Source: Lachnoanaerobaculum sp. ICM7 (GTDB lineage Bacteria > Bacillota > Clostridia > Lachnospirales > Lachnospiraceae). Taken from it: a stretch of DNA of 64,000 bases. Position 1 is the stretch's first letter. Each line of letters starts with the position of its first letter. Under the pieces are notes generated by a model that saw only the letters and a program-made list of their open reading frames with translations, was not told the origin of the DNA and ran no database searches. The position numbers and the translations under genes were made by a program. The DNA lies in contig NZ_ALJL01000036.1 in assembly GCF_000287675.1 (NCBI RefSeq), positions 124,001-188,000 on the forward strand, given 5' to 3'. This document shows, piece by piece, positions 1 to 64,000 of this stretch.

Positions 1-170
1 ATATCAATAAGTGGAAATGTATTGAAGCCGATGAAAAGACCGGACAAACTTCCAGAAAGGGAGTTTTTGCAGGTGGTGATGCCGTAACAGGTGCCGCTAC
101 GGTTATTCTTGCTATGGAGGCCGGAAGAGCCGGAGCAAGAGGAATACATGAGTATCTCTCAGAAAAATAA
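1..170 (+). CDS. Glutamate synthase small subunit-like oxidoreductase, C-terminal end (partial)
   Basis: The reading frame is open from the window edge to a TAA at 168-170 and gives about 55 residues. The segment GVFAGGDAVTGAATVILAM followed by EAGRAGARGIHEYL is typical of the second dinucleotide-binding region of the glutamate synthase small subunit / NADPH-dependent glutamate synthase GltA family, FAD proteins that pass electrons from NAD(P)H. In such proteins GGD contacts FAD. Only the C-terminus is present, so glutamate synthase cannot be separated from related NfnB- or PreT-type oxidoreductases. A terminator follows. Confidence 0.75.
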   Translation, partial: INKWKCIEADEKTGQTSRKGVFAGGDAVTGAATVILAMEAGRAGARGIHEYLSEK

Positions 171-194
171 ATATAAAATAATATGAATTAAATG

Positions 195-243
195 AAGCCT
201 TTATAGTCGTATTTAGTAAAAATTAACGGTTATAAAGGCTTTG
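195..243 (+). terminator. Hairpin terminator after the oxidoreductase gene
   Basis: AAGCCTTTATA at 195-205 is matched exactly by TATAAAGGCTT at 231-241, an 11-bp perfect stem with a long AT-rich loop, followed by a short T-rich stretch. It lies 25 bases after the stop codon, so it probably ends that transcript. The long loop and weak T tract make it a modest terminator. Confidence 0.55.
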
Positions 244-302
244 TTATATCTATTTGTTATACCTGCCATGAAAAAAATATATATGCATTTCAAATGTGTT
301 TA

Positions 303-331
303 TTGACAGAATTATATGAAATAAATATAAT
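303..331 (+). promoter_or_regulatory. Promoter of the liv operon
   Basis: TTGACA at 303-308 and TATAAT at 326-331 are separated by exactly 17 bases, a consensus vegetative (sigma-A type) promoter. It lies 38 bases before the livK start, and a GGAGG ribosome binding site sits just before the ATG. Confidence 0.8.
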
Positions 332-368
332 GAGATGAGTTTTATAAAATTTAATTTATGGAGGCATT

Positions 369-1550
369 ATGAAGAAGAGAGTATTATTGTCAGCAATGGC
401 ATTGACATTCGGATTGGCATTGACAGCTTGCGGAAACGCAGGTTCGGATAAAGCTGCGGATTCAGGATCAAAGGCTGAGACTGAAGCTGCTGCAAAAGTT
501 GACGGTGATGTATTTACAATAGGAACTACAGGACCGCTTACAGGTAGTGCGGCATCTTACGGTAATTCAGTTAAGAACGGTGCTACTGTTGCTATTGATG
601 AGATCAATGCGGCAGGAGGAGTAAAGGTTGGAGACAAGACATATAAGCTTGCACTTAACTTCCAGGATGATGAAGCTAAAGAAGATAAGGCTGTTAACGC
701 ATATAACAATCTTATGGACAGCGGAATCAATGTATTTATGGGCGCTGTAACAAGCGGTTCATCACTTGCACTTACAGATTTAACAGCAAAGGATAATATT
801 TTACAGATTACACCTTCGGGTTCAGCTAAGGCAATCACTGAGAATCCAAATGTTTTCAGACTTTGCTTTACAGATCCTCTTCAGGGAAAGATGATTGCAG
901 ATTTCGTTGTGGATCAGGGATATGAGAGTGTTGCTGTTCTTTACAACAACTCTGACGAGTATTCAACAGGAGTATATGAGGCTTTTAAAGAGGAGCTTAA
1001 CACAGCCGGAAAGTCTGATTTACTTGTAAATGAGCAGTCATTCACAAATGATGATGTAGACTTTACAACTCAGTTGACACAGATCAAGGCTTCAGGAGCC
1101 AAGCTTATATTTGTACCGGGATATTATGAAGCTGCAGCATATATTGTACAGCAGGCAAAGCAGCAGGGTATCGATGCGGCATTTGTAGGTTCTGACGGTT
1201 GGGACGGAGTTTTAGGACAGGTTACAGATCCAAGCGCTGTTGAAGGTGCAGTATTCTTAAGTCCTTTCTTGGCTTCAGACCCTTCTGCAGCAGATTTCAC
1301 AAAGGCATATGAGACTGCATATAAGGCAACACCTGACCAGTTCGCAGCTGACGGATACGATACAGTTTATGTAATCAAGGCGGCTATGGAGAAGGCAGGA
1401 AGCATTGAGAGCAATGACCTTATCAAGGCTATGACCGAGATAGAGGTAAACGGTATCACCGGTAAAGTATCATTCAATGCCGACGGTGAGCCGAACAAGG
1501 AGCCTAAGTTTGTTACTATTACAAACGGAGAGTATAAGCTTTTTGATTAA
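369..1550 (+). CDS. livK: Branched-chain amino acid ABC transporter substrate-binding lipoprotein
   Basis: The 393-residue product starts with a lipoprotein signal peptide ending in a lipobox (LTAC, Cys at about 21), so it should be anchored outside the membrane. The mature part is a type I periplasmic-binding fold of the LivK / Leu-Ile-Val-binding family: IGTTGPLTGSAASYG, an AINEI-like helix, and SSLALTDLTAKDNI. It would bind leucine, isoleucine, valine or a similar amino acid and deliver it to the LivHM permease encoded next. The ATG has a GGAGG site at a good distance and a consensus promoter upstream. The exact ligand cannot be read from the sequence. Confidence 0.9.
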   Translation: MKKRVLLSAMALTFGLALTACGNAGSDKAADSGSKAETEAAAKVDGDVFTIGTTGPLTGSAASYGNSVKNGATVAIDEINAAGGVKVGDKTYKLALNFQDDEAKEDKAVNAYNNLMDSGINVFMGAVTSGSSLALTDLTAKDNILQITPSGSAKAITENPNVFRLCFTDPLQGKMIADFVVDQGYESVAVLYNNSDEYSTGVYEAFKEELNTAGKSDLLVNEQSFTNDDVDFTTQLTQIKASGAKLIFVPGYYEAAAYIVQQAKQQGIDAAFVGSDGWDGVLGQVTDPSAVEGAVFLSPFLASDPSAADFTKAYETAYKATPDQFAADGYDTVYVIKAAMEKAGSIESNDLIKAMTEIEVNGITGKVSFNADGEPNKEPKFVTITNGEYKLFD

Positions 1551-1563
1551 TCTATGAAATTTT

Positions 1564-1597
1564 AAAGAGGACGGGATTATTGTCCCATCCTCTTTTT
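1564..1597 (+). terminator. Terminator / attenuator between livK and livH
   Basis: AAAGAGGACGGGA pairs with TGTCCCATCCTCTTT around a four-base loop and ends in a run of T, the form of a Rho-independent terminator. Because the permease and ATPase genes follow without a clear new promoter, it may act as a partial terminator that keeps binding protein in excess over the membrane components. Confidence 0.7.
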
Positions 1598-1610
1598 CTG
1601 ACATAGACCT

Positions 1611-1644
1611 CGGAAAGCTTCTAACGTAAGGTAGGAGTTTTCCG
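1611..1644 (+). promoter_or_regulatory. Second hairpin in the livK-livH gap
   Basis: CGGAAAGCTTCTA at 1611-1623 pairs over 13 positions (two of them G-T) with TAGGAGTTTTCCG at 1632-1644, leaving an 8-base loop. No T tract follows, so it is not a terminator. It may protect the livH mRNA end after processing or take part in read-through control. The role is inferred. Confidence 0.45.
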
Positions 1645-1670
1645 TAGTTTAGGTAAAGAGGGGTAAAAAA

Positions 1671-2552
1671 ATGTTAATTAACTTTATTGAACAGTTAATA
1701 AACGGATTGAGGACAGGAAGCATTTATGCATTGATAGCTATAGGTTATACAATGGTATACGGTATAGCTAAAATGATAAATTTCGCTCATGGAGATATAA
1801 TAATGGTAGGAGCATATGCTCTTTATTTTAGTATATCGGTATTGGGTTTACCTGTTCCGGTAGCACTTTTATTAACTGTTATTGTATGTTCCGTTTTGGG
1901 CGTTTTGATTGAAAAGATTGCGTATAAGCCGCTTAGAAAAGCACAGCCTTTGGCAGTACTTATCACTGCAATAGGTATGAGCTTCTTTTTACAGAGCAGT
2001 TCTTTATTGATATTCGGTTCAACACCGATACCTTTTCAATCTGTAATTCCAAACGATAATATAAAGGTAGGACCGGTTATAATTTCAAGTATTACTCTGG
2101 TTACATTGGTAGTGACCGCTGTTGCAATGATTTTACTTACATTGTTTATAAACAAGACTAAGCTGGGTTCTGCAATGAGAGCCGTTTCGGAGGATAAGGG
2201 AGCGGCGGAACTTATGGGTATTAATGTAAACAGTACCATATCGATGACTTTCGCAATAGGTTCAGCACTTGCGGCTGTAGCGGGTATTTTGTATATAAGT
2301 CAGTACCAGTCTATGAAGCCTACACTTGGAGCACTGCCGGGTATCAAGGCGTTTGTGGCTGCAGTTCTTGGAGGAATCGGAAGTATACCGGGAGCTATGC
2401 TTGGTGGAATACTTCTGGGACTTATTGAAAGTGTGTCTAAGGCATATATTTCAACAGAGCTTGCGGATGCTATTGTTTTCGGAGTTTTGATTGTCGTTTT
2501 ATTATTCAGACCTTCAGGGCTTTTGGGCAAGAAGAAGATTGTAAAGGTATAG
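1671..2552 (+). CDS. livH: Branched-chain amino acid ABC transporter permease LivH
   Basis: The 293-residue protein is very hydrophobic, with about eight predicted membrane helices. It carries LivH family signatures: GYTMVYGIAKMINFAHGDI near the N-terminus and the conserved cytoplasmic loop around AVSEDKGAAELMGINV, which contacts the ATPase. It forms the translocation path with LivM. It starts at the ATG after a GAGGGG-type site and is 7 bases from livM. The length is normal for the family. Confidence 0.92.
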   Translation: MLINFIEQLINGLRTGSIYALIAIGYTMVYGIAKMINFAHGDIIMVGAYALYFSISVLGLPVPVALLLTVIVCSVLGVLIEKIAYKPLRKAQPLAVLITAIGMSFFLQSSSLLIFGSTPIPFQSVIPNDNIKVGPVIISSITLVTLVVTAVAMILLTLFINKTKLGSAMRAVSEDKGAAELMGINVNSTISMTFAIGSALAAVAGILYISQYQSMKPTLGALPGIKAFVAAVLGGIGSIPGAMLGGILLGLIESVSKAYISTELADAIVFGVLIVVLLFRPSGLLGKKKIVKV

Positions 2553-2559
2553 GTGTGGT

Positions 2560-3519
2560 ATGAAGATATTAAATAAAAAAACTATATTTAATATAGCAAT
2601 AATGTTACTGGCCTATGTGTTGGTGTTTGTTTTGATAAACTCCGGAATACTCAGCAGACAATATAAATCCTTGATAGTTCCTATATGTGTGAACATAATG
2701 TTGGCTGTTTCACTGAATCTTGTAACAGGATTTTTAGGGGAACTTTCTCTGGGCCATGCCGGTTTTATGTCAATAGGAGCATATACAAGTGCTTTGATTT
2801 CCATCAATACAAGCTTTTTACCTCCGGCACTGTCATTTTTTATAGCTGTGGTTTGCGGTTGTATATTGGCGGCTGTTTTCGGATTTTTGATAGGTGTACC
2901 TGTGCTTAGACTTAGAGGTGACTATCTGGCTATAGTAACACTTGCATTCGGAGAGATAATAAAGTCTGTTATAAATTATCTTAATTTTACCGGAGGATCG
3001 AAGGGACTTAGTAAGATTCCTTTATATTCCGATTACAATAATTTTACAGTTGTATTTATTATCATGGTAATATGTATAGTGCTGATTTCAAATCTTATAA
3101 ATTCAAGAGACGGAAGAGCGATAAAGTCAATTCGTGACAATGATATTGCGGCGGAGTCTATAGGAATAAAGATAAGTAAGTATAAGGTAAGCGCTTTTGT
3201 TATAGCAGCAGGTTTTGCAGGACTTGCAGGTTCACTTTATGCTCATAATGTAGGTATTATAAAGCCTAATATTTTTGACTATAATAAATCAATTGAGATA
3301 CTTGTATTTGTGGTTCTTGGAGGTATGGGAAATATTCCGGGTTCAATAATATCCGCAATAATTCTTACAGTATTACCTGAATTCTTAAGAGGTGCGGACA
3401 ATTTGAGAATGTTACTCTATGCTATAGTATTGATTTTGATGATGATATTTAACAACAGTAAGTTTAAGGCTAATTTATCACTGAATAAAACCTTTAGAAA
3501 GCTTGGAAAGGAGGATTAA
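2560..3519 (+). CDS. livM: Branched-chain amino acid ABC transporter permease LivM
   Basis: The 319-residue membrane protein has the LivM family pattern: NLVTGFLGELSLGHAGFM near residues 53-70 and the coupling loop RAIKSIRDNDIAAESIGI. It pairs with LivH to form the membrane channel of the importer. Its stop codon overlaps the livG start by one base, so the two genes are translationally coupled. Confidence 0.92.
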   Translation: MKILNKKTIFNIAIMLLAYVLVFVLINSGILSRQYKSLIVPICVNIMLAVSLNLVTGFLGELSLGHAGFMSIGAYTSALISINTSFLPPALSFFIAVVCGCILAAVFGFLIGVPVLRLRGDYLAIVTLAFGEIIKSVINYLNFTGGSKGLSKIPLYSDYNNFTVVFIIMVICIVLISNLINSRDGRAIKSIRDNDIAAESIGIKISKYKVSAFVIAAGFAGLAGSLYAHNVGIIKPNIFDYNKSIEILVFVVLGGMGNIPGSIISAIILTVLPEFLRGADNLRMLLYAIVLILMMIFNNSKFKANLSLNKTFRKLGKED

Positions 3520-4271
3520 TGCTGGAGTGTAAGAATCTTGGGATTCAATTCGGAGGATTAAAGGCGGTAGACAACTTTAATCTTAATATTGAAAAAGGAA
3601 TGTTATACGGTCTTATCGGACCGAACGGTGCAGGAAAGACTACAGTTTTTAACCTCTTGACAGGAGTTTATAAGCCGACCGGAGGTACAATACGACTTGA
3701 CGGAAATCTTATAAACGGAAAAACACCTACACAGATCAATAATATGGGTATTGCAAGAACATTTCAAAATATTAGACTTTTTTCAAATATGTCGGTTTTA
3801 GATAATGTAAAAGTGGCATTACATGAAAAGGTAAAATATCCTCTGCTTACATCCATGACTCATATGTTCGGATTTTCCAAAAAGGAAAAGGAAATGGATG
3901 ATCTTGCTTTGGAGATACTGGATGTATTTTCACTTGGCACAAAGAAAGATGTTCTGTCGGGAAATCTGCCTTATGGTGAGCAGAGAAAGCTTGAGATAGC
4001 AAGAGCTCTTGCTACAAGTCCTTCTTTACTTTTGCTTGATGAGCCGGCGGCAGGTATGAATCCTAATGAGACGGAAGAGTTGATGGAAACAATCAGAAAA
4101 ATCAGAGATATGTATAATCTTACAATTCTTTTGATTGAGCATGATATGAAGTTGGTAGCCGGAATTTGTGAAAAACTTACGGTACTTAATTTCGGTACCG
4201 AGCTTGCAAGCGGAACACCGAGTGAAGTACTTAATAATCCTGATGTAATTACAGCATATTTGGGAGAGTAG
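3519..4271 (+). CDS. livG: Branched-chain amino acid ABC transporter ATP-binding protein LivG
   Basis: The 250-residue ABC ATPase has Walker A GPNGAGKTT, a LivG-type signature PYGEQRKLEIARAL, Walker B LLLLDEPAAGMNP and a switch histidine in IEHDM. The long insert between Walker A and the signature (MTHMFGFSKKEKEMDD) is typical of LivG rather than LivF. It powers LivHM on the cytoplasmic face. The start overlaps the livM stop and follows a GGAGG site. Confidence 0.93.
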   Translation: MLECKNLGIQFGGLKAVDNFNLNIEKGMLYGLIGPNGAGKTTVFNLLTGVYKPTGGTIRLDGNLINGKTPTQINNMGIARTFQNIRLFSNMSVLDNVKVALHEKVKYPLLTSMTHMFGFSKKEKEMDDLALEILDVFSLGTKKDVLSGNLPYGEQRKLEIARALATSPSLLLLDEPAAGMNPNETEELMETIRKIRDMYNLTILLIEHDMKLVAGICEKLTVLNFGTELASGTPSEVLNNPDVITAYLGE

Positions 4272-4279
4272 GAGGAACG

Positions 4280-4990
4280 ATGGAAATATTAAAAGTAAAA
4301 GATCTTGTCGTGAACTATGGAATGATAAAGGCTGTAAAGGGCGCAAGCTTTTGCGTCAATCAAGGTGAAATAGTTGCTCTTATAGGCGCAAACGGTGCAG
4401 GAAAAACTTCTATTTTGCACACGGTCACAGGGCTTCTCAGTGCAAAAGAAGGAAGTATCGAGTTTGACGGCAAAGATATTACCAAGTCAAAAGCACATGA
4501 TATAGTTAAGCTTGGAATGGCACATGTGCCTGAGGGCAGAAGAGTTTTCGGTGATTTGACGGTAATTGAAAACTTGAAACTTGGCGCATATATAAGAAAT
4601 GATAAGGCGGGAATTGAAGAAAGTCTTGAAAAAATTTATAAGAGATTTCCAAGACTGTCTGAGAGAAAGACTCAGATTGCAGGTACACTTTCAGGTGGTG
4701 AGCAGCAGATGCTTGCAATGGGAAGAGCTCTTATGAGCAATCCTAAAGTTATTGTGATGGATGAGCCTTCAATGGGACTCTCACCTCTTTATGTAAATGA
4801 GATATTTGATATTATAAGAGAAATTCATGAGAGCGGAACAACTGTACTTTTGGTTGAACAAAATGCAAAGAAAGCTCTTAGTATTGCCGACAGAGCCTAT
4901 GTTCTTGAAACAGGGAATATAGTGCTTGAGGGTGATGCAAAGAAACTTATGGATGATGACAGTGTAAAGAAAGCATATCTTGGGGAATAA
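4280..4990 (+). CDS. livF: Branched-chain amino acid ABC transporter ATP-binding protein LivF
   Basis: The 236-residue second ATPase of the importer has Walker A GANGAGKTS, signature LSGGEQQMLAMGRAL, Walker B VIVMDEPSMGLSP and the LivF hallmark HVPEGRRVFGDLTV. It works as a heterodimer with LivG. It lies 8 bases after livG and is closed by a strong terminator. Confidence 0.93.
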   Translation: MEILKVKDLVVNYGMIKAVKGASFCVNQGEIVALIGANGAGKTSILHTVTGLLSAKEGSIEFDGKDITKSKAHDIVKLGMAHVPEGRRVFGDLTVIENLKLGAYIRNDKAGIEESLEKIYKRFPRLSERKTQIAGTLSGGEQQMLAMGRALMSNPKVIVMDEPSMGLSPLYVNEIFDIIREIHESGTTVLLVEQNAKKALSIADRAYVLETGNIVLEGDAKKLMDDDSVKKAYLGE

Positions 4991-5016
4991 AAAAGGACAC
5001 ATAAGTGTCCTTTTTT
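4989..5016. terminator. Bidirectional terminator between livF and the DUF4364 gene
   Basis: AAAAAAGGACAC and GTGTCCTTTTTT form a perfect 12-bp stem around ATAA. The A tract on one side and T tract on the other let it end both the rightward liv transcript and the leftward DUF4364 transcript, whose stop codon lies at its edge. Confidence 0.85.
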
Positions 5017-5542
5017 ATTCCATGCCTCCAAGAAGCCTTTTCATAATATACTGATAAATATCCTGACTGCATGAGCGCCAATTGTTTTTCATAATATTGG
5101 CCTGTTCTTCATCAGGGGAATTTATTTCTATATTTATAAGTGGGGTTTTTCCCTCCAAAACTTCACAATGTACAATGAGATCGTTTCCCGGAAGCTTATA
5201 ATATTCTGCTGTAGTGGAAACTTCATTTCTCATACGGAATTTATTTGTCTGTATAAACTCGTTGATATCTGTAATGATAGCCGGAGAGATCTGTTTTTCA
5301 AAAAAAGAGAGGGCTTCTTTGCCTTCTTTTGTCATTTCATATCTGGAATTGTTGTTTATATTCTCGACACTCAGTAAGTTTGATTCCAAAAGCTCTGAAA
5401 GAGCCTGTTGGACTATAAAGTATGTAGTATATTCTTTACTGACAAAAAAGTCGGATATATTTGAGTTTGTAAGTGGGAACTTAACTTGTTTTAACATATA
5501 TAGTATCATTAACTTATATAAAGTCATCGGTTCTGAGAGCAT
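5015..5542 (-). CDS. DUF4364 family protein
   Basis: The start is placed at the ATG for MLSEPMTLYKLM because an AGGAGGT site lies just upstream of it. A 22-residue longer reading frame exists but has no ribosome binding site. The 175-residue protein matches the DUF4364 family of Clostridia: an N-terminal winged-helix-like half (FPLTNSNISDFFVSKEYTTYF, then ALSELLESNLL) and a C-terminal alpha/beta part. The N-terminal half resembles DNA-binding helices, so a regulatory role is plausible but not shown. It stands alone on the minus strand between two plus-strand operons. Confidence 0.75.
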   Translation of the reverse strand: MLSEPMTLYKLMILYMLKQVKFPLTNSNISDFFVSKEYTTYFIVQQALSELLESNLLSVENINNNSRYEMTKEGKEALSFFEKQISPAIITDINEFIQTNKFRMRNEVSTTAEYYKLPGNDLIVHCEVLEGKTPLINIEINSPDEEQANIMKNNWRSCSQDIYQYIMKRLLGGME

Positions 5543-5719
5543 CGTCGGACCTCCTGTGTAATATAAAGATTTTACAACAAATGGGATATTATGTAAAGTG
5601 TAATACATTACCGGTTATTTTATTCGATTGCCTGCGGATTACTAACTGCCGATTAGATATAGAAATTCATTATTATTTATGATAAAATGTAGGTTATGGT
5701 TTATGGAAGAGGTGTATAA

Positions 5720-8700
5720 ATGAGAGAGCGAATCAATCGTTTGGCAAAAGGGATTATTGAAGAAGAATTACCTATATTGGTCTGTGAGCCGGATAATATA
5801 GAACTGCCTATAAAGATGGATGAAGCCGTTCGCTTTGAAATAGAGGTACGAAGTGACAACAAAGTACCGTTTAGAGGAGTGGCATATTCCGACAATATAA
5901 GAGTAAGAGTGGTCGATGCAACTTTTGGCGGAATAAAGAACAAAGTTGTACTTGAGATCAACTCGAAGAATTTGAGCGGAGAAGAAAAGATAGAGGGTAT
6001 TATAACTTTGGTAACAAATGCCGGAGAAAGAGATATACCCTATACTTTTTATATAAAAAATACCGATACTGTACTTGTGCTTGAGTCATTAAAGACAGTG
6101 GACGATTTTATGGTCATTGCAAAGGAAGACATAAATATTGCATTGGCTATTTTTATGTATAAAGACTTTTGTAAGTCGGGCTTTATGAAGGACCTGAGAT
6201 ATCAAAAGATTTACGAAGTACTTAATAAGGGTAATAACTTCAGATTAAACCTTGAAAATTTCCTGCAGGCTGTGGGAAATAAAGAAGCAGTGAATTTTTT
6301 GCTTGAATCGGATTCGCTTTATTTAAATACAGTAGAAGAAGATAAAGTTTATACCGTCAAAGTTCACAAAGAAAACTGGGGTTTGCTTGATATTGACGTA
6401 TCAACAAATGCAGGTTTTATTAAATTAAATACGGATAAAATTAAAAACGAAAACTTTGAAGATAATACTTTTGAACTGGGATTTACTATAGATTCCGAAC
6501 TCTTGCAAGACAGGAAAAATGTTGCGAGTATAAGGTTTTGTAACGGTTTAAATGAAAAGTATCTTGAAGTTGTAATAAATAAAAATCTTGAAAAAGAATA
6601 TCAAAGAGAAGCAAGAATATTTGAAAGAAAACAGTGGATCAGTTATGTAAAGCTTAGAGTTGAGCATGAACTCTGCAGCGATAAAATCGAAAAAAATGAG
6701 ATTTTATTTAAAATGCTTGCGGTACTGGACAGATTACAGGCAAGTACATACAGGAGTTTTTTGGTAAAGCTTTTAAAGGCTGAAATATACCTGATGCAGG
6801 GAGATAAGGCTACGGCAAAGTCTATTATCAACAGTCTGGATTCAAAAATAAAAGAGAACAGGCACGAACTTAGAGATGAGTATCTGATTTTAGAATACCT
6901 GGATACATATATGTATCCGGATGGCGAAAAGATGAGAGATCTTACAAAGCTTATTAAGGATTTATATAAGAAATATCATTCAAACATTGAATTTATGCTT
7001 GTATTAAATCTTGATGAAAGTCTTGCAGACAACCCGGCGGAAAGACAGAAGTTTTTGAAGAGAGCTTTTGAGCTTGGTGACAGGTCAAAAATATTGATGA
7101 TGGAATATGCTCTTTTACTTTGCAAGAATCCACATCTTTTGACAAGCTGTACAAGATTTGAAGTGTTGGCACTCAGCTTCGGTATAAGAAATAATCTTAT
7201 ATCGGTTAGTCTTTCGGAGAAAATACTCTCCGTTGTAAGAGAGACAAAGAAAATTAACGGAGCTATATTAAATATTCTTCTTTCAATATACAATGCATTG
7301 CCAGGCAATGAACTTCTTATAGATATATGTGAGATTTTTATAAAAGGTAATGTAAGAAAAAAGTATGTAAATGCATGGTACGAAAGATGTATTGAAAAGG
7401 GATTGCCGGTGGAAGGCATATATGAGTATTTTGTTTACTCGCTTCCCGAAAAATATGATTTACCTATACCTGAATCTGTGCTGAAGCATTTTGAAAGAAT
7501 AAACTCGATGGCTGATGACTTTAAGGTGAAGATATTTGAAAATATCGTAGAGTTTTATCCGCATAACAGTGAAATATACAGAGAGTTTATAAAGAGAATA
7601 AAGATTTTTACCATTGATAATGCAATGAAATTGAAAATGGATGATCATCTTATAAATATTTATTCCGGAATTCTTGAAGATGATGATATAGATGAAAGAT
7701 TGGCAAAAATCATTCCGTTTTTAATGAACTCATATGATGTGAGAGTGCCTGAAGGTAAAGCGGGTTCTATAGTGGTTGTATATCCGGAGCTGAACGGTGA
7801 AAAGAAATATGAACTTGTAAATAACAGGGCTTTTGTAGCACTGTATTCGGAAAATGCAATTATCCTTGCAGAGGATTGTGAGGGCAACAGATATTATCCA
7901 AAAAATATGACTGTAGATAAGATATTCCATATGCAAAATCTTATAGACAGGTCTTATGAGTTGGATAAAAATCATGATATGCACAGGCTTGAGATGCTTG
8001 GAAAGATTGCAAAGAGCAGTGAAATCAGTGATGAAGATATAGTTTTAATAGAAGGTGTATTGGATGAAATAGACATTGATTCAAGATTTAAAAATATACT
8101 TTTATCAAAGCTTATTGAACATTTATGGAAAGCTTCAGAGAAGGAAGAAGAGATTAACTTTAAGCTTCTATATAAGACGGCAGAGATGAATTTGGATGAA
8201 GACAATATCTTTATGTATTGTGATACATTGATGAATATCGGAAATGTAAAAGAGGCAATAGATGTAGTCAAATTCTTCGGAGTCGATAACTTCAAAAAAG
8301 ATGAATTACTTAAGCTGATTATTAAGGCAATTGACGATGAAGCATTTAATCAAAATAAAATACTTGCTTTGATGGCTTTTAATCTTTATAAAGATGAAAA
8401 GTACACAGATAAAACTTTGGAATTTATTGCAAAGGTATACAACGGAAAAACACAAAATATGTTGGATTGTCTGAAATTATGTGTTGAGAAAAATATAGAA
8501 ACATATGATTTTGAAGAAAGATTGCTTATACAAATGCTTTTCTCAAATCAGACAGCAGATTTGGATGAGGCTTTTAGAATTTATACAGAGAGAAAAAGAG
8601 TTACGGATATAATCATAAGAGCATATTTTACTGTAAAGAGTGATTTATTCTTCATGAATGATGAAAATATAAAAGACAATATATTTGAGTATCTGGAAGA

Positions 8701-9277
8701 CGGACTCAGTGATGTTGACGATATAAAGGAGTTCCCGAATATTTATATGCTGGCATTGTCAAAGTATTATTCAAAGAAGGATAATCTTAACTTTAAGCAG
8801 ACAAGACTATGTGAGCAGATAGTAAATAATCTTTGTGATATGGGAATGGTATTTTCGTATTTTAAAAATCTGTCAAAGTTTGTACCTGTTGAAAGAGATA
8901 TACTGGAATCTGCTTTTGTTGAATACAAGGCAAAGAAAGATTCGGTTATATTGAAGTCAAGAATTTTTCCTTTAAATGATGATTTTATTGAGGAGGAGTT
9001 TCCTAATATCTATAAAAATATATTTGTTAAATATAAGAAGATTTTTTCTGACGAGATATGGGAATATCAGATTCTTGAAAATGAAGACGGTGATATGAAA
9101 GTTTCAGTAAATGACTGTGTTCAATTCAGTAAAGGGGATAATGCCGGAGAGAGCAGGTTTATTCTTATAAATGATATAGCGGAACTGCCAAAAGACAAAG
9201 AAAAAGAAATCAAGGAAAAATTGACCGAGTTTGTGTACAAAGACGAGTTGGTAGCGAATTTATTTACACTGATATAA
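5720..9277 (+). CDS. DUF5717 family protein, very large, unknown function
   Basis: The 1185-residue protein has no signal peptide or membrane segment, so it is probably cytoplasmic. The start MRERINRLAKGIIEEELPIL and a beta-rich N-terminal third (two sandwich-like stretches around residues 30-115 and 210-290) match my memory of the DUF5717 family of Lachnospiraceae. The rest is mainly helical with repeat-like segments (for example LLKAEIYLMQGDKATAKSII), suggesting TPR-like solenoids. No catalytic motif is recognised. It leads a cluster with a DUF5716 protein and a TPR-like protein, so a shared complex is likely. The ATG has an AGAGG site. Confidence 0.7.
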   Translation: MRERINRLAKGIIEEELPILVCEPDNIELPIKMDEAVRFEIEVRSDNKVPFRGVAYSDNIRVRVVDATFGGIKNKVVLEINSKNLSGEEKIEGIITLVTNAGERDIPYTFYIKNTDTVLVLESLKTVDDFMVIAKEDINIALAIFMYKDFCKSGFMKDLRYQKIYEVLNKGNNFRLNLENFLQAVGNKEAVNFLLESDSLYLNTVEEDKVYTVKVHKENWGLLDIDVSTNAGFIKLNTDKIKNENFEDNTFELGFTIDSELLQDRKNVASIRFCNGLNEKYLEVVINKNLEKEYQREARIFERKQWISYVKLRVEHELCSDKIEKNEILFKMLAVLDRLQASTYRSFLVKLLKAEIYLMQGDKATAKSIINSLDSKIKENRHELRDEYLILEYLDTYMYPDGEKMRDLTKLIKDLYKKYHSNIEFMLVLNLDESLADNPAERQKFLKRAFELGDRSKILMMEYALLLCKNPHLLTSCTRFEVLALSFGIRNNLISVSLSEKILSVVRETKKINGAILNILLSIYNALPGNELLIDICEIFIKGNVRKKYVNAWYERCIEKGLPVEGIYEYFVYSLPEKYDLPIPESVLKHFERINSMADDFKVKIFENIVEFYPHNSEIYREFIKRIKIFTIDNAMKLKMDDHLINIYSGILEDDDIDERLAKIIPFLMNSYDVRVPEGKAGSIVVVYPELNGEKKYELVNNRAFVALYSENAIILAEDCEGNRYYPKNMTVDKIFHMQNLIDRSYELDKNHDMHRLEMLGKIAKSSEISDEDIVLIEGVLDEIDIDSRFKNILLSKLIEHLWKASEKEEEINFKLLYKTAEMNLDEDNIFMYCDTLMNIGNVKEAIDVVKFFGVDNFKKDELLKLIIKAIDDEAFNQNKILALMAFNLYKDEKYTDKTLEFIAKVYNGKTQNMLDCLKLCVEKNIETYDFEERLLIQMLFSNQTADLDEAFRIYTERKRVTDIIIRAYFTVKSDLFFMNDENIKDNIFEYLEDGLSDVDDIKEFPNIYMLALSKYYSKKDNLNFKQTRLCEQIVNNLCDMGMVFSYFKNLSKFVPVERDILESAFVEYKAKKDSVILKSRIFPLNDDFIEEEFPNIYKNIFVKYKKIFSDEIWEYQILENEDGDMKVSVNDCVQFSKGDNAGESRFILINDIAELPKDKEKEIKEKLTEFVYKDELVANLFTLI

Positions 9278-9338
9278 AAAATGAAAGGAATGTAAGTTTT
9301 ATATTTACATTTGATATTTATATAAAATGGGAGATACG

Positions 9339-10568
9339 ATGAATCCAAAGGTACTTGGAATCGCTTTATCGGATATAAGTACAAATCTTATATTTTACCC
9401 CGATGATGAAGCATTAATTTTCCCCACTGTTATAAGCAAAAAAAAGGGTGAAGATGCCTGGGTAGTGGGTGAAGATGCTTATGCTTTGGCATTGGACGGA
9501 AAAGGTATAATTACCGATAAATTATTAAAATTGACAAGAAAAGACGGTATAGCAACCATTGACGGTACAAGATATGAAGGAAAAGAAATATTGAAAATTT
9601 ACTTCAGAGAAATAATAAATGCCGGAATGGAAAAATTATATAAGGAAAAGCCTGATGAAGTAGTTGTAGCTATGTCAGGTTTGGAAGAAGACATAGTCGG
9701 TGATATAAGGGCGGCCTTTGTAGGACTTGGTTATCAACCGAACCATATACATATAATCAGCAAGGAAGAAAGCTTTATCTATTTTGTTCTTTCATTAAAA
9801 AAAGATATATGGAACAATAAAGTGGGAATGTACGATCTTTCTGATGTAAGTCTTACATACTATGAAATGCTTGTAAACAGAAATTCAAGAAAACTGCTTG
9901 TTAATGCGGAGTCTGAAAATATGGATGAGGCTTTTAACCTGCAGATACTTAATAATCCGTCAGGAGCCAAGCTTGCAGATAAGATTTTGACTTCAGTTGC
10001 CGAGAAAGTAATGGATAAGAAAAAATTTTCATCTATTTTTCTCACAGGGCAGGTGTTTGCAGAACATGAGTGGGCAGACGGATTTATAAGTTATCTGTGT
10101 TCAAGAGGTAAGGTATATCTTGATACAAATATTTTCGCAAAAGGTGCGGCATTTAAAGGTGTTGACCTTGCGAGTGAGAACTCCATATATAATTTAACTG
10201 CAATTTGTGAAGGAAGACTGAGGTCGGATGTTTATATAAATGTAGAGAACAACGGTAAAGACGGAAAGATATACCTTGCAAAGGCCGGAGACTTTTGGGA
10301 TGAACCCGATACTGAACTTTTAATGATACCTGATGAGAAGGAAGTAATTGATATCAGTGTGGCAGGTATTGACGGTAAGGTCAAGAAAAACATTCCTATT
10401 GTACTGGACTTTCTACCTAAAAGGCCTATAAAGACAAGAAGATTTTATTTCAGAACAAAATTTTTGGACGATAAAATCATGAATGTCGAAATAGAGGATG
10501 CAGGCTTTGGAGATATGTATCCGCCTACCGATGTAAAGAGAAATATCGAGGTAAATATATGGGATTAA
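9339..10568 (+). CDS. DUF5716 family protein with an actin/Hsp70-like fold
   Basis: I chose the ATG at 9339 (MNPKVLGIAL) because GGGAG precedes it. An in-frame ATG at 9327 would add four residues. The 409-residue protein starts with an alternating strand pattern (LGIALSDISTNLIFY). It later has GMYDLSDVSLTYYEM and IFLTGQVF at positions where Hsp70/actin ATPases carry phosphate 1, phosphate 2 and adenosine motifs. The classical glycines and acidic residues are largely missing, so ATP hydrolysis is doubtful. The DUF5716 name is from memory of gene pairs with DUF5717. The fold call is inference. Confidence 0.6.
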   Translation: MNPKVLGIALSDISTNLIFYPDDEALIFPTVISKKKGEDAWVVGEDAYALALDGKGIITDKLLKLTRKDGIATIDGTRYEGKEILKIYFREIINAGMEKLYKEKPDEVVVAMSGLEEDIVGDIRAAFVGLGYQPNHIHIISKEESFIYFVLSLKKDIWNNKVGMYDLSDVSLTYYEMLVNRNSRKLLVNAESENMDEAFNLQILNNPSGAKLADKILTSVAEKVMDKKKFSSIFLTGQVFAEHEWADGFISYLCSRGKVYLDTNIFAKGAAFKGVDLASENSIYNLTAICEGRLRSDVYINVENNGKDGKIYLAKAGDFWDEPDTELLMIPDEKEVIDISVAGIDGKVKKNIPIVLDFLPKRPIKTRRFYFRTKFLDDKIMNVEIEDAGFGDMYPPTDVKRNIEVNIWD

Positions 10569-11377
10569 TACTATGTGAAGCCTTAAAAGTAAAAAAGCCT
10601 TTCAATATAGAAGTATTATCACTGAACATACACAGTTATGAAGAGTTGTGCTATATAATATTTGAGAATCCCATTTTAGTCACCGAGGGAATAGTAAGTG
10701 ATGCTTTGGTTGAATTTATAAGGGATGAATTGAATTTAGAAGTCTTAGCCGATAATGTGAAAAGAAAAATGTCCAACGGAACGGCTGATGAGGATATTTT
10801 GGTATATATCATTGATTCATGCAGTCTGTACAATAATGCAGAGACAATAATTTTCAGAAATGCCATGGGAAAGATAAAGAAAATGGCGGTACATGAAGTT
10901 GCCAAGCAAAGAGCGGACTATATGTTTTATATAGGAAAGTATGATTTGGCAAAAAAGTACTATCTGGAAATCCTTGATATGGATACAAAGGCTGAGAACG
11001 GTTTTATAGGAAGTGTGTATCATAATCTCGGTGTTATTTATGCAAATCTTTTTTTGTATGAAGAGGCTTCGGATGCGTTGAAAAAGTCATATGAACTTAC
11101 AAATGATGATGTGATTTTGATGGAAATATATTTTCTTAAGAGAATATTTATATCATCATATGAGGAAGAAAACGATGAGGAAATGGGTAAACTCTTAAAA
11201 ACCGATTTGGCAGGTGAAGCCAAGAAAGCTTTTGATATAGCGTTAGAAGGCGTTGGTGAAAGTGAAAGAATAAAGAATGTAAATTCAATATTCGATATGG
11301 AAGATACGACAAGGAAGAAAAAAGTTTTAGGTGATTATATCGCTGATTTAAAAGCGGATTACAGAAATATGAAATAA
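10559..11377 (+). CDS. TPR-like helical protein of unknown function
   Basis: The 272-residue protein overlaps the preceding gene by 10 bases and has a GAGG site in its end, so the two are translationally coupled. Residues about 115-185 read as tandem tetratricopeptide helices: DYMFYIGKYDLAKKYYLEIL, then YHNLGVIYANLFLYEEASDAL. No membrane segment or enzyme motif is visible. It belongs to the DUF5717-DUF5716 set and probably acts as a scaffold or partner for them. The family is not recognised by name. Confidence 0.65.
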   Translation: MGLILCEALKVKKPFNIEVLSLNIHSYEELCYIIFENPILVTEGIVSDALVEFIRDELNLEVLADNVKRKMSNGTADEDILVYIIDSCSLYNNAETIIFRNAMGKIKKMAVHEVAKQRADYMFYIGKYDLAKKYYLEILDMDTKAENGFIGSVYHNLGVIYANLFLYEEASDALKKSYELTNDDVILMEIYFLKRIFISSYEEENDEEMGKLLKTDLAGEAKKAFDIALEGVGESERIKNVNSIFDMEDTTRKKKVLGDYIADLKADYRNMK

Positions 11378-11388
11378 GGCAGGTAGAT

Positions 11389-14031
11389 ATGAAAGAATTG
11401 GAAAAGACATACAGCCCTGAAAAAATAGAGGGCAGAATATATAAAAAATGGTTGGAAGAAAAGTACTTCCATGCAAAGGTAAATAAGGATAAAAAGCCTT
11501 TTACAATTATAATGCCGCCGCCAAATATCACAGGTCAGCTGCATATGGGACATGCACTTGATAATACTATGCAGGATATCCTGATAAGATATAAGAGAAT
11601 GGCCGGATATGAGGCGCTTTGGCAGCCGGGAACGGACCATGCGGCTATCGCTACAGAGGTAAAGGTTATTGAAAAGCTTAAAGCCGAGGGCAAGGATAAG
11701 CACGAGCTTGGAAGAGAAGGCTTTTTAAAGGAAGCCTGGGCATGGAGAAATGATTACGGTACAAGAATAATCAATCAGCTTCAAAGACTTGGTTCATCTG
11801 CAGACTGGGACAGAGAAAGATTTACCATGGATGAACAGGGACAAAAGGCTGTAAAGGAAGTTTTCCTCAGATTATATGAAAAAGGGTATATTTACAAAGG
11901 TAGCAGGATTATAAACTGGTGTCCTGTTTGTAAAACATCTATCTCAGATGCCGAGGTTGAACATATTGAGATGGACGGCAATTTCTGGCATATAAAGTAT
12001 CCTGTTGTAGGAGAAGAAGGAAAATTTGTCGAGATTGCCACAACAAGGCCTGAGACACTTCTTGGAGATACTGCGGTTGCGGTAAATCCGTTGGATGAAA
12101 GATATAAAGATATCATAGGTAAAAAGCTGGTACTGCCATTGGTAGGAAGAGAAATACCTGTAGTAGCTGATGAATATGTTGACAAAGAGTTCGGAACAGG
12201 CTGTGTTAAGATAACACCTGCACATGACCCTAACGACTTTGAGGTAGGAAAAAGACATAATCTGCCTGAAATCAATATAATGCATGATGATGCGACTATT
12301 GATATGCCGGGAAGCAAGTATGACGGACTTGACAGATATGAGGCAAGAAAACTTATAGTAAATGATCTAAAAGAAGCAGGTCTCTTGGTAAAGGTGGTTC
12401 CTCACAGCCACAATGTAGGTAGACATGACAGATGTAAGACAGTTGTAGAGCCGCTTATAAAGCCGCAATGGTTTGTAGCTATGAACGAGATGGCAAAGCC
12501 TGCAATAAAGGCGATTGAGACGGGAGAACTTAAGTTTGTACCTGAAAGCTATGCAAAGACGTATTTACATTGGCTTGAAAATATAAGAGACTGGTGTATT
12601 TCAAGACAGCTTTGGTGGGGACATCAGATACCTGCATATACATGTGAAAAATGCGGTGAGATAACGGTTGCAAGAGAAAAACCTGAAAGCTGTCCGAAAT
12701 GCGGATGCCATGAGCTTGTACAGGACGAGGATACTTTGGATACTTGGTTTTCATCAGCACTTTGGCCTTTCTCAACACTGGGATGGCCTGAGGATACTGA
12801 GGAAATGAAGTACTTCTATCCCACGGATGTTCTTGTAACAGGTTATGATATTATATTCTTCTGGGTAGTAAGAATGGTGTTCTCAGGTTATGAGCAGACC
12901 GGAAAATCACCTTTCCATACTGTTCTTATACATGGACTTGTAAGAGATTCCGAGGGTAGAAAGATGAGTAAATCTCTCGGAAACGGTATCGATCCGCTTG
13001 AGGTAATAGACAAGTATGGTGCGGATGCGCTTAGAATGATGCTTATTACAGGAAATGCACCTGGAAATGATATGAGATTCTACTATGAGAGAGTGGAAAG
13101 TGCCAGAAACTTTGCAAATAAGATCTGGAATGCCGCAAGACTTATCATGATGAACATAGGTGAGGACAAGCCGGGTAAAATAGACAATTCAAAGCTTATG
13201 CTTTCAGATAAGTGGATACTTTCAAAGGCAAACAAACTTATAAAGGAAGTTACAACAAATCTGGATAAATTTGAACTTGGTATAGCACTTTCAAAGATAT
13301 ACGACTTTGCATGGGAAGAGTTCTGTGACTGGTATATCGAGATGGTAAAGGTAAGACTTTGGAATAAGGAAGACGAAAGTAGAGAAACTGCACTTGCCGT
13401 ACTTATATATGTTCTTAACAACATACTTAAGCTTTTACATCCTTTTATGCCTTTTATCACAGAGGAAATATATTGTACCGTAAATGAAGATGTCAAGAGT
13501 ATAATGATTGAGCCTTGGCCTGTAGAAAATCCCGAGTACAATTTTGAGGATGATGAAAATAAAGCCGAGCTTATAAAAGAAGCCGTAAGAGCAATAAGAA
13601 ATGTAAGAGCATCTATGAATGTTCCTCCTTCACATAAGGCAAAGGGAATTGTCGTAAGTGAAAGCGAAAAGATAAGAGATACTTTTGAAAGTGCCGGAGA
13701 TTTCTTTAAGCAGCTTGCAGGACTTGATAAGCTTATAATAGATTCGGATGACAGTACTGTTGAGAAAGACTCCGTAAGAGTTGCAATACCGAATGCATCC
13801 ATATGTTTACCTTTAAAAGAGCTTGTAGATATTGAAAAAGAAGTTGAAAGACTTAAAAAAGAAGAAAAGAAGCTTATCGGTGAGGTGGCCAGATCGACAG
13901 GTATGCTTTCAAACGAGAAGTTTGTAAGCAAGGCTCCTCAGGCAAAAATAGATGAAGAAAAGAAAAAGCTTGAAAACTATGAGCAGATGCTTTCACAGGT
14001 AAGAGAGCAGCTTGCAAGATTAGCCGACTGA
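11389..14031 (+). CDS. valS: Valyl-tRNA synthetase
   Basis: The 880-residue class I synthetase charges tRNA-Val. It has the HIGH-type motif in PPNITGQLHMGHALDNT (about residue 45), the editing domain (TTRPETLLGDTAVAVNP), a zinc-like CEKCGEITVAREKPESCPKCG insert, KMSKSLGNGIDPLEVID, an anticodon-binding domain and the C-terminal coiled-coil arm typical of ValRS. It starts 11 bases after the TPR-like gene, so no T-box leader precedes it, unlike many Firmicute valS genes. It is followed by folC with one base between stop and start. Confidence 0.97.
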   Translation: MKELEKTYSPEKIEGRIYKKWLEEKYFHAKVNKDKKPFTIIMPPPNITGQLHMGHALDNTMQDILIRYKRMAGYEALWQPGTDHAAIATEVKVIEKLKAEGKDKHELGREGFLKEAWAWRNDYGTRIINQLQRLGSSADWDRERFTMDEQGQKAVKEVFLRLYEKGYIYKGSRIINWCPVCKTSISDAEVEHIEMDGNFWHIKYPVVGEEGKFVEIATTRPETLLGDTAVAVNPLDERYKDIIGKKLVLPLVGREIPVVADEYVDKEFGTGCVKITPAHDPNDFEVGKRHNLPEINIMHDDATIDMPGSKYDGLDRYEARKLIVNDLKEAGLLVKVVPHSHNVGRHDRCKTVVEPLIKPQWFVAMNEMAKPAIKAIETGELKFVPESYAKTYLHWLENIRDWCISRQLWWGHQIPAYTCEKCGEITVAREKPESCPKCGCHELVQDEDTLDTWFSSALWPFSTLGWPEDTEEMKYFYPTDVLVTGYDIIFFWVVRMVFSGYEQTGKSPFHTVLIHGLVRDSEGRKMSKSLGNGIDPLEVIDKYGADALRMMLITGNAPGNDMRFYYERVESARNFANKIWNAARLIMMNIGEDKPGKIDNSKLMLSDKWILSKANKLIKEVTTNLDKFELGIALSKIYDFAWEEFCDWYIEMVKVRLWNKEDESRETALAVLIYVLNNILKLLHPFMPFITEEIYCTVNEDVKSIMIEPWPVENPEYNFEDDENKAELIKEAVRAIRNVRASMNVPPSHKAKGIVVSESEKIRDTFESAGDFFKQLAGLDKLIIDSDDSTVEKDSVRVAIPNASICLPLKELVDIEKEVERLKKEEKKLIGEVARSTGMLSNEKFVSKAPQAKIDEEKKKLENYEQMLSQVREQLARLAD

Positions 14032-14032
14032 T

Positions 14033-15235
14033 ATGAATGAAAAAGAATATATAGAGAGCATTTCCATGTGGGCCAAAAAAAAGAATTCACTTTCGGAAGT
14101 AAGAAAGAACATTGAAATTCTGGGTATAAAGCTGCCGAAAGTAATACATGTGGCCGGTACCAACGGGAAAGGCTCCGTATGTGCATATCTCAGCAATATT
14201 CTTGTAGAAAATCATATGAAAGTGGGAACATTTATCTCCCCTCATTTGATTGAAGTAAATGAAAGAATATTGCTTGATATGACACCTATAAGCGATAGAG
14301 AACTTGAGACTATATCAAAATACGTAAGGGAAAAACTTGGTAATTCCGATACGCCTCCTACATATTTTGAATATATCTTCTATATCGCAACTGTATTTTT
14401 TTCAAAAACAAATCCGGATTATGTAATACTTGAAACCGGTATGGGTGGGCGACTTGATGTAACAAATGTTTTTGAAGATACATTAAGTATTATTACAAGC
14501 ATAGGCATGGATCATATGCAATTTCTCGGAAACAGTATAAAAGAAATTGCTTATGAAAAGGCCGGTATTATTAAGTATAATTCCACAGTAATCTTTGATG
14601 ACTCAAATGAAGAGGCAAATGAGATAATAAGAGAATTTGCCAAAGCTAAAGAGGCAAAAATTATACCGCTTTCCGATTTTGACTATGAAAGCCTGAAATT
14701 TACATATGTAAAGTACAAAAAGAAAGCGGCTGCACTTGCTATACTTGGAGCAGGGCAGCTGCTTAATACTATAGATAATATAGATGAAGCTGTAACAAAG
14801 ACTGTATGGCATGGAAGAATGGAAGAGATAGAAAAGGATATTATTATTGACGGAGCACATAATGAACCGGCAATTATAGAGTTTACAGAAAATGCAATGA
14901 AGCTTGCAAAAGTAAATAATAAGAAAATCAAGCTTTTGATCTCGGTAGTAAGGGATAAAGAGGTGGAAAGGATTTTTGATATTATTACTTCCAAGCTTGA
15001 GGTAAAAAAATACTATCTGACAGCCATAAATTCTTACAGAAGCAATTCTACGGATGAGCTTTATAATAGCTTAAATATACTTTTAGAAAAAAATAAAAGA
15101 CAGTCAAAGATAAGTTGCTATAATAGCAGTATAGAGGCCTTTAACGAAGCAAAAAAAGAAAAGGCTGATGATGAAATTTTGTTTTGTGTTGGTTCATTAT
15201 ATTTAATGGGAGAGATATTAGAGGGAAACAGATGA
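14033..15235 (+). CDS. folC: Bifunctional folylpolyglutamate synthase / dihydrofolate synthase
   Basis: The 400-residue Mur-ligase-family enzyme adds glutamate to dihydropteroate and folates. The ATP-binding loop is HVAGTNGKGSVCAYL. LETGMGGRLDVTN and SIGMDHMQFLGNSIKEIAYEKAGI are family signatures, and IIDGAHNEPAI marks the C-terminal domain. At 400 residues it is slightly short for the family (about 420-430). It sits directly behind valS, a pairing common in Firmicutes, and has no strong ribosome binding site of its own, so it probably depends on coupling to valS. Confidence 0.95.
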   Translation: MNEKEYIESISMWAKKKNSLSEVRKNIEILGIKLPKVIHVAGTNGKGSVCAYLSNILVENHMKVGTFISPHLIEVNERILLDMTPISDRELETISKYVREKLGNSDTPPTYFEYIFYIATVFFSKTNPDYVILETGMGGRLDVTNVFEDTLSIITSIGMDHMQFLGNSIKEIAYEKAGIIKYNSTVIFDDSNEEANEIIREFAKAKEAKIIPLSDFDYESLKFTYVKYKKKAAALAILGAGQLLNTIDNIDEAVTKTVWHGRMEEIEKDIIIDGAHNEPAIIEFTENAMKLAKVNNKKIKLLISVVRDKEVERIFDIITSKLEVKKYYLTAINSYRSNSTDELYNSLNILLEKNKRQSKISCYNSSIEAFNEAKKEKADDEILFCVGSLYLMGEILEGNR

Positions 15236-15372
15236 TAGATTTTGAGGAAGAATTAAGAAAATTTAAGCCTTCACCGGATATTTCCGCAGTGGAGGATATT
15301 ATAGCAAAAAGTGATATTTCAGATATGAATGATATTTTGATGGAATTGTTGAAAGAGCAAGTAAAGGGCTGA
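15232..15372 (+). CDS. Small acidic protein, 46 residues
   Basis: The ATG at 15232 overlaps the folC stop (ATGA arrangement) with GAGGG just upstream, so translation is likely coupled to folC. The product is acidic and helical (MIDFEEELRKFKPS, then DMNDILMELLKEQ) with no membrane segment. One base separates it from the next gene. The tight packing and good start support a real gene. No family is recognised. It could be an adaptor for the downstream TPR protein, which is inference. Confidence 0.6.
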   Translation: MIDFEEELRKFKPSPDISAVEDIIAKSDISDMNDILMELLKEQVKG

Positions 15373-15373
15373 T

Positions 15374-16711
15374 ATGAAGAAAAACAGACGTCTGGAACAG
15401 ATATCAAACGGTTATTATAATTTGGGATTGTCTCTTGCAAAGGAAAGGAATTTATCTTCCGCATTGAATGCGTTAAGCATATCTTTGGGATTGAATAAGA
15501 AAAATACCGATGCCAGAAATCTATACGGACTTATACAGTTTGAAATGGGCGAAGAGACCAAGGCTTTGATTTCATGGGTTATAAGTATAAATATTAATCC
15601 TATAAACAATCCGGCACAGAATTATTTGCAAAAATTGAGAAATAAATCCGCTTACCTGGAAAAATCACAGGATGCCATTTCAAAATATAATAAGGCGATT
15701 TCTCAAATAAAGACTGTAAATTATGATATGGCAAGGATAACATTAAAGCAGGCTGTAGATATAAGACCGCATTTTGTAAAGGCAATGCTCGCACTGGCAC
15801 TTCTCGATATCAGAGAAGGAAAATCCAGTGAGGCAAAAAAGCTTTTGGATAATGTGCTTTCAATCGACAGATTCAATACAAAGGCTATCACTTATCTTGA
15901 AGAGATGAAACCTTTGACTGAAAAAAAAGCAAGGAAAGAAAAATTAAGTGTTATAGGCAGTCCCGTAAAGAAGGAAAAAACTGTAGAAAATGCAAATAAC
16001 GGTATGCCTGTAACCGAGATATATAAGAATTATTCGGGAATGTTTACAGCTATCAATGTAGGAATAGGATTGATAGTAGGTGCCTGTGCAATGGTATTTT
16101 TATATATGCCTACTATGAAGGTAGCATTAAATAACGCACATAATAAAGAAATTGTAGAAATATCACAACAACTTAATGATGTAAATTTATCCATAGAAAC
16201 TCTGAAGAGTGAAAATGAAGGATTGAACGAACAGGTAAATAAACTTACAGAAGTAAATAACACATCAACAGAGAATATGAACTATAAACTTTTGCAGTAT
16301 GTTTATTTCTTAGGTCTTATAAAAGAGTACAATACAAAAAATTATACAAGGGCTGCCGAGATATTCTCAAATCTGGATGTAGGTCAGCTTACTGATGTTG
16401 ACAACGGGTTGGGGATATCCGTAACAGGCACATTTGCCGAAATGGCACCTAAGATGAGAGAAGAGGGACCTAAACTGTTACTTAAAGTTGCGGACGGACT
16501 TAACAGATCCGGTGATTTTGCCGGAGCCATAGGCTATTATGACGCCGCTCTTAGAATATCTCCGGATTATGTGGAAGCCAAGTATAAGAAAGCTTTGGCA
16601 TACAAGACTATGGGTGATGTTGATACTGCAAATAATCTGTTTACAGAAATTATTACAAATTATCCTGATGACAGGTTTGCAAATGAATCAAAGAAAGAAA
16701 GAGGTTATTGA
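15374..16711 (+). CDS. Membrane-anchored TPR protein
   Basis: The 445-residue protein has N-terminal tetratricopeptide repeats (residues about 12-180, for example NGYYNLGLSLAKERNLSSAL), one membrane helix at about 223-246 (AINVGIGLIVGACAMVFLYM), a coiled coil at about 255-300, and C-terminal TPR repeats at about 375-435 (LNRSGDFAGAIGYYDAALRI). The arrangement suggests an inner TPR domain and an outer TPR domain tied across the membrane, possibly a cell-envelope scaffold. The stop overlaps the start of the next gene. Confidence 0.75.
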   Translation: MKKNRRLEQISNGYYNLGLSLAKERNLSSALNALSISLGLNKKNTDARNLYGLIQFEMGEETKALISWVISININPINNPAQNYLQKLRNKSAYLEKSQDAISKYNKAISQIKTVNYDMARITLKQAVDIRPHFVKAMLALALLDIREGKSSEAKKLLDNVLSIDRFNTKAITYLEEMKPLTEKKARKEKLSVIGSPVKKEKTVENANNGMPVTEIYKNYSGMFTAINVGIGLIVGACAMVFLYMPTMKVALNNAHNKEIVEISQQLNDVNLSIETLKSENEGLNEQVNKLTEVNNTSTENMNYKLLQYVYFLGLIKEYNTKNYTRAAEIFSNLDVGQLTDVDNGLGISVTGTFAEMAPKMREEGPKLLLKVADGLNRSGDFAGAIGYYDAALRISPDYVEAKYKKALAYKTMGDVDTANNLFTEIITNYPDDRFANESKKERGY

Positions 16712-17256
16712 TGAATAATATTTCAAGTGCAAAATATTTTTCGCTTTTTTCAGGAATAATATTCTTGATAGTTGGAATATATGTGATTGTAAATCCTTTG
16801 TTTATTGCAGGTACAATAAATATTATATTATGTGTGCTGCTGTTAATAGAGGGAATTTCTCAAATAAGCGCCTATCTGTCTGAGAAAAAAGAAGGCAGAA
16901 GTATTTGGAGACTGATTGAAGGTGTTTTATCTGTTGCGGCAGGAATTTACTTTGCGGTTAAAGATTCTCTGGGATTGTCCGTTGCTTTTATAGTGGCGGC
17001 AGGCATCTGGTTACTTCTTATAGGAATAAGCAGAGTATTTATGGGAATGAGAGTAGTGAAGTTTGAAAAGAATATAGGTCAGAGACTTATTTTCATTGCA
17101 ATAATTGATTTACTGCTCGGTATCATTCTTGTGATAAATCCTGTATTTGTGGCAGGCTATATTTCGGTACTTTTCGGGGTTTCATTAATAGTGCAGGCTG
17201 TGGTTGCAATATTCAGATTCTTTAGATTAAACAGAATGGAGAGAAAGTTGAAATAA
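16711..17256 (+). CDS. DUF308 (HdeD-like) membrane protein
   Basis: The 181-residue protein has six hydrophobic helices in three pairs, with the repeated pattern seen in DUF308/HdeD proteins (SGIIFLIVGIYVIVNPLF, later DLLLGIILVINPVFVAGYI). The family is widespread; in enterobacteria HdeD is linked to acid stress, but no function is shown for Clostridial members. I start at the ATG at 16711, which overlaps the upstream stop (TGATG). A TTG one codon earlier is less likely. Confidence 0.8.
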   Translation: MNNISSAKYFSLFSGIIFLIVGIYVIVNPLFIAGTINIILCVLLLIEGISQISAYLSEKKEGRSIWRLIEGVLSVAAGIYFAVKDSLGLSVAFIVAAGIWLLLIGISRVFMGMRVVKFEKNIGQRLIFIAIIDLLLGIILVINPVFVAGYISVLFGVSLIVQAVVAIFRFFRLNRMERKLK

Positions 17257-17303
17257 TACACAAAAGTGGTAAAATAGAATAAAAATATATGTGAGGTGTA
17301 TGT

Positions 17304-17954
17304 ATGAAATTTTTTATTGATACCGCAAATGTGGATGAGATCAGAGAAGTTGCTGCCTGGGGCGTGTTAGCAGGCGTTACAACAAATCCTTCATTAGTTG
17401 CAAAGTCAGGAAGAAAATTTGAGGATGTTATCAAGGAAATCACAGACATTGTAGACGGGGCTATAAGCGGTGAGGTAAAGGCTACGACTACAAAGGCTGA
17501 GGATATGATAGCCGAGGGAAGAGAAATTGCAAAGATCCATAAAAATATGGTGGTAAAGATTCCTATGACTGCTGAAGGCCTGAAGGCAATAGCTGCACTC
17601 AGTAAAGAGGGAATTGCCACAAACTGCACTTTAATCTTTACACCGCTGCAGGCACTTTTGGCTGCAAGAGCAGGTGCAAGCTATGTTTCACCATTCCTTG
17701 GAAGACTTGACGATGTGGGAACAAGAGGTGTTTCTTTGATAGAGGATATCGTTGAGATTTTTGAAATTCACGGCATAGAGACTGAGATAATTGCCGCATC
17801 CGTGCGTAACAATATGCATGTACTTGAGTGTGCCAAGGCAGGAGCAGATATTGCAACAGTACCTTATTCCGTATTTAAGTCTATGTTAAATCATCCTCTT
17901 ACAGAAGCAGGAATTGAAAAATTCATAGCGGACTATGAGAAGTCGGTTAAATAA
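17304..17954 (+). CDS. fsa: Fructose-6-phosphate aldolase / transaldolase-like protein
   Basis: The 216-residue class I aldolase belongs to the short transaldolase (TalC/FSA) family. The Schiff-base lysine lies in MVVKIPMT at residue 85, with [13 protein letters not shown] at the start, TTNPSL, and the C-terminal [10 protein letters not shown]. Members interconvert fructose 6-phosphate with dihydroxyacetone and glyceraldehyde 3-phosphate, or act as transaldolase. Nearby tkt favours a transaldolase role in the non-oxidative pentose phosphate pathway. A GAGGTG site precedes the ATG. Confidence 0.88.
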
Positions 17955-17956
17955 CA

Positions 17957-17988
17957 ATAAAAAAGAGCCTTTATGGGCTCTTTTTTAT
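17957..17988. terminator. Terminator between fsa and rpmB (convergent)
   Basis: AAAAAAGAGCC pairs with GGGCTCTTTTTT around a short loop. Tracts on both sides allow it to work for fsa and for the converging rpmB transcript. Confidence 0.85.
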
Positions 17989-18016
17989 TGTTTGAATACG
18001 TATTCTCAAGTATTAA

Positions 18017-18202
18017 TTATGCACGCTCTACAAAACCTGAACGAAGGCATGAAGTACATACATACATCTTCTTAGATCCACCCTCTGTTTTGACCTTAAC
18101 TGACTTAACGTTAGCCTTCCATATTTTGTTGGATCTTCTATGAGAATGGCTTACTGCATTACCAAAATGAGCAGCTTTTTCGCATATTGAACATTTTGCC
18201 AC
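18017..18202 (-). CDS. rpmB: 50S ribosomal protein L28
   Basis: The 61-residue basic protein (MAKCSICEKAAHFGNAVSHS at the start) is L28 of the zinc-ribbon type: the two CxxC pairs (CSIC near residue 4 and CTSC near residue 48) are both present. It starts at a GTG codon, with AGGAGGTG a few bases upstream, which settles the start. It is encoded alone on the minus strand. Confidence 0.95.
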   Translation of the reverse strand: MAKCSICEKAAHFGNAVSHSHRRSNKIWKANVKSVKVKTEGGSKKMYVCTSCLRSGFVERA

Positions 18203-18448
18203 GGTTACACCTCCTTTAACTTTAATTATAAAGATTTATAATTATTTTGGATTGGACTTCATCACAATAGGGAAAAACCCGTGCAAAATCCATAACGGAT
18301 ATATTTTACCAAATAAAAATACTATTTGCAAGACATTTTATAATTTATTATATTGTGGTAAAATGAAAAAGATTGGAGTTCAGAGCGAAGTTTTAGATTA
18401 TCTTTATGAACCGAAAAATCGTATTGTTATGTAAAAAGGAGCATAGAA
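18203..18448. promoter_or_regulatory. Divergent regulatory gap between rpmB and tkt
   Basis: This 246-base gap holds the rpmB leader on the left and the tkt promoter on the right. TTGCAA at 18326-18331 and TATATT at 18349-18354 are 17 bases apart and would drive tkt. A 60-codon open frame (18252-18434) crosses this promoter and is not considered a gene. An AAAAGGAGC site precedes tkt. Confidence 0.5.
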
Positions 18449-20440
18449 ATGAATAATATTGACATCAAGTCTGTAAATACCATAAGAGTTCTTAGTGCAG
18501 ACGGTATAGAGAAAGCAAAGTCAGGTCATCCGGGATTGCCTTTGGGAGCAGCCCCGATTGCATATGAACTTTTTGCAAATCATATGAAGCATAACCCGAA
18601 GAACCCTGATTGGGCAAACAGAGACAGATTTATTCTGTCTGCAGGTCATGGTTCAATGCTTTTATATTCATTATTCCACCTCTTCGGATATGGCGATTTG
18701 AGCATGGATGATTTGAAGAGTTTCAGACAGCTGGATTCAAAGACTCCGGGACATCCTGAGTACGGTCATACGGTAGGTGTAGAGGCTACTACAGGACCGC
18801 TTGGTGCAGGTATGGGTATGGCTGTAGGTATGGCTATGGCTGAAGCACATATGGCAAGTGTATTCAATAAAGAAGGTTATGATATAGTGGATCACTATAC
18901 ATTTGTATTAGGCGGTGACGGCTGCTTGATGGAAGGAATATCATCAGAGGCATTTTCACTTGCGGGAACACTCGGACTATCAAAGCTTATTGTATTCTAT
19001 GATTCAAACGGAATTTCTATTGAGGGAAGTACAGATATAGCATTTACAGAGAATGTAGTGGACAGAATGAAGGCTTTCGGATTCCAGACTATAGAGGTAG
19101 AGGACGGAAACGATCTTGAAGCTATCAGAAAGGCTATTAAAGAGGCTAAGGCCGACAAGAACAGACCTTCATTTATCAAGATAAATACTGTGATCGGATA
19201 TGGTGCGGGAAAGAAGCAGGGAACTGCAGGAGCACATGGTGAGCCTCTTGGAAGTGAAGCGCTTGCCGCACTTAAGTCAGGTTTCGGTTTTAATCCGGAA
19301 GAGAGCTTTAAAGTTGATGCCGATGTATATGAGAATTTTAATAAAATAAATGAAAAGAATGCAAAGATTGAAGAAGAGTGGAATAAGCTCTTTAAGGAGT
19401 ATGCAAATAAATATCCTGAAGATGCAAAGAAATGGGATAATTACCACTCTGAAATCAATGCTTCTTTAATAGATAATGATGAGTTCTGGGCATGGGATGA
19501 TGCACCTGCAGCTACAAGAAATATTTCAGGAAGCATTATTAACAGATTAAAGGATATATTCCCTAATCTTATAGGCGGTTCTGCGGACCTTTCGCCTTCA
19601 AACAAGACTGTAATGAACGGTGAAGGATATATCTCAAAGGATGATTTTTCAGGAAGAAATATACATTTCGGTGTAAGAGAGTTTGCAATGACCGCTATTA
19701 CAAACGGTATTTTATTACATGGCGGACTTAGAGCATATTGTGCCACCTTCTTTGTATTCAGTGATTATACAAAGCCGATGGCAAGACTTTCTGCGCTTAT
19801 GAATATTCCTACAATATTTGTATTTACACATGATTCTATAGGTGTCGGCGAGGACGGACCTACACATGAGCCTATAGAGCAGCTTGCAATGCTCAGATCA
19901 TTGCCTAATTTCAATACATTCAGACCTGCCGATGCGAGAGAGACAATCGCGGCATGGTATGCGGCTATGGTTTCAAAGTCTACACCTACAGCTATTGTGC
20001 TTACAAGACAGAATCTTCCGCAGCTTGACGGAAGCGGAAAGAAAGCGCTTAAGGGAGCTTATATTATAAAAGAAGCTTCAAAGTCTACACCTGATATGAT
20101 TTTAATAGCGTCAGGATCTGAGGTTTCACTTGCCATTGAAGCTGCAGCAGAGCTTGAGAAGGATAATATATCTACAAGAGTTGTAAGTATGCCATGTATG
20201 GATGTGTTTGAAACACAGAGTAAGGAATATAAAGAAGAAGTACTGCCGAAAACTGTAAGAAACAGAGTGGCAATAGAGGCTTTATCGAGCTTCGGATGGG
20301 ACAGATATACAGGACTTGACGGAAGGGTAATATCCATGAACTCTTTCGGTGCATCGGCACCTCAGGATTTGCTTTTCAAAAAATTCGGATTTACAAAGGA
20401 AAATGTTGTAGCTACAGCTAAAGAAGTATTTAATCAATAA
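18449..20440 (+). CDS. tkt: Transketolase
   Basis: The 663-residue thiamine diphosphate enzyme moves two-carbon units between sugar phosphates. Visible motifs are SAGHGSMLLYSL, the TPP/Mg motif GDGCLMEGISSEA, the histidine-rich KTPGHPEYGHT, the transketolase signature around DSIGVGEDGPTHEPIEQLA, and RPADARET. Full length and all catalytic histidines are present. With fsa it supplies the non-oxidative pentose phosphate pathway that receives pentose from the nucleoside operon downstream. Confidence 0.96.
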   Translation: MNNIDIKSVNTIRVLSADGIEKAKSGHPGLPLGAAPIAYELFANHMKHNPKNPDWANRDRFILSAGHGSMLLYSLFHLFGYGDLSMDDLKSFRQLDSKTPGHPEYGHTVGVEATTGPLGAGMGMAVGMAMAEAHMASVFNKEGYDIVDHYTFVLGGDGCLMEGISSEAFSLAGTLGLSKLIVFYDSNGISIEGSTDIAFTENVVDRMKAFGFQTIEVEDGNDLEAIRKAIKEAKADKNRPSFIKINTVIGYGAGKKQGTAGAHGEPLGSEALAALKSGFGFNPEESFKVDADVYENFNKINEKNAKIEEEWNKLFKEYANKYPEDAKKWDNYHSEINASLIDNDEFWAWDDAPAATRNISGSIINRLKDIFPNLIGGSADLSPSNKTVMNGEGYISKDDFSGRNIHFGVREFAMTAITNGILLHGGLRAYCATFFVFSDYTKPMARLSALMNIPTIFVFTHDSIGVGEDGPTHEPIEQLAMLRSLPNFNTFRPADARETIAAWYAAMVSKSTPTAIVLTRQNLPQLDGSGKKALKGAYIIKEASKSTPDMILIASGSEVSLAIEAAAELEKDNISTRVVSMPCMDVFETQSKEYKEEVLPKTVRNRVAIEALSSFGWDRYTGLDGRVISMNSFGASAPQDLLFKKFGFTKENVVATAKEVFNQ

Positions 20441-20449
20441 ATAATATTA

Positions 20450-20482
20450 AAAACAGATATAGAATTTCTATATCTGTTTTTG
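20450..20482 (+). terminator. Terminator after tkt
   Basis: AGATATAGAA and TTCTATATCT form a perfect stem extended by AAAAC/GTTTT, ending in a T tract. Confidence 0.8.
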
Positions 20483-20506
20483 TGCTTATTTAGGGAAGGA
20501 AAAAAC

Positions 20507-21916
20507 ATGGGCGGTATTTTTGGTGTAGTAGGAAAAAATGATTGTGTTATGGACCTGTTTTTCGGGGTTGACTATCATTCACATCTTGGAACAAGACGTG
20601 CAGGAATGGCTGTTTTTGACGGAGAGTATTTCAACAGAGTAATACACAATATTCAAAACTCGCCGTTTCGAACAAAGTTTGAAAAAGATGTGGAAGAACT
20701 GAGTGGAGATATGGGAATAGGTTGCATATCGGATGAGGATCCACAGCCGCTTTTAATACAATCACATTTGGGCAGCTATGCTATTACTACAGTCGGGAAA
20801 ATAAGCAATCAAGATGAGATAATAAAAAAACTCTATAAAGACGGTAGAGTGCATTTCCAGGAGCAGAGCGGCGGGCGTGTGAATGACAATGAACTTGTGG
20901 CCACATTGATATCTTCAATGCCTTCTTTTAAAGAAGGGCTTGAGTATGTTCAGGAAACCATAAAAGGTTCTATGACTGTTGTAATTATGACAAAGGAGGG
21001 AATCTATGCCGCAAGAGATAAATTCGGAAGGACACCTCTGGTGATAGGTCACAAGAAAGATACATTCTGTATTACATTTGAAAATCATGCATATTTAAAC
21101 CTGGGATACAGCTTTTATAAGGAACTTGGCCCGGGAGAGATAGTATTTATTACACCGGATAATGTAAAAGAAATATCACCTGCAAAATCCGAGATGAAAA
21201 TCTGTTCATTCTTATGGGTATACTACGGTTATCCGACAGCTTCATATGAGGGTGTAAATGTAGAAACTATGAGATACAAATGCGGTGAACTTTTGGCAAA
21301 AAGAGATAATATAGATGCGGATATTGTAGCCGGAGTTCCTGACTCAGGTACCGCACATGCCATAGGCTATGCAAATAAATCGGGCATACCTTTTGCCAGA
21401 CCTTTTATAAAGTATACACCTACATGGCCCAGGTCTTTTATGCCTACAAATCAAAGTCAGAGAAATCTTATCGCCAAGATGAAACTTATACCGGTACAGG
21501 AGCTGATAGAAAATAATGATATCCTACTGATAGACGATTCCATAGTCAGAGGCACACAGTTAAGAGAAACCACAGAGTTTTTGTATAATTCCGGTGCAAA
21601 GAAGGTACATGTCAGACCGGCATGTCCTCCGCTCTTATTCGGATGTAAATATCTTAATTTTTCAAGATCGAAATCCGACTATGATTTGATTACAAGAAGA
21701 ATAATAAGAGAAAGGGAGGGGGATAATGTAAGCAAAGAACTCCTCTTTGACTATGCCGATCCGAACAGCAAGAACTATGAAGAGATGGTTGAAGAGATAA
21801 GGAAGATTCAAAACTTTTCAAGCCTCAGATTTCACAGACTTGATGATTTAATAGAATCTATAGGCATAAGCCCATGTAAGCTGTGTACATATTGCTGGAA
21901 CGGTAAGGAAGCTTGA
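20507..21916 (+). CDS. PurF-like phosphoribosyltransferase with a missing glutaminase cysteine
   Basis: The 469-residue protein has the two-domain layout of glutamine PRPP amidotransferase. The N-terminus reads MGGIFGVVGKND where active PurF has MCGIFG: the N-terminal nucleophile Cys is replaced by Gly, so glutamine hydrolysis by this domain is not expected. The PRPP loop ILLIDDSIVRGTQL is intact. Cysteines matching the Bacillus-type iron-sulfur ligands remain (ICSFLWVYYGYP, RPACPPLLFGC and CKLCTYC). It may be an ammonia-dependent or regulatory paralogue. The ATG at 20507 follows a GGAAGG site, while an upstream ATG lacks one. A terminator precedes the gene. Confidence 0.8.
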   Translation: MGGIFGVVGKNDCVMDLFFGVDYHSHLGTRRAGMAVFDGEYFNRVIHNIQNSPFRTKFEKDVEELSGDMGIGCISDEDPQPLLIQSHLGSYAITTVGKISNQDEIIKKLYKDGRVHFQEQSGGRVNDNELVATLISSMPSFKEGLEYVQETIKGSMTVVIMTKEGIYAARDKFGRTPLVIGHKKDTFCITFENHAYLNLGYSFYKELGPGEIVFITPDNVKEISPAKSEMKICSFLWVYYGYPTASYEGVNVETMRYKCGELLAKRDNIDADIVAGVPDSGTAHAIGYANKSGIPFARPFIKYTPTWPRSFMPTNQSQRNLIAKMKLIPVQELIENNDILLIDDSIVRGTQLRETTEFLYNSGAKKVHVRPACPPLLFGCKYLNFSRSKSDYDLITRRIIREREGDNVSKELLFDYADPNSKNYEEMVEEIRKIQNFSSLRFHRLDDLIESIGISPCKLCTYCWNGKEA

Positions 21917-21987
21917 TATTCTGTAATAAATTTAGTATAATATTGGTTTGATAAATCAGGTGTTGTGTTTTATGCAATACGAAAAGG

Positions 21988-22437
21988 ATGAGTATTTTGA
22001 GGGGTTCAAAGGAATTTAAAATAATCCTTGTTAAGTTATTTAATGATATACTTGATTATGAGGAAAGCGTTTTGCGTGCTTCCGAGTTTAAGGATTTGAC
22101 CAATAATGATATACATGTAATACGAGCTATAGGAATGAATGAAAAAAAGAATATGTCAATGATTGCAAAGGAGTTGGCGGTTACCATAGGAACTTTGACG
22201 ATTTCGATAAACAGTCTTGTAAGAAAGGGCTATGTCATAAAGGAGAGGTCTGAGAAGGATAAGAGAGTGGTTTTTGTGAACCTCTCATCAAAAGGTGAAG
22301 CGGCTTTTTCAAGAAATGAAGAGCTGTATGATCAGATGGTCAATTCAATGCTTGAAGACCTGGAAGACAATGAAATGGACATATTGATGAAATCATTATT
22401 AAAAGTAAACAGGTGTATTAAACAGAATAAAGCTTAA
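21988..22437 (+). CDS. MarR family transcriptional regulator (FabT-like)
   Basis: The 149-residue winged-helix protein has the MarR core: DIHVIRAIGMNEKKNMSMIA, the recognition region ELAVTIGTLTISINSLVRKG and the wing RSEKDKRVVFVNLS. The pattern resembles FabT-type regulators of fatty acid synthesis in Firmicutes, but no fab genes are nearby, so the target is open. The start is uncertain: ATG at 21988 is directly behind AAAAGG, and a TTG at 21997 has better spacing. Confidence 0.8.
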   Translation: MSILRGSKEFKIILVKLFNDILDYEESVLRASEFKDLTNNDIHVIRAIGMNEKKNMSMIAKELAVTIGTLTISINSLVRKGYVIKERSEKDKRVVFVNLSSKGEAAFSRNEELYDQMVNSMLEDLEDNEMDILMKSLLKVNRCIKQNKA

Positions 22438-22531
22438 AAAGTATATCGGTAATAAATACGGATATCAAGATGGAGGATTTTATTCTTCATATTTTAGATA
22501 TAATAGAAATTGTAAGAAGGCGGAATGACAA

Positions 22532-24502
22532 ATGAGTAAGAAACCATATTATATAACAACGGCTATTGCCTATGCTTCAGGAAAGCCACATATCGGAAAC
22601 ACATACGAGATAATATTGGCTGATGCAATAGCAAGATTCAGAAGAGAAGAAGGACTTGAGGTTTTCTTTCAGACAGGAACAGATGAGCACGGTCAAAAAA
22701 TAGAAAACAAGGCAAAGGATGCAGGTATTACTCCAAAGGAGTACGTAGACAATGCGGCAGGACAGATCAGAAAAATCTGGGATATGATGAATACATCATA
22801 TGACAAGTTTATCAGAACTACAGATGAAGACCATAAAAAACAGGTTCAAAAAATTTTTAAAAAATTCTATGATCAGGGTGATATATATAAGGGATTCTAC
22901 GAGGGCATGTATTGTACGGCCTGTGAGTCATTCTTTACAGATTCACAGCTTGTTGACGGAAAATGTCCGGACTGTGGCGGTGATGTATATCCTGCAAAAG
23001 AGGAAGCATACTTCTTTAAGATGAGTAAGTATGCGGACAGACTAATTAAGCATATCAATGAGCATCCTGAGTTCATACAGCCTGTTTCAAGAAAAAATGA
23101 GATGATGAATAATTTCCTTTTACCGGGACTTCAGGATCTTTGTGTAAGCAGGACAAGTTTTACATGGGGAATACCTGTTGATTTTGACCCTAAGCATGTT
23201 ACTTATGTATGGCTTGATGCACTTTCAAACTATATCACAGGTATCGGATATGATGTAGACGGAAACAGCAGTGAGAGATTTAAAAAGTTCTGGCCTGCAG
23301 ATCTTCATCTTATAGGTAAGGATATTATAAGATTCCATACAATATACTGGCCTATATTCTTAATGGCGCTTGATTTGCCGCTTCCAAAGCAGGTTTTCGG
23401 TCATCCATGGCTTTTACAGGGTGAAGGAAAGATGAGTAAATCAAAGGGAAATGTTCTTTATGCGGATACATTGGTTGATTTCTTCGGAGTGGATGCTGTA
23501 AGATATTTTGTTTTACATGAGATGCCTTTTGATAATGACGGTGTTATAAGCTGGGATTTGATGGTGGAAAGATTCAACTCCGACCTTGCAAATGTACTTG
23601 GAAACCTTGTCAGCAGAACTATATCAATGACAAACAAGTATTTTGACGGAGTTTTGACCGATGCAAAAGATGAGAGTGTTGCAGGTTCTACAGAAACAGA
23701 TACAGATTTAAAAGATGTGGTGCTTATGTCTGTTGAAAAGGTTGAAAAGAAGATGTCTGAACTTCGTGTTGCGGATGCCATCACGGAGATATGGACACTG
23801 TTTAAGAGATGTAACAAGTACATTGACGAGACTACACCTTGGATTCTTGCAAAAGAAGAGGATAAAAAGGCCAGACTTCAGACTGTTTTATACAATTTGG
23901 CAGAGTCAATTTCCATCGGTGCTTCATTACTCTACAGCTTCATGCCTGAGACATCCGAAAAGATACTTGACATGTTCGGAACAAACAAGAGAAGCCTTGA
24001 AGATATGAATAAATTCGGACTTCTTATGAGTGGTACGAAGGTTGTAAAAGAGCCTGAAATATTATTTAAGAGACTTGATCTTGAGGAAGTGTTAAAGCAG
24101 GTAGAGGCTTTAAATCTCGGCGGAAATACTGAAAAGAAAGAGCCTGAGGTAGAGGGTGTTGATGTAAAGGCAAAGGATACTATAGAGTATGATGACTTTG
24201 CAAAGCTTCAGATACAGGTAGGACAGATTATAAAATGTGAAGAAGTTCCTAAGTCAAAGAAACTTCTATGCTCACAGGTACAGATAGGAAGTACAACAAG
24301 ACAGATTCTAAGCGGTATCAAGCAGTGGTATTCTGCAAAGGATATGGTAGGAAAGCAAGTGCTTGTTGTTACAAATCTTGCACCGAGAAATATTGCAGGA
24401 CTTGAGAGTCAGGGTATGATACTTATGGCTGAGGATGATGCCGGAAATGCGGTTTTGGTGTCACCTGAGAAGAATATAAAGACAGGTTCTGAAATAGCAT
24501 AA
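22532..24502 (+). CDS. metG: Methionyl-tRNA synthetase
   Basis: The 656-residue class I synthetase charges tRNA-Met. It has the HIGH-type motif in YASGKPHIGNTYE, a zinc knuckle (CTACESFFTDSQLVDGKCPDC), KMSKSKGNVLY, and a C-terminal EMAP/Trbp111 tRNA-binding domain (about residues 550-656, DFAKLQIQVGQIIKCEEVP) that makes the enzyme a dimer in many bacteria. It has its own terminator. No T-box leader was seen in the 94 bases upstream. Confidence 0.97.
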   Translation: MSKKPYYITTAIAYASGKPHIGNTYEIILADAIARFRREEGLEVFFQTGTDEHGQKIENKAKDAGITPKEYVDNAAGQIRKIWDMMNTSYDKFIRTTDEDHKKQVQKIFKKFYDQGDIYKGFYEGMYCTACESFFTDSQLVDGKCPDCGGDVYPAKEEAYFFKMSKYADRLIKHINEHPEFIQPVSRKNEMMNNFLLPGLQDLCVSRTSFTWGIPVDFDPKHVTYVWLDALSNYITGIGYDVDGNSSERFKKFWPADLHLIGKDIIRFHTIYWPIFLMALDLPLPKQVFGHPWLLQGEGKMSKSKGNVLYADTLVDFFGVDAVRYFVLHEMPFDNDGVISWDLMVERFNSDLANVLGNLVSRTISMTNKYFDGVLTDAKDESVAGSTETDTDLKDVVLMSVEKVEKKMSELRVADAITEIWTLFKRCNKYIDETTPWILAKEEDKKARLQTVLYNLAESISIGASLLYSFMPETSEKILDMFGTNKRSLEDMNKFGLLMSGTKVVKEPEILFKRLDLEEVLKQVEALNLGGNTEKKEPEVEGVDVKAKDTIEYDDFAKLQIQVGQIIKCEEVPKSKKLLCSQVQIGSTTRQILSGIKQWYSAKDMVGKQVLVVTNLAPRNIAGLESQGMILMAEDDAGNAVLVSPEKNIKTGSEIA

Positions 24503-24514
24503 ATATTATTGTGT

Positions 24515-24547
24515 GGGGAATGCTTTTCTTTGCGTTCCCCGATTTTT
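24515..24547 (+). terminator. Terminator after metG
   Basis: GGGGAATGC pairs with GCGTTCCCC (one T-G pair) and is followed by GATTTTT. Confidence 0.8.
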
Positions 24548-24561
24548 AAAAGCGCATAAAG

Positions 24562-25242
24562 GTGAATGTGTTGGAAAAAATAAAAATAAAGTTTTTTTCT
24601 TCAGCGGTACTGAAGTATATAGCAATGGTTACAATGCTTATAGATCATATCGGAGCAAGCGGATTGATATTCTTAATGTTTAATATAGGCATTTCCATGA
24701 GGATGTACTATATTTCAAGGATGATAGGACGTGTAGCCTTTCCTATATACCTGTTCTTACTGGTTGAAGGATTTGTTCACACAAAAAACATAAAAAAATA
24801 TATAATCAGACTTACATTATTTGCGATACTTTCGGAAGTACCTTTTGATATGGCATTTTGGGGCGGTTTTGTCAATATGCAGCATCAAAATGTAATGTGG
24901 TCATTGCTTATATGTGTTATCATGCTTTGCGGGATAAAAAAATATCCGGATTTCAGTGTGATTTTTGTAGGTATAGGATGTTTTACGGCATGGCTTATAA
25001 AGTCCGACTATGAGTATATCGGACCTTTGGCTGTGGGATGTATGTATTTATTCAGAGAAAGAGCGGTATATAAAAATATTGCTACGGCAATTATTTTTTC
25101 ATTTGAACCGCCGGCATTATTCAGTCTTATACCGATAAATATGTACAATGGAAAGAAGGGAAAGAGTTTAAAATACTTATTCTACTTCTTCTATCCTGTA
25201 CATTTGTTGGCTTTGGTTTTAATTAAGAATATTTTGCGATAA
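24562..25242 (+). CDS. TraX family membrane protein
   Basis: The protein of about 226 residues has several membrane helices and the TraX family pattern: LKYIAMVTMLIDHIGASG, then ISRMIGRVAFPIYLFLLVEG and a C-terminal FYFFYPVHLLALVLIK. TraX acetylates F-pilin in E. coli, but the chromosomal Clostridial copies are widespread and their substrate is unknown; they belong to an acyltransferase-like membrane group. The start is not settled: GTG at 24562, GTG at 24568 or TTG at 24571, with the AAAGG site favouring the last two. Confidence 0.82.
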   Translation: MNVLEKIKIKFFSSAVLKYIAMVTMLIDHIGASGLIFLMFNIGISMRMYYISRMIGRVAFPIYLFLLVEGFVHTKNIKKYIIRLTLFAILSEVPFDMAFWGGFVNMQHQNVMWSLLICVIMLCGIKKYPDFSVIFVGIGCFTAWLIKSDYEYIGPLAVGCMYLFRERAVYKNIATAIIFSFEPPALFSLIPINMYNGKKGKSLKYLFYFFYPVHLLALVLIKNILR

Positions 25243-25274
25243 AAAATATTACATAAATTTTAAGAAAATATTAC

Positions 25275-26060
25275 ATGGACAAAAAAGAAGATTTATATAT
25301 AATAGATACACATGCTCATTATGATGATGAAGCATTTGAAGAAGACAGGGACGAACTTTTAAAAAGCTTTGAAGCTAAAGGTATAAAGAGAGTTGTAAAT
25401 ATCGGTGCTTCAATGGAAAGTTCAAGAAACAGTATCACATTGGCAAAGGAATATCCTTTTGTTTATGCTGTAGTGGGAATTCACCCGTCTTGTGCAGAAG
25501 AAATCTCAGATAAAAATATTTCTTTACTTGAAGAAATGTCTTTTGATGAGAAGGTAGTGGCTATCGGAGAAATAGGACTTGACTATTACTATGATGAGCC
25601 GGATAAAGAGATACAAAAAAAGTGCTTCAGAGCACAGCTTGACTTGGCAAAGAGGTGTGATTTGCCTGTAGTTATACATTCAAGAGATGCCGCAAAAGAC
25701 ACTCTTGATATCTTGAAGGAATTTGAAGGAGTCAAGGGAGTTATACATTGCTATTCTTATAGCAAAGAAATGGCCCGAGAATTTATAAAACTCGGATATG
25801 TACTGGGTATTGGCGGTGTGGTTACATTTAAAAATGCAAAAAAGCTTGAGGAAACTGTAGAAGAGATTTCTTTTGAAGATTTTGTGCTTGAAACCGACTG
25901 TCCGTATTTATCCCCTGTACCTAACAGAGGGAAGAGAAATTCTTCATTGAATTTGACTTACATTATAGATAAATTAAGTGAGATAAAGGGAGTATCAAAA
26001 GATTTTATTATAGAGAAGTCTTTTGAGAATGCAAAAAGATTGTATCCTAAGATGAAATAA
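25275..26060 (+). CDS. tatD: TatD family metal-dependent hydrolase
   Basis: The 261-residue TIM-barrel metallohydrolase has the metal ligands of the family: DTHAHYDDEAF, AIGEIGLDYYYD, VIHSRDA, GVIHCYSYS and ETDCPYLSP. Members are 3'-5' DNases or RNases. In Clostridia the gene commonly lies directly before rsmA, as it does here. Function in this organism is inferred from family. Confidence 0.9.
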   Translation: MDKKEDLYIIDTHAHYDDEAFEEDRDELLKSFEAKGIKRVVNIGASMESSRNSITLAKEYPFVYAVVGIHPSCAEEISDKNISLLEEMSFDEKVVAIGEIGLDYYYDEPDKEIQKKCFRAQLDLAKRCDLPVVIHSRDAAKDTLDILKEFEGVKGVIHCYSYSKEMAREFIKLGYVLGIGGVVTFKNAKKLEETVEEISFEDFVLETDCPYLSPVPNRGKRNSSLNLTYIIDKLSEIKGVSKDFIIEKSFENAKRLYPKMK

Positions 26061-26102
26061 TGAGTTTTCATTATACTCACATAGAGTGAGATGGAGATTA
26101 AA

Positions 26103-26981
26103 ATGACAAATATTGCTAATCCGGCAAATACTATAGAAATAATCAAAAAATACGATTTCAACTTTCAAAAGAAATTCGGACAAAATTTTTTGATAGATAC
26201 ACATGTTTTAGATAAAATATGTCAGGCATCTGGACTTGGTAAAAATGATTTGGCTATTGAAATAGGTCCCGGAATAGGTGCGTTGACACAATATCTTGCA
26301 ACTGCCGCAAAGGCGGTTGTTGCTGTTGAGGTTGATAAAAATTTATTGCCGATATTAAATGAAACATTGGCAAATTACGAAAATATAAGTATAATAAATG
26401 CTGATTTTCTAAAAGTTGATTTGGAAAAGCTGATTGAGGAGTGTAGGCAAAAATGCGGTGACTTTGAGAATATAAGAATTGTTGCAAATTTGCCATACTA
26501 TATCACCACTCCTATAATTATGAATGTACTTGAGTCACATATTCATATTGACAGTATTACAGTCATGATACAAAAGGAGGTTGCTGACAGAATGCAGGCA
26601 TTGCCCGGAAGCAAAGATTACGGAGCATTGTCTTTGGCTGTACAGTATTACTCGGATCCGTATATCGTAGCATTTGTTCCGCCTAATTGCTTTATTCCAA
26701 GACCTAAGGTCGGCTCAAGTGTTATACGTTTGGATATTTATAAAGAAAAACCTATCAAGGCAGTTGATGAAAAATTGATGTTTCAAATTATTCGTGCCGG
26801 ATTTAATCAAAGAAGAAAGACTTTGGTAAACTCACTCGGTAATTTTGAAGGTCTTAATTTTTCAAAAGAGAAAATAATTCACGCTTTGTCATTGCTTGGA
26901 AAGTCTGAAAAGATAAGAGGTGAAGCTCTTACTTTAGAGGAGTTTGCAAAATTGGCAGGATATTTAAAAGAGAGCATATAA
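26103..26981 (+). CDS. rsmA: 16S rRNA dimethyladenosine transferase
   Basis: The 292-residue SAM-dependent methyltransferase dimethylates two adjacent adenines near the 3' end of 16S rRNA. Motifs are KKFGQNFLIDTHVL, the SAM loop EIGPGIGALTQYLA, catalytic NLPYYITTPI and the C-terminal FNQRRKTLVNSL. I chose ATG 26103 because GGAG lies seven bases upstream; an in-frame ATG at 26091 lacks a site. It is downstream of tatD. Confidence 0.95.
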   Translation: MTNIANPANTIEIIKKYDFNFQKKFGQNFLIDTHVLDKICQASGLGKNDLAIEIGPGIGALTQYLATAAKAVVAVEVDKNLLPILNETLANYENISIINADFLKVDLEKLIEECRQKCGDFENIRIVANLPYYITTPIIMNVLESHIHIDSITVMIQKEVADRMQALPGSKDYGALSLAVQYYSDPYIVAFVPPNCFIPRPKVGSSVIRLDIYKEKPIKAVDEKLMFQIIRAGFNQRRKTLVNSLGNFEGLNFSKEKIIHALSLLGKSEKIRGEALTLEEFAKLAGYLKESI

Positions 26982-27001
26982 ATTTTGACAAGGAAGAGAA
27001 G

Positions 27002-28615
27002 ATGAGCAAGAAAAAAAAGAATGAATTTTTACGAAGTGTAAAAGATAGAGTAGAAACTATACAGGACATGGATAAAAGTAAAAAGATAATGGCCGGAGGA
27101 GTTATAGGTATAGTTGCCTTGGCGGCAATTATAGGTGTGTCTATGTCCGGGAAGAGTGCAAGAAGTGTTGTAACCGAAACAACTGCTTCTGTTGAGAGTT
27201 CAACTACAGCGGCCCCGGTTGCTGCGGCACAGGTAATGCCTATGGAGAAGGCCGGAAATGAATTTCCTTCACTTGGTATTGAAGTGGAAACGGAGGAGCC
27301 GAGACCTGAACTTTTGGAAGAGGGTGTACAGCACTCATATATAGAAAAGGTACAGGAAAGACTTATGCAGCTTGGCTTTATGGACAATGATGAGCCTACA
27401 AATTACTTCGGTGAGGTTACAAAAGCGGCCGTAATGATTTTCCAAAGACAAAACGGTCTTGCACAGGACGGTATTATCGGACCTTCAACATTACCTCTTT
27501 TGATGGACGAGAATGCAAAGCATTATGCGGCTAAGCTCGGTGATGTAGGTGAGGATGTAAAAAGAATACAGAATCGTCTGTATGAACTTGGATATCTGGC
27601 TTCTGCAGATATGATTACAGGTACATATGACGAGAAAACTCAGGAAGCCGCATTAAAACTCCAGCAGGTAAACTCTTTAAGTGAGGACGGTAAGGTCGGA
27701 AGCGAGACCATGAACCTCTTATATTCGGATGAGATAAAGGCAAATACACTTTCGCTTGGAGAGCATAGTGAGGTGGTACAAAATATTCAAAACAGACTGT
27801 TTGAGCTGGGTTATCTTACTACAAGACCTGACGGTACATATGGTAACGATACGGAGCTTGCCGTAAGAGTATTCCAGTCAAAGAATGACCTTGTAGTGGA
27901 CGGATACCTCGGGCCTTCTACAAGAGCTGTTATACTTTCAAGTGAAGCAAAGGCAAACGGTCTCGTCCTCGGTGATGAAAATGAGCAGGTTGCAAGACTT
28001 CAAAGTCTTCTTGCAAAGGCGGGATATTTAAATGAATCGAATGCTACAGGATATTTCGGAGAACTTACAGAATCTGCATTAAAGAGATTCCAAAGCAATA
28101 ACGGACTTTCTGCAGACGGTAGAGCAGGAGCACAGACATTTGCCAAGTTGAGTTCGGGAAATACAAACGGACCTTCAAGAAATGATTCTTCAAACGTTGG
28201 AAAGTCGGACAAAAAATCAAGTGGAGGAAGCTCAGGAGGCGGAGGCTCATACTCAGGTAGTGTAGGAAGTATGATAAGCATTGCTTCATCAAAAATCGGA
28301 AGTCCGTATGTATGGGGAGCAAAGGGATCAAACTCATTTGACTGCTCGGGATTTGTATACTGGGTTCTTAAGCAGATGGGAGTAGGACAGTCATATATTA
28401 CATCTTCGGGATGGAGAAATCCGGGAAGATATACAAGAATAAGTTCATTCTCAGATATACAGGCAGGAGATATCGTAGTAGTTTCAGGACATGTCGGTAT
28501 AGCTGCCGGAGGCGGCGAGATAATAGATGCTTCATCTTCAAGAGGTAGAGTAAAGAGAAGCAGCATGTCAAGCTGGTGGAGAAATAACTTTATAGTTGCT
28601 TGGAGAATATTCTAA
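27002..28615 (+). CDS. NlpC/P60 peptidoglycan hydrolase with four peptidoglycan-binding repeats
   Basis: The 537-residue exported protein has one N-terminal membrane helix (about residues 30-48). Four peptidoglycan-binding type 1 repeats lie at about 115-380 (each with a YxLGYL-like motif such as IQNRLYELGYL). A Ser/Gly linker at about 385-415 and a C-terminal NlpC/P60 domain follow. The catalytic Cys448 lies in FDCSGFVYW and the His497 in SGHVGIAAGG. It probably cuts gamma-D-glutamyl bonds in cell wall peptides. It lies 20 bases after rsmA and ends with a terminator. Confidence 0.9.
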   Translation: MSKKKKNEFLRSVKDRVETIQDMDKSKKIMAGGVIGIVALAAIIGVSMSGKSARSVVTETTASVESSTTAAPVAAAQVMPMEKAGNEFPSLGIEVETEEPRPELLEEGVQHSYIEKVQERLMQLGFMDNDEPTNYFGEVTKAAVMIFQRQNGLAQDGIIGPSTLPLLMDENAKHYAAKLGDVGEDVKRIQNRLYELGYLASADMITGTYDEKTQEAALKLQQVNSLSEDGKVGSETMNLLYSDEIKANTLSLGEHSEVVQNIQNRLFELGYLTTRPDGTYGNDTELAVRVFQSKNDLVVDGYLGPSTRAVILSSEAKANGLVLGDENEQVARLQSLLAKAGYLNESNATGYFGELTESALKRFQSNNGLSADGRAGAQTFAKLSSGNTNGPSRNDSSNVGKSDKKSSGGSSGGGGSYSGSVGSMISIASSKIGSPYVWGAKGSNSFDCSGFVYWVLKQMGVGQSYITSSGWRNPGRYTRISSFSDIQAGDIVVVSGHVGIAAGGGEIIDASSSRGRVKRSSMSSWWRNNFIVAWRIF

Positions 28616-28625
28616 TATTTAAATT

Positions 28626-28658
28626 AAAGTCTATGTCTGTTTAGGATATAGACTTTTT
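28626..28658 (+). terminator. Terminator after the NlpC/P60 gene
   Basis: AAAGTCTATGTC pairs with GATATAGACTTT (one G-T pair) and ends in a T tract. Confidence 0.8.
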
Positions 28659-28734
28659 TGTTGATTAATTTAGATTGTAAAAAAACTGCTCTAAATATAT
28701 AATATTTTTATAAAACATTGAAAGGAATAAGTAG

Positions 28735-29508
28735 ATGATTGATTATACCGAAGGTGCCGGCGTTCAATATCATATTGGCGTCGGCAAGGGTGATGTGGGA
28801 AAGTATGTAATACTTCCGGGAGATCCGAAAAGATGTGAAAAGATTGCCGCATATTTTGATGATGCAAAACTTGTGGCGGACAGCAGAGAGTATGTGACAT
28901 ATACAGGTTATTTGGACGGTGTAAAGGTTTCCGTAACTTCAACAGGTATCGGAGGACCTTCGTCGGCTATAGCACTTGAAGAGCTTGTAAGATGCGGTGC
29001 CGATACTTTTATAAGAGTAGGAACCTGTGGCGGAATGAAGCTTGATGTATGCGGTGGTGATTTGGTAATAGCTAACGGAGCTATAAGAATGGAAGGTACA
29101 AGTAAAGAGTATGCTCCTATAGAATTTCCTGCAGTGGCTGATTTTGATATAATTACCGCACTAAAGGAAGCGGCCGATAAACTGAAATACAAGTCACATA
29201 TAGGAGTTGTTCAGTGTAAGGATGCATTCTACGGTCAGCATGAACCTGAAAATAAGCCTGTAAGCTATGAACTTGTAAATAAATGGGAGGCTTGGCTAAG
29301 GCTTGGTACACTGGCTTCAGAGATGGAGTCTGCGGCATTGTTTACAGTGGCATCATATCTTGGTGTAAAGGTCGGATCGATATTTTTGGCAATTGCAAAT
29401 CAGGAGAGAGCAAAGGCAGGTCTTAGCAATGAGCAGGTACATGATACAAGTAAAGCTATTGAGACGGCTGTTGAAGCTATCAGAATACTTATAAAAAAGA
29501 GCAGTTAA
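28735..29508 (+). CDS. udp: Uridine phosphorylase-like nucleoside phosphorylase
   Basis: The 257-residue protein has the NP-I phosphorylase fold: [14 protein letters not shown] (phosphate site), [31 protein letters not shown] and the late [18 protein letters not shown] that binds the ribose. The pattern fits the uridine phosphorylase/UdP group, which splits uridine into uracil and ribose 1-phosphate. It stands before the large nucleoside operon but has its own spacing of about 130 bases. A GGAAT-type weak site precedes the ATG. Confidence 0.85.
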
Positions 29509-29562
29509 AATAAACAGATTCAAAGATTAAATCTATTTAATATTACATTTAAATATAACAAC

Positions 29563-29591
29563 TTGATTACAAATAATTTATGATATATACT
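29563..29591 (+). promoter_or_regulatory. Promoter of the nucleoside operon
   Basis: TTGATT at 29563-29568 and TATACT at 29586-29591 are 17 bases apart, about 50 bases before the bmpA-like start, which has an AAGGAGG site. The surrounding 29509-29641 gap is very AT-rich, and no purine riboswitch motif is seen in it. Confidence 0.6.
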
Positions 29592-29641
29592 TAAAATGTT
29601 ATTCAAATATAATATTTATATTCGTTTTTAAGGAGGAAAAA

Positions 29642-30742
29642 ATGAAAAAAAGATTATTAGCTATCGGTATGGCGGCACTTATGGGATTTTCACTTGTTGC
29701 CTGTTCTTCAGGTTCAACTGAAAGCACAAAGGCTGAGAGCACTGAGAAGGCACAGGAGAGCAAGGACGGTGAAGAAAGTACTGCGGCCGAAGAGAAGAAG
29801 GCATCTACAGATTTAAAAATCGGTATGGTAACAGATGTCGGCGGTGTAAATGACGGATCATTCAACCAGTCAGCATGGGAAGGTCTTCAGAGAGCACAAA
29901 AGGAGCTTGGAATACAGGCAAAGTATCTTGAGTCAAAGACAGATGCCGATTATATTCCAAATATTGAAACATTGGTTGATGATGACTATGATCTTATCAT
30001 CTGTATCGGATACCAGTTGGCAGACGCTCTAAGAACAGAGGCGGAAGCAAATCCTGATAAGAAGTTTGCAATTGTAGATGACGCTTCAATCGAGCTTGAC
30101 AATGTTGCATGCCTTATGTTTGAACAGGCACAGGCATCATATCTCGTAGGATATATTGCAGGAAAGACAACAAAGACAAATACTACAGGTATTGTTATCG
30201 GTATGGCAACAGATGTTATGAACGAATTCGGATACGGATATCTTGCAGGTGTTAAGGATGCAAATCCCGATGCAAATATTTTACAGAACAATGTAAACAG
30301 CTTTGCGGATACAGGTGCAGGTAAGACAGCAGCAAACAACATGGTGGCAAATAATGCAGATGTTATTTTCCATGCGGCAGGCGGTACAGGACTTGGAGTT
30401 ATCGATGCGGCTAAGGAAGCGGGAATATGGGCTATCGGTGTTGACTCGGATCAGTCAAAGGTTGCTCCTAAGACAATTCTTACATCAGCTATGAAGAGAG
30501 TTGACAATGCAGTGTATGATGAGGCAAAGGCTGTACTTGACGGTGAATATAAGTCCGGAGTTAAGACTTATACATTAAAGGACGGCGGTGTTGATATAGC
30601 ACCTACAACAGACAATCTTCCTGAAGAACTTATTAAGGAAGTTGAAGATGTTAAGGCAAAGATTGTAGCAGGAGAAATAAAGGTTCCAAACAACAAGGCT
30701 GATTTTGAAGCCAAGTATGGTGATATCTACGAATTGGATTAA
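29642..30742 (+). CDS. BMP family nucleoside-binding lipoprotein
   Basis: The 366-residue protein starts with a lipoprotein signal (LVACSS, Cys about 21), then an acidic low-complexity linker and a BMP/Med (PnrA-like) binding domain: GMVTDVGGVNDGSFNQSAWEGL, IICIGYQLADALR, FAIVDDASIEL and VIFHAAGGTGLGVIDAAKE. These proteins bind purine or pyrimidine nucleosides outside the cell and feed an ABC importer, here the one encoded at 33274-36786. It heads the operon. Confidence 0.9.
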   Translation: MKKRLLAIGMAALMGFSLVACSSGSTESTKAESTEKAQESKDGEESTAAEEKKASTDLKIGMVTDVGGVNDGSFNQSAWEGLQRAQKELGIQAKYLESKTDADYIPNIETLVDDDYDLIICIGYQLADALRTEAEANPDKKFAIVDDASIELDNVACLMFEQAQASYLVGYIAGKTTKTNTTGIVIGMATDVMNEFGYGYLAGVKDANPDANILQNNVNSFADTGAGKTAANNMVANNADVIFHAAGGTGLGVIDAAKEAGIWAIGVDSDQSKVAPKTILTSAMKRVDNAVYDEAKAVLDGEYKSGVKTYTLKDGGVDIAPTTDNLPEELIKEVEDVKAKIVAGEIKVPNNKADFEAKYGDIYELD

Positions 30743-30762
30743 TTAATCTGTTTATTTTTAAA

Positions 30763-30781
30763 GGGCAGCACTGTGCTGCCC
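30763..30781. repeat. GC-rich palindrome after the BMP lipoprotein gene
   Basis: GGGCAGCACTGTGCTGCCC is an exact palindrome that can form a hairpin. It lies 20 bases behind the stop codon and abuts a second, longer palindrome. A T tract is absent, so it is not a plain terminator. It may lower expression of the downstream enzymes relative to the binding protein. Confidence 0.6.
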
Positions 30782-30822
30782 CCTTAAATATATCTACGAA
30801 TTTCGTAGGTATATTTAAGGGG
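30780..30822. repeat. 43-base near-perfect palindrome upstream of yjjI
   Basis: The two arms CCCCTTAAATATATCTACGA and TCGTAGGTATATTTAAGGGG match with one T-G pair around a tiny AT loop. Part of the left arm (ATATCTACGAATT at 30789-30801) repeats 13 bases from the end of the BMP lipoprotein coding sequence at 30723-30735. It sits between two genes of one operon, so it probably affects mRNA processing or stability. Confidence 0.65.
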
Positions 30823-30845
30823 ACACCCTTATAGAATGGAGTAAT

Positions 30846-32390
30846 ATGAGAGATATCAGTTTAGATAAGGTAAATGAAATAAGAGAGAGAATGCTTGAGA
30901 CTGTAAAGACTGCAAGCCTCACACATGAGCAAAAAGTAGCTACCATGGCAAACCATGCGGATTCACTTCTTGAAGTTTTGGACAAGCCGGAAGGACTTGA
31001 TGAGTTACTTGATGCCGAGATAGATAGTCAGTGTATATGTGATTTGTTTGAAGGACATGCTCCTATGAGACCTAGATACATAATACCTGATTATGCAAAG
31101 TTTATGAAGGAAGGAAGTAAGTTCCTTCAGCTTGATCCGCCGAAGGATTTATATGAAGCTTTGAATTCACTGCTTATTTTCTATCGCCATGTACCGAGTG
31201 TAACAAACTTTCCGGTATATGTGGGACAACTTGATGAATTGCTTGAGCCTTTTGTGCATGATGTGGACAGAGATCTGGCTAAGAAGATGATAAAGCTTTT
31301 CTTTATCAATATGGACAGAACTATTTTGGATTCATTTTCACATGCAAATATAGGTCCAAAGGACACTTTGGCGGGAAGATTGATACTTGAAGTTGAGGCC
31401 GAACTTGAGCAGGCGGTTCCAAATATCACACTTAAGTATGATCCTGAGATAACAAGTGATGAGTTTGCTCTTATGGGAATAAATACAGCACTTCACAGTG
31501 CAAAGCCTTCATTTGCAAACCATAAAATGTTTACAAGTGAGTTTGGCGAAAGATATGTTATTGCAAGTTGCTATAACGGCTTGCCTCTTGGTGGAGGTGC
31601 ATATACTCTTTCAAGATTGATTATAAAAAATATCGCAAAAAGAGCCAAGAACATAGAGGATTTCAAGATAAATACTTTGCCTTATGTAATGGATATTATG
31701 GCAAGATATATGGATGAAAGAATCAAGTTTGAAGTTGAAGAGAGCGGATTCTTTGAAAACAACTTCCTTGCGAAAGAAGACTTTATAAAGAGAGAGAGAT
31801 TCTCGGCAATGTTCGGTATGGTAGGTCTTGCAGAAGCTGTAAACATTCTTCTTGAGAAAGAAGGAATTGAAGGCAGATACGGACATAGTGAGGTTGCAGA
31901 CAAATTGGCTGTAGAAATAATGGATATTATAGATGAGTTTAATAAAAATCATTTCAATAAATACTGTGAAGTATCAGATTGTCATTTCCTCTTACATGCG
32001 CAGGTAGGAATTGCTACAGATGTTAATGTATCTCCGGGAACAAGAATTCCGATAGGTGAGGAGCCTGAGGATCTTATAGAGCATTTGAAGCATTGTAAGA
32101 AATTCCACAAGTACTTCCCTTCAGGTACAGGAGATATTTTCCCTATTGACCTTACAGTACATAAAAACCATGAGTATGTACTTGATATTATAAAGGGTGC
32201 AATGAAAGAAGATATAAGATATCTTTCATTCTATTCATCAGATTCGGATGTAATAAGAATTACAGGATATCTTGTAAAAAAATCGGAAATAAATAAGCTT
32301 GAAAAGGGTCAGAGTGTACTTCAGGATACTACAGCTCTCGGAATGGGAGCAAAACACAATTGTAAGATATTGGAGAGGAAAGTACGTTAG
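30846..32390 (+). CDS. yjjI: YjjI family glycyl radical enzyme
   Basis: The 514-residue protein has the layout of a glycyl radical enzyme. A candidate thiyl Cys lies at about 242 in VIASCYNGLPLGGGAY, and a C-terminal radical loop contains VIRITGYLV with Gly at about 474, 40 residues from the end. It matches the YjjI family, for which I know no established substrate. The partner activase yjjW starts on its last base. Linkage here to deoC, add, deoB and punA parallels E. coli, where yjjI and yjjW lie next to the deo genes. The GGAG site before the ATG is good. It is oxygen-sensitive by nature, in keeping with an anaerobe. Confidence 0.85.
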   Translation: MRDISLDKVNEIRERMLETVKTASLTHEQKVATMANHADSLLEVLDKPEGLDELLDAEIDSQCICDLFEGHAPMRPRYIIPDYAKFMKEGSKFLQLDPPKDLYEALNSLLIFYRHVPSVTNFPVYVGQLDELLEPFVHDVDRDLAKKMIKLFFINMDRTILDSFSHANIGPKDTLAGRLILEVEAELEQAVPNITLKYDPEITSDEFALMGINTALHSAKPSFANHKMFTSEFGERYVIASCYNGLPLGGGAYTLSRLIIKNIAKRAKNIEDFKINTLPYVMDIMARYMDERIKFEVEESGFFENNFLAKEDFIKRERFSAMFGMVGLAEAVNILLEKEGIEGRYGHSEVADKLAVEIMDIIDEFNKNHFNKYCEVSDCHFLLHAQVGIATDVNVSPGTRIPIGEEPEDLIEHLKHCKKFHKYFPSGTGDIFPIDLTVHKNHEYVLDIIKGAMKEDIRYLSFYSSDSDVIRITGYLVKKSEINKLEKGQSVLQDTTALGMGAKHNCKILERKVR

Positions 32391-33232
32391 TGTACAGTGC
32401 CGATATCAATAAGATAATACCGTTTAGCAGCGTGGACGGACCGGGAAACAGGACTGCGATATTTTTGCAAGGTTGTAATTTCAATTGCAAATACTGTCAC
32501 AATCCGGAAACCAGAAACCATTGCATTAATTGCATGGACTGTGTAGAGCCCTGCCCAAGCGCTGCTTTAAAAAATGAAAACGGTAAGGTTGTATTTTATC
32601 CTGAAAAATGTATAGGTTGTGATACCTGTATAAATATTTGTAAACATGGTGCTACACCGAGAATTGTAAGACTTACTTCAGAGCAGACATTTGAAAAGAT
32701 ATGTGAGAATGTTCCTTTTATAAGAGGAATAACATTTTCAGGCGGCGAATGTATGTTGTATCCTGATTTTATGAGAGAAGTTTTTACGCTTTGTAAAGAA
32801 AAAAACTTGGGTACATTGATAGACAGCAACGGAAGTGTGGATTTTGAAAAACATACAAAACTTTTGGAAGTCACAGACGGAGTAATGCTTGATATAAAGG
32901 CATATGACAGACAGGAACATATAAATGTAACCGATGTAAAAAATGATATCGTGTTAAAAAATGCGTTATTTTTGGCATCGGTAGGTAAACTCTTTGAAGT
33001 AAGAACTGTAATAGTACCTGAATTATTTGACTTTAGAAAGACTGTATTTGATACATCTGCGGCTTTGGCTCCTTTCCTGGTTAAGTCAAATATAAGATAT
33101 AAGCTTATTTCATATAGAGAAAACGGTGTAAGAAAAGAATATAGAAATTATAGAATGCCGACTGAAGAAGAGATGAATGAGGCTAAAGAAACAGCACAAA
33201 AAAACGGCTTTAAGGATATTGTAATTATATAG
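32390..33232 (+). CDS. yjjW: YjjW family glycyl radical enzyme activating protein
   Basis: The 280-residue radical SAM activase has the cluster motif GCNFNCKYC (Cys29, 33 and 36). An inserted ferredoxin-like segment follows with two further cysteine sets (CINCMDCVEPC and CIGCDTCINIC), as in PFL-activase relatives that carry extra 4Fe-4S clusters, and then GITFSGGECMLYP. It would use SAM to place the radical on the glycine of YjjI. It starts at a GTG overlapping the yjjI stop by one base, with GGAGAGG upstream, showing translational coupling. Confidence 0.88.
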   Translation: MYSADINKIIPFSSVDGPGNRTAIFLQGCNFNCKYCHNPETRNHCINCMDCVEPCPSAALKNENGKVVFYPEKCIGCDTCINICKHGATPRIVRLTSEQTFEKICENVPFIRGITFSGGECMLYPDFMREVFTLCKEKNLGTLIDSNGSVDFEKHTKLLEVTDGVMLDIKAYDRQEHINVTDVKNDIVLKNALFLASVGKLFEVRTVIVPELFDFRKTVFDTSAALAPFLVKSNIRYKLISYRENGVRKEYRNYRMPTEEEMNEAKETAQKNGFKDIVII

Positions 33233-33273
33233 CAAAAGCAGTATCAGAAGCCTTTATAGGACAAGGAGGGAAA

Positions 33274-34791
33274 ATGGACGTAGCTGTCAAGATGCAGGAT
33301 ATAGTCAAGAAATTCGGCGACTTTGTTGCTAATGACGGTATCAACCTAACTGTAAAAAAAGGAGAAGTTCATGCCATTTTAGGTGAGAACGGTGCCGGAA
33401 AATCTACACTTATGAATATTTTATACGGTTTATACCATCCTACATCAGGAAAAATATTCATTGACGGAAAAGAAACCGCTATAGGTACTCCACAAAAGGC
33501 AATTGATTTGGGAATAGGAATGGTACACCAGCATTTCATGTTGATACCTCCTTTTACAGTTACCGAAAATATTGCACTTGGTATGGAAGATACAAAGGGC
33601 GTTGTTTTGGATTTGAAAAAGTCAAGAGAAAAGATTGTAGAACTGTCAAAGAAATACGGATTGTCGGTAGACCCCGATGCCAAGATAGAAGATATTTCCG
33701 TAGGTATGCAACAAAGAGTAGAGATAATAAAAGTTTTGTACAGAGGTGCAAACACTTTAATACTTGACGAGCCGACAGCTTCACTTACTCCACAAGAGAT
33801 AGTTGAGCTTATGGATATAATAAAGAGTCTTACAAAAGACGGCAAATCTGTAATTCTTATCACACATAAGTTAAAGGAAATAAAGGCTTGTGCGGATTCC
33901 TGTACTATTATCAGACATGGAAAATATATAGATACTGTTGATGTAAAAGTAACAAGTGAAAGTGAGCTTGCTGCCATGATGGTAGGAAGAGATGTTTCAT
34001 TTACTGTTGAAAAAGAAAAGAGAGTGCCCGGAGAAGTAGTTCTTGAAGTTAAAGATCTCTGTGCCAAAGACTATAGAAAGGTAGATATTCTTAAGTCCTT
34101 AAGCCTTAATGTAAGAAGAGGTGAAATAGTCGGTATTGCCGGTGTAGACGGCAACGGACAGTCTGAGCTTGTAGAGATACTTACAGGGCTTAAAAAAGCC
34201 GAGTCGGGTAGTGTAAGCATACTTGGAAAAGATGCTTTTAATGTTACACCAAGACGGAGTTTTGAAATGGGTATTACAAGTATACCTGAAGACAGACAAA
34301 AACATGGCCTTGTACTGGATTTCACAGTTGCGGAAAATCTTATTTTGCAAAACTTTGAAAAAGAGCCTTTTTCAAAGAGCGGAATATTAAATGATAAAAA
34401 TATAGAAGCACATGCAAAAAAACTTATAGAAAAGTTTGATATAAGACCGAATGACAGTGCGAAAAAAGCTGCAAAGACATTATCAGGAGGAAATCAGCAA
34501 AAGGTTATAATTGCGAGAGAGGTTACAAACGACTCGGATCTTTTGATTGCGGTAAACCCTACCAGAGGTCTGGATGTAGGAGCTATTGAGTTTGTTCACA
34601 GATACCTGGTTGAACAAAGAAATAAAGATAAGGCGGTATTGCTGGTATCTTTCGAGCTTGATGAGATAATGAATCTTTCAGACAGAATAGAGGTAATTTT
34701 TGACGGACAGATAACAGGAGAGGTTCTTGGCGAGGATGCCGATGAGAAAGAGCTTGGACTTTTGATGGCAGGAGGAAAAAAGGATGAGTAG
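33274..34791 (+). CDS. Nucleoside ABC transporter ATP-binding protein
   Basis: The 505-residue protein has two ABC domains in tandem, as in sugar and BMP-type nucleoside importers (RbsA/NupO-like). Domain 1 has Walker A GENGAGKST, signature SVGMQQRVEI and Walker B LILDEPTASL. Domain 2 has a degenerate Walker A GVDGNGQSEL, signature SGGNQQKVI and VNPTRGLDVG in place of the usual Walker B acid stretch, also typical for the family. It energises the two permeases that follow. AAGGAGGG precedes the ATG. Confidence 0.92.
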   Translation: MDVAVKMQDIVKKFGDFVANDGINLTVKKGEVHAILGENGAGKSTLMNILYGLYHPTSGKIFIDGKETAIGTPQKAIDLGIGMVHQHFMLIPPFTVTENIALGMEDTKGVVLDLKKSREKIVELSKKYGLSVDPDAKIEDISVGMQQRVEIIKVLYRGANTLILDEPTASLTPQEIVELMDIIKSLTKDGKSVILITHKLKEIKACADSCTIIRHGKYIDTVDVKVTSESELAAMMVGRDVSFTVEKEKRVPGEVVLEVKDLCAKDYRKVDILKSLSLNVRRGEIVGIAGVDGNGQSELVEILTGLKKAESGSVSILGKDAFNVTPRRSFEMGITSIPEDRQKHGLVLDFTVAENLILQNFEKEPFSKSGILNDKNIEAHAKKLIEKFDIRPNDSAKKAAKTLSGGNQQKVIIAREVTNDSDLLIAVNPTRGLDVGAIEFVHRYLVEQRNKDKAVLLVSFELDEIMNLSDRIEVIFDGQITGEVLGEDADEKELGLLMAGGKKDE

Positions 34792-35851
34792 GAAAAATAA
34801 TATACTTTCAAGCAACGCTTTTTATACTCTTATATCAATAGTCATAGGCTTTATTGTAGGTGCTATACTTTTAAGTATTGCAAAAATCAATCCTTTGGAC
34901 GCGTATAAACAGCTATTTAACGGTGTTTTCGGTAAGCCCAAATTTATGGTCTGGTGTTTGATTTATGCGGCACCGCTTATATTTACAGGGCTTAGCGTAG
35001 CATTTTCATTTAAAACGGGTGTTTTTAATATAGGTGCGGAGGGACAATTTGTAGTCGGATCGCTCACAGCCTGCGTTTTAGGTATACTTGTGAAGGCTCC
35101 GGCAATTATTCATGTTCCGCTTTGCTTTATAGGTGCGGCGCTTGCAGGCGGTATCTGGGGAGCAATAGTAGGAGTTTTGAAGATCAAAAAAGGAGTAAAT
35201 GAAGTTTTATCCTATATTATGTTTAACTGGATAGCTTTCTATTTATCAAACTTTGTTGTAAATCTAAGTATCATCCATAAAGACGGTGGTGGAGAGGCAA
35301 CAAAGGATATAGCGGCAACAGCAAGAATTTTGGCTCCTAAATCAATTATAGCGGCTACAGGCGCGTCAGCTGCAAACTACGGTTTTATTCTTGCAATAAT
35401 ATTTGCTGTAATAGTATGGTTTATCATAAACAGAACAACTCTGGGATTTAAGCTTAGGGCTGTAGGTTTCAGTAATACGGCTGCACAGTATGCGGGTATT
35501 GATACGGGAAAATCATTCCTTACGGCAATGGCATTTTCAGGTGCATTGGCAGGTATCGGAGGTGCCGTACAGCTTATGGGTATGAGTGGAAGAATTTCAC
35601 AGTTCTCAGGGCAGGAAGGATACGGCTTTCAGGGTATTACAGTGGCACTTATAGCTTCATCAAATCCGATTGCATGTATTTTTGCCGGAATATTCTACGG
35701 CGCAATGAAATACGGCGGTGGTAAACTCTCTTTGGTAAATGCTCCGGCTGAGGTGGTAGATATCATAATGGGTATTATCATTTTGTTTATAGCAATATCA
35801 AGCCTCTTTAAAAATATATTCTTAAATCATGGAAAGAAGGGAGCGGTATAA
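34784..35851 (+). CDS. Nucleoside ABC transporter permease (NupP-like)
   Basis: The 355-residue membrane protein, with about nine to ten helices, has the BPD_transp_2 pattern: FKTGVFNIGAEGQFVVG, KKGVNEVLSYIMFNWIAFYL, FKLRAVGFSNTAAQYAGID and FQGITVALIASSNPIACI. It is one half of the importer channel. It overlaps the ATPase gene by 8 bases and the second permease gene by one base. Confidence 0.9.
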   Translation: MSRKNNILSSNAFYTLISIVIGFIVGAILLSIAKINPLDAYKQLFNGVFGKPKFMVWCLIYAAPLIFTGLSVAFSFKTGVFNIGAEGQFVVGSLTACVLGILVKAPAIIHVPLCFIGAALAGGIWGAIVGVLKIKKGVNEVLSYIMFNWIAFYLSNFVVNLSIIHKDGGGEATKDIAATARILAPKSIIAATGASAANYGFILAIIFAVIVWFIINRTTLGFKLRAVGFSNTAAQYAGIDTGKSFLTAMAFSGALAGIGGAVQLMGMSGRISQFSGQEGYGFQGITVALIASSNPIACIFAGIFYGAMKYGGGKLSLVNAPAEVVDIIMGIIILFIAISSLFKNIFLNHGKKGAV

Positions 35852-36786
35852 TGGAAGTTTTAATAAGGAATTTAGGTCTTCTTATAAATGCAATATTGAT
35901 AGCAACACCACCTCTTCTTTTGGCGGCGCTCGGATCATGCTTTTCTGAGAGAAGCGGTGTGGTAAACATCGGTATAGAAGGTATGATGACAATCGGTGCA
36001 TTCATGGGTGCATGTGTGGCATATTTTAGCGGCAACGGTTGGTTAGGATTTTTTGTAGGCGGACTTAGCGGCGCCGTTCTTGGAGTTATACATGCAATTG
36101 CATGTATACAGTTTGGAGCGGATCAGACTATATCAGGTACCGCGATAAACTTTATAGGACCCGGACTTGCTGTGTTTTTATGTAAGGCGATATTTGACAA
36201 TTCATCAGATTCACCGGCACTTGACACAGCTGCAAAGCTTCCAAAAATGTTTGAAGGTGTGTTTAAGTCAGGTTCATTCGGCTATAATGTTTTTTCCACT
36301 TATTCAGTGGCGTATTTAAGCTTTTTATTGGTTTTGGTAGTGTGGTTTGTATTCTATAAAACAAAGTTCGGAATGCATTTAAGAGCTGTCGGAGAGCATC
36401 CACAGGCTTGCGCAACTCTTGGAGTTAATGTATATCTGACAAGATATATCTGTGTTATACTTTCAGGCTTTCTTGCAGGACTTGGAGGAGCATTCGTTAC
36501 ACTTGCAACTGTAAGTCAGTTCAGACCTGCGGTAATAGTAGGTCAGGGATTTATTGCGATTGCGGCGGTAATCTTCGGTAAGTTTAAACCGCAGGGAGCA
36601 TTTAAGGCATGTTTACTTTTCGGACTTTGTAACGGTATAAAGGCACTGCTTGGAGCAGGTAATGCTGTTTCACCGAATTTAGTTTCAATGATTCCATATG
36701 TAGTAACAATTCTTGCACTTGTGTTTGTAGTAGGAAGTACAAGAGTACCGGCTGCAAATGGTAAGCCTTTCTTAAAGGCTAGATAG
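35851..36786 (+). CDS. Nucleoside ABC transporter permease (NupQ-like)
   Basis: The 311-residue second permease of the importer has [58 protein letters not shown] and [17 protein letters not shown], all typical of the smaller BMP-linked permease. It is translationally coupled to the first. deoC follows 7 bases later. Confidence 0.9.
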
Positions 36787-36793
36787 GGGGATT

Positions 36794-37450
36794 ATGTTAG
36801 CAACAAAATTATTTGATCACACAATTTTAAAGGCTGATGCAACAAAGGAAGATGTAAAAAAAGTATGTGAAGAGGCAATGGCTTACAGCTTTTGCTCTGT
36901 ATGTGTAAATTCATACTATGTTCCTTATGTTGCCGAACTTCTTCACGGAAGTGATGTTAAAATATGTACTGTAGTGGGCTTCCCTTTGGGAGCTATGTCT
37001 ACAAGAGCAAAGGCGCTTGAAGCAAAGATTGCGGTAATGGACGGCGCCGATGAGGTAGATATGGTTATAAATATCGGTGCATTAAAAGATAAAGATTATG
37101 ATGTTGTTCTGGAAGATATAAAGGCTGTAAAGGAAGCTTGCGGAAACGCTCTTTTAAAAGTAATTATTGAGACTTGTCTTTTAACAGATGAAGAAAAGGT
37201 TAAAGCATGTGAGCTTTCAAAAGAGGCGAATGCCGACTTTGTAAAGACTTCTACAGGATTTTCTACTGCAGGTGCCAAAGTGGAAGATGTTAAGCTTATG
37301 AGAGAAACTGTAGGTAAGGACATGGGAGTAAAAGCAAGTGGTGGAATACATGATAAAGAGTTTGCAAATGCATTGGTTGAAGCAGGTGCAAGCAGACTTG
37401 GAACAAGTGCTACTATAAAGATAGTGGAATCAGCCTTTTATGATGTATAA
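36794..37450 (+). CDS. deoC: Deoxyribose-phosphate aldolase
   Basis: The 218-residue class I aldolase splits 2-deoxyribose 5-phosphate into acetaldehyde and glyceraldehyde 3-phosphate. Motifs are [28 protein letters not shown]-like residues ([14 protein letters not shown]), the Schiff-base lysine in [14 protein letters not shown] and the late VKASGGI. The GGGGG site is close to the ATG. It gives the operon a route for the sugar of deoxynucleosides. Confidence 0.95.
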
Positions 37451-37460
37451 CGGTTAAGAT

Positions 37461-38432
37461 ATGAATAGAGAAGATATTATAAAATTACCTAAACTTGACT
37501 TACATTGCCATTTGGACGGTTCATTATCAAAGACATTTTTAGAGAATGCTTTGGGAAGAACTTTTACCATGGAAGAGCTGTCAGTCAGTATGGATTGTAA
37601 CAGTCTGGTGGAATATCTTGAAAAATTTGATATTCCATTGGAAGCCATGAACACCGCCAAAAATATCAAGGCCGCCACTGTTGATGTGATGAAGTCGGCA
37701 TCAAAAGAAGGGGTGAGATATATTGAAATAAGATTTGCCCCTCTTTTGTCTGTTTCAGACAGTTTGAAGACAGGGGATGTGATAGAAGCTGTAATAGCGG
37801 GAATCAATGAAGGAAGCAATCTTTTTAATATTCATGGCAATGCCATATGCTGTGCAATGACACATCATGATATTGAAGATAGTAAGGCTATGTTTAAGGT
37901 TGCAAGAGAATACTATGGTAGCGGTGTGGCAGGACTTGATTTGGCAGGAGATGAAGCAAATCATCCTATAGGAGAGTTTAAAAATCTGTTTAAATATGCA
38001 ACAGATTTGGGTATGAACTTTACTATTCATGCAGGTGAGGCAGGACCTAAGTCCAATATAGAAGGCGCTATAGAATATGGTGCAAAGAGAATCGGACATG
38101 GTATTGCTATGAGAAATGATGAAAGGCTTTTGAAACTTGCTAAAGATAAACGTATTGGTATAGAAATGTGCCCAATAAGTAATTATCAGACAAAGGCGGT
38201 AGGAAAAAATGAGATTTATCCATATTCAGACTACATAAAAAGGGGCATACTTGCTACCGTCAATACAGACAACAGATTGGTCAGCAATACAAGTATTACA
38301 AATGAGATATTATTCTTGCAGGAAAGAGATATGATATCCGATTCAGATATTATTCAGGGAATAAAAAATTCAATAGAAGTATCCTTTGCAAGTGATAATA
38401 TTAAAGATATGCTCTTAAAAGAATTAAATTAA
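37461..38432 (+). CDS. add: Adenosine deaminase
   Basis: The 323-residue metal-dependent amidohydrolase turns adenosine or deoxyadenosine into (deoxy)inosine. Zinc ligands and catalytic residues are seen in LDLHCHLDGSLS, FTIHAGEAG, RIGHGIAM and VNTDNRLVSNTS. Purine nucleoside phosphorylase two genes downstream would process the inosine. It lies 10 bases after deoC. Confidence 0.93.
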   Translation: MNREDIIKLPKLDLHCHLDGSLSKTFLENALGRTFTMEELSVSMDCNSLVEYLEKFDIPLEAMNTAKNIKAATVDVMKSASKEGVRYIEIRFAPLLSVSDSLKTGDVIEAVIAGINEGSNLFNIHGNAICCAMTHHDIEDSKAMFKVAREYYGSGVAGLDLAGDEANHPIGEFKNLFKYATDLGMNFTIHAGEAGPKSNIEGAIEYGAKRIGHGIAMRNDERLLKLAKDKRIGIEMCPISNYQTKAVGKNEIYPYSDYIKRGILATVNTDNRLVSNTSITNEILFLQERDMISDSDIIQGIKNSIEVSFASDNIKDMLLKELN

Positions 38433-38480
38433 GGGAATATCTGCTTGTGTACACGTTTGTATGACCGGAAGGTTTTATTT

Positions 38481-39668
38481 ATGAGAAAATATAAAAGAGT
38501 TTTTGTGGTTGTACTGGATTCTTTGGGAATCGGTGCAATGCCGGATGCCGAAAGATTCGGTGATACAAATACAGATACTTTCGGACATATAGTAAAAAGC
38601 TATGGAAAACTTGATATTCCTAATTTAAAAAAGCTGGGAATGTACAATCTTCATCCTGTAGAAGGAGAGTCCGGAGTGGAAAAACCGCTTGGAAGATTTT
38701 TCAGAATGGAAGAGATGAGTAACGGTAAGGATACAATGACAGGTCATTGGGAAATGATGGGACTCAGAATTGAAAAGCCGTTTCAGACATTTACAGATAC
38801 AGGTTTTCCTAAGGAGCTTATAGATGAGCTTGAAAAAAGATGCGGTAAGAGAGTAATCGGTAACAAGTCAGCTTCAGGTACGGAGATACTTGAAGAACTT
38901 GCGGAAGAAGAGATAAATACCGGAGCAATGATAGTGTATACATCTGCCGATTCGGTACTTCAAATCTGTGGAAATGAAGAGACATTCGACCTTCAAAACT
39001 TATACAGATGCTGTGAGATTGCAAGAGAACTTACAATGAAGGATGAATGGAAGGTAGGAAGAGTAATTGCCAGACCTTATGTAGGTAAGAAAAAAGGGGA
39101 ATTTAAGAGAACTTCAAACAGACATGACTATGCTCTAAAGCCTTTTGGAAGGACTGCTCTTAATGTATTAAAGGATGCCGGACTTGATGTTATTTCCATC
39201 GGAAAGATAAACGATATATTTGTCGGAGAAGGAATTACAAAGGCATATCACTCGGATTCAAGTGTGCATGGTATGGAACAGACTATTGATATGCTCTCAG
39301 AAGATTTTACAGGGCTTTGCTTTACAAATCTTGTGGATTTTGACGCTCTTTGGGGGCATAGAAGAAATCCGATAGGATATGCAAAAGAAATTGAAAAGTT
39401 TGATGTTAAGCTTGGTGAGTTTATGGAAAAGATGAATGATGACGATCTTTTAATACTCACTGCAGATCATGGAAACGATCCTACACATACGGGAACAGAC
39501 CACACAAGAGAGGCCGTATTCTTTATGTCATATTCAAAGAAATTTGACGGCGGAAAATTACTTGATACAACCGATACATTTGCAGTAATCGGTGCAAGTA
39601 TAGTGGACAACTTCGGACTGAAGATGCCTGAAAATACAATAGGCTACAGTATTTTAGATAAGCTATAA
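38481..39668 (+). CDS. deoB: Phosphopentomutase
   Basis: The 395-residue alkaline-phosphatase-superfamily enzyme moves phosphate between C1 and C5 of ribose or deoxyribose. The metal-binding start is [15 protein letters not shown], the phosphothreonine region is [13 protein letters not shown], and metal ligands lie in [13 protein letters not shown] and [21 protein letters not shown] use the ATG at 38481, which follows GGAAGG and gives normal family length; a 12-codon upstream extension has no support. It links the phosphorylases to deoC and the pentose phosphate pathway. Confidence 0.95.
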
Positions 39669-39678
39669 TGGAGGTTAT

Positions 39679-40500
39679 ATGAATCCGGTTTTCGAAAAAG
39701 TGAAAAAGAGCTATGATTATATCAGAACAGTTACAGATTTTACACCTGAGGTTGCTTTGGTACTTGGCTCAGGTCTTGGTGAGTTTGCAAAGCATATGGA
39801 AGTTGAATGTGAGATTCCATACTCAAGTATTGAGGGATTTCCTGTATCGACTGTGGCAGGGCATGACGGAAGATTTCTCTTCGGTACGGTTGAGGGTGTA
39901 AAGACAGTTATTATGAAGGGAAGAGTTCACTATTATGAGGGTTATCCTGTAACAGATGTAGTACTTCCTACAAGACTTATGATTATGCTTGGAGCAAAGA
40001 AGTTAGTTCTTACAAATGCTGCAGGCGCTGTAAATACTTCATATAAGCCGGGTGATTTGATGATGATCACAGATCATATATCAACCATAGTACCTTCACC
40101 ACTTATAGGTGAAAACATAAGTGAATTCGGAACAAGATTTCCTGATATGAGTAATGTTTATTCAAAGAGACTTCAGGATGTGGTAAGAAAGTCCGCTAAG
40201 GAAGTGGGAGTTTCTCTAAGAGAGGGTGTATACATGCAATTTAGCGGTCCGGCATATGAGACACCTGCCGAGGTAAAACTTGCAAGATTGCTTGGTGCCG
40301 ATGCTGTAGGCATGTCCACTGCGATAGAGGCTGTTGCTGCAAATCATATGGGAATTGAAATCTGCGGTATTTCATGCTTCACAAATATGGCGGCAGGTAT
40401 CTTAGATCAACCTCTCAGCCATGAAGAGGTATCCGAGGCTGCAAATAAGGTTTCTCATATATTTGAGGGATTGGTTAAAAACATAATAAAAAACATATAA
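39679..40500 (+). CDS. punA: Purine nucleoside phosphorylase
   Basis: The 273-residue trimeric-type PNP cleaves inosine and guanosine, and their deoxy forms, to base plus (deoxy)ribose 1-phosphate. Motifs are VALVLGSGLGEFAKHM, STVAGHDGRFLFG, MKGRVHYYEGYP, LTNAAGAVNTSYKPGDLM and GADAVGMSTAIEAVAANHMG. It is the last gene of the operon and is closed by a GC-rich terminator. GGAGG precedes the ATG. Confidence 0.95.
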   Translation: MNPVFEKVKKSYDYIRTVTDFTPEVALVLGSGLGEFAKHMEVECEIPYSSIEGFPVSTVAGHDGRFLFGTVEGVKTVIMKGRVHYYEGYPVTDVVLPTRLMIMLGAKKLVLTNAAGAVNTSYKPGDLMMITDHISTIVPSPLIGENISEFGTRFPDMSNVYSKRLQDVVRKSAKEVGVSLREGVYMQFSGPAYETPAEVKLARLLGADAVGMSTAIEAVAANHMGIEICGISCFTNMAAGILDQPLSHEEVSEAANKVSHIFEGLVKNIIKNI

Positions 40501-40507
40501 TTTTTTT

Positions 40508-40530
40508 GGGGGCATAGTGCCCCCTTTTTC
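40508..40530 (+). terminator. Terminator of the nucleoside operon
   Basis: GGGGGCA and TGCCCCC form a strong 7-bp stem with a TAG loop and a T tract. Confidence 0.88.
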
Positions 40531-40640
40531 ACTGTACAAGTATTATTAAAATGAATGTGATTTTCAGTTTTATCCACTTGTTTTTTTAGTAGTTTCATTA
40601 TAAAATAGCTTAAGATTGTTTTGTATTTAACAATTTTATT

Positions 40641-40699
40641 AATATTATATTTTACATGAAAAATATAATATTATAGTGATTAAAATACACTTTAATCAC
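40641..40699. promoter_or_regulatory. Two palindromes in the leader of the decarboxylase operon
   Basis: The 231-base gap 40501-40731 holds two perfect inverted repeats. AATATTATATTTT and its complement flank ACATG at 40641-40672. GTGATTAAA and TTTAATCAC flank ATACAC at 40676-40699. The second has the size and symmetry of a repressor operator and lies 33 bases before the first gene. Neither has a T tract, so terminators are unlikely. No known regulator consensus is recognised with confidence. Confidence 0.5.
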
Positions 40700-40731
40700 A
40701 ACAATTTATTAATTAATACGGAGGTTTGTAT

Positions 40732-42183
40732 ATGGCTCAAATAGGAGTTTCTGCTATGAAACGAATTGAAGATTTGCTGGATATCGGAAGTTTTGTGGAA
40801 ATTGGATCATATATAAGTTCAAGGAACACAGATTTTAATCTATCTGACAAGGAGACTCCAAAGGATGGGGTTTTGACCGGTTACGGTACGATTAATGACA
40901 GTCTGGTATATGTGTACAGTCAGGATCCTTCAGTGCTTGGCGGCTCAATAGGAGAAATGCATGCAAAGAAGATTGTTTCACTATATGATATGGCAATGAA
41001 GATGGGAGCACCGGTAATAGGGCTGGTTGATTGTGCGGGTCTTAGACTTGAAGAGTCTTTTGATGCATTGGATGCCTTTGGAAAAATATATTTAGCACAG
41101 ACAAAAGCAAGCGGTGTTATTCCACAGATACAGGCGGTATTCGGTCTAAGTGGCGGTGGAATGGCAATAAGCAACGGACTCAGTGATTTTGTATTTATGG
41201 AGCAGGATAAGGCAAAAGTCTTTGTAAATTCTCCAAATGCTATAAACGGAAATTCACAGGATAAGAATGATTTTTCAAGTGCCAAGTTCCAATCGGAATC
41301 CACAGGTTTGGTTGATTTTATAGGAACCGAGTCTGAAATCATTTTAGGAATCAGAGAGCTCATTTCAGTTCTTCCTGCAAATAATGAAGATGATATGTCA
41401 TATATCGAATGTATGGATGATTTAAACAGACTTACACCTGAACTTGAGGGCAGAATAAGCGATCCTGCACTTGCACTGAATATTATTTCAGACAGCGGAT
41501 ATGTACTTGAAGTAAAGAAAAATTTTGCGAGAGAGATGTTTACAGGATTTATCAGATTAAACGGTAATACTGTCGGAGTTGTTGCAAACAGAAGAGCACT
41601 GTATGATGAGAACGGTGAAATTGCAGATGAGTTTGAAAATGTACTTTCTCATCAGGGAAGTGATAAGGCGGCAGGTTTTGTTGAATTTTGTGATGCTTTC
41701 AATATTCCTGTACTTACACTTGTAGATGTAAAAGGATATAAAGCTACAAAATGCAGTGAGAAGAGAATGCCTAAGGCAGGCGCAAAGCTTACATATGCAT
41801 ATGCAAATGCAACAGTTCCTAAGGTAAGCCTTATAGTAGGTGATGCTTACGGAAGCGCTTCACTTTCAATGAATTCAAAATCAATAGGTGCTGACATTGT
41901 ATTTGCATGGGAAAATGCAAAGATGGGTATGATGAATGCAAGTGAGGCTGTAAAGATAATATATTCAAAAGAAATTGATTCAAGTGAGGATATAAAGACA
42001 ACTCTTGAAGAGAAAACAAGAGAGTATGAGAACTTACAAAATTCAGCCGTATATGCTGCAAGAAGAGGATATGTAGATGATATTATCACAGTAGCAGATA
42101 CAAGAAAGAGATTGTTGGCAGCCTTTGAAATGCTTTTTACAAAGAAAGAAGATCGTCCATATAAGAAACATGGATCAATTTAG
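40732..42183 (+). CDS. Acyl-CoA carboxyltransferase subunit (MmdA/12S-like)
   Basis: The 483-residue crotonase-fold carboxyltransferase resembles the alpha subunit of methylmalonyl-CoA decarboxylase and the 12S subunit of transcarboxylase. It has SVLGGSIGEMHAKKIVSLYDMA-type residues, VIGLVDCAGLRLEE in the N-domain, and VLTLVDVKGYKATKCSEK and GDAYGSASLSMNSKSIGADIVFAWENA in the C-domain. It transfers a carboxyl group between an acyl-CoA and biotin. At 483 residues it is a little shorter than the usual 510. The ATG at 40732 has CGGAGG upstream; the TTG two codons earlier is unlikely. Confidence 0.82.
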   Translation: MAQIGVSAMKRIEDLLDIGSFVEIGSYISSRNTDFNLSDKETPKDGVLTGYGTINDSLVYVYSQDPSVLGGSIGEMHAKKIVSLYDMAMKMGAPVIGLVDCAGLRLEESFDALDAFGKIYLAQTKASGVIPQIQAVFGLSGGGMAISNGLSDFVFMEQDKAKVFVNSPNAINGNSQDKNDFSSAKFQSESTGLVDFIGTESEIILGIRELISVLPANNEDDMSYIECMDDLNRLTPELEGRISDPALALNIISDSGYVLEVKKNFAREMFTGFIRLNGNTVGVVANRRALYDENGEIADEFENVLSHQGSDKAAGFVEFCDAFNIPVLTLVDVKGYKATKCSEKRMPKAGAKLTYAYANATVPKVSLIVGDAYGSASLSMNSKSIGADIVFAWENAKMGMMNASEAVKIIYSKEIDSSEDIKTTLEEKTREYENLQNSAVYAARRGYVDDIITVADTRKRLLAAFEMLFTKKEDRPYKKHGSI

Positions 42184-42192
42184 AGGTGAATC

Positions 42193-42921
42193 ATGAAAAA
42201 GAGAATAAAGTATTTAATCTTAAGTCTGTTTATGATTGCCATGCTGGCACTTAGTGCATGCGGTAAGAAGGCCGACTCTGAGAGTTCAATACCTGAGGAG
42301 GTTTCAAACCAGCTTCCTGTACAGGCTGAAAGCTTATTGAATCAGCTGTACAAAATGGATGATGCGGAGCTTGATCAGGTAATTGAGGGTGTAGAGCAAA
42401 ACGGTCAGACAGCCTTTGCCGAAGGAGTAAAAAACTTTAAATCAACAAAGGAGCTTGTCGGAGATCTTGTAGGAATTGATGATACAAAAGTCTCAGCTTC
42501 AGAAGGCAATTATGTTGTTAAGGTAAATTATTCCGGCGAAAAGAGAAAATCCGAGATGACACTCGGTTTTGACAGCAAAACAAATCAGGTAGCGGTATTT
42601 TCTATCACACCTAAGTACAGCGTTATTGAAAATATGGAAAAGGCCGCACTGAATACAGTTCTAGGTATGGGAACAGTATTTATTATATTGATTTTTATAT
42701 CATTCCTTATAAGCTTGTTTAAGTATATAAATGTATTTGAGAATAAATTAAAAGCAAAGACTAAGGAAGAACCTGTAATTGAGGCGGTAAAGGTAAACGA
42801 GCCTGAAAATCTTGAGGATGATTTGGAGCTGGTAGCGGTTATAACGGCAGCCATAGCGGAGTTTAGCAATACAGATGCATCAAACCTTATAGTTCGTTCA
42901 ATAAAGAGAGTTAAAAGATAG
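42193..42921 (+). CDS. Sodium-pump decarboxylase gamma (OadG-like) subunit with a lipoprotein signal
   Basis: The 242-residue protein has an N-terminal lipoprotein signal (LALSAC, Cys about 23), an outside domain at about 25-145, one membrane helix (VLGMGTVFIILIFISFLISL) and a cytoplasmic tail. The tail ends ELVAVITAAIAEF then SNLIVRSIKRV, which matches OadG/MmdD-type gamma subunits that hold the complex together. The extra outside domain with a lipid anchor is larger than classical OadG (about 80-100 residues) and is known to me mainly from Clostridia. It lies 9 bases after the carboxyltransferase gene. Confidence 0.75.
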   Translation: MKKRIKYLILSLFMIAMLALSACGKKADSESSIPEEVSNQLPVQAESLLNQLYKMDDAELDQVIEGVEQNGQTAFAEGVKNFKSTKELVGDLVGIDDTKVSASEGNYVVKVNYSGEKRKSEMTLGFDSKTNQVAVFSITPKYSVIENMEKAALNTVLGMGTVFIILIFISFLISLFKYINVFENKLKAKTKEEPVIEAVKVNEPENLEDDLELVAVITAAIAEFSNTDASNLIVRSIKRVKR

Positions 42922-42932
42922 TGGAGGGAAAA

Positions 42933-43298
42933 ATGAAGAATTATACTATTACAGTAAATGGCAAATCATATGAAGTTTCTGTTGAGGAAAGAGGAGGAGC
43001 AAGTGCTCCTGTTACACCTGTAGTGTCTACACCGGTTGCACCTGTTGCTAAGCAGGCGGCACCTGCTGCAAGTGGAAGTGAAGGTAGAGTAAAGGTTGTT
43101 GCACCTATGAGCGGAAAGATCCTTGGAATCAAGGTAAGTCTTAATCAGGCAGTTAAAAAAGGTGAAGTGGTAGCTGTACTTGAAGCTATGAAGATGGAAA
43201 ATGATATCGTTGCACTTGAGGACGGTACAATTGCAAGTATAAATGTAAATGTTGGAGACAGTGTTGAAACTAATCAAACTCTTGTAACAATCAACTAA
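42933..43298 (+). CDS. Biotin carboxyl carrier protein of the decarboxylase
   Basis: The 121-residue protein has a short N-terminal domain, a Pro/Ala-rich flexible linker (residues about 25-50) and a C-terminal biotinyl domain with EAMKMEN; the biotinylated lysine is residue 87. It carries carboxyl groups between the carboxyltransferases and the membrane beta subunit. The ATG at 42933 has GGAGGG upstream, while a GTG at 42921 overlapping the previous stop is less likely. Confidence 0.9.
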   Translation: MKNYTITVNGKSYEVSVEERGGASAPVTPVVSTPVAPVAKQAAPAASGSEGRVKVVAPMSGKILGIKVSLNQAVKKGEVVAVLEAMKMENDIVALEDGTIASINVNVGDSVETNQTLVTIN

Positions 43299-43316
43299 TA
43301 TCCGGAGGGAGAAAAA

Positions 43317-44468
43317 ATGGATTATATATTAAATACATTATCCAATTTGATTGCTCAGACCGCATTCATGAATCTTACCTTTGGCAATTTGATAATGATT
43401 TTTGTTGCCTTTATATTCCTGTATTTGGCAATCAAAAAGGGATTTGAGCCTCTTTTGCTGGTTCCGATTGCTTTCGGTATGTTACTTGTAAATATCTACC
43501 CGGATATAATGCTTAGACCTGAGAATTCGGCAAACGGTGTTGGAGGTTTGCTTCACTATTTCTATGTATTGGATGAATGGAGTATACTACCTTCACTTAT
43601 ATTCATGGGTGTAGGTGCACAGACCGATTTCGGTCCGCTTATAGCAAATCCGAAATCATTCTTACTTGGTGCAGCGGCACAGTTTGGAATTTATGCGGCT
43701 TATTTTATAGCAATCTTTATGGGATTTAATGATAAGGCGGCAGCGGCAATATCTATTATTGGTGGAGCTGACGGCCCTACTTCTATCTTCCTTGCAGGTA
43801 AGCTTGGACAGACTGAATACCTGGGACCTATAGCTGTAGCGGCGTATTCATATATGGCTTTGGTACCTATCATACAGCCGCCTATTATGAAATTCTTTAC
43901 AACTGATGAAGAGAAGAGAATCAAGATGGAGCAGCTTCGTCCTGTATCACAGCTTGAGAAGATACTTTTCCCTATAATAGTTACGGTAGTGGTATGTCTT
44001 ATACTTCCTACTACAGCACCTTTGGTAGGTATGCTGATGCTTGGAAACCTCTTTAAAGAGAGTGGAGTTGTAAAGCAGCTTACAGAGACAGCAGCAAATG
44101 CAATGATGTATATCGTTGTTATCTTACTTGGAACCAGTGTTGGTGCTACAACAAGTGCGGAGGCATTCCTTAAAGTTACAACTTTAAAGATTGTAGCACT
44201 TGGACTTATAGCTTTTGCTTTCGGTACCTGGGCAGGTGTAATATTCGGTAAGATAATGTGTAAGGTTACAGGCGGTAAGGTAAATCCGCTTATCGGTTCG
44301 GCAGGTGTTTCGGCAGTGCCAATGGCAGCCAGAGTTTCACAAAAGGTTGGTGCAGAGTATGATCCTACAAACTTCCTTTTGATGCATGCTATGGGGCCTA
44401 ATGTGGCAGGTGTTATCGGTACGGCTGTAGCTGCCGGAACCTTTATGGCAATATTCGGAATAGTATAA
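43317..44468 (+). CDS. oadB: Sodium-pump decarboxylase beta subunit (OadB/MmdB-like)
   Basis: The 383-residue integral membrane protein decarboxylates carboxybiotin and pumps sodium out. Family motifs include SLIFMGVGAQTDFGPLIANP, IIGGADGPTSIFLAGKL with the conserved Asp, PLIGSAGVSAVPMAARV and FLLMHAMGPNVAGVIGTAVA. Length and motifs are complete. It follows the biotin carrier by 18 bases, with GGAGGG before the ATG. Confidence 0.93.
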   Translation: MDYILNTLSNLIAQTAFMNLTFGNLIMIFVAFIFLYLAIKKGFEPLLLVPIAFGMLLVNIYPDIMLRPENSANGVGGLLHYFYVLDEWSILPSLIFMGVGAQTDFGPLIANPKSFLLGAAAQFGIYAAYFIAIFMGFNDKAAAAISIIGGADGPTSIFLAGKLGQTEYLGPIAVAAYSYMALVPIIQPPIMKFFTTDEEKRIKMEQLRPVSQLEKILFPIIVTVVVCLILPTTAPLVGMLMLGNLFKESGVVKQLTETAANAMMYIVVILLGTSVGATTSAEAFLKVTTLKIVALGLIAFAFGTWAGVIFGKIMCKVTGGKVNPLIGSAGVSAVPMAARVSQKVGAEYDPTNFLLMHAMGPNVAGVIGTAVAAGTFMAIFGIV

Positions 44469-44477
44469 GGAGGGATT

Positions 44478-45893
44478 ATGGCAGAAATTCAGAAAAAGCC
44501 TGTTCAGATAGTTGAGACTGTGCTACGTGATGCACATCAGTCTTTGGTAGCAACAAGAATGACTACAGAACAGATGCTTCCTATAATAGATAAAATGGAT
44601 AAAGTAGGATACAGGGCTGTAGAATGTTGGGGTGGTGCTACATTTGACGCTTCGCTCAGATTCTTACATGAAGATCCGTGGGAAAGACTTCGTAAGTTTA
44701 AAGACGGATTCAAAAACACTAAACTTCAAATGCTCTTTAGAGGACAGAATATCCTTGGATACAATCATTATGCAGATGATGTTGTAGAGTACTTCGTTCA
44801 AAAGTCGGTTGCAAACGGTATTGATATAATTCGTATTTTTGATGCGTTAAATGATATCAGAAACTTAAAGACAGCTGTTTATGCGGCAAATAAAGAGAAG
44901 AATGCTGAAGTTCAAATAGCTCTTTGCTATACTTTGGGCGATGCATACACACTTGAGTATTGGAAAGATATTGCAAAGAGAATTGAGGACATGGGTGCAG
45001 ATTCTCTCTGTGTAAAGGATATGGCAGGACTTTTGACACCATATGCCGCAGAGGAACTTATAGGAAGCCTTAAGGAATCTACAAACTTACCTATAGAGCT
45101 TCATACTCACTATACAGCAGGTGTGGCTTCTATGACTCTTTTAAAGGCGGTAGAGTCAGGCTGTGATATAATTGATACAGCTATTTCACCTCTTGCGCTT
45201 GGAACTTCACAACCTGCAACGGAAGTAATGGTAGAGACTTTCAGAGGAACACCATATGATACAGGTCTTGATATCAACTTACTTTCTGAAATAGCAGACT
45301 ATTTCAGACCTATAAGAGAAGAGTTTATAAAGAGCGGATTACTTAATCCTAAGGTACTTGGAGTAAATATCAATACTTTAAAATATCAGGTTCCGGGAGG
45401 AATGCTTTCAAACCTTATAAATCAGTTAAAAGAAGCAGGTAAGGAAGATAAGTACAGAGAAGTTTTGGAGGAGATTCCAAGAGTTAGAAAAGACTTCGGA
45501 GAACCGCCACTTGTTACACCTTCATCACAGATAGTAGGTACACAGGCGGTTATGAATGTGCTCTCAGGTGAGAGATATAAGTTGGTTCCAAAGGAATCAA
45601 AGAAGATAATGCTTGGAGAATTCGGTCAGACTATCAAACCTTTCAATAAGGAAGTGCAAAAGAAGATAATAGGTGATGAGAAGCCTATTACATGCAGACC
45701 GGCAGATCTTATTGCACCACAGCTTCCTGAATTTGAGAAGCAGGTTGCAAAGTGGAAAGAGCAGGATGAAGATGTGCTTACATATGCACTTTTCCCAAAG
45801 GTTGCAGAGGAGTTCTTTGAGTACAGAGCAGCACAAAAGACAAAAGTGGATATGACTAAAGCAGACAAAGAAGCAGGAGCATATCCGGTATAG
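44478..45893 (+). CDS. oadA: Oxaloacetate decarboxylase alpha / pyruvate carboxylase subunit B-like carboxyltransferase
   Basis: The 471-residue TIM-barrel carboxyltransferase belongs to the OadA/PycB/5S family: ETVLRDAHQSLVATRMTTEQM, ECWGGATFDASLRFLHEDPW, KDMAGLLTPYAA, ELHTHYTAGVASMT (metal ligands HxH) and the late VTPSSQIVGTQAVMNVL. It lacks a C-terminal biotin domain, which is encoded separately at 42933. It reacts with oxaloacetate or pyruvate. Having this subunit beside an acyl-CoA carboxyltransferase gives the operon the parts list of a transcarboxylase plus a sodium pump. Confidence 0.92.
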   Translation: MAEIQKKPVQIVETVLRDAHQSLVATRMTTEQMLPIIDKMDKVGYRAVECWGGATFDASLRFLHEDPWERLRKFKDGFKNTKLQMLFRGQNILGYNHYADDVVEYFVQKSVANGIDIIRIFDALNDIRNLKTAVYAANKEKNAEVQIALCYTLGDAYTLEYWKDIAKRIEDMGADSLCVKDMAGLLTPYAAEELIGSLKESTNLPIELHTHYTAGVASMTLLKAVESGCDIIDTAISPLALGTSQPATEVMVETFRGTPYDTGLDINLLSEIADYFRPIREEFIKSGLLNPKVLGVNINTLKYQVPGGMLSNLINQLKEAGKEDKYREVLEEIPRVRKDFGEPPLVTPSSQIVGTQAVMNVLSGERYKLVPKESKKIMLGEFGQTIKPFNKEVQKKIIGDEKPITCRPADLIAPQLPEFEKQVAKWKEQDEDVLTYALFPKVAEEFFEYRAAQKTKVDMTKADKEAGAYPV

Positions 45894-45908
45894 GTAAAAT
45901 AAGTATTC

Positions 45909-45939
45909 AAAAATCCCTTACTTAATGTAGGGGATTTTT
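45909..45939 (+). terminator. Terminator of the decarboxylase operon
   Basis: AAAAATCCCTTAC pairs with GTAGGGGATTTTT (one T-G pair) and continues into T residues. Confidence 0.82.
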
Positions 45940-45945
45940 ATGTAA

Positions 45946-47292
45946 GTGAAAATGAGAGAAATAAAGAGAAAAGTTTTAAAACAATTTAGCAGTGCCAGAA
46001 TTATTCTGTTTGGATTTATTATTATGATATTTATAGGGGCAAGTATTCTAAGTTTGCCTATTTCATCAAGAAGCAGGGAATTTACACCTTTTATAGATGC
46101 CCTGTTTACCGCAACCAGCGCAAGCTGTGTTACAGGCCTTATAGTATATGACACCGCTACACATTGGTCGGTATTTGGGAAAATTATAATAATAGCTATG
46201 ATACAATGCGGAGGACTCGGTGTGGTAACGATGTTAACCGTATTTACTCAGGTTACAGGCAAAAAAATAGGACTAAGAGACAGAGCCACATTACAAAGCG
46301 CACTTTCAGCACCACAAATTGGCGGTATTATCAGACTTACAAGTTTTATATTTAAAGCGACTATTATTATAGAGATGATGGGTGCACTCCTTATGTTCCC
46401 AAGCTTTATGAAAAATTTTGGGATAACAAAGGGAATATATTATTCTGTATTTCATTCTATATCTGCATTTTGCAATGCAGGTTTTGATTTGATGGGTGAT
46501 GTAAGCAAATTTTCATCTTTGACAAAGTATCAATCCGATATAATGATAAATATAACAATAATGTTATTGATACTGATAGGAGGTCTGGGTTTTCTTATAT
46601 GGAAGGATATATTTGATTACAGGTTTGATATAAAAAGATATTCCACTCAAACTAAGATAGTGCTTACAATGACATCTATTTTGGTATTGTTTCCGTCCAT
46701 ATTATTTTTCTTTACAGAATTTAGCGGATTGGACATCAAGACGAGAGTGCTCTCAAGTTTATTTCAGGCGGTTACACCAAGGACTGCAGGATTTAATACT
46801 ATAGATTATACGAAGTTCAGCGACAACGGTATAGCAATGACTGTTATATTAATGCTTATAGGCGGGGGCTCAGGCTCTACCGCCGGAGGTATTAAGATGA
46901 GCACCGTATTTATTTTAGCTGTTACAATGTGTTCCATTTTAAAACAGGACAAGGAAGTAGCGGTATTTAAGAAAAGAATTGAGCCGGATATAATAAAAAA
47001 TGCAGTTGCTGTACTGTTTTTGGATGTTGCTTTATTTATAGCAGGATCCATGCTGATAAGCGGTATAGAGGGATTTTCGCTGAAAGAAACAATGTTTGAG
47101 TCCGCATCCGCAGTCGCAACGGTCGGCTTAACTTTGGGAATTACCCCAAGTCTCGGGACAGTTTCAAAACTTTTATTAATATGTATGATGTATATCGGAA
47201 GAGTAGGAGGTATAACGCTTATATTTGCAGCAGTTACTCCTAAAAATAACGGAAATGCAAGATACCCCAAGGATCAGGTAGCAGTAGGATAA
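45946..47292 (+). CDS. ktrB: Potassium uptake membrane subunit KtrB (TrkH family)
   Basis: The 448-residue membrane protein has four repeated membrane-pore-membrane units. Pore signatures are SASCVTGLIVYDT near residue 50, FCNAGFDL, TAGFNT and ASAVATVGLTLG, and SGSTAGGIKMSTV is the intramembrane gating loop. It takes up potassium, usually with sodium coupling, which fits the sodium pump upstream. The start could be the GTG at 45946 or the ATG at 45952. No strong ribosome binding site is seen. Confidence 0.92.
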   Translation: MKMREIKRKVLKQFSSARIILFGFIIMIFIGASILSLPISSRSREFTPFIDALFTATSASCVTGLIVYDTATHWSVFGKIIIIAMIQCGGLGVVTMLTVFTQVTGKKIGLRDRATLQSALSAPQIGGIIRLTSFIFKATIIIEMMGALLMFPSFMKNFGITKGIYYSVFHSISAFCNAGFDLMGDVSKFSSLTKYQSDIMINITIMLLILIGGLGFLIWKDIFDYRFDIKRYSTQTKIVLTMTSILVLFPSILFFFTEFSGLDIKTRVLSSLFQAVTPRTAGFNTIDYTKFSDNGIAMTVILMLIGGGSGSTAGGIKMSTVFILAVTMCSILKQDKEVAVFKKRIEPDIIKNAVAVLFLDVALFIAGSMLISGIEGFSLKETMFESASAVATVGLTLGITPSLGTVSKLLLICMMYIGRVGGITLIFAAVTPKNNGNARYPKDQVAVG

Positions 47293-47311
47293 ATTTTATA
47301 GAAGGTGAATT

Positions 47312-48004
47312 ATGAAGAGTTTTTTAGTAATAGGAGTAGGGCGTTTTGGGCGCCATTTATGTAAGAAATTATATGAACTGGGATATGATGTAATGGCTGT
47401 GGACAGAAACGAGGACTGTATAGAGCCGGTGCTGCCTTATACCTTAAATTCAATGATAGGAGACAGTACAAAGAGTGAGTTTATAAAATCAATCGGTGTA
47501 AGTAATTTTGATGCCTGTTTTGTGGCAATAGGTGATGATTTTCAAACTTCACTTGAAACAACGTCACTTCTTAGTGAGTGTGGAGCAAAATATGTGGTAG
47601 CCAGAGCATCCAGAGATACGCAAGCAAAATTTCTTTTAAGAAACGGGGCAAATGAAGTGGTATATCCTGAAAGACAGCTGGCTGAATGGACTGCAATAAG
47701 ATACAGTTCAAATAATATTTCAAATTATATAGAGCTGCCCGGAGAAAATTCTATATTTGAATGTAAGGTTCCTAAAAGCTGGGAGGGAAAAACCGTATTG
47801 GAGCTTGATATAAGGAAAAAATACAAAGTTAATATTATGGGAATAAAAAAAGGTGAGAACTGGTATATGACTATTACTCCACAGACAAAGTTTGAAAAGG
47901 ATCAGGATATAATGGTTTACGGAGCAAATAAATATTTGAAAAAATTCTTAAATTTTGATTCAAGCAATTTTACAACTGAAGAAGAGGCTGAAGAAGATGA
48001 TTGA
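47312..48004 (+). CDS. ktrA: Potassium uptake regulatory subunit KtrA (TrkA family)
   Basis: The 230-residue cytoplasmic RCK protein starts with a Rossmann nucleotide-binding loop (VIGVGRFGRHLCKKLYELG) and has a C-terminal TrkA_C domain (about 140-215). It binds ATP/ADP or NAD and gates KtrB. An acidic tail ends the protein and overlaps the next gene by 8 bases. GAAGGTG precedes the ATG. Confidence 0.92.
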   Translation: MKSFLVIGVGRFGRHLCKKLYELGYDVMAVDRNEDCIEPVLPYTLNSMIGDSTKSEFIKSIGVSNFDACFVAIGDDFQTSLETTSLLSECGAKYVVARASRDTQAKFLLRNGANEVVYPERQLAEWTAIRYSSNNISNYIELPGENSIFECKVPKSWEGKTVLELDIRKKYKVNIMGIKKGENWYMTITPQTKFEKDQDIMVYGANKYLKKFLNFDSSNFTTEEEAEEDD

Positions 48005-48572
48005 TGATATTTCTATTAGATTTGCAAAACCTGAGGATGCTAAAGAACTGCTCAAAATATATGCATATTATGTAACGGATACGGCAATATCATTTGAAAC
48101 AGAAGTACCAAGTGAGGAAGAGTTTAAATTAAGAATAGAAGAGGTTTTAAAAAGCTATCCGTTTATTGTTGCCTGTAAGGATGATGAAATACTTGGATAT
48201 GCCTATTTGCATTCATTTGTAGGAAGAAAGGCTTATGAATTAAGTGCAGAGACCACCATATACCTAAATCCGGATAAGAAGAAAATGGGTATAGGCAAAA
48301 AATTATACTCGGTCTTGGAGGATATAGCAAAGGAGCAGAATATAACAAATTTATATTCATGTATCGGTTATGTGGATAAAGAGGATGAATATTTAAATAA
48401 TAACAGTGTACAGTTTCATGAACATATCGGGTTTAGAATGGTTGGAAAATTTGAAAACTGCGGTCATAAATTCGGTAGATGGTATCATATGGTGTGGATG
48501 GAGAAGATTATAGGTAAGCATGAGGAGATTAAAGAATTTATAAAGTTTGAGGAGACAGATTATATTCTTTAA
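47997..48572 (+). CDS. GNAT acetyltransferase (phosphinothricin acetyltransferase-like)
   Basis: The 191-residue GNAT protein has the PAT-subfamily pattern: IRFAKPEDAKELLKIYAYYV, SFETEVPSEEEF, the acetyl-CoA loop KKKMGIGKKLYSVLE and FHEHIGFRMVGKFENCGHK then GRWYHMVWME. Relatives acetylate phosphinothricin, methionine sulfone or similar small amines. The ATG at 47997 overlaps the ktrA stop. It is the last core gene before composition changes. Confidence 0.83.
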   Translation: MIDDISIRFAKPEDAKELLKIYAYYVTDTAISFETEVPSEEEFKLRIEEVLKSYPFIVACKDDEILGYAYLHSFVGRKAYELSAETTIYLNPDKKKMGIGKKLYSVLEDIAKEQNITNLYSCIGYVDKEDEYLNNNSVQFHEHIGFRMVGKFENCGHKFGRWYHMVWMEKIIGKHEEIKEFIKFEETDYIL

Positions 48573-48900
48573 AACTAAAAGTTTATGTACAATTGAGCTA
48601 ACAAGACTTAAACGATTGATACAACTGAATTAGAAGCATAAAGTACATTCTTTAAAAAGTGTACTTTATTTTTGTTTTGTACATTATTCTAGAGTGGTAT
48701 TTTGTATGTTTTGTAGTACGTAATATTCTCTAATATAAGAAATTGATTTGTACATTTTTTACTCTAATTGGTGTAGAAGAAGTGACAGTTCAATTGTACA
48801 TTTTATTTAAAATATTTATGGTTATAAGATTAGTATTTGAAGCATAGATAAAGTAGATACAGTGGTATAATAGTGTCAAAAGACTTTCAGGAGAAATGAG
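48573..48900. other. Left edge of the accessory region, AT-rich gap
   Basis: The 328-base gap holds one copy of an 84-bp repeat (48605-48688), several TGTACA/TTGTACATT motifs (48584, 48677, 48750 and 48798), and an extended -10 promoter (TGGTATAAT at 48863-48871) for the SIR2-like gene. An AGGAG site lies at 48888-48892. Nothing else was identified. Confidence 0.6.
48605..48688. repeat. 84-bp direct repeat, left copy, with internal terminator
   Basis: This segment matches 51471-51554 without gaps, with about 9 differences. It contains AAAGTACA and TGTACTTT as a hairpin followed by ATTTTTGTTTT, so it also works as a terminator for the acetyltransferase gene. The two copies enclose the SIR2-HEPN cassette. 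Confidence 0.8.
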
Positions 48901-49922
48901 ATGAGATCGCATACAGTTATTCTAGGCGCTGGTGCTACTATTGCAGCAATACCAGATGGTGATAAAAACGGAAAAAGTTCTCCAGTTATGAATGGATTGC
49001 TAAAAAACTAAATTTAGAAGAAATTCTTGCTGGTGTTGAATTACAGACAAAGAGCGAAAATTTAGAAGATATCTATTCAGAATTATTTGAGAGAGAAGAG
49101 TGCTCCGAAATAGTTAAAAAACTAGAAGAAAGACTCTATGATTATTTTGCTTCGTTGGAGTTACCTGATGAACCAACAATTTATGATCTTTTAATATTAA
49201 GTTTAACTAATAAAGATTGCATAGCTACGTTTAATTGGGACCCTTTACTTATACAAGCTTATGTTCGCTGTTCAAAAATTACTCTGAACCTGCCACAAAT
49301 TCTTTGTTTACATGGGAATGTAGCTGTCGGTTTTTGTGAAGAACATACTGAGTTTGGAACAGTAGATTACTATTGCCCAACATGTTATAAAAAATTAAAT
49401 CCAACAAAATTATTGTATCCCGTAAAAAACAAAGACTATTCTTCCGATGGATACATAAATTGGTGTTGGAAAGCATTAGATTACTTTGTCGATCATTCAT
49501 ATATGTTAACTATTTTTGGATACAGTGCTCCTAAGAACGATGTAGATGCTGTTAATTTAATGAAAAAAGCATGGGGAAATATTGAAGACCGACCACTTGA
49601 AGAAGTTTCCGTAATAGATATTATAGACGAAGAGACTATGCTAAATACATGGAAAGACTTTATTCATAGCCATCATTATAGGTATTCAAATTCATTTTTT
49701 GATTCTTACTTAGCAAAATTTCCAAGAAGAACTTGTGAAACCGTATTTGCAACATTTTCATTAAATGTTCCTTCTGATGGTAGTAGAGGATTTAAAGAGA
49801 ATTTTAATTGGGACATGATAAAAGAGTTTTTATCTGATATGTTAGTTGAAGAACAGGAAAATAAAGGAAAATCAAATTTAAAATCGAGATATTTAGTTTG
49901 GGGTGAAGATGTTAACAAATAA
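48901..49922 (+). pseudogene. SIR2-like domain protein, frameshifted in an A run
   Basis: The gene starts at ATG 48901 (AGGAG eight bases upstream) and reads MRSHTVILGAGATIAAIP with a SIR2-type nucleotide loop, but hits TAA at 49009. The next frame continues at once with KKLNLEEILAGVEL and runs to 49922. The break is in CTAAAAAACTAA: one more A (7 instead of 6) restores one frame of 340 residues. The rest has ATFNWDPLL, LHGN, cysteines resembling a zinc site (CEEH, CPTC) and IFGYSAPKNDVDAV, as in SIR2-like NAD-consuming or NAD-binding effectors. It overlaps the HEPN gene by 14 bases, so the pair is an operon. Mutation, phase variation or a sequencing slip are all possible. Confidence 0.75.
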
Positions 49923-51399
49923 TCCAATTAATCATAGTGTACTTAAATTGTCAATGGATTTCGATAATGCTTTTAAACATAAAAATATAGAGGAAATCTA
50001 TAGACTAATAGAATTTGGAAAAAATATGGAAAACACTATTGATGATATTTCCAAAATTCAATTATTTTATTCTATTGGGACAGCATACGCTGATATATTT
50101 GAACTAAGTGATAACTTAGTTTTCAACATAGATACCGATTTTACAGTTCAACAAATTTATTACTTAAGAAAAGCTATAGAAATTTCAAATAACGTTGATA
50201 TAAATTCTGAGAACAGTAGGTTTGTTTTCCCATTATTATGTTCACTTTACACTAATTACGCAAATTTATTAGATGCTTGTGGTAGAAAGCAGTTAGCTAT
50301 TAAGATGTATTGTAAATGTATACAAATCAATCCAAGATTCACAATGGCTAGTGGTAACTTGGCTATTTGTCTAGATCATTATCGTAATTTTTTGAATGAT
50401 AACGAACACCTCCACTTTATTAAAAAAATTAAAAATTTAATAGAAACAAGCATAACTGTTTCAGATCCAAACAGAGTTGATTATGCAGAAAAGCGATTTA
50501 TTGAACTTTACGAACAATATCTTAATTATAAAGACTTAGATGAATGCTCTTGTAAAACCATCGATTATAATCCTAATTCACAAAAGTATCGCGAATGGTG
50601 TTGGAATAACGGGCTGTATCTTAATCCACTTAATGACTTACAAGCTGACGATATAAATAGATATGATGATAATCTTTTACTACCAAGTTTATTATTTCAA
50701 TCGGATAAAGATTTAAACAAATATATTTCTATGTTTAATCAAATTAAGCAAGAATATGTTTATGCGCGTTATCTCTGTTTTAATAGCATTGAAATTGATT
50801 CGGTTCATTATGCTGATGAGAATGTTTATCTTATTGATTGTCTAGACTATGTACAATACTCTATCCGAGTTGAAGGATTAAAAGCATCTTTTAAAACACT
50901 ATATTCATTATTAGATAAAGTAGCTATGTTTATAAATGAATATTATTCTTTAAAAATTAAAACTCGACAAGTAAATTTCCATTCAATTTGGAGATCAAAT
51001 AGTGATTTAAATAAAATGTTGGATAAGAATATTGGTCTGTCATCTATATTTTGGATAGAGAAAGATTTTGATAATGGTGATAATTCTTTAACAGCTAATC
51101 CAAACTCAAAGCGATTGAAAATTATTAGAAATTATTTAGAGCACAGATTTACTAATATAACATTGAATATTTTTAATGGAAGTGAAGATAATGAAGATAA
51201 TAATGAAACCAGACTGTATCTAACTGAATTTGAACTTCAAGAGTTTGCATTAGATTTATTAAATCTTGTAAGAGAAGTTATTTTTTCACTCAAAAATGCC
51301 ATTCAAATAAGTGAAAATGAAAAACAATCTACTATAAGCAGTGAAGTTGCTTTAATTCCGATAAATTATGAAGAAGTAGATTCGGAAGATAAATTATAG
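49909..51399 (+). CDS. TPR and HEPN (LA2681-like) domain protein, putative defence effector
   Basis: The 496-residue protein has helical TPR-like repeats in the N-terminal half (for example YTNYANLLDACGRKQLAIKM then YCKCIQINPRFTMASGNLAI). The C-terminal half resembles HEPN domains of the LA2681 type: YARYLCFNSIEIDSVHYADE, LYSLLDKVAMFINEYYSLKI, then IIRNYLEHRF with the RNase-type R-x4-H motif (Arg407, His412). HEPN proteins are often RNases of antiphage or toxin systems. The ATG at 49909 has GGGGTG upstream and overlaps the SIR2-like gene. Codon use with CGN arginines differs from core neighbours, a sign of transfer. The family assignment is from memory. Confidence 0.72.
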   Translation: MLTNNPINHSVLKLSMDFDNAFKHKNIEEIYRLIEFGKNMENTIDDISKIQLFYSIGTAYADIFELSDNLVFNIDTDFTVQQIYYLRKAIEISNNVDINSENSRFVFPLLCSLYTNYANLLDACGRKQLAIKMYCKCIQINPRFTMASGNLAICLDHYRNFLNDNEHLHFIKKIKNLIETSITVSDPNRVDYAEKRFIELYEQYLNYKDLDECSCKTIDYNPNSQKYREWCWNNGLYLNPLNDLQADDINRYDDNLLLPSLLFQSDKDLNKYISMFNQIKQEYVYARYLCFNSIEIDSVHYADENVYLIDCLDYVQYSIRVEGLKASFKTLYSLLDKVAMFINEYYSLKIKTRQVNFHSIWRSNSDLNKMLDKNIGLSSIFWIEKDFDNGDNSLTANPNSKRLKIIRNYLEHRFTNITLNIFNGSEDNEDNNETRLYLTEFELQEFALDLLNLVREVIFSLKNAIQISENEKQSTISSEVALIPINYEEVDSEDKL

Positions 51400-51470
51400 C
51401 ATTGAACATACAATTTATAGTCGTTATAAAAAGCAATAGCCTAAATTCATTTAACTAATCGACTTAACTA

Positions 51471-51554
51471 GATCTAAACCATTGATAAAACTGAATTAGA
51501 AGGATAAAGTACACTCATTAAGCAGTGTACTTTATTTTTGTTTTGTACATTATT
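51471..51554. repeat. 84-bp direct repeat, right copy, with internal terminator
   Basis: This is the partner of 48605-48688. Here the hairpin arms AAAGTACAC and GTGTACTTT are perfect, followed by ATTTTTGTTTTG. It lies 71 bases after the HEPN gene and probably ends its transcript. Confidence 0.8.
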
Positions 51555-51806
51555 TGTTGATTGCTTAATCAATACTACATCGCTATCAGGCAATTCAGTC
51601 TCCATTTAGTCCTCTAAAACCCATGTTGAGGCGGTAAGTTTGCTAGTCAAGGAGTAAAACGACGAAGATTAGCATTTACTTCCGCCCATGCGATAGCTGT
51701 CCGTGATTGACAAGTGCTAGCACGCAGACAGAACGGAGATAGCGAACCGCTGAGTGTGTCGCTCTGCTCGTAAAAGCTTAGAAACCTTTGAACGAAAGGG
51801 ATAATG

Positions 51807-51830
51807 AAAGCCTTGATTGCAAGGCTTTTT
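51807..51830 (+). terminator. Terminator in the non-coding stretch
   Basis: AAAGCCTTG and CAAGGCTTTTT form a 9-bp stem with T tract. A diverged version stands at about 57185-57210, on the other side of the macrolide unit. Confidence 0.75.
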
Positions 51831-51922
51831 GCTTTATGGTGGGTAAGTATCAGAGTGAGAAAATTTTTGGAATGAGTAGAAGTGATAGCTAGAAATTATC
51901 AGTTTCTATTTCCATTTACCCT

Positions 51923-51979
51923 GTGGGTACGTGTTTGTTTCCATTGACAAGGAGTTTGTGGGAATAGAAATGTACCCAC
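51923..51979. repeat. Inverted repeat, possible element end
   Basis: GTGGGTACGTGTTTGTTTCC at 51923 is mirrored imperfectly by GGAATAGAAATGTACCCAC ending at 51979. The arms share eight perfect outer pairs. It may be the end of a mobile unit or an RNA hairpin. No gene covers it. Confidence 0.45.
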
Positions 51980-52171
51980 CTTGTTTGAATCAAGTGAAGT
52001 GTAGTTGAAGGAAATCTGTTGAAAGCAATACTTCATTTTACCGAATAAGTAATAATTTAGGCAACTTCAAATCGATTAAAAAAAACTATTTTAAAGGTTA
52101 AGAGTAGACAAAAATTGTCCACTCTTTTTTGCAAACTCAATTTATCAATAAATGAAATGAGGGAATGTAAA

Positions 52172-52342
52172 ATGAAATATTTTGAGGTTGAGTTAGAAAA
52201 TCCTGATGAATTTTTAAAACTACAAACAGAAGATTTTGTGAAAGCTAATCGCTTGCTACTAAGGAAGATAATCCAGAGCGTTACAGTCTATGAAGAAAAC
52301 TTCGTCATATCCTTTAAATCTGGCATCGAATTGGAAGTATGA
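52172..52342 (+). CDS. Small protein resembling the tail of a serine recombinase (possible remnant)
   Basis: The 56-residue frame starts at ATG 52172 with GAGGG upstream. Its end, LLRKIIQSVTVYEENFVISF followed by a short KSGIELE tail, resembles the last strand pair of large serine recombinases (V...V.F.SG.E). It could be a leftover of the recombinase that moved the neighbouring element, or an independent small gene. Only the C-terminal similarity supports the call. Confidence 0.45.
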   Translation: MKYFEVELENPDEFLKLQTEDFVKANRLLLRKIIQSVTVYEENFVISFKSGIELEV

Positions 52343-52364
52343 GTCTCATTCCATAACTTTTATA

Positions 52365-52393
52365 TTGAACATATCATCTTGTTGTGTTATACT
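52365..52393 (+). promoter_or_regulatory. Promoter of the macrolide efflux operon
   Basis: TTGAAC at 52365-52370 and TATACT at 52388-52393 are 17 bases apart and lie 40 bases before the leader peptide start. Confidence 0.75.
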
Positions 52394-52433
52394 ATAAATT
52401 GATATAAACAAAGATGTAGGAGGAACCGAAACT

Positions 52434-52460
52434 ATGACAGCCTCAATGCGTTTAAGATAA
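52434..52460 (+). CDS. Macrolide efflux leader peptide MTASMRLR
   Basis: The ATG at 52434 follows AGGAGG and encodes MTASMRLR and a stop. This is the leader peptide known from mef operons of streptococci. Ribosomes stalled by macrolides on it prevent formation of the terminator hairpin just downstream, so efflux genes are expressed when drug is present. The sequence is intact, so induction is expected to work. Confidence 0.85.
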   Translation: MTASMRLR

Positions 52461-52470
52461 GCTGGCAATA

Positions 52471-52507
52471 AAAAAAGCAGAATCTATACCCGATGATAGG
52501 CTTTTTT
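52471..52507 (+). terminator. Macrolide-responsive attenuator hairpin
   Basis: AAAAAAGC pairs with GCTTTTTT, with an inner CTAT/ATAG pairing, directly behind the leader peptide. This arrangement is the transcription attenuator described for mef-type operons. Confidence 0.75.
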
Positions 52508-52621
52508 GTTGTGCTTATTTATACGATATTGAGCATTCATTAGTTACGGTGAGGATATTGGTTATTTAACTATACCTTTATTTAACTATGTCTTTAATAT
52601 GAATGTTTCCAAATTGTATGT

Positions 52622-52665
52622 ATGCAGACCAAAAGCCACATTGTGGGGTTTGGCCTGCATTTTTT
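52622..52665 (+). terminator. Second terminator-like hairpin before mef
   Basis: ATGCAG-CCAAA-CCACA pairs with TGTGG-TTTGG-CTGCAT around a short loop and ends in six T. It lies between the attenuator and the mef ribosome binding site, giving a second chance of premature stop. Confidence 0.65.
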
Positions 52666-52727
52666 ATTGCCTAGAATGCTATTCAAAATAGAAATTCAAG
52701 CAAAATAATATGCAGGAGATAATATAA

Positions 52728-53945
52728 ATGGAAAAATACAACAATTGGAAACGAAAATTTTATGCAATATGGGCAGGGCAAGCAGTATCATTAATCACTA
52801 GTGCCATCCTGCAAATGGCGATTATTTTTTACCTTACAGAAAAAACAGGATCTGCGATGGTCTTGTCTATGGCTTCATTAGTAGGTTTTTTACCCTATGC
52901 GATTTTGGGACCTGCCATTGGTGTGCTAGTGGATCGTCATGATAGGAAGAAGATAATGATTGGTGCCGATTTAATTATCGCAGCAGCTGGTGCAGTGCTT
53001 GCTATTGTTGCATTCTGTATGGAGCTACCTGTCTGGATGATTATGATAGTATTGTTTATCCGTAGCATTGGAACAGCTTTTCATACCCCAGCACTCAATG
53101 CGGTTACACCACTTTTAGTACCAGAAGAACAGCTAACGAAATGCGCAGGCTATAGTCAGTCTTTGCAGTCTATAAGCTATATTGTTAGTCCGGCAGTTGC
53201 AGCACTCTTATACTCCGTTTGGGATTTAAATGCTATTATTGCCATCGACGTATTGGGTGCTGTGATTGCATCTATTACGGTAGCAATTGTACGTATACCT
53301 AAGCTGGGTAATCAAGTGCAAAGTTTAGAACCAAATTTCATAAGGGAGATGAAAGAAGGAGTTGTGGTTCTGAGACAAAACAAAGGATTGTTTGCCTTAT
53401 TACTCTTAGGAACACTATATACTTTTGTTTATATGCCAATCAATGCACTATTTCCTTTAATAAGCATGGAACACTTTAATGGAACGCCTGTGCATATTTC
53501 TATTACGGAAATTTCCTTTGCATTTGGGATGCTAGCAGGAGGCTTATTATTAGGAAGATTAGGGGGCTTCGAAAAGCATGTATTACTAATAACAAGTTCA
53601 TTTTTTATAATGGGGACCAGTTTAGCCGTTTCGGGAATACTTCCTCCAAATGGATTTGTAATATTCGTAGTTTGCTGTGCAATAATGGGGCTTTCGGTGC
53701 CATTTTATAGCGGTGTGCAAACAGCTCTTTTTCAGGAGAAAATTAAGCCTGAATATTTAGGACGTGTATTTTCTTTGATCGGAAGTATCATGTCACTTGC
53801 TATGCCAATTGGGTTAATTCTTTCTGGATTCTTTGCTGATAAAATCGGTGTAAATCATTGGTTTTTACTATCAGGTATTTTAATTATTGGCATTGCTATA
53901 GTTTGCCAAATGATAACTGAGGTTAGAAAATTAGATTTAAAATAA
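52728..53945 (+). CDS. mef(A): Macrolide efflux MFS transporter Mef(A)
   Basis: The 405-residue major facilitator protein exports 14- and 15-membered macrolides. Twelve membrane helices, the start MEKYNNWKRKFYAIWAGQAV and the DRHDRKK loop between helices 2 and 3 match Mef proteins. Sequence details such as KRKFYAIW are closer to my memory of Mef(A) than of Mef(E), but allele naming needs alignment. It has CGT arginine codons unlike the AGA-rich core genes, a sign of recent transfer from streptococci. A GGAGATAAT site precedes the ATG. It is followed by msr(D). Confidence 0.93.
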   Translation: MEKYNNWKRKFYAIWAGQAVSLITSAILQMAIIFYLTEKTGSAMVLSMASLVGFLPYAILGPAIGVLVDRHDRKKIMIGADLIIAAAGAVLAIVAFCMELPVWMIMIVLFIRSIGTAFHTPALNAVTPLLVPEEQLTKCAGYSQSLQSISYIVSPAVAALLYSVWDLNAIIAIDVLGAVIASITVAIVRIPKLGNQVQSLEPNFIREMKEGVVVLRQNKGLFALLLLGTLYTFVYMPINALFPLISMEHFNGTPVHISITEISFAFGMLAGGLLLGRLGGFEKHVLLITSSFFIMGTSLAVSGILPPNGFVIFVVCCAIMGLSVPFYSGVQTALFQEKIKPEYLGRVFSLIGSIMSLAMPIGLILSGFFADKIGVNHWFLLSGILIIGIAIVCQMITEVRKLDLK

Positions 53946-53965
53946 ACAATATTGGAGGAATATTT

Positions 53966-53986
53966 ATGTATCTTATTTTCATGTAA
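53966..53986 (+). CDS. msrDL: msr(D) leader peptide MYLIFM
   Basis: The ATG at 53966, behind TTGGAGGAA, encodes MYLIFM and a stop. This hexapeptide is the known macrolide-sensing leader of msr(D), on which the ribosome stalls with erythromycin and so allows read-through into msr(D). The sequence is unaltered here. Confidence 0.85.
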   Translation: MYLIFM

Positions 53987-53997
53987 CTCTTCCTGCT

Positions 53998-54045
53998 AAA
54001 ATCGCAGGGTTTTCCCTGCATACAAGCAAATGAAAGCATGCGATT
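53998..54045 (+). promoter_or_regulatory. Attenuator structure before msr(D)
   Basis: GCAGGGTTTTCCCTGC at 54004-54019 forms a short hairpin. AATCGCA (53999-54005) can instead pair with TGCGATT (54039-54045), giving alternative folds as expected for a stalled-ribosome switch. The pairing scheme is my reading of the sequence. Confidence 0.55.
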
Positions 54046-54064
54046 ATAGACAGGAGGAAATGTT

Positions 54065-55528
54065 ATGGAATTAATATTAAAAGCAAAAGACATTCGTGTG
54101 GAATTCAAAGGACGCGATGTTTTAGATATAAATGAATTAGAAGTATATGATTATGACCGTATTGGTTTAGTAGGAGCAAATGGTGCTGGAAAAAGCACTT
54201 TACTCAGGGTACTTTTAGGAGAATTAACTCCCCCAGGATGTAAAATGAATCGTCTGGGTGAACTTGCCTATATTCCCCAGTTGGACGAAGTAACTCTGCA
54301 GGAGGAAAAAGATTTTGCACTTGTAGGCAAGCTAGGTGTTGAGCAATTAAATATACAGACTATGAGCGGTGGTGAAGAAACAAGGCTTAAAATAGCACAG
54401 GCCTTATCGGCACAGGTTCATGGTATTTTAGCGGATGAACCTACGAGCCATTTAGACCGTGAAGGAATTGATTTTCTAATAGGACAGCTAAAATATTTTA
54501 CAGGTGCACTGTTAGTTATTAGCCATGACCGCTATTTTCTTGATGAAATAGTAGATAAAATATGGGAACTGAAAGATGGCAAAATCACTGAGTATTGGGG
54601 AAACTATTCTGATTATCTTCGTCAGAAAGAGGAAGAACGTAAGAGCCAAGCTGCAGAATACGAACAATTTATTGCGGAACGTGCCCGATTGGAAAGGGCT
54701 GCGGAGGAAAAGCGAAAACAGGCTCGTAAAATAGAACAGAAGGCAAAAGGTTCTTCAAAGAAAAAAAGTACTGAAGACGGAGGGCGTTTAGCTCATCAAA
54801 AATCAATAGGAAGTAAGGAAAAAAAGATGTATAATGCTGCTAAAACCCTAGAGCACAGGATTGCGGCCTTAGGAAAAGTAGAAGCTCCGGAAGGCATTCG
54901 CAGAATTCGTTTCAGGCAAAGTAAAGCATTGGAGCTCCATAATCCATACCCTATAGTCGGTGCAGAAATTAATAAAGTATTTGGGGATAAGGCTCTGTTT
55001 GAAAATGCATCTTTTCAAATTCCGTTAGGAGCAAAAGTGGCGTTAACTGGTGGTAATGGAATCGGAAAAACAACTTTAATCCAAATGATCTTAAACCATG
55101 AAGAAGGAATTTCTATTTCGCCTAAGGCAAAAATAGGTTACTTTGCACAGAATGGTTACAAGTACAACAGTAATCAGAATGTTATGGAGTTTATGCAGAA
55201 GGATTGTGACTACAATATATCAGAAATTCGTTCAGTGCTAGCATCTATGGGGTTCAAACAGAACGATATTGGAAAAAGTTTATCTGTTTTAAGCGGTGGA
55301 GAAATTATAAAATTGTTGCTTGCTAAAATGCTCATGGGTAGATATAACATCCTAATAATGGATGAACCCAGTAACTTCCTTGACATACCAAGTTTAGAGG
55401 CTTTGGAAATACTAATGAAGGAGTACACCGGAACTATCGTGTTTATCACCCACGATAAACGATTACTCGAAAATGTAGCAGATGTAGTTTATGAAATTAG
55501 AGATAAGAAAATAAATCTGAAACATTAA
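54065..55528 (+). CDS. msr(D): ABC-F ribosomal protection protein Msr(D)
   Basis: The 487-residue soluble protein has two ABC ATPase domains without membrane parts. It has Walker [10 protein letters not shown] and GGNGIGKTT, signatures MSGGEETRL and LSGGEIIKL, and a long charged linker (about 185-260, with [17 protein letters not shown]) that reaches into the ribosome. It dislodges macrolides from the ribosome. Full length and intact motifs indicate function. GGAGG precedes the ATG. It works together with Mef(A). Confidence 0.93.
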
Positions 55529-55619
55529 ATTTAAGGTAGTCGCTGGTCAGTATAGTCTGTTCTGGTTGGCGACTCCATTGTTAAAGAGTATAAAGACTTT
55601 AGATTTTATGAATATTAAA

Positions 55620-55653
55620 AATAGGAACAGTCAATTGAACTGCTCCTATTTTT
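55620..55653. terminator. Bidirectional terminator between msr(D) and the DUF5960 gene
   Basis: AATAGGAACAGTC and GAACTGCTCCTATT form a long stem centred on AATT, flanked by an A tract and a T tract. It overlaps the DUF5960 stop codon. Another weaker hairpin (GTCGC...GGCGAC) lies at about 55537-55572. Confidence 0.75.
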
Positions 55654-55945
55654 CTGCTAAATATATTGTAGTTTTCTTATATGTATAATGATAGATTAGC
55701 GGATTCTCATCTACGGTACTTACTTCAAATATGAAGAAGTGATCGCGGTTATCTCTGGACTTTTCCTTATTGAGGACAAAGTAATTCTTACGTGAAGTCG
55801 CCATTGTTTTTAGGATATCATCAGTTAGGAAGGTCAATGGAATATTCATGTTAGAGTAGCGGTAGAAGTCACGTTCAAAATCTTGGTAGCTCTCGCTATA
55901 ATAGTCCATTTGTAGGTGATTACGCTGAAACTCAAGCTGATTCAT
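55646..55945 (-). CDS. DUF5960 family protein of a streptococcal mobile element
   Basis: The 99-residue protein starts at the ATG for MNQLEFQ, which has GAGGAGGTG upstream; a longer frame lacks this support. The pattern YSNMNIPLTFLTDDILKTMA matches a small protein family I know as DUF5960 from streptococcal conjugative elements, next to umuC-like genes. Function unknown. It overlaps the YolD-like gene by 14 bases, so the minus-strand genes form one operon. Confidence 0.65.
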   Translation of the reverse strand: MNQLEFQRNHLQMDYYSESYQDFERDFYRYSNMNIPLTFLTDDILKTMATSRKNYFVLNKEKSRDNRDHFFIFEVSTVDENPLIYHYTYKKTTIYLAEK

Positions 55946-56300
55946 AGAGCACCTCCTCGACAAGTTCAATACTAATAATGTCTTTTAATTTCAAATTGAT
56001 GTGACCTGTTGTAGTTTTTATCAAAATGAAATCTTTGGTCAGACTTGGTATTGTTCCAGTGTAGGAAACACGCTTGTTTTTTTCAATCACTTGAATGCGT
56101 GTGCGTAGCTGCCCGGCGTATACTTGACTGAGGAGTAATAATTTCTTCTCTAGTGATAAGTCAGACATGTACGTTACTTTGTTTGTATCATCAGAGAGTG
56201 CTGATGCATGTTCAGATAGGAAAAAGCCCATCCATTTTTGCATCTTTGTATCCTGGTACTCTCTTGCTGATTGAAATGGTAAATATGAACGGTCAATCAT
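55932..56300 (-). CDS. YolD-like protein
   Basis: The 122-residue protein begins MIDRSYLPFQSAREYQDTKM and has a beta-rich C-terminal half (RISYTGTI-like strand, then DFILIKTTTGHINLKLKDII). This fits the YolD-like family, whose members lie next to UmuC/UvrX-type Y-family DNA polymerase genes, as here. It may modulate translesion synthesis. AAAGGA precedes the ATG. Confidence 0.6.
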   Translation of the reverse strand: MIDRSYLPFQSAREYQDTKMQKWMGFFLSEHASALSDDTNKVTYMSDLSLEKKLLLLSQVYAGQLRTRIQVIEKNKRVSYTGTIPSLTKDFILIKTTTGHINLKLKDIISIELVEEVLYESA

Positions 56301-56312
56301 ATCAAATCCTTT

Positions 56313-56648
56313 CTATGCAGAGGCAAGGGTATTTTTATCAAATTGAATCGTAAAACCTTGAATTCCCCCACCTGTGTAACATTCTTTAAAGCGATTGATT
56401 ACCTCAGTATAGATTATCACAGATGAGCTTGTTGGCTTAATGCTAAATGTAAATTCCAATGGTAATCGGTTTTCAGATTTAGCATGTACTAGTCGTATCG
56501 ATATTTCAGTTGTTTTGAGTTTTCTCTGACGAAGTTTTGAAGTTGCTGTTTCAACGATTCCATGTAAAAATCTTTCAAGCATTTCAATATCATTACATCC
56601 TTTGCTACGGATTTCTGAAAATTGTACTGTATTTTTTTCTTGTTTCAT
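56313..56648 (-). CDS. Small protein resembling a free-standing Y-polymerase little-finger domain
   Basis: The 111-residue protein overlaps the end of the umuC remnant by four bases and has GGAGGG upstream. Its pattern KLRQRKLKTTEISIRLVHAK, later VINRFKECYTGGGIQGFTIQ, runs parallel to the UmuC C-terminal domain beside it (TTVVSIHIGYSRTE, then YTSGAVRQIGVSYSG). I infer that it is a separate little-finger-like domain. No catalytic part is present. Confidence 0.5.
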   Translation of the reverse strand: MKQEKNTVQFSEIRSKGCNDIEMLERFLHGIVETATSKLRQRKLKTTEISIRLVHAKSENRLPLEFTFSIKPTSSSVIIYTEVINRFKECYTGGGIQGFTIQFDKNTLASA

Positions 56649-57075
56649 TTTAATCCCTCCAATCCACCCGCGGAATGACCACCGATAAGTTTACTGCGTT
56701 CAATATTTCTGGAACCTTCAGTTAGGACGGTTCCTTTTTGTATGGCTAAAAAACCAAACTGTTCTCTGACAACATCAATAGCTGTCTGAAGTCTATTATC
56801 TTTTTCAATTTGTTCTACATCATCAAAGAGTGATAGTAGAGTATAGCTTTCATCTACGAAGCCACTATAAGATACACCAATTTGTCTCACTGCACCAGAG
56901 GTGTATTTTTTCGGAATAATACAAGTACATGACTCACCATTGTTTTGGGGAGATTTGCGGGTTCAATTTTATTCTGAGCATTTATAGATTTTTTCATCTC
57001 AGTCCTAGAATAGCCAATATGAATAGAAACGACAGTAGTCAATACTAGGGCTACTGTTCCGTTCCACAGTATCAT
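56645..57075 (-). pseudogene. UmuC-like DNA polymerase, truncated and frameshifted remnant
   Basis: Two adjacent frames together read as the C-terminal domain of a UmuC-type polymerase. The first has TTVVSIHIGYSRTEMKKSIN and ends after VLVLFRK. The second resumes with YTSGAVRQIGVSY and ends FGFLAIQKGTVLTEGS then RSKLIGGHSAGGLEGLK. The switch is at CGAAAAAATACACC near 56892-56897; one more A would join the frames. The catalytic palm and fingers are absent, so the gene is also deleted at its 5' end. Such a umuC-like gene is the last gene of Mega/Tn1207.1-type elements. Confidence 0.72.
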
Positions 57076-57133
57076 TTAAAAATCATTTTCACACCCTTTC
57101 GTCTATTAGTATAGAAGAAAGCTCTCAGCACAC

Positions 57134-57215
57134 GTTGAGGCAGTATCACTGCTTGTACGAGCTTAGAAAAAAATGTTGACGAAAAAGCCTTGGTGTCAAG
57201 GATTTTTTGCTATCC
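57134..57215 (+). promoter_or_regulatory. GTTGAGGC segment and terminator, related to 51625-51830
   Basis: GTTGAGGCAGTA, CTGCTTGTA, AGCTTAGAAA and an AAGCCTTG...CAAGG-TTTTTTGC hairpin occur in the same order as in 51625-51830, with about 130 bases fewer between the first two. The two segments enclose the macrolide unit. Confidence 0.55.
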
Positions 57216-57235
57216 TCAAAAAGATAATTTTATAA

Positions 57236-57264
57236 TTGACAATTTGTCAGTAGAGCAGTATAAT
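57236..57264 (+). promoter_or_regulatory. Promoter and operator of the first TetR gene
   Basis: TTGACA (57236-57241) and TATAAT (57259-57264) are 17 bases apart. The palindrome TGACAATTTGTCA (57237-57249) covers the -35 box, so bound repressor would block the promoter. The same palindrome stands before the ABC gene at 57985. Confidence 0.8.
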
Positions 57265-57284
57265 TTATAATCAGGAGGAATAAA

Positions 57285-57902
57285 ATGCGAGATGTAAAAG
57301 ATCCGGAAATTCGACGGGCTGAGATTATGGATGCTTCTATGCTCCTCTTTATGGAGAAAGGATATGCGAACACAACAACTCAGGATATAGTCGATAAGGT
57401 AAATATATCACGAGGTTTGTTATACTATCACTTTAAGAACAAAGAAGATATTCTATATTGTCTTGTGGAACGATATTCAGAGAAATTATTGAGAGATATT
57501 CATGTGATTGTCAATGATGACGACAAAACTGCTATTGAAAAAATAAGAGCCTTTATAGATGCCACAATAATCTCTACAGATAACGTTTCAGCGGAGGGAA
57601 CTGAGTTACAAAAGACGGTTGATCTTAAAGAAAATCGTTATATGTTAGATAAGTTATCCCATAAGCTCATTGAAAAACTGACTATATATTTTGAGAGGAT
57701 AATAAATCAAGGCATCTCAGAAAAAGTATTTTCTGTAAAATATCCATCTGAAACAGCAGAATTTCTTATGACAGCCTATGTTTTTGTTTCAAATAACATA
57801 GGTATAAAAACATCAAAGAAAGAACCTGTCAAAGATTACTTGAATGCATTTAAGATAATGCTGGAACAAAACCTAAATACAAAAGGACTCTTTAGCAATT
57901 AA
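57285..57902 (+). CDS. TetR family regulator of the adjacent ABC exporter
   Basis: The 205-residue protein has an N-terminal TetR helix-turn-helix: ASMLLFMEKGYANTTTQDIV then VNISRGLLYYHFKNKEDILY. The C-terminal half would bind an unknown ligand. The operator over its own promoter and the identical palindrome before the ABC ATPase gene show that it probably represses itself and the exporter. AGGAGG precedes the ATG. A terminator follows at 57935-57967. Confidence 0.88.
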   Translation: MRDVKDPEIRRAEIMDASMLLFMEKGYANTTTQDIVDKVNISRGLLYYHFKNKEDILYCLVERYSEKLLRDIHVIVNDDDKTAIEKIRAFIDATIISTDNVSAEGTELQKTVDLKENRYMLDKLSHKLIEKLTIYFERIINQGISEKVFSVKYPSETAEFLMTAYVFVSNNIGIKTSKKEPVKDYLNAFKIMLEQNLNTKGLFSN

Positions 57903-57934
57903 AAAAAGATAGAATGTTTGTAAAGAGAACTATG

Positions 57935-57967
57935 TACCGATAGCTGAATCAAAACAAGCTATCGGTA
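57935..57967 (+). terminator. Terminator after the first TetR gene
   Basis: TACCGATAGCT and AGCTATCGGTA form an 11-bp perfect stem followed by TTATTT. Confidence 0.7.
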
Positions 57968-57984
57968 TTATTTCAAAATATGAC

Positions 57985-57997
57985 TGACAAATTGTCA
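57985..57997. promoter_or_regulatory. Second TetR operator, before the ABC ATPase gene
   Basis: TGACAAATTGTCA repeats the palindrome of 57237-57249 with one changed centre base. It is 15 bases before the ATG, close to the ribosome binding site GAGGTG. Confidence 0.7.
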
Positions 57998-58011
57998 ATA
58001 GAGGTGAAAAT

Positions 58012-58722
58012 ATGTTAGAGATAAAGAATTTTAGTAAAAGTTATGGGGATAAGAAGGTTGTGGATAACCTATCTATTTCAGTACAGCCTGGAGATATTTA
58101 TGGTTTTATTGGAGCAAATGGTGCGGGAAAAACGACAACGATAAAGGCAGTTGTCGGTATCCATGATTTTGAAGACGGAAGTATAATTATCAACGGTCAT
58201 TCTATTAAAGAAGAACCTGTTATTTGTAAAAAAATGATGGCGTATATCCCAGATAATCCAGATTTGTATGAACATATGACAGGACTTCAATATATTAATT
58301 TCATTGCTGACCTGTTTGAAATTCCTACAAAAATACGCAGGGAGAGAATCCAAAATTACGGTGATTTATTTGATATGACTGAGCATCTTTCGGGGATAAT
58401 TTCTTCATATTCACATGGTATGAAGCAACGAACAGCCATTATTTCTGCACTTGTACATTCTCCCAAACTATTGATTTTAGATGAACCTTTTGTTGGGCTA
58501 GATCCCAAAGCAACTTTCCTACTAAAGAAAATTATGCATGAGTGTGTTTCAGATGGAGGTGCTATTTTCTTTTCAACCCATGTATTGGATGTTGCGGAAA
58601 AATTATGTAATAAGATTGCCATTATCAAAAATGGAAAGTTAGTTGCAAGTGGTAATACAGGAGATATCAAAGGTAATGAATCATTGGAAGCATTTTTCAT
58701 GGAGGTGCAGGGCAATGAGTAA
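58012..58722 (+). CDS. ABC transporter ATP-binding protein
   Basis: The 236-residue ATPase has Walker A GANGAGKTT, signature SYSHGMKQRTAIISAL, Walker B LLILDEPFVGLDP and FFSTHVLD with the switch histidine. The type resembles exporter ATPases of the EcsA/YthP or lantibiotic-immunity sort. It overlaps the permease gene by 8 bases and is controlled by the TetR operator upstream. The substrate is unknown. Confidence 0.88.
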   Translation: MLEIKNFSKSYGDKKVVDNLSISVQPGDIYGFIGANGAGKTTTIKAVVGIHDFEDGSIIINGHSIKEEPVICKKMMAYIPDNPDLYEHMTGLQYINFIADLFEIPTKIRRERIQNYGDLFDMTEHLSGIISSYSHGMKQRTAIISALVHSPKLLILDEPFVGLDPKATFLLKKIMHECVSDGGAIFFSTHVLDVAEKLCNKIAIIKNGKLVASGNTGDIKGNESLEAFFMEVQGNE

Positions 58723-60274
58723 CATTTGGATACTAATTAGAGCACAATTGATAAATTTTTTTCCCATTAACCAGATTAGAGAGACGGGAAATAAAAAACA
58801 AAGTTCAATGGCTATTGCGAGTTTTGGCATAGTAACTCTTGCCTTATTTTGCTTTTTTTATAATATCCTAACAGCTAAAACATTGGTACAAGTTGGACAA
58901 CAAAACTTGATTCCGGCATATATGGTCTCTGTCTCAAGTTTTTCGATATTATTTTTGACAGTTTTTTATTCGAATGGCATTTTATTTGGCAGTCGAGATA
59001 TGGAAATTCTCCAATCCTTACCTGTTAAAAGTTCGTATATTATCACCAGCAAGTTCATGTTTATGTACTTATTGAATTTTTTAATAGGCTTGATGTTTAT
59101 GCTTCCGGGTGGAATTGTATGGGGCTTGAACGGAAGTTTAAACCTCCTACAGATTATATTGTATTTTACTTCTATATTTTTTGCCCCTTTGATCCCCATG
59201 TGTATAGCGGCATGCATGGGACTCGTTATTGTTGTCGCTTCATCTTTTTTTAAAAGAAAAAATGTTATCTCTCTTATTTTTTCATTTGCGATGCTAGGTA
59301 TAATTGGATATTTTGCATTATCAGCTTTGCAATCAGGTGATGAAAGTAGTATTGGGGTTACTCTGGCTAAGCAAATTACTGGACTGTATCCAATTTCTAG
59401 ACTATTTATGTCATACTACAATTTTCCAATGTACTATGGGATGGGATTTTATATAGTTCTTTCAATAGTCGTCTTTTATCTATTTGTCAAAATTGCTTCG
59501 TTGAAGTATGGACTACTTAATACACTTGCCAATACAAAATCAAGTTATGCTAATGACAAAGTATCTTATGAAAGAAAATCGGTATTTTTTGCCTTGTATC
59601 AAAAAGAGCTTGGACGATTTTTAAGTTCTTATATGGCAGTCTTGAATGCTGGGCTTGGAGTGATTCTTTTATGTGTCTTTAGTATATGTTTCCTGTTTAA
59701 TTCTGTAGGTCAAATAGGAAATTCTGCAGGAATTGAAAATATAAATGAGTATCTTTCAAACTTAGCTCCCGTCTTTATTGCATCTATGCTTTCACTCAGT
59801 TGTCCAGCAGCTTCATCTATATCTTTAGAAGGTAAAAATATTTGGATTTTGAAAAGTTCTCCGGTTGAGATAAAAATGATTTTAAATGCTAAGATAGCTG
59901 TCAACCTTACACTTCATTTGATTGGATATATGATTTCTGTATCAGTATTTATGCTGAAACTTGATATGAATCCTATTCAAGTTATGAATCTAGTTATTGT
60001 TCCTATATGTTACTCCCTTTTTATAACGGTAATCGGAATTTCATTAAATAAAAAATATCCTAACTATGATTGGGACAGTGAGATGATAGTCGTCAAACAA
60101 AGTCTACCTGTTATTGTGACTGGAATTATTGGTATGATTGTACTTATTACGCCTATTTTTCTTAATTGGGTGTTAAATATTCCGATTACATTTGTTTTGC
60201 AGGTAGTATCAGTAGTTTTATTGGTTATTACAATGGGTGTTTATATAACAATGAGCAAGTCGAATTTTATCTAG
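58715..60274 (+). CDS. ABC transporter permease, exporter type
   Basis: I start at the ATG 58715 (MSNIWILIRAQLINFF), which has GGAGGTG upstream; a longer frame runs inside the ATPase gene. The 519-residue protein has about twelve hydrophobic helices in two groups and no transport signature that fixes its substrate. Its size and partner fit large exporter permeases of Firmicutes. It probably forms a homodimer or half-channel with the preceding ATPase. Confidence 0.8.
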   Translation: MSNIWILIRAQLINFFPINQIRETGNKKQSSMAIASFGIVTLALFCFFYNILTAKTLVQVGQQNLIPAYMVSVSSFSILFLTVFYSNGILFGSRDMEILQSLPVKSSYIITSKFMFMYLLNFLIGLMFMLPGGIVWGLNGSLNLLQIILYFTSIFFAPLIPMCIAACMGLVIVVASSFFKRKNVISLIFSFAMLGIIGYFALSALQSGDESSIGVTLAKQITGLYPISRLFMSYYNFPMYYGMGFYIVLSIVVFYLFVKIASLKYGLLNTLANTKSSYANDKVSYERKSVFFALYQKELGRFLSSYMAVLNAGLGVILLCVFSICFLFNSVGQIGNSAGIENINEYLSNLAPVFIASMLSLSCPAASSISLEGKNIWILKSSPVEIKMILNAKIAVNLTLHLIGYMISVSVFMLKLDMNPIQVMNLVIVPICYSLFITVIGISLNKKYPNYDWDSEMIVVKQSLPVIVTGIIGMIVLITPIFLNWVLNIPITFVLQVVSVVLLVITMGVYITMSKSNFI

Positions 60275-60292
60275 TTAAAGGAGGAAAATAAG

Positions 60293-60514
60293 ATGAAAAA
60301 CAGACTGACAAAAGATATTTTGGTGTTGCTAGGGATGACAGTCATAATAGTTGTTATTTGTAGTTTTCTCCCAGAGGAAGTTCCTATCCATTTCAATGCA
60401 AAAGGTGTTGCAGATATGTTTGCAAATAAATATTATCTTCTACTGGCTACAGTAATTCCATACTCTGCATATTGGAAGATTGTTAGGGGGAAGGAAAATA
60501 AAAAGATTAAATGA
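60293..60514 (+). CDS. DUF1648 (SdpI-like) membrane protein, probably truncated
   Basis: The 73-residue protein has two hydrophobic stretches and the DUF1648 motif LPEEVPIHFNAKGVADMF. Full SdpI-type immunity proteins are longer (about 160-220 residues), and here the frame turns into a charged tail after VIPYSAYW, so the rest is probably lost. It has an AAGGAGG site. Its position between exporter and GntR gene is common in YtrA-type operons. Confidence 0.65.
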   Translation: MKNRLTKDILVLLGMTVIIVVICSFLPEEVPIHFNAKGVADMFANKYYLLLATVIPYSAYWKIVRGKENKKIK

Positions 60515-60840
60515 AACCCCATCTATATTTACAGATTGCATCAAAATTAAGAACAACTATTTTAAGAGGTGATTATGTGCTTGGACAAAAAATTCCTTCG
60601 ATAAGGAGTTTAGCAGAAAATGAGAAGTGTAATCCAGCAACAATCCAAAAAGCAATGAAAGTTCTCGAAGAACAGAATTTGGTTATTAGCTGTGGAACAT
60701 TAGGATATTTTGTCATAGCAAGCGAGCAAGAAATAAAGGAGTTAAGATATCAAGAATCGAACAAGCTAGTGAAAATTTTGTTTGAAAATCTAGGTGAGCT
60801 AGGATTTTCGGAAGATGAGATTGTCAATTTATTTTTTTGA
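60511..60840 (+). CDS. GntR family regulator, YtrA-type
   Basis: The 109-residue protein has a GntR winged helix (LYLQIASKLRTTILRGDYVL, then IPSIRSLAENEKCNPATIQK and the ALKVLEEQNLV-like wing) and only a short tail without effector domain, as in YtrA-type regulators of ABC exporter operons. It overlaps the DUF1648 gene by four bases, so it is part of the same transcript. A terminator follows. Confidence 0.82.
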   Translation: MKPHLYLQIASKLRTTILRGDYVLGQKIPSIRSLAENEKCNPATIQKAMKVLEEQNLVISCGTLGYFVIASEQEIKELRYQESNKLVKILFENLGELGFSEDEIVNLFF

Positions 60841-60897
60841 AAAGATGCTTAGATGAAGTTGAATGGAAATTTATTAGGATTATTTTTGAAAGTATAT

Positions 60898-60924
60898 AAA
60901 AGCCTTGATTATAAGGCTTTTTTT
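60898..60924 (+). terminator. Terminator of the ABC exporter operon
   Basis: AAAAGCCTT and AAGGCTTTTTTT form a 9-bp stem with a long T tract. Confidence 0.85.
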
Positions 60925-60943
60925 GCATTTTCCAATAAAGAAC

Positions 60944-60994
60944 TTGACATTATTAGTTACTTCCACTACAATAGAATTACATACCATCGGTATG
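60944..60994 (+). promoter_or_regulatory. Promoter and operator of the second TetR gene
   Basis: TTGACA (60944-60949) and TACAAT (60967-60972) are 17 bases apart. The palindrome CATACCATCGGTATG (60980-60994) follows the -10 box and would block transcription when bound. Related palindromes stand at 61773 and 61805. Confidence 0.78.
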
Positions 60995-61010
60995 ATAGAA
61001 AGGAACAAAA

Positions 61011-61640
61011 ATGGCAAGGAATAGAAACTCACATGAAACTAGAAAAAAAATACTAGAGGTCTCTAAAAATCTATTTTTAGAAAAAGGATTTGATAATACA
61101 TCAATACAAGATATCATAGATGGATTAGGTGGATTAACAAAAGGTGTTATCTATCATCATTTTGAGTCTAAATATGATATACTGCAAACAATCATTAGCG
61201 AAAATAATCAAGAAATTTTAAATTATAATTGGAGAGGAAATACTGGATTAGAAAAGATACAAAATTCTTTGATGGACTCTTTCTCTAATTTTGAACACCA
61301 AAGGCTCGTTTACTCTGCCTCAATCATGCTAAGAAGTCCACGCTTATTGGGAGAGCAGTATCTAGGTCTATTTTCTGATTTTTTACCCGAAATTAGAGAA
61401 AAGGTTTACGAAGGAGTTGAAGATGGGTCTATTAAAACAGAATATCCAGAAGAGCTAGCAGATTTAATTGTTTTATCTCTAAATATTTGGATTGGTTTTC
61501 AAATTTCCGTTTTTTCATTAGTAGAATTAAAGCGTAAAATGAATTTCATTAAACTTACTTTTGAAGGTCTAGGGGTACAGTTAATTTCTGATGAAATGAT
61601 GGAGGTGATTTTCAACTTATTTGATCGCTTAAAAAAATAG
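61011..61640 (+). CDS. TetR family regulator, second
   Basis: The 209-residue protein has a TetR helix-turn-helix: VSKNLFLEKGFDNTSIQDII then LTKGVIYHHFESKYDILQTI. The rest is helical and would bind an inducer. The palindrome before its gene and two related ones before the next permease gene indicate autoregulation and control of that permease. It is preceded by AAGGA. Confidence 0.88.
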   Translation: MARNRNSHETRKKILEVSKNLFLEKGFDNTSIQDIIDGLGGLTKGVIYHHFESKYDILQTIISENNQEILNYNWRGNTGLEKIQNSLMDSFSNFEHQRLVYSASIMLRSPRLLGEQYLGLFSDFLPEIREKVYEGVEDGSIKTEYPEELADLIVLSLNIWIGFQISVFSLVELKRKMNFIKLTFEGLGVQLISDEMMEVIFNLFDRLKK

Positions 61641-61772
61641 TAAATAAGTAGTCGCATGACATTCATGTTAATACTAATTTCTATTTATGTGTTATCAATT
61701 CAATAAATTATCTTACATAATTTATAGTTAAAAAATAACATACTTTAAGTGTGTTATTAAAAATCTATTATA

Positions 61773-61787
61773 CATACCGAGGGTATG
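61773..61787. promoter_or_regulatory. Operator copy upstream of the ABC-2 permease
   Basis: CATACCGAGGGTATG matches the operator before the second TetR gene except for the three centre bases. It lies in the 277-base gap 61641-61917, which has no gene. Confidence 0.72.
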
Positions 61788-61804
61788 TTTGTTTTTAGTA
61801 TATA

Positions 61805-61819
61805 CATACCGATAGTATG
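61805..61819. promoter_or_regulatory. Second operator copy upstream of the ABC-2 permease
   Basis: CATACCGATAGTATG is a third version with one arm mismatch, 17 bases after the previous copy. Two sites in a row suggest cooperative repression. Confidence 0.68.
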
Positions 61820-61917
61820 TATGGTGCCATTGTCTGTAAAATAAGCTTATTTTTAAATATTTGTCGAGATTAGTCTGAATAGTTTATTCTTTATTTACGC
61901 TTTGGAGGAAATAATCT

Positions 61918-62658
61918 ATGTTGTCGCTTATTAAAATTGAATTAAATAAAGTTTCTAAATCTAAATTATTTTTAGCCTGGTTGTGTACTATATTTATAGT
62001 GTTAGGTATTACAGCAATCATTATTATGGGTTTAGGTACTGACAATAAACTAGGAGAATTTACTGGACAGGATTCTAATGTTATTAGAATTACTGGTAAA
62101 TGGGAAGGTTGGGCAATTGTAGCTTCATTGTTTTCATCTTTATTTACAAAAGCAGCATTTTTGATTTTCGAATCTTATTTATTATCTACGATTATTATTG
62201 ATGAATTTAAACGAAGAACAATTTTTCAGTTGTTTTCTTACCCTATTTCTAAAATAAAGTTACTTTGGGGAAAAATTCTTTCAGTCATTCTAATAGCATT
62301 TATTGCCCATTTTTCTGCACATTTAGTGACTCAATTATTCATTAGATTCATGGCTGTTGTAACTGAATCTAGTTATATCCCTCTAGCTAGTCAATTAATT
62401 AACTTGGCTGGAATAACGTTTGCAACAGTACTAATAGGGTTACTACCATTTGTTTTAGGTATGATTAAACATTCAACAGCTATAACAATGCTTTCAGGAC
62501 TTGGTTTAGCAGCATTACTTTCAAATGTAAGTCCAGGAAGTTTATCTAATAATATTGCTGATAACTTATTCTTTTTGATATTTGCAAGTTTCATAAGTTT
62601 AATGATTACTTCATTTTCAATTTTTAATATTTCAAGACAAGATATTAGTATCAAGTAG
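61918..62658 (+). CDS. ABC-2 type permease, without a visible ATPase partner
   Basis: The 246-residue membrane protein has six helices and the ABC-2 layout seen in bacitracin- or lantibiotic-type export permeases (MLSLIKIELNKVSKSKLFLA at the start, DEFKRRTIFQLFSYPISKIK between helices 2 and 3). Its ATPase would be expected next to it but is absent in this window, so the operon may have lost it. GGAGG precedes the ATG. Confidence 0.78.
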   Translation: MLSLIKIELNKVSKSKLFLAWLCTIFIVLGITAIIIMGLGTDNKLGEFTGQDSNVIRITGKWEGWAIVASLFSSLFTKAAFLIFESYLLSTIIIDEFKRRTIFQLFSYPISKIKLLWGKILSVILIAFIAHFSAHLVTQLFIRFMAVVTESSYIPLASQLINLAGITFATVLIGLLPFVLGMIKHSTAITMLSGLGLAALLSNVSPGSLSNNIADNLFFLIFASFISLMITSFSIFNISRQDISIK

Positions 62659-62950
62659 CATACCTAAGTTTAATTGAAGGAAAGTGATAATTCCTTAATG
62701 ATTTCTATAAAAAAAGAGACTGTATAAATTAGTATTTATGCTCTGGGAGAAAAATTCTTGCATTTAAAACTGGATATAGAAAGACTAACTATTAAAAGTC
62801 AAGCCTTAAAATGATATTTTTTAAATAAAGTACAGAAATGTATTTTAGATATATTTGGAATACAGTTAGAGTTCCTTGCACTTTGGAAATTGCATGACAA
62901 AAAGAGCATCATGATAGGTGCATGAAAAAGGAGTATTGAATTAGAGTTAA
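62659..62950. other. Gap between permease and IS110 element
   Basis: The 292 bases hold no gene. This side lies downstream of the transposase and may include the element end and the junction with older sequence. No terminal inverted repeat is visible, as expected for IS110 elements. The exact end cannot be set. Confidence 0.4.
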
Positions 62951-64000
62951 TTAAGCTACTTTAATGTATTGCTGATTCGATTTTACAAGATGATAAATAA
63001 CTCGAACCAGTTTTTTGACGGAATGAGATATTGCAACGTTATAATGCTTGCCTTCAGCTCGTTTCTTGGCAAGGTACCCGGCAAATGTCGAATCCCAGTG
63101 GCAAACATACTTGGCTGCATTGTACAGGGCATATCGTAGGTATTTGGAACCTCGTTTTTCTATGTGCGAGTATGCTGAGTCAAGCTGTCCTGATTGATAT
63201 GTTGATGGTGAAAACCCGGCATAAGCTAAGATTTTATCAGGAGAATCAAACCGACTGAAGTCACCGATCTCGGCAATGATCATAGCGCCCATACGATAGT
63301 TGATACCTGGAATACTGAGAATTGGAGAATTAATTTCATCCATGATAATTTTAATTTCATTTTCGATTTCCTCAATCTCAGAACCAAGTTCCAGTATCAA
63401 CTGGATAGTATGTTTTAGTTCAAGAGATTTGGCCGGCACATTTGAGCCGATAGAAGCTCTTGCAGCTTCCCTGAAAGTTATGGCGGTATCTTTACCATAT
63501 CGACCTTTAGATGCATCTGAAAGAAGATTTGTAAGTCTGGTAAGATGTGCACCGGCTATATGTTTAGCCCCGGGAAATTCAGAAAGCAATGCATAAACGG
63601 ATGCCATATGAAGTGTTGGTACAAGTTTTTCTAATTCAGGAAATAAGATACAGACCAGTCTTGAAACAGAAGTTTTTAGCTTGGCACGTTCTTTCACCTT
63701 ATCAAAACGATAACGAGTTAATGACTTTAATTCTTCGTTGTGGTAAGATGTGTCTGAGTAGGACTTCAAGTTCACATCAGACATGAGCATGTAAGCAATC
63801 GTGCGGGCATCTACTTTATCCGTTTTCGTGAGTCTAAGGCTTAGACTTTTTCTGTACAGATTTGAATGTAACGGATTGATGACATAGGTGGTCAGACCTT
63901 TATCAATGAGATATCCTAAAAGATTGTAATTATAGTGTCCGGTAGCTTCTAGTCCTACTTTTACTTTTGTTACATCTTCCATAACAGATTCTATTCTTTG
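62951..64000 (-). mobile_element. IS110 family transposase, partial (N-terminus beyond the window)
   Basis: The frame is open to the window edge and ends at 62951. The DEDD-type domain shows LEATGHYNYNLLGYLIDKGL and KTDKVDARTIAYML. The C-terminal Transposase_20 domain has LSIPGINYRMGAMIIAEIGD, FAGFSPSTYQSGQ-like residues and KRGSKYLRYALYNAA with the expected catalytic serine region. About 350 residues are visible, with roughly 40-50 N-terminal residues missing, so it looks full length and intact outside the window. IS110 elements move by recombination guided by an RNA from a non-coding end. Confidence 0.88.

Follow-up and report, generated by a model that had tools for sequence, protein, structure and literature searches.

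DUF5716, encoded with a probable scaffold upstream of valS, is a degenerate Hsp70 homologue and apparently part of a reduced multi-Hsp70 locus

What do three genes without assigned function encode that lie packed together upstream of valS in Lachnoanaerobaculum sp. ICM7, and do they form one system? The window analysed here is a stretch of 64,000 nucleotides (contig NZ_ALJL01000036.1, positions 124,001 to 188,000), in which the reading frames for DUF5717, DUF5716 and a TPR protein follow each other in this order and are succeeded by valS, which starts at 11389 (Table 1). Pfam matches were obtained for the DUF5717 protein with PF18984 (E 1.2e-176) and PF18983 (E 1.3e-59), for the DUF5716 protein with PF18980 (DUF5716_C, E 2.8e-76) and for the TPR protein with TPR_8 (E 1.1e-6), and NCBIfam gave no match for any of the three. 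The window proteins thus belong to these Pfam families, but the family descriptions returned hold neither a function nor a relation to Hsp70 nor the eight-gene locus described below; in the literature searched, DUF5716 and DUF5717 are named in one paper, which is unrelated by title. dN/dS values against congeners are 0.05-0.20 for the three genes, with dS saturated in several pairs, which points to purifying selection.

Table 1. Features of the locus (window positions)
Feature	Position	Strand	Description
DUF5717 (PF18984+PF18983)	5720..9277	+	1185 aa ORF; probably a scaffold
First DUF5717 beta-sandwich (residues 17-114)	5768..6061	+	PapD/MSP/ASH-like, VIA-align
DUF5716	9327..10568	+	413 aa; pseudo-Hsp70 without a lid, orthologous to b among the Hsp70s of the eight-gene locus
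Degenerate phosphate-1 loop	9357..9383	+	GIALSDIST; DnaK counterpart GIDLGTTNS
Degenerate phosphate-2 loop	9834..9857	+	DLSDVSLT; DnaK counterpart DLGGGTFD
C-terminal beta domain	10206..10565	+	SBD-beta counterpart; alignment to DnaK chains continues past the NBD
TPR protein	10559..11377	+	272 aa; 10-base overlap with DUF5716

The initial annotation had seen a degenerate actin/Hsp70-like pattern in DUF5716, and this pattern is real. A profile of 24 Lachnospiraceae DUF5716 proteins, built from these members alone without Hsp70 b rows, matched DnaK in the PDB with an E-value of 1.5e-7, followed by another five DnaK chains, all with E <=2e-6, the next match being at 0.085; a PDB search with the single sequence returned noise only. 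The predicted model (pLDDT 80) found DnaK in Foldseek with E 1.2e-18, where the AF2 alignment included 45 rows of Hsp70 b and thereby leaned towards such a fold. In VIA it superimposes on Ssz1 of the RAC with Z 22.2 and an rmsd of 3.4 over 267 residues, DnaK chains being tied within 1. The protein has the actin-like two-lobed NBD of the Hsp70 superfamily followed by an SBD-beta, homologous in sequence. A fold unlike actin or Hsp70 would have spoken against the proposal of an Hsp70-like machine, which has survived this comparison.

Residues required for an ATPase are changed in most or all of the family members compared. The T11/T12 positions of phosphate-1 are altered across the 24 proteins, and the window protein has no loop of the GIDLGTTNS type; the catalytic K70-type position is L, V or a gap in 20/24 and the E171-type position is H, R, Y, K or F in 23/24. 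The window protein has neither a DxGGGTxD phosphate-2 loop nor the K70/E171-type pair. Lobe II of the NBD is about 70 residues shorter, so that about half of it is lost, and the alpha-helical lid (SBD-alpha) is missing, since all 24 proteins end 11-22 residues past the lid column. Proteins of the b and DUF5716 types keep a glycine in the adenosine loop and, in many cases, the phosphate-1 Asp, though not in the window protein, and family-level nucleotide binding may be possible. Judged from its sequence, DUF5716 is a true Hsp70 homologue with its ATPase motifs lost, and in the window it would on its own be a pseudo-chaperone and not a motor. Identity of DUF5716 outside the genus is 19-39%, and the SBD-beta, with a DxGFG..YP motif common to Hsp70 b and c, is among the best-conserved regions. 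This suggests that a binding function remains.

The predicted model of DUF5717 consists of two N-terminal beta-sandwiches, an alpha-solenoid, a small beta insert and a beta C-terminus, in agreement with the earlier reading as beta-sandwich plus solenoid. The first sandwich was aligned by VIA-align with Z 11.6 and rmsd values of 2.1-2.8 over 93-97 residues, and the structural matches of sandwich and solenoid include large scaffolds; the solenoid region is barely covered by VIA-align rows. A sequence search against the PDB revealed no clear relative and a hydropathy scan no transmembrane stretch. DUF5717 is therefore best described, from its model, as a probable PapD/ASH-like sandwich plus alpha-solenoid scaffold. 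The N-terminal region of the TPR protein (SxEELCY) is conserved and recurs in the TPR protein encoded by the eight-gene locus, which is longer.

The packing of the three genes before valS, noted initially for the window, is borne out by its reading frames and by other genomes. All three genes are adjacent or fused in 27/29 Lachnospiraceae loci read, and thus the arrangement is not due to chance; the two exceptions are a lone DUF5716 in a 67%-complete genome and a locus truncated by a contig end. One natural DUF5716-TPR fusion was found (L045). The presence of DUF5716 and DUF5717 is concordant in 59/61 genomes, and the co-conservation on which the idea of a shared machine depended has therefore held; the discordant genomes are 67-80% complete (G041 with DUF5717 and no detectable DUF5716, G025 with the opposite). 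The block is single-copy and syntenic and occurs in 36/37 genomes sampled of the family, where it is near universal. It can be lost, since G034 has neither DUF5716 nor DUF5717 despite 93% completeness. In wider genome samples of the class, DUF5717 was found only in Lachnospiraceae; just three other families of the order are among the entries listed, which say little on them, and three weak short matches (G160, G103, G191) were taken as chance solenoid matches. A link to flagella or sporulation, considered at the outset, was rejected as an obligatory role: among 36 family genomes with DUF5716, 20 are without flagellin and 12 without SpoVA. A phage or viral origin was likewise rejected, as viral_contigs held no match to a pattern made from the C-terminal motif of DUF5716.

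At least 11 further families of the order have a homologous locus with up to eight genes, which contradicts the initial view that the machine is specific to Lachnospiraceae. It encodes a DUF5717 split into two genes, four lid-less Hsp70s (a to d), a long GrpE-like protein (c5) and a TPR protein, and b directly follows grpE in 43/55 cases; some named loci of this type have other ORFs between the genes. The fuller locus occurs, among others, in Defluviitalea phaphyphila Alg1 (L153), a named strain. ATP motifs are intact in Hsp70 a, c and d, whereas b is already degenerate. For a, b and c, the chain runs on for 9-22 residues after the lid column, compared with 131-147 in DnaK, and in d a vWA region of 204-210 residues replaces the lid. 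The c5 protein matched the GrpE family PF01025 above the cut-off in 3/3 tested members (1e-14 to 6e-8) and PDB GrpE weakly (E 0.005). Its C-terminal GrpE domain sits on a protein of about 560-650 aa (621 positions in the A2 model), outside the usual size, most ordinary GrpE matches lying in frames of roughly 180-260 aa; c5 is GrpE-like and a putative exchange factor. The locus shares NBD, SBD-beta, ATP motifs and a GrpE domain with the DnaK-GrpE system, but differs from it in the lid-less Hsp70s, the long GrpE-like protein and the scaffold genes. Genes in these loci were called with a simple ORF script, which leaves their start sites uncertain. Locus L031 has d and TPR genes that seem interrupted or split, possibly through real decay or an assembly error.

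The relation between the two loci shows in Hsp70 b and c. Pfam identifies both DUF5716_C (2e-33) and HSP70 (2e-14) on b, and HSP70 (1.6e-63) with DUF5716_C (1.3e-12) on c; in hhalign, DUF5716 matched b with 8e-59 and c with 1.7e-26. In the tree, a 100/100 branch has on one side the 24 DUF5716 proteins together with the b copy from a single genome of another family. On tree and profile, DUF5716 descends from the degenerate Hsp70 b of the eight-gene operon, and with this descent the window would hold what is left of a dedicated multi-Hsp70 machine, in a reduced form that apparently has no ATPase. Literature searches on an Hsp70/GrpE/vWA operon yielded, apart from the GAP1-N2 theme of PMC7159879 treated below, no publication on this locus, and the eight-gene machine is apparently undescribed.

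The best explanation as a whole, which we consider probable, is that DUF5716 is a pseudo-Hsp70 on a DUF5717/TPR scaffold and a remnant of such a machine. DUF5717 and the TPR protein would form a cytoplasmic scaffold that holds DUF5716, which keeps the two-lobed NBD and SBD-beta but lacks the lid, about half of lobe II and the residues for catalysis and phosphate binding. Where the machine is complete, its ATP-type Hsp70s might cycle on the scaffold and be reset by the GrpE-like protein, with the task of loading, folding or remodelling a single dedicated client or assembly. The Lachnospiraceae locus no longer has the motors and the exchange factor, and the remaining set might hold clients without ATP or serve as an adaptor to the housekeeping DnaK, which it would borrow. 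Homology, degeneration, co-conservation and reduction are what the data show; the physical complex, the client handling and the borrowing are what we infer. Comparable are Ssz1 and Hsp110, atypical eukaryotic Hsp70-fold proteins that act beside a canonical Hsp70. The scanned proteins of the window locus and of the eight-gene loci included no recognisable J-domain protein, and a canonical Hsp70 cycle would therefore need DnaJ from elsewhere; the window genome has one DnaK and one DnaJ, the sole DnaJ match lying beside dnaK on another contig. Of the initial proposal, the co-conserved Hsp70-like core with large repeat scaffolds stands, although the Hsp70-like protein of the window would by itself be no motor. 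More tentatively, at somewhat under even chances, the four lid-less Hsp70s (one vWA-fused, one pseudo), the long GrpE-type factor, the ASH/PapD-solenoid scaffold and the TPR protein would be one order-specific complex acting on a dedicated client, which Lachnospiraceae have reduced to scaffold and pseudo-Hsp70 without an ATPase of its own.

This turns three genes of near-universal occurrence in the family into a testable system, with a fuller, presumably ATP-driven version in relatives including Alg1. Sets of lid-less Hsp70s with their own GrpE-like protein would broaden what is known of Hsp70 networks in bacteria, and catalysis lost step by step would be a natural experiment on a scaffold role of Hsp70 without ATP. 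If the reading as one complex is true, it is a natural case of a chaperone machine that shed its motors and retained an adaptor.

A static structural scaffold of the three proteins, cytoplasmic or membrane-tethered and left behind once the ATP-type Hsp70s were lost, that uses the Hsp70 fold as a building block without chaperone function is unlikely, yet the strongest competitor. Lost ATPase motifs and low DUF5716 identity combined with a conserved gene order would fit it, as would the scaffold-like structural matches of DUF5717. The anchor would be c4, a coiled-coil two-helix membrane protein found in 13 loci, often adjoining the TPR gene, with two adjacent hydrophobic stretches in 5/5 members scanned; c4 is, however, not in the window, and the well-kept SBD-beta speaks for binding.

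A Ssz1/RAC-like adaptor at the ribosome, serving as folding or translation factor, would suit the position upstream of valS and the top structural match, but is improbable. The RAC-type pairing with a Zuo1-like J protein was not recognised in the locus, and DUF5716 differs from Ssz1 in its shortened lobe II. Genes of the valS cluster lie shortly downstream in several loci, including loci of two other families (L031, L036), but not near the block in many loci of the family, and a neighbour alone is weak evidence.

Least probable is a conflict or defence system akin to the HSP70/GrpE variant of the GAP1-N2 GTPase systems, whose theme (Kaur et al. 2020, PMC7159879) is the nearest published one and joins HSP70 and GrpE, a second HSP70-type gene and a beta-rich repeat protein with TPR, vWA parts recurring as well: it was rejected because GAP1-N2 is absent from all 23 genomes tested. 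No GTPase was recognised among the scanned locus genes, and the near-universal, single-copy and syntenic DUF5716/DUF5717 block is unlike patchy conflict systems; the fuller locus differs from that theme in having four Hsp70s, one of them fused to vWA, and in a conserved core position in place of variable effector loci.

The initial annotation described the DUF5716 protein as having a degenerate actin/Hsp70-like pattern, which is borne out: according to profile searches and its predicted structure, it is a pseudo-Hsp70, that is, an Hsp70-fold protein without ATPase motifs. A profile of 24 DUF5716 proteins of the family Lachnospiraceae alone found DnaK chains in the PDB with an E-value of 1.5e-7, and the first chain not named DnaK followed at 0.085. 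In hhalign comparisons with a fuller, eight-gene homologous locus of other families, DUF5716 matched the alignment of Hsp70 b at 8e-59 and that of Hsp70 c at 1.7e-26. With the AlphaFold2 model (pLDDT 80, pTM 0.74), the best Foldseek matches were DnaK (E 1.2e-18), and in VIA-align the top rank went to Ssz1, at Z 22.2 and rmsd 3.4 over 267 residues, level with DnaK chains. Since the alignment behind the model included 45 Hsp70 b rows, the predicted fold is not separate evidence of homology; the 24-member profile search is independent of these rows. Ssz1 and Hsp110 are eukaryotic Hsp70-fold proteins that work alongside canonical Hsp70.

Both phosphate loops are changed. Phosphate-1 reads GIALSDIST in the window protein versus GIDLGTTNS in DnaK of the same genome, and phosphate-2 reads DLSDVSLT versus DLGGGTFD. 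The phosphate-1 Asp, lost in the window protein, is kept in 17 of the 24 proteins and the adenosine-loop glycine in all of them, while the aligned positions that we take to correspond to K70 and E171 of DnaK are substituted across the set. The stretch matching DnaK residues 177-306 (129 residues in DnaK) is reduced to 45-64 residues, and the alpha-helical lid is missing.

Features of the window (with positions) and genes of the eight-gene locus; Pfam scores for Hsp70 a to d are from proteins of one genome
Feature	Position	Strand	Length	Assignment
DUF4364 winged-helix protein	5015-5608	-		PF14277; divergent from DUF5717 gene
DUF5717 gene	5720-9277	+	1185 aa	two Pfam DUF5717 models, E 1e-176 and 1e-59
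DUF5716 gene	9327-10568	+	413 aa	Pfam DUF5716_C, E 3e-76, residues 112-407 only
TPR gene	10559-11377	+	272 aa	TPR repeats (Pfam)
valS	start 11389			next after TPR gene; name read off the sequence, not from a family search
Second TPR protein	15374-16711	+	445 aa	downstream of folC-like gene
Macrolide resistance element	52437-55528	+		Rfam RF02862, MFS gene, ABC-F-like gene
DUF5717 N-part	gene 1 (fullest form)		about 390 aa	
DUF5717 C-part	gene 2		about 900 aa	
Hsp70 a	gene 3		about 559 aa	Pfam HSP70 6e-78
GrpE-like protein	gene 4		roughly 560-650 aa	PF01025
Hsp70 b	gene 5		about 520 aa	Pfam DUF5716_C 2e-33, HSP70 2e-14
Hsp70 c	gene 6		about 546 aa	Pfam HSP70 2e-63
Hsp70 d	gene 7		about 693 aa	Pfam HSP70 8e-92, vWA 7e-10
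TPR protein	gene 8		about 387 aa	

The proposed co-conservation of the genes was confirmed. In a genome search, 47 of the 61 relatives had PF18980: 36 of the 37 family genomes, always as a single copy, and 11 of 24 from other families of the order, mostly with two or three matches. The DUF5717 profile was likewise positive in 47, and presence of DUF5716 and DUF5717 agrees in 59 of the 61 genomes (both in 46, neither in 13; G025 has only DUF5716, G041 only DUF5717). Among the 36 genomes of the family that have DUF5716, loci were read at length in 29, the window included. In 27 of these the DUF5717, DUF5716 and TPR genes are either fused or side by side on the same strand, counting one locus (L063) in which two of them are separated by a small ORF called on the opposite strand. 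L061, with DUF5716 alone, and L066, at a contig end, depart from this. At L045 a single open frame of 713 residues is a natural fusion of DUF5716 and TPR. Compared with congeners, dN/dS is 0.05-0.20 for the three genes and 0.04-0.05 for valS, with dS saturated in several pairs.

A link to flagella or sporulation was not supported: among the 36 family genomes with DUF5716, flagellin is missing in 20, SpoVA in 12 and both in nine, including the window's genus, which rules out either trait as a requirement.

The suggestion of a machine specific to Lachnospiraceae is not borne out: the genes are near-universal in the sampled genomes of that family, and the fuller locus lies in other families of the order. 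The PF01025 domain of its GrpE-like protein was found in all three proteins tested (1e-14 to 6e-8). Among the matches listed, those above 100 bits with the GrpE-like profile came from 73 of 392 genomes in the order and from 11 families, none of them the window's family, where weak matches were mostly to frames of a size usual for GrpE. A DNA pattern for the GrpE-like C-terminus gave 57 named loci, all with a GrpE-like ORF, including Defluviitalea phaphyphila Alg1 and MAGs labelled Defluviitaleaceae and Candidatus Epulonipiscium; these are 8 kb pieces and no measure of locus completeness. The gene directly downstream is Hsp70 b in 43 of the 55 covering it. All Hsp70s of the locus lack the alpha-helical lid, in whose place Hsp70 d has a vWA region of 204-210 residues (DTT[GS]SM in 8/8).

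In an unrooted IQ-TREE tree of 62 rows, one branch (support 100/98) sets the 24 DUF5716 proteins apart, and the b copy of L031 joins them at 100/100; the other nine b rows are next, then c. The phosphate-2 motif is mostly missing from Hsp70 b too. The simplest reading, in which the direction of changes is inferred, is stepwise decay. Hsp70 b would have lost catalysis first; in the Lachnospiraceae line a, c, d and the GrpE-like gene would then have been dropped from the locus, the two DUF5717 parts fused and the TPR protein shortened. L031 (G039:C25:32000-50000), from an other-family genome, is apparently a decaying eight-gene locus: a, c and d-type genes are still there, d is split over two ORFs, GrpE-like and TPR genes are shortened and b is DUF5716-like. 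This may reflect an intermediate state or faulty assembly.

The AlphaFold2 model of DUF5717 (18 rows; pLDDT 72, pTM 0.39) predicts sandwiches at ~20-113 and 199-287; helical repeats that include a beta insert follow at ~290-1060, and the C-terminus is beta. With Z 11.6 and rmsd 2.1-2.8 over 93-97 residues, the first predicted sandwich matches the PapD/MSP/ASH fold. The solenoid is similar to a wide range of helical repeats, without assignment to one family. The TPR assignment of the third protein is secure.

We moderately favour a model in which DUF5717 and TPR proteins would form a cytoplasmic scaffold carrying the pseudo-Hsp70. ATP-type Hsp70s, with the dedicated GrpE-type protein, would work on this scaffold in the full form, and the remnant in the window might keep hold of a client without ATP or borrow DnaK. 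The comparisons above establish the homology, the degeneration and the co-conservation, from which the complex, its client and any use of DnaK are inferred. DnaK is the sole HSP70 match at E 1e-20 or better in the window genome, which has one DnaJ; other Hsp70s occur elsewhere in some genomes of the family.

None of the three window proteins matched NCBIfam, and in the literature searched DUF5716 and DUF5717 are named in one paper, unrelated by title. Neighbourhoods of GAP1-N2 that include HSP70 and GrpE are described by Kaur et al. (2020; PMC7159879); GAP1-N2 is missing from all 23 genomes tested here. In the consulted sections of PMC11019930, a 2024 study of DnaK duplication, there is no mention of Clostridia, Lachnospiraceae or von Willebrand.

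Among loci read, only the window's genus and one further genus have DUF4364 next to the DUF5717 gene. A protein cluster, c4 (L047:10479-11702 and 12 other loci; about 380-500 aa), absent from the window, is often encoded directly 3' of the TPR gene, with short and long locus forms alike. It has two adjacent hydrophobic stretches (5/5 scanned) and, by eye, coiled-coil-like flanks. The second TPR protein of the window, with one hydrophobic stretch near residue 230 by eye, is also picked up by the TPR profile of the locus, probably through generic TPR repeats alone.

Elsewhere in the window, RF02862 ("Enterococcus sRNA 1300", 275 bits) lies upstream of the MFS and ABC-F-like genes. A recent transfer of this macrolide resistance element is likely, since 52100-53000 shares 99.6% identity with a plasmid record of Streptococcus agalactiae that is annotated mef(A).
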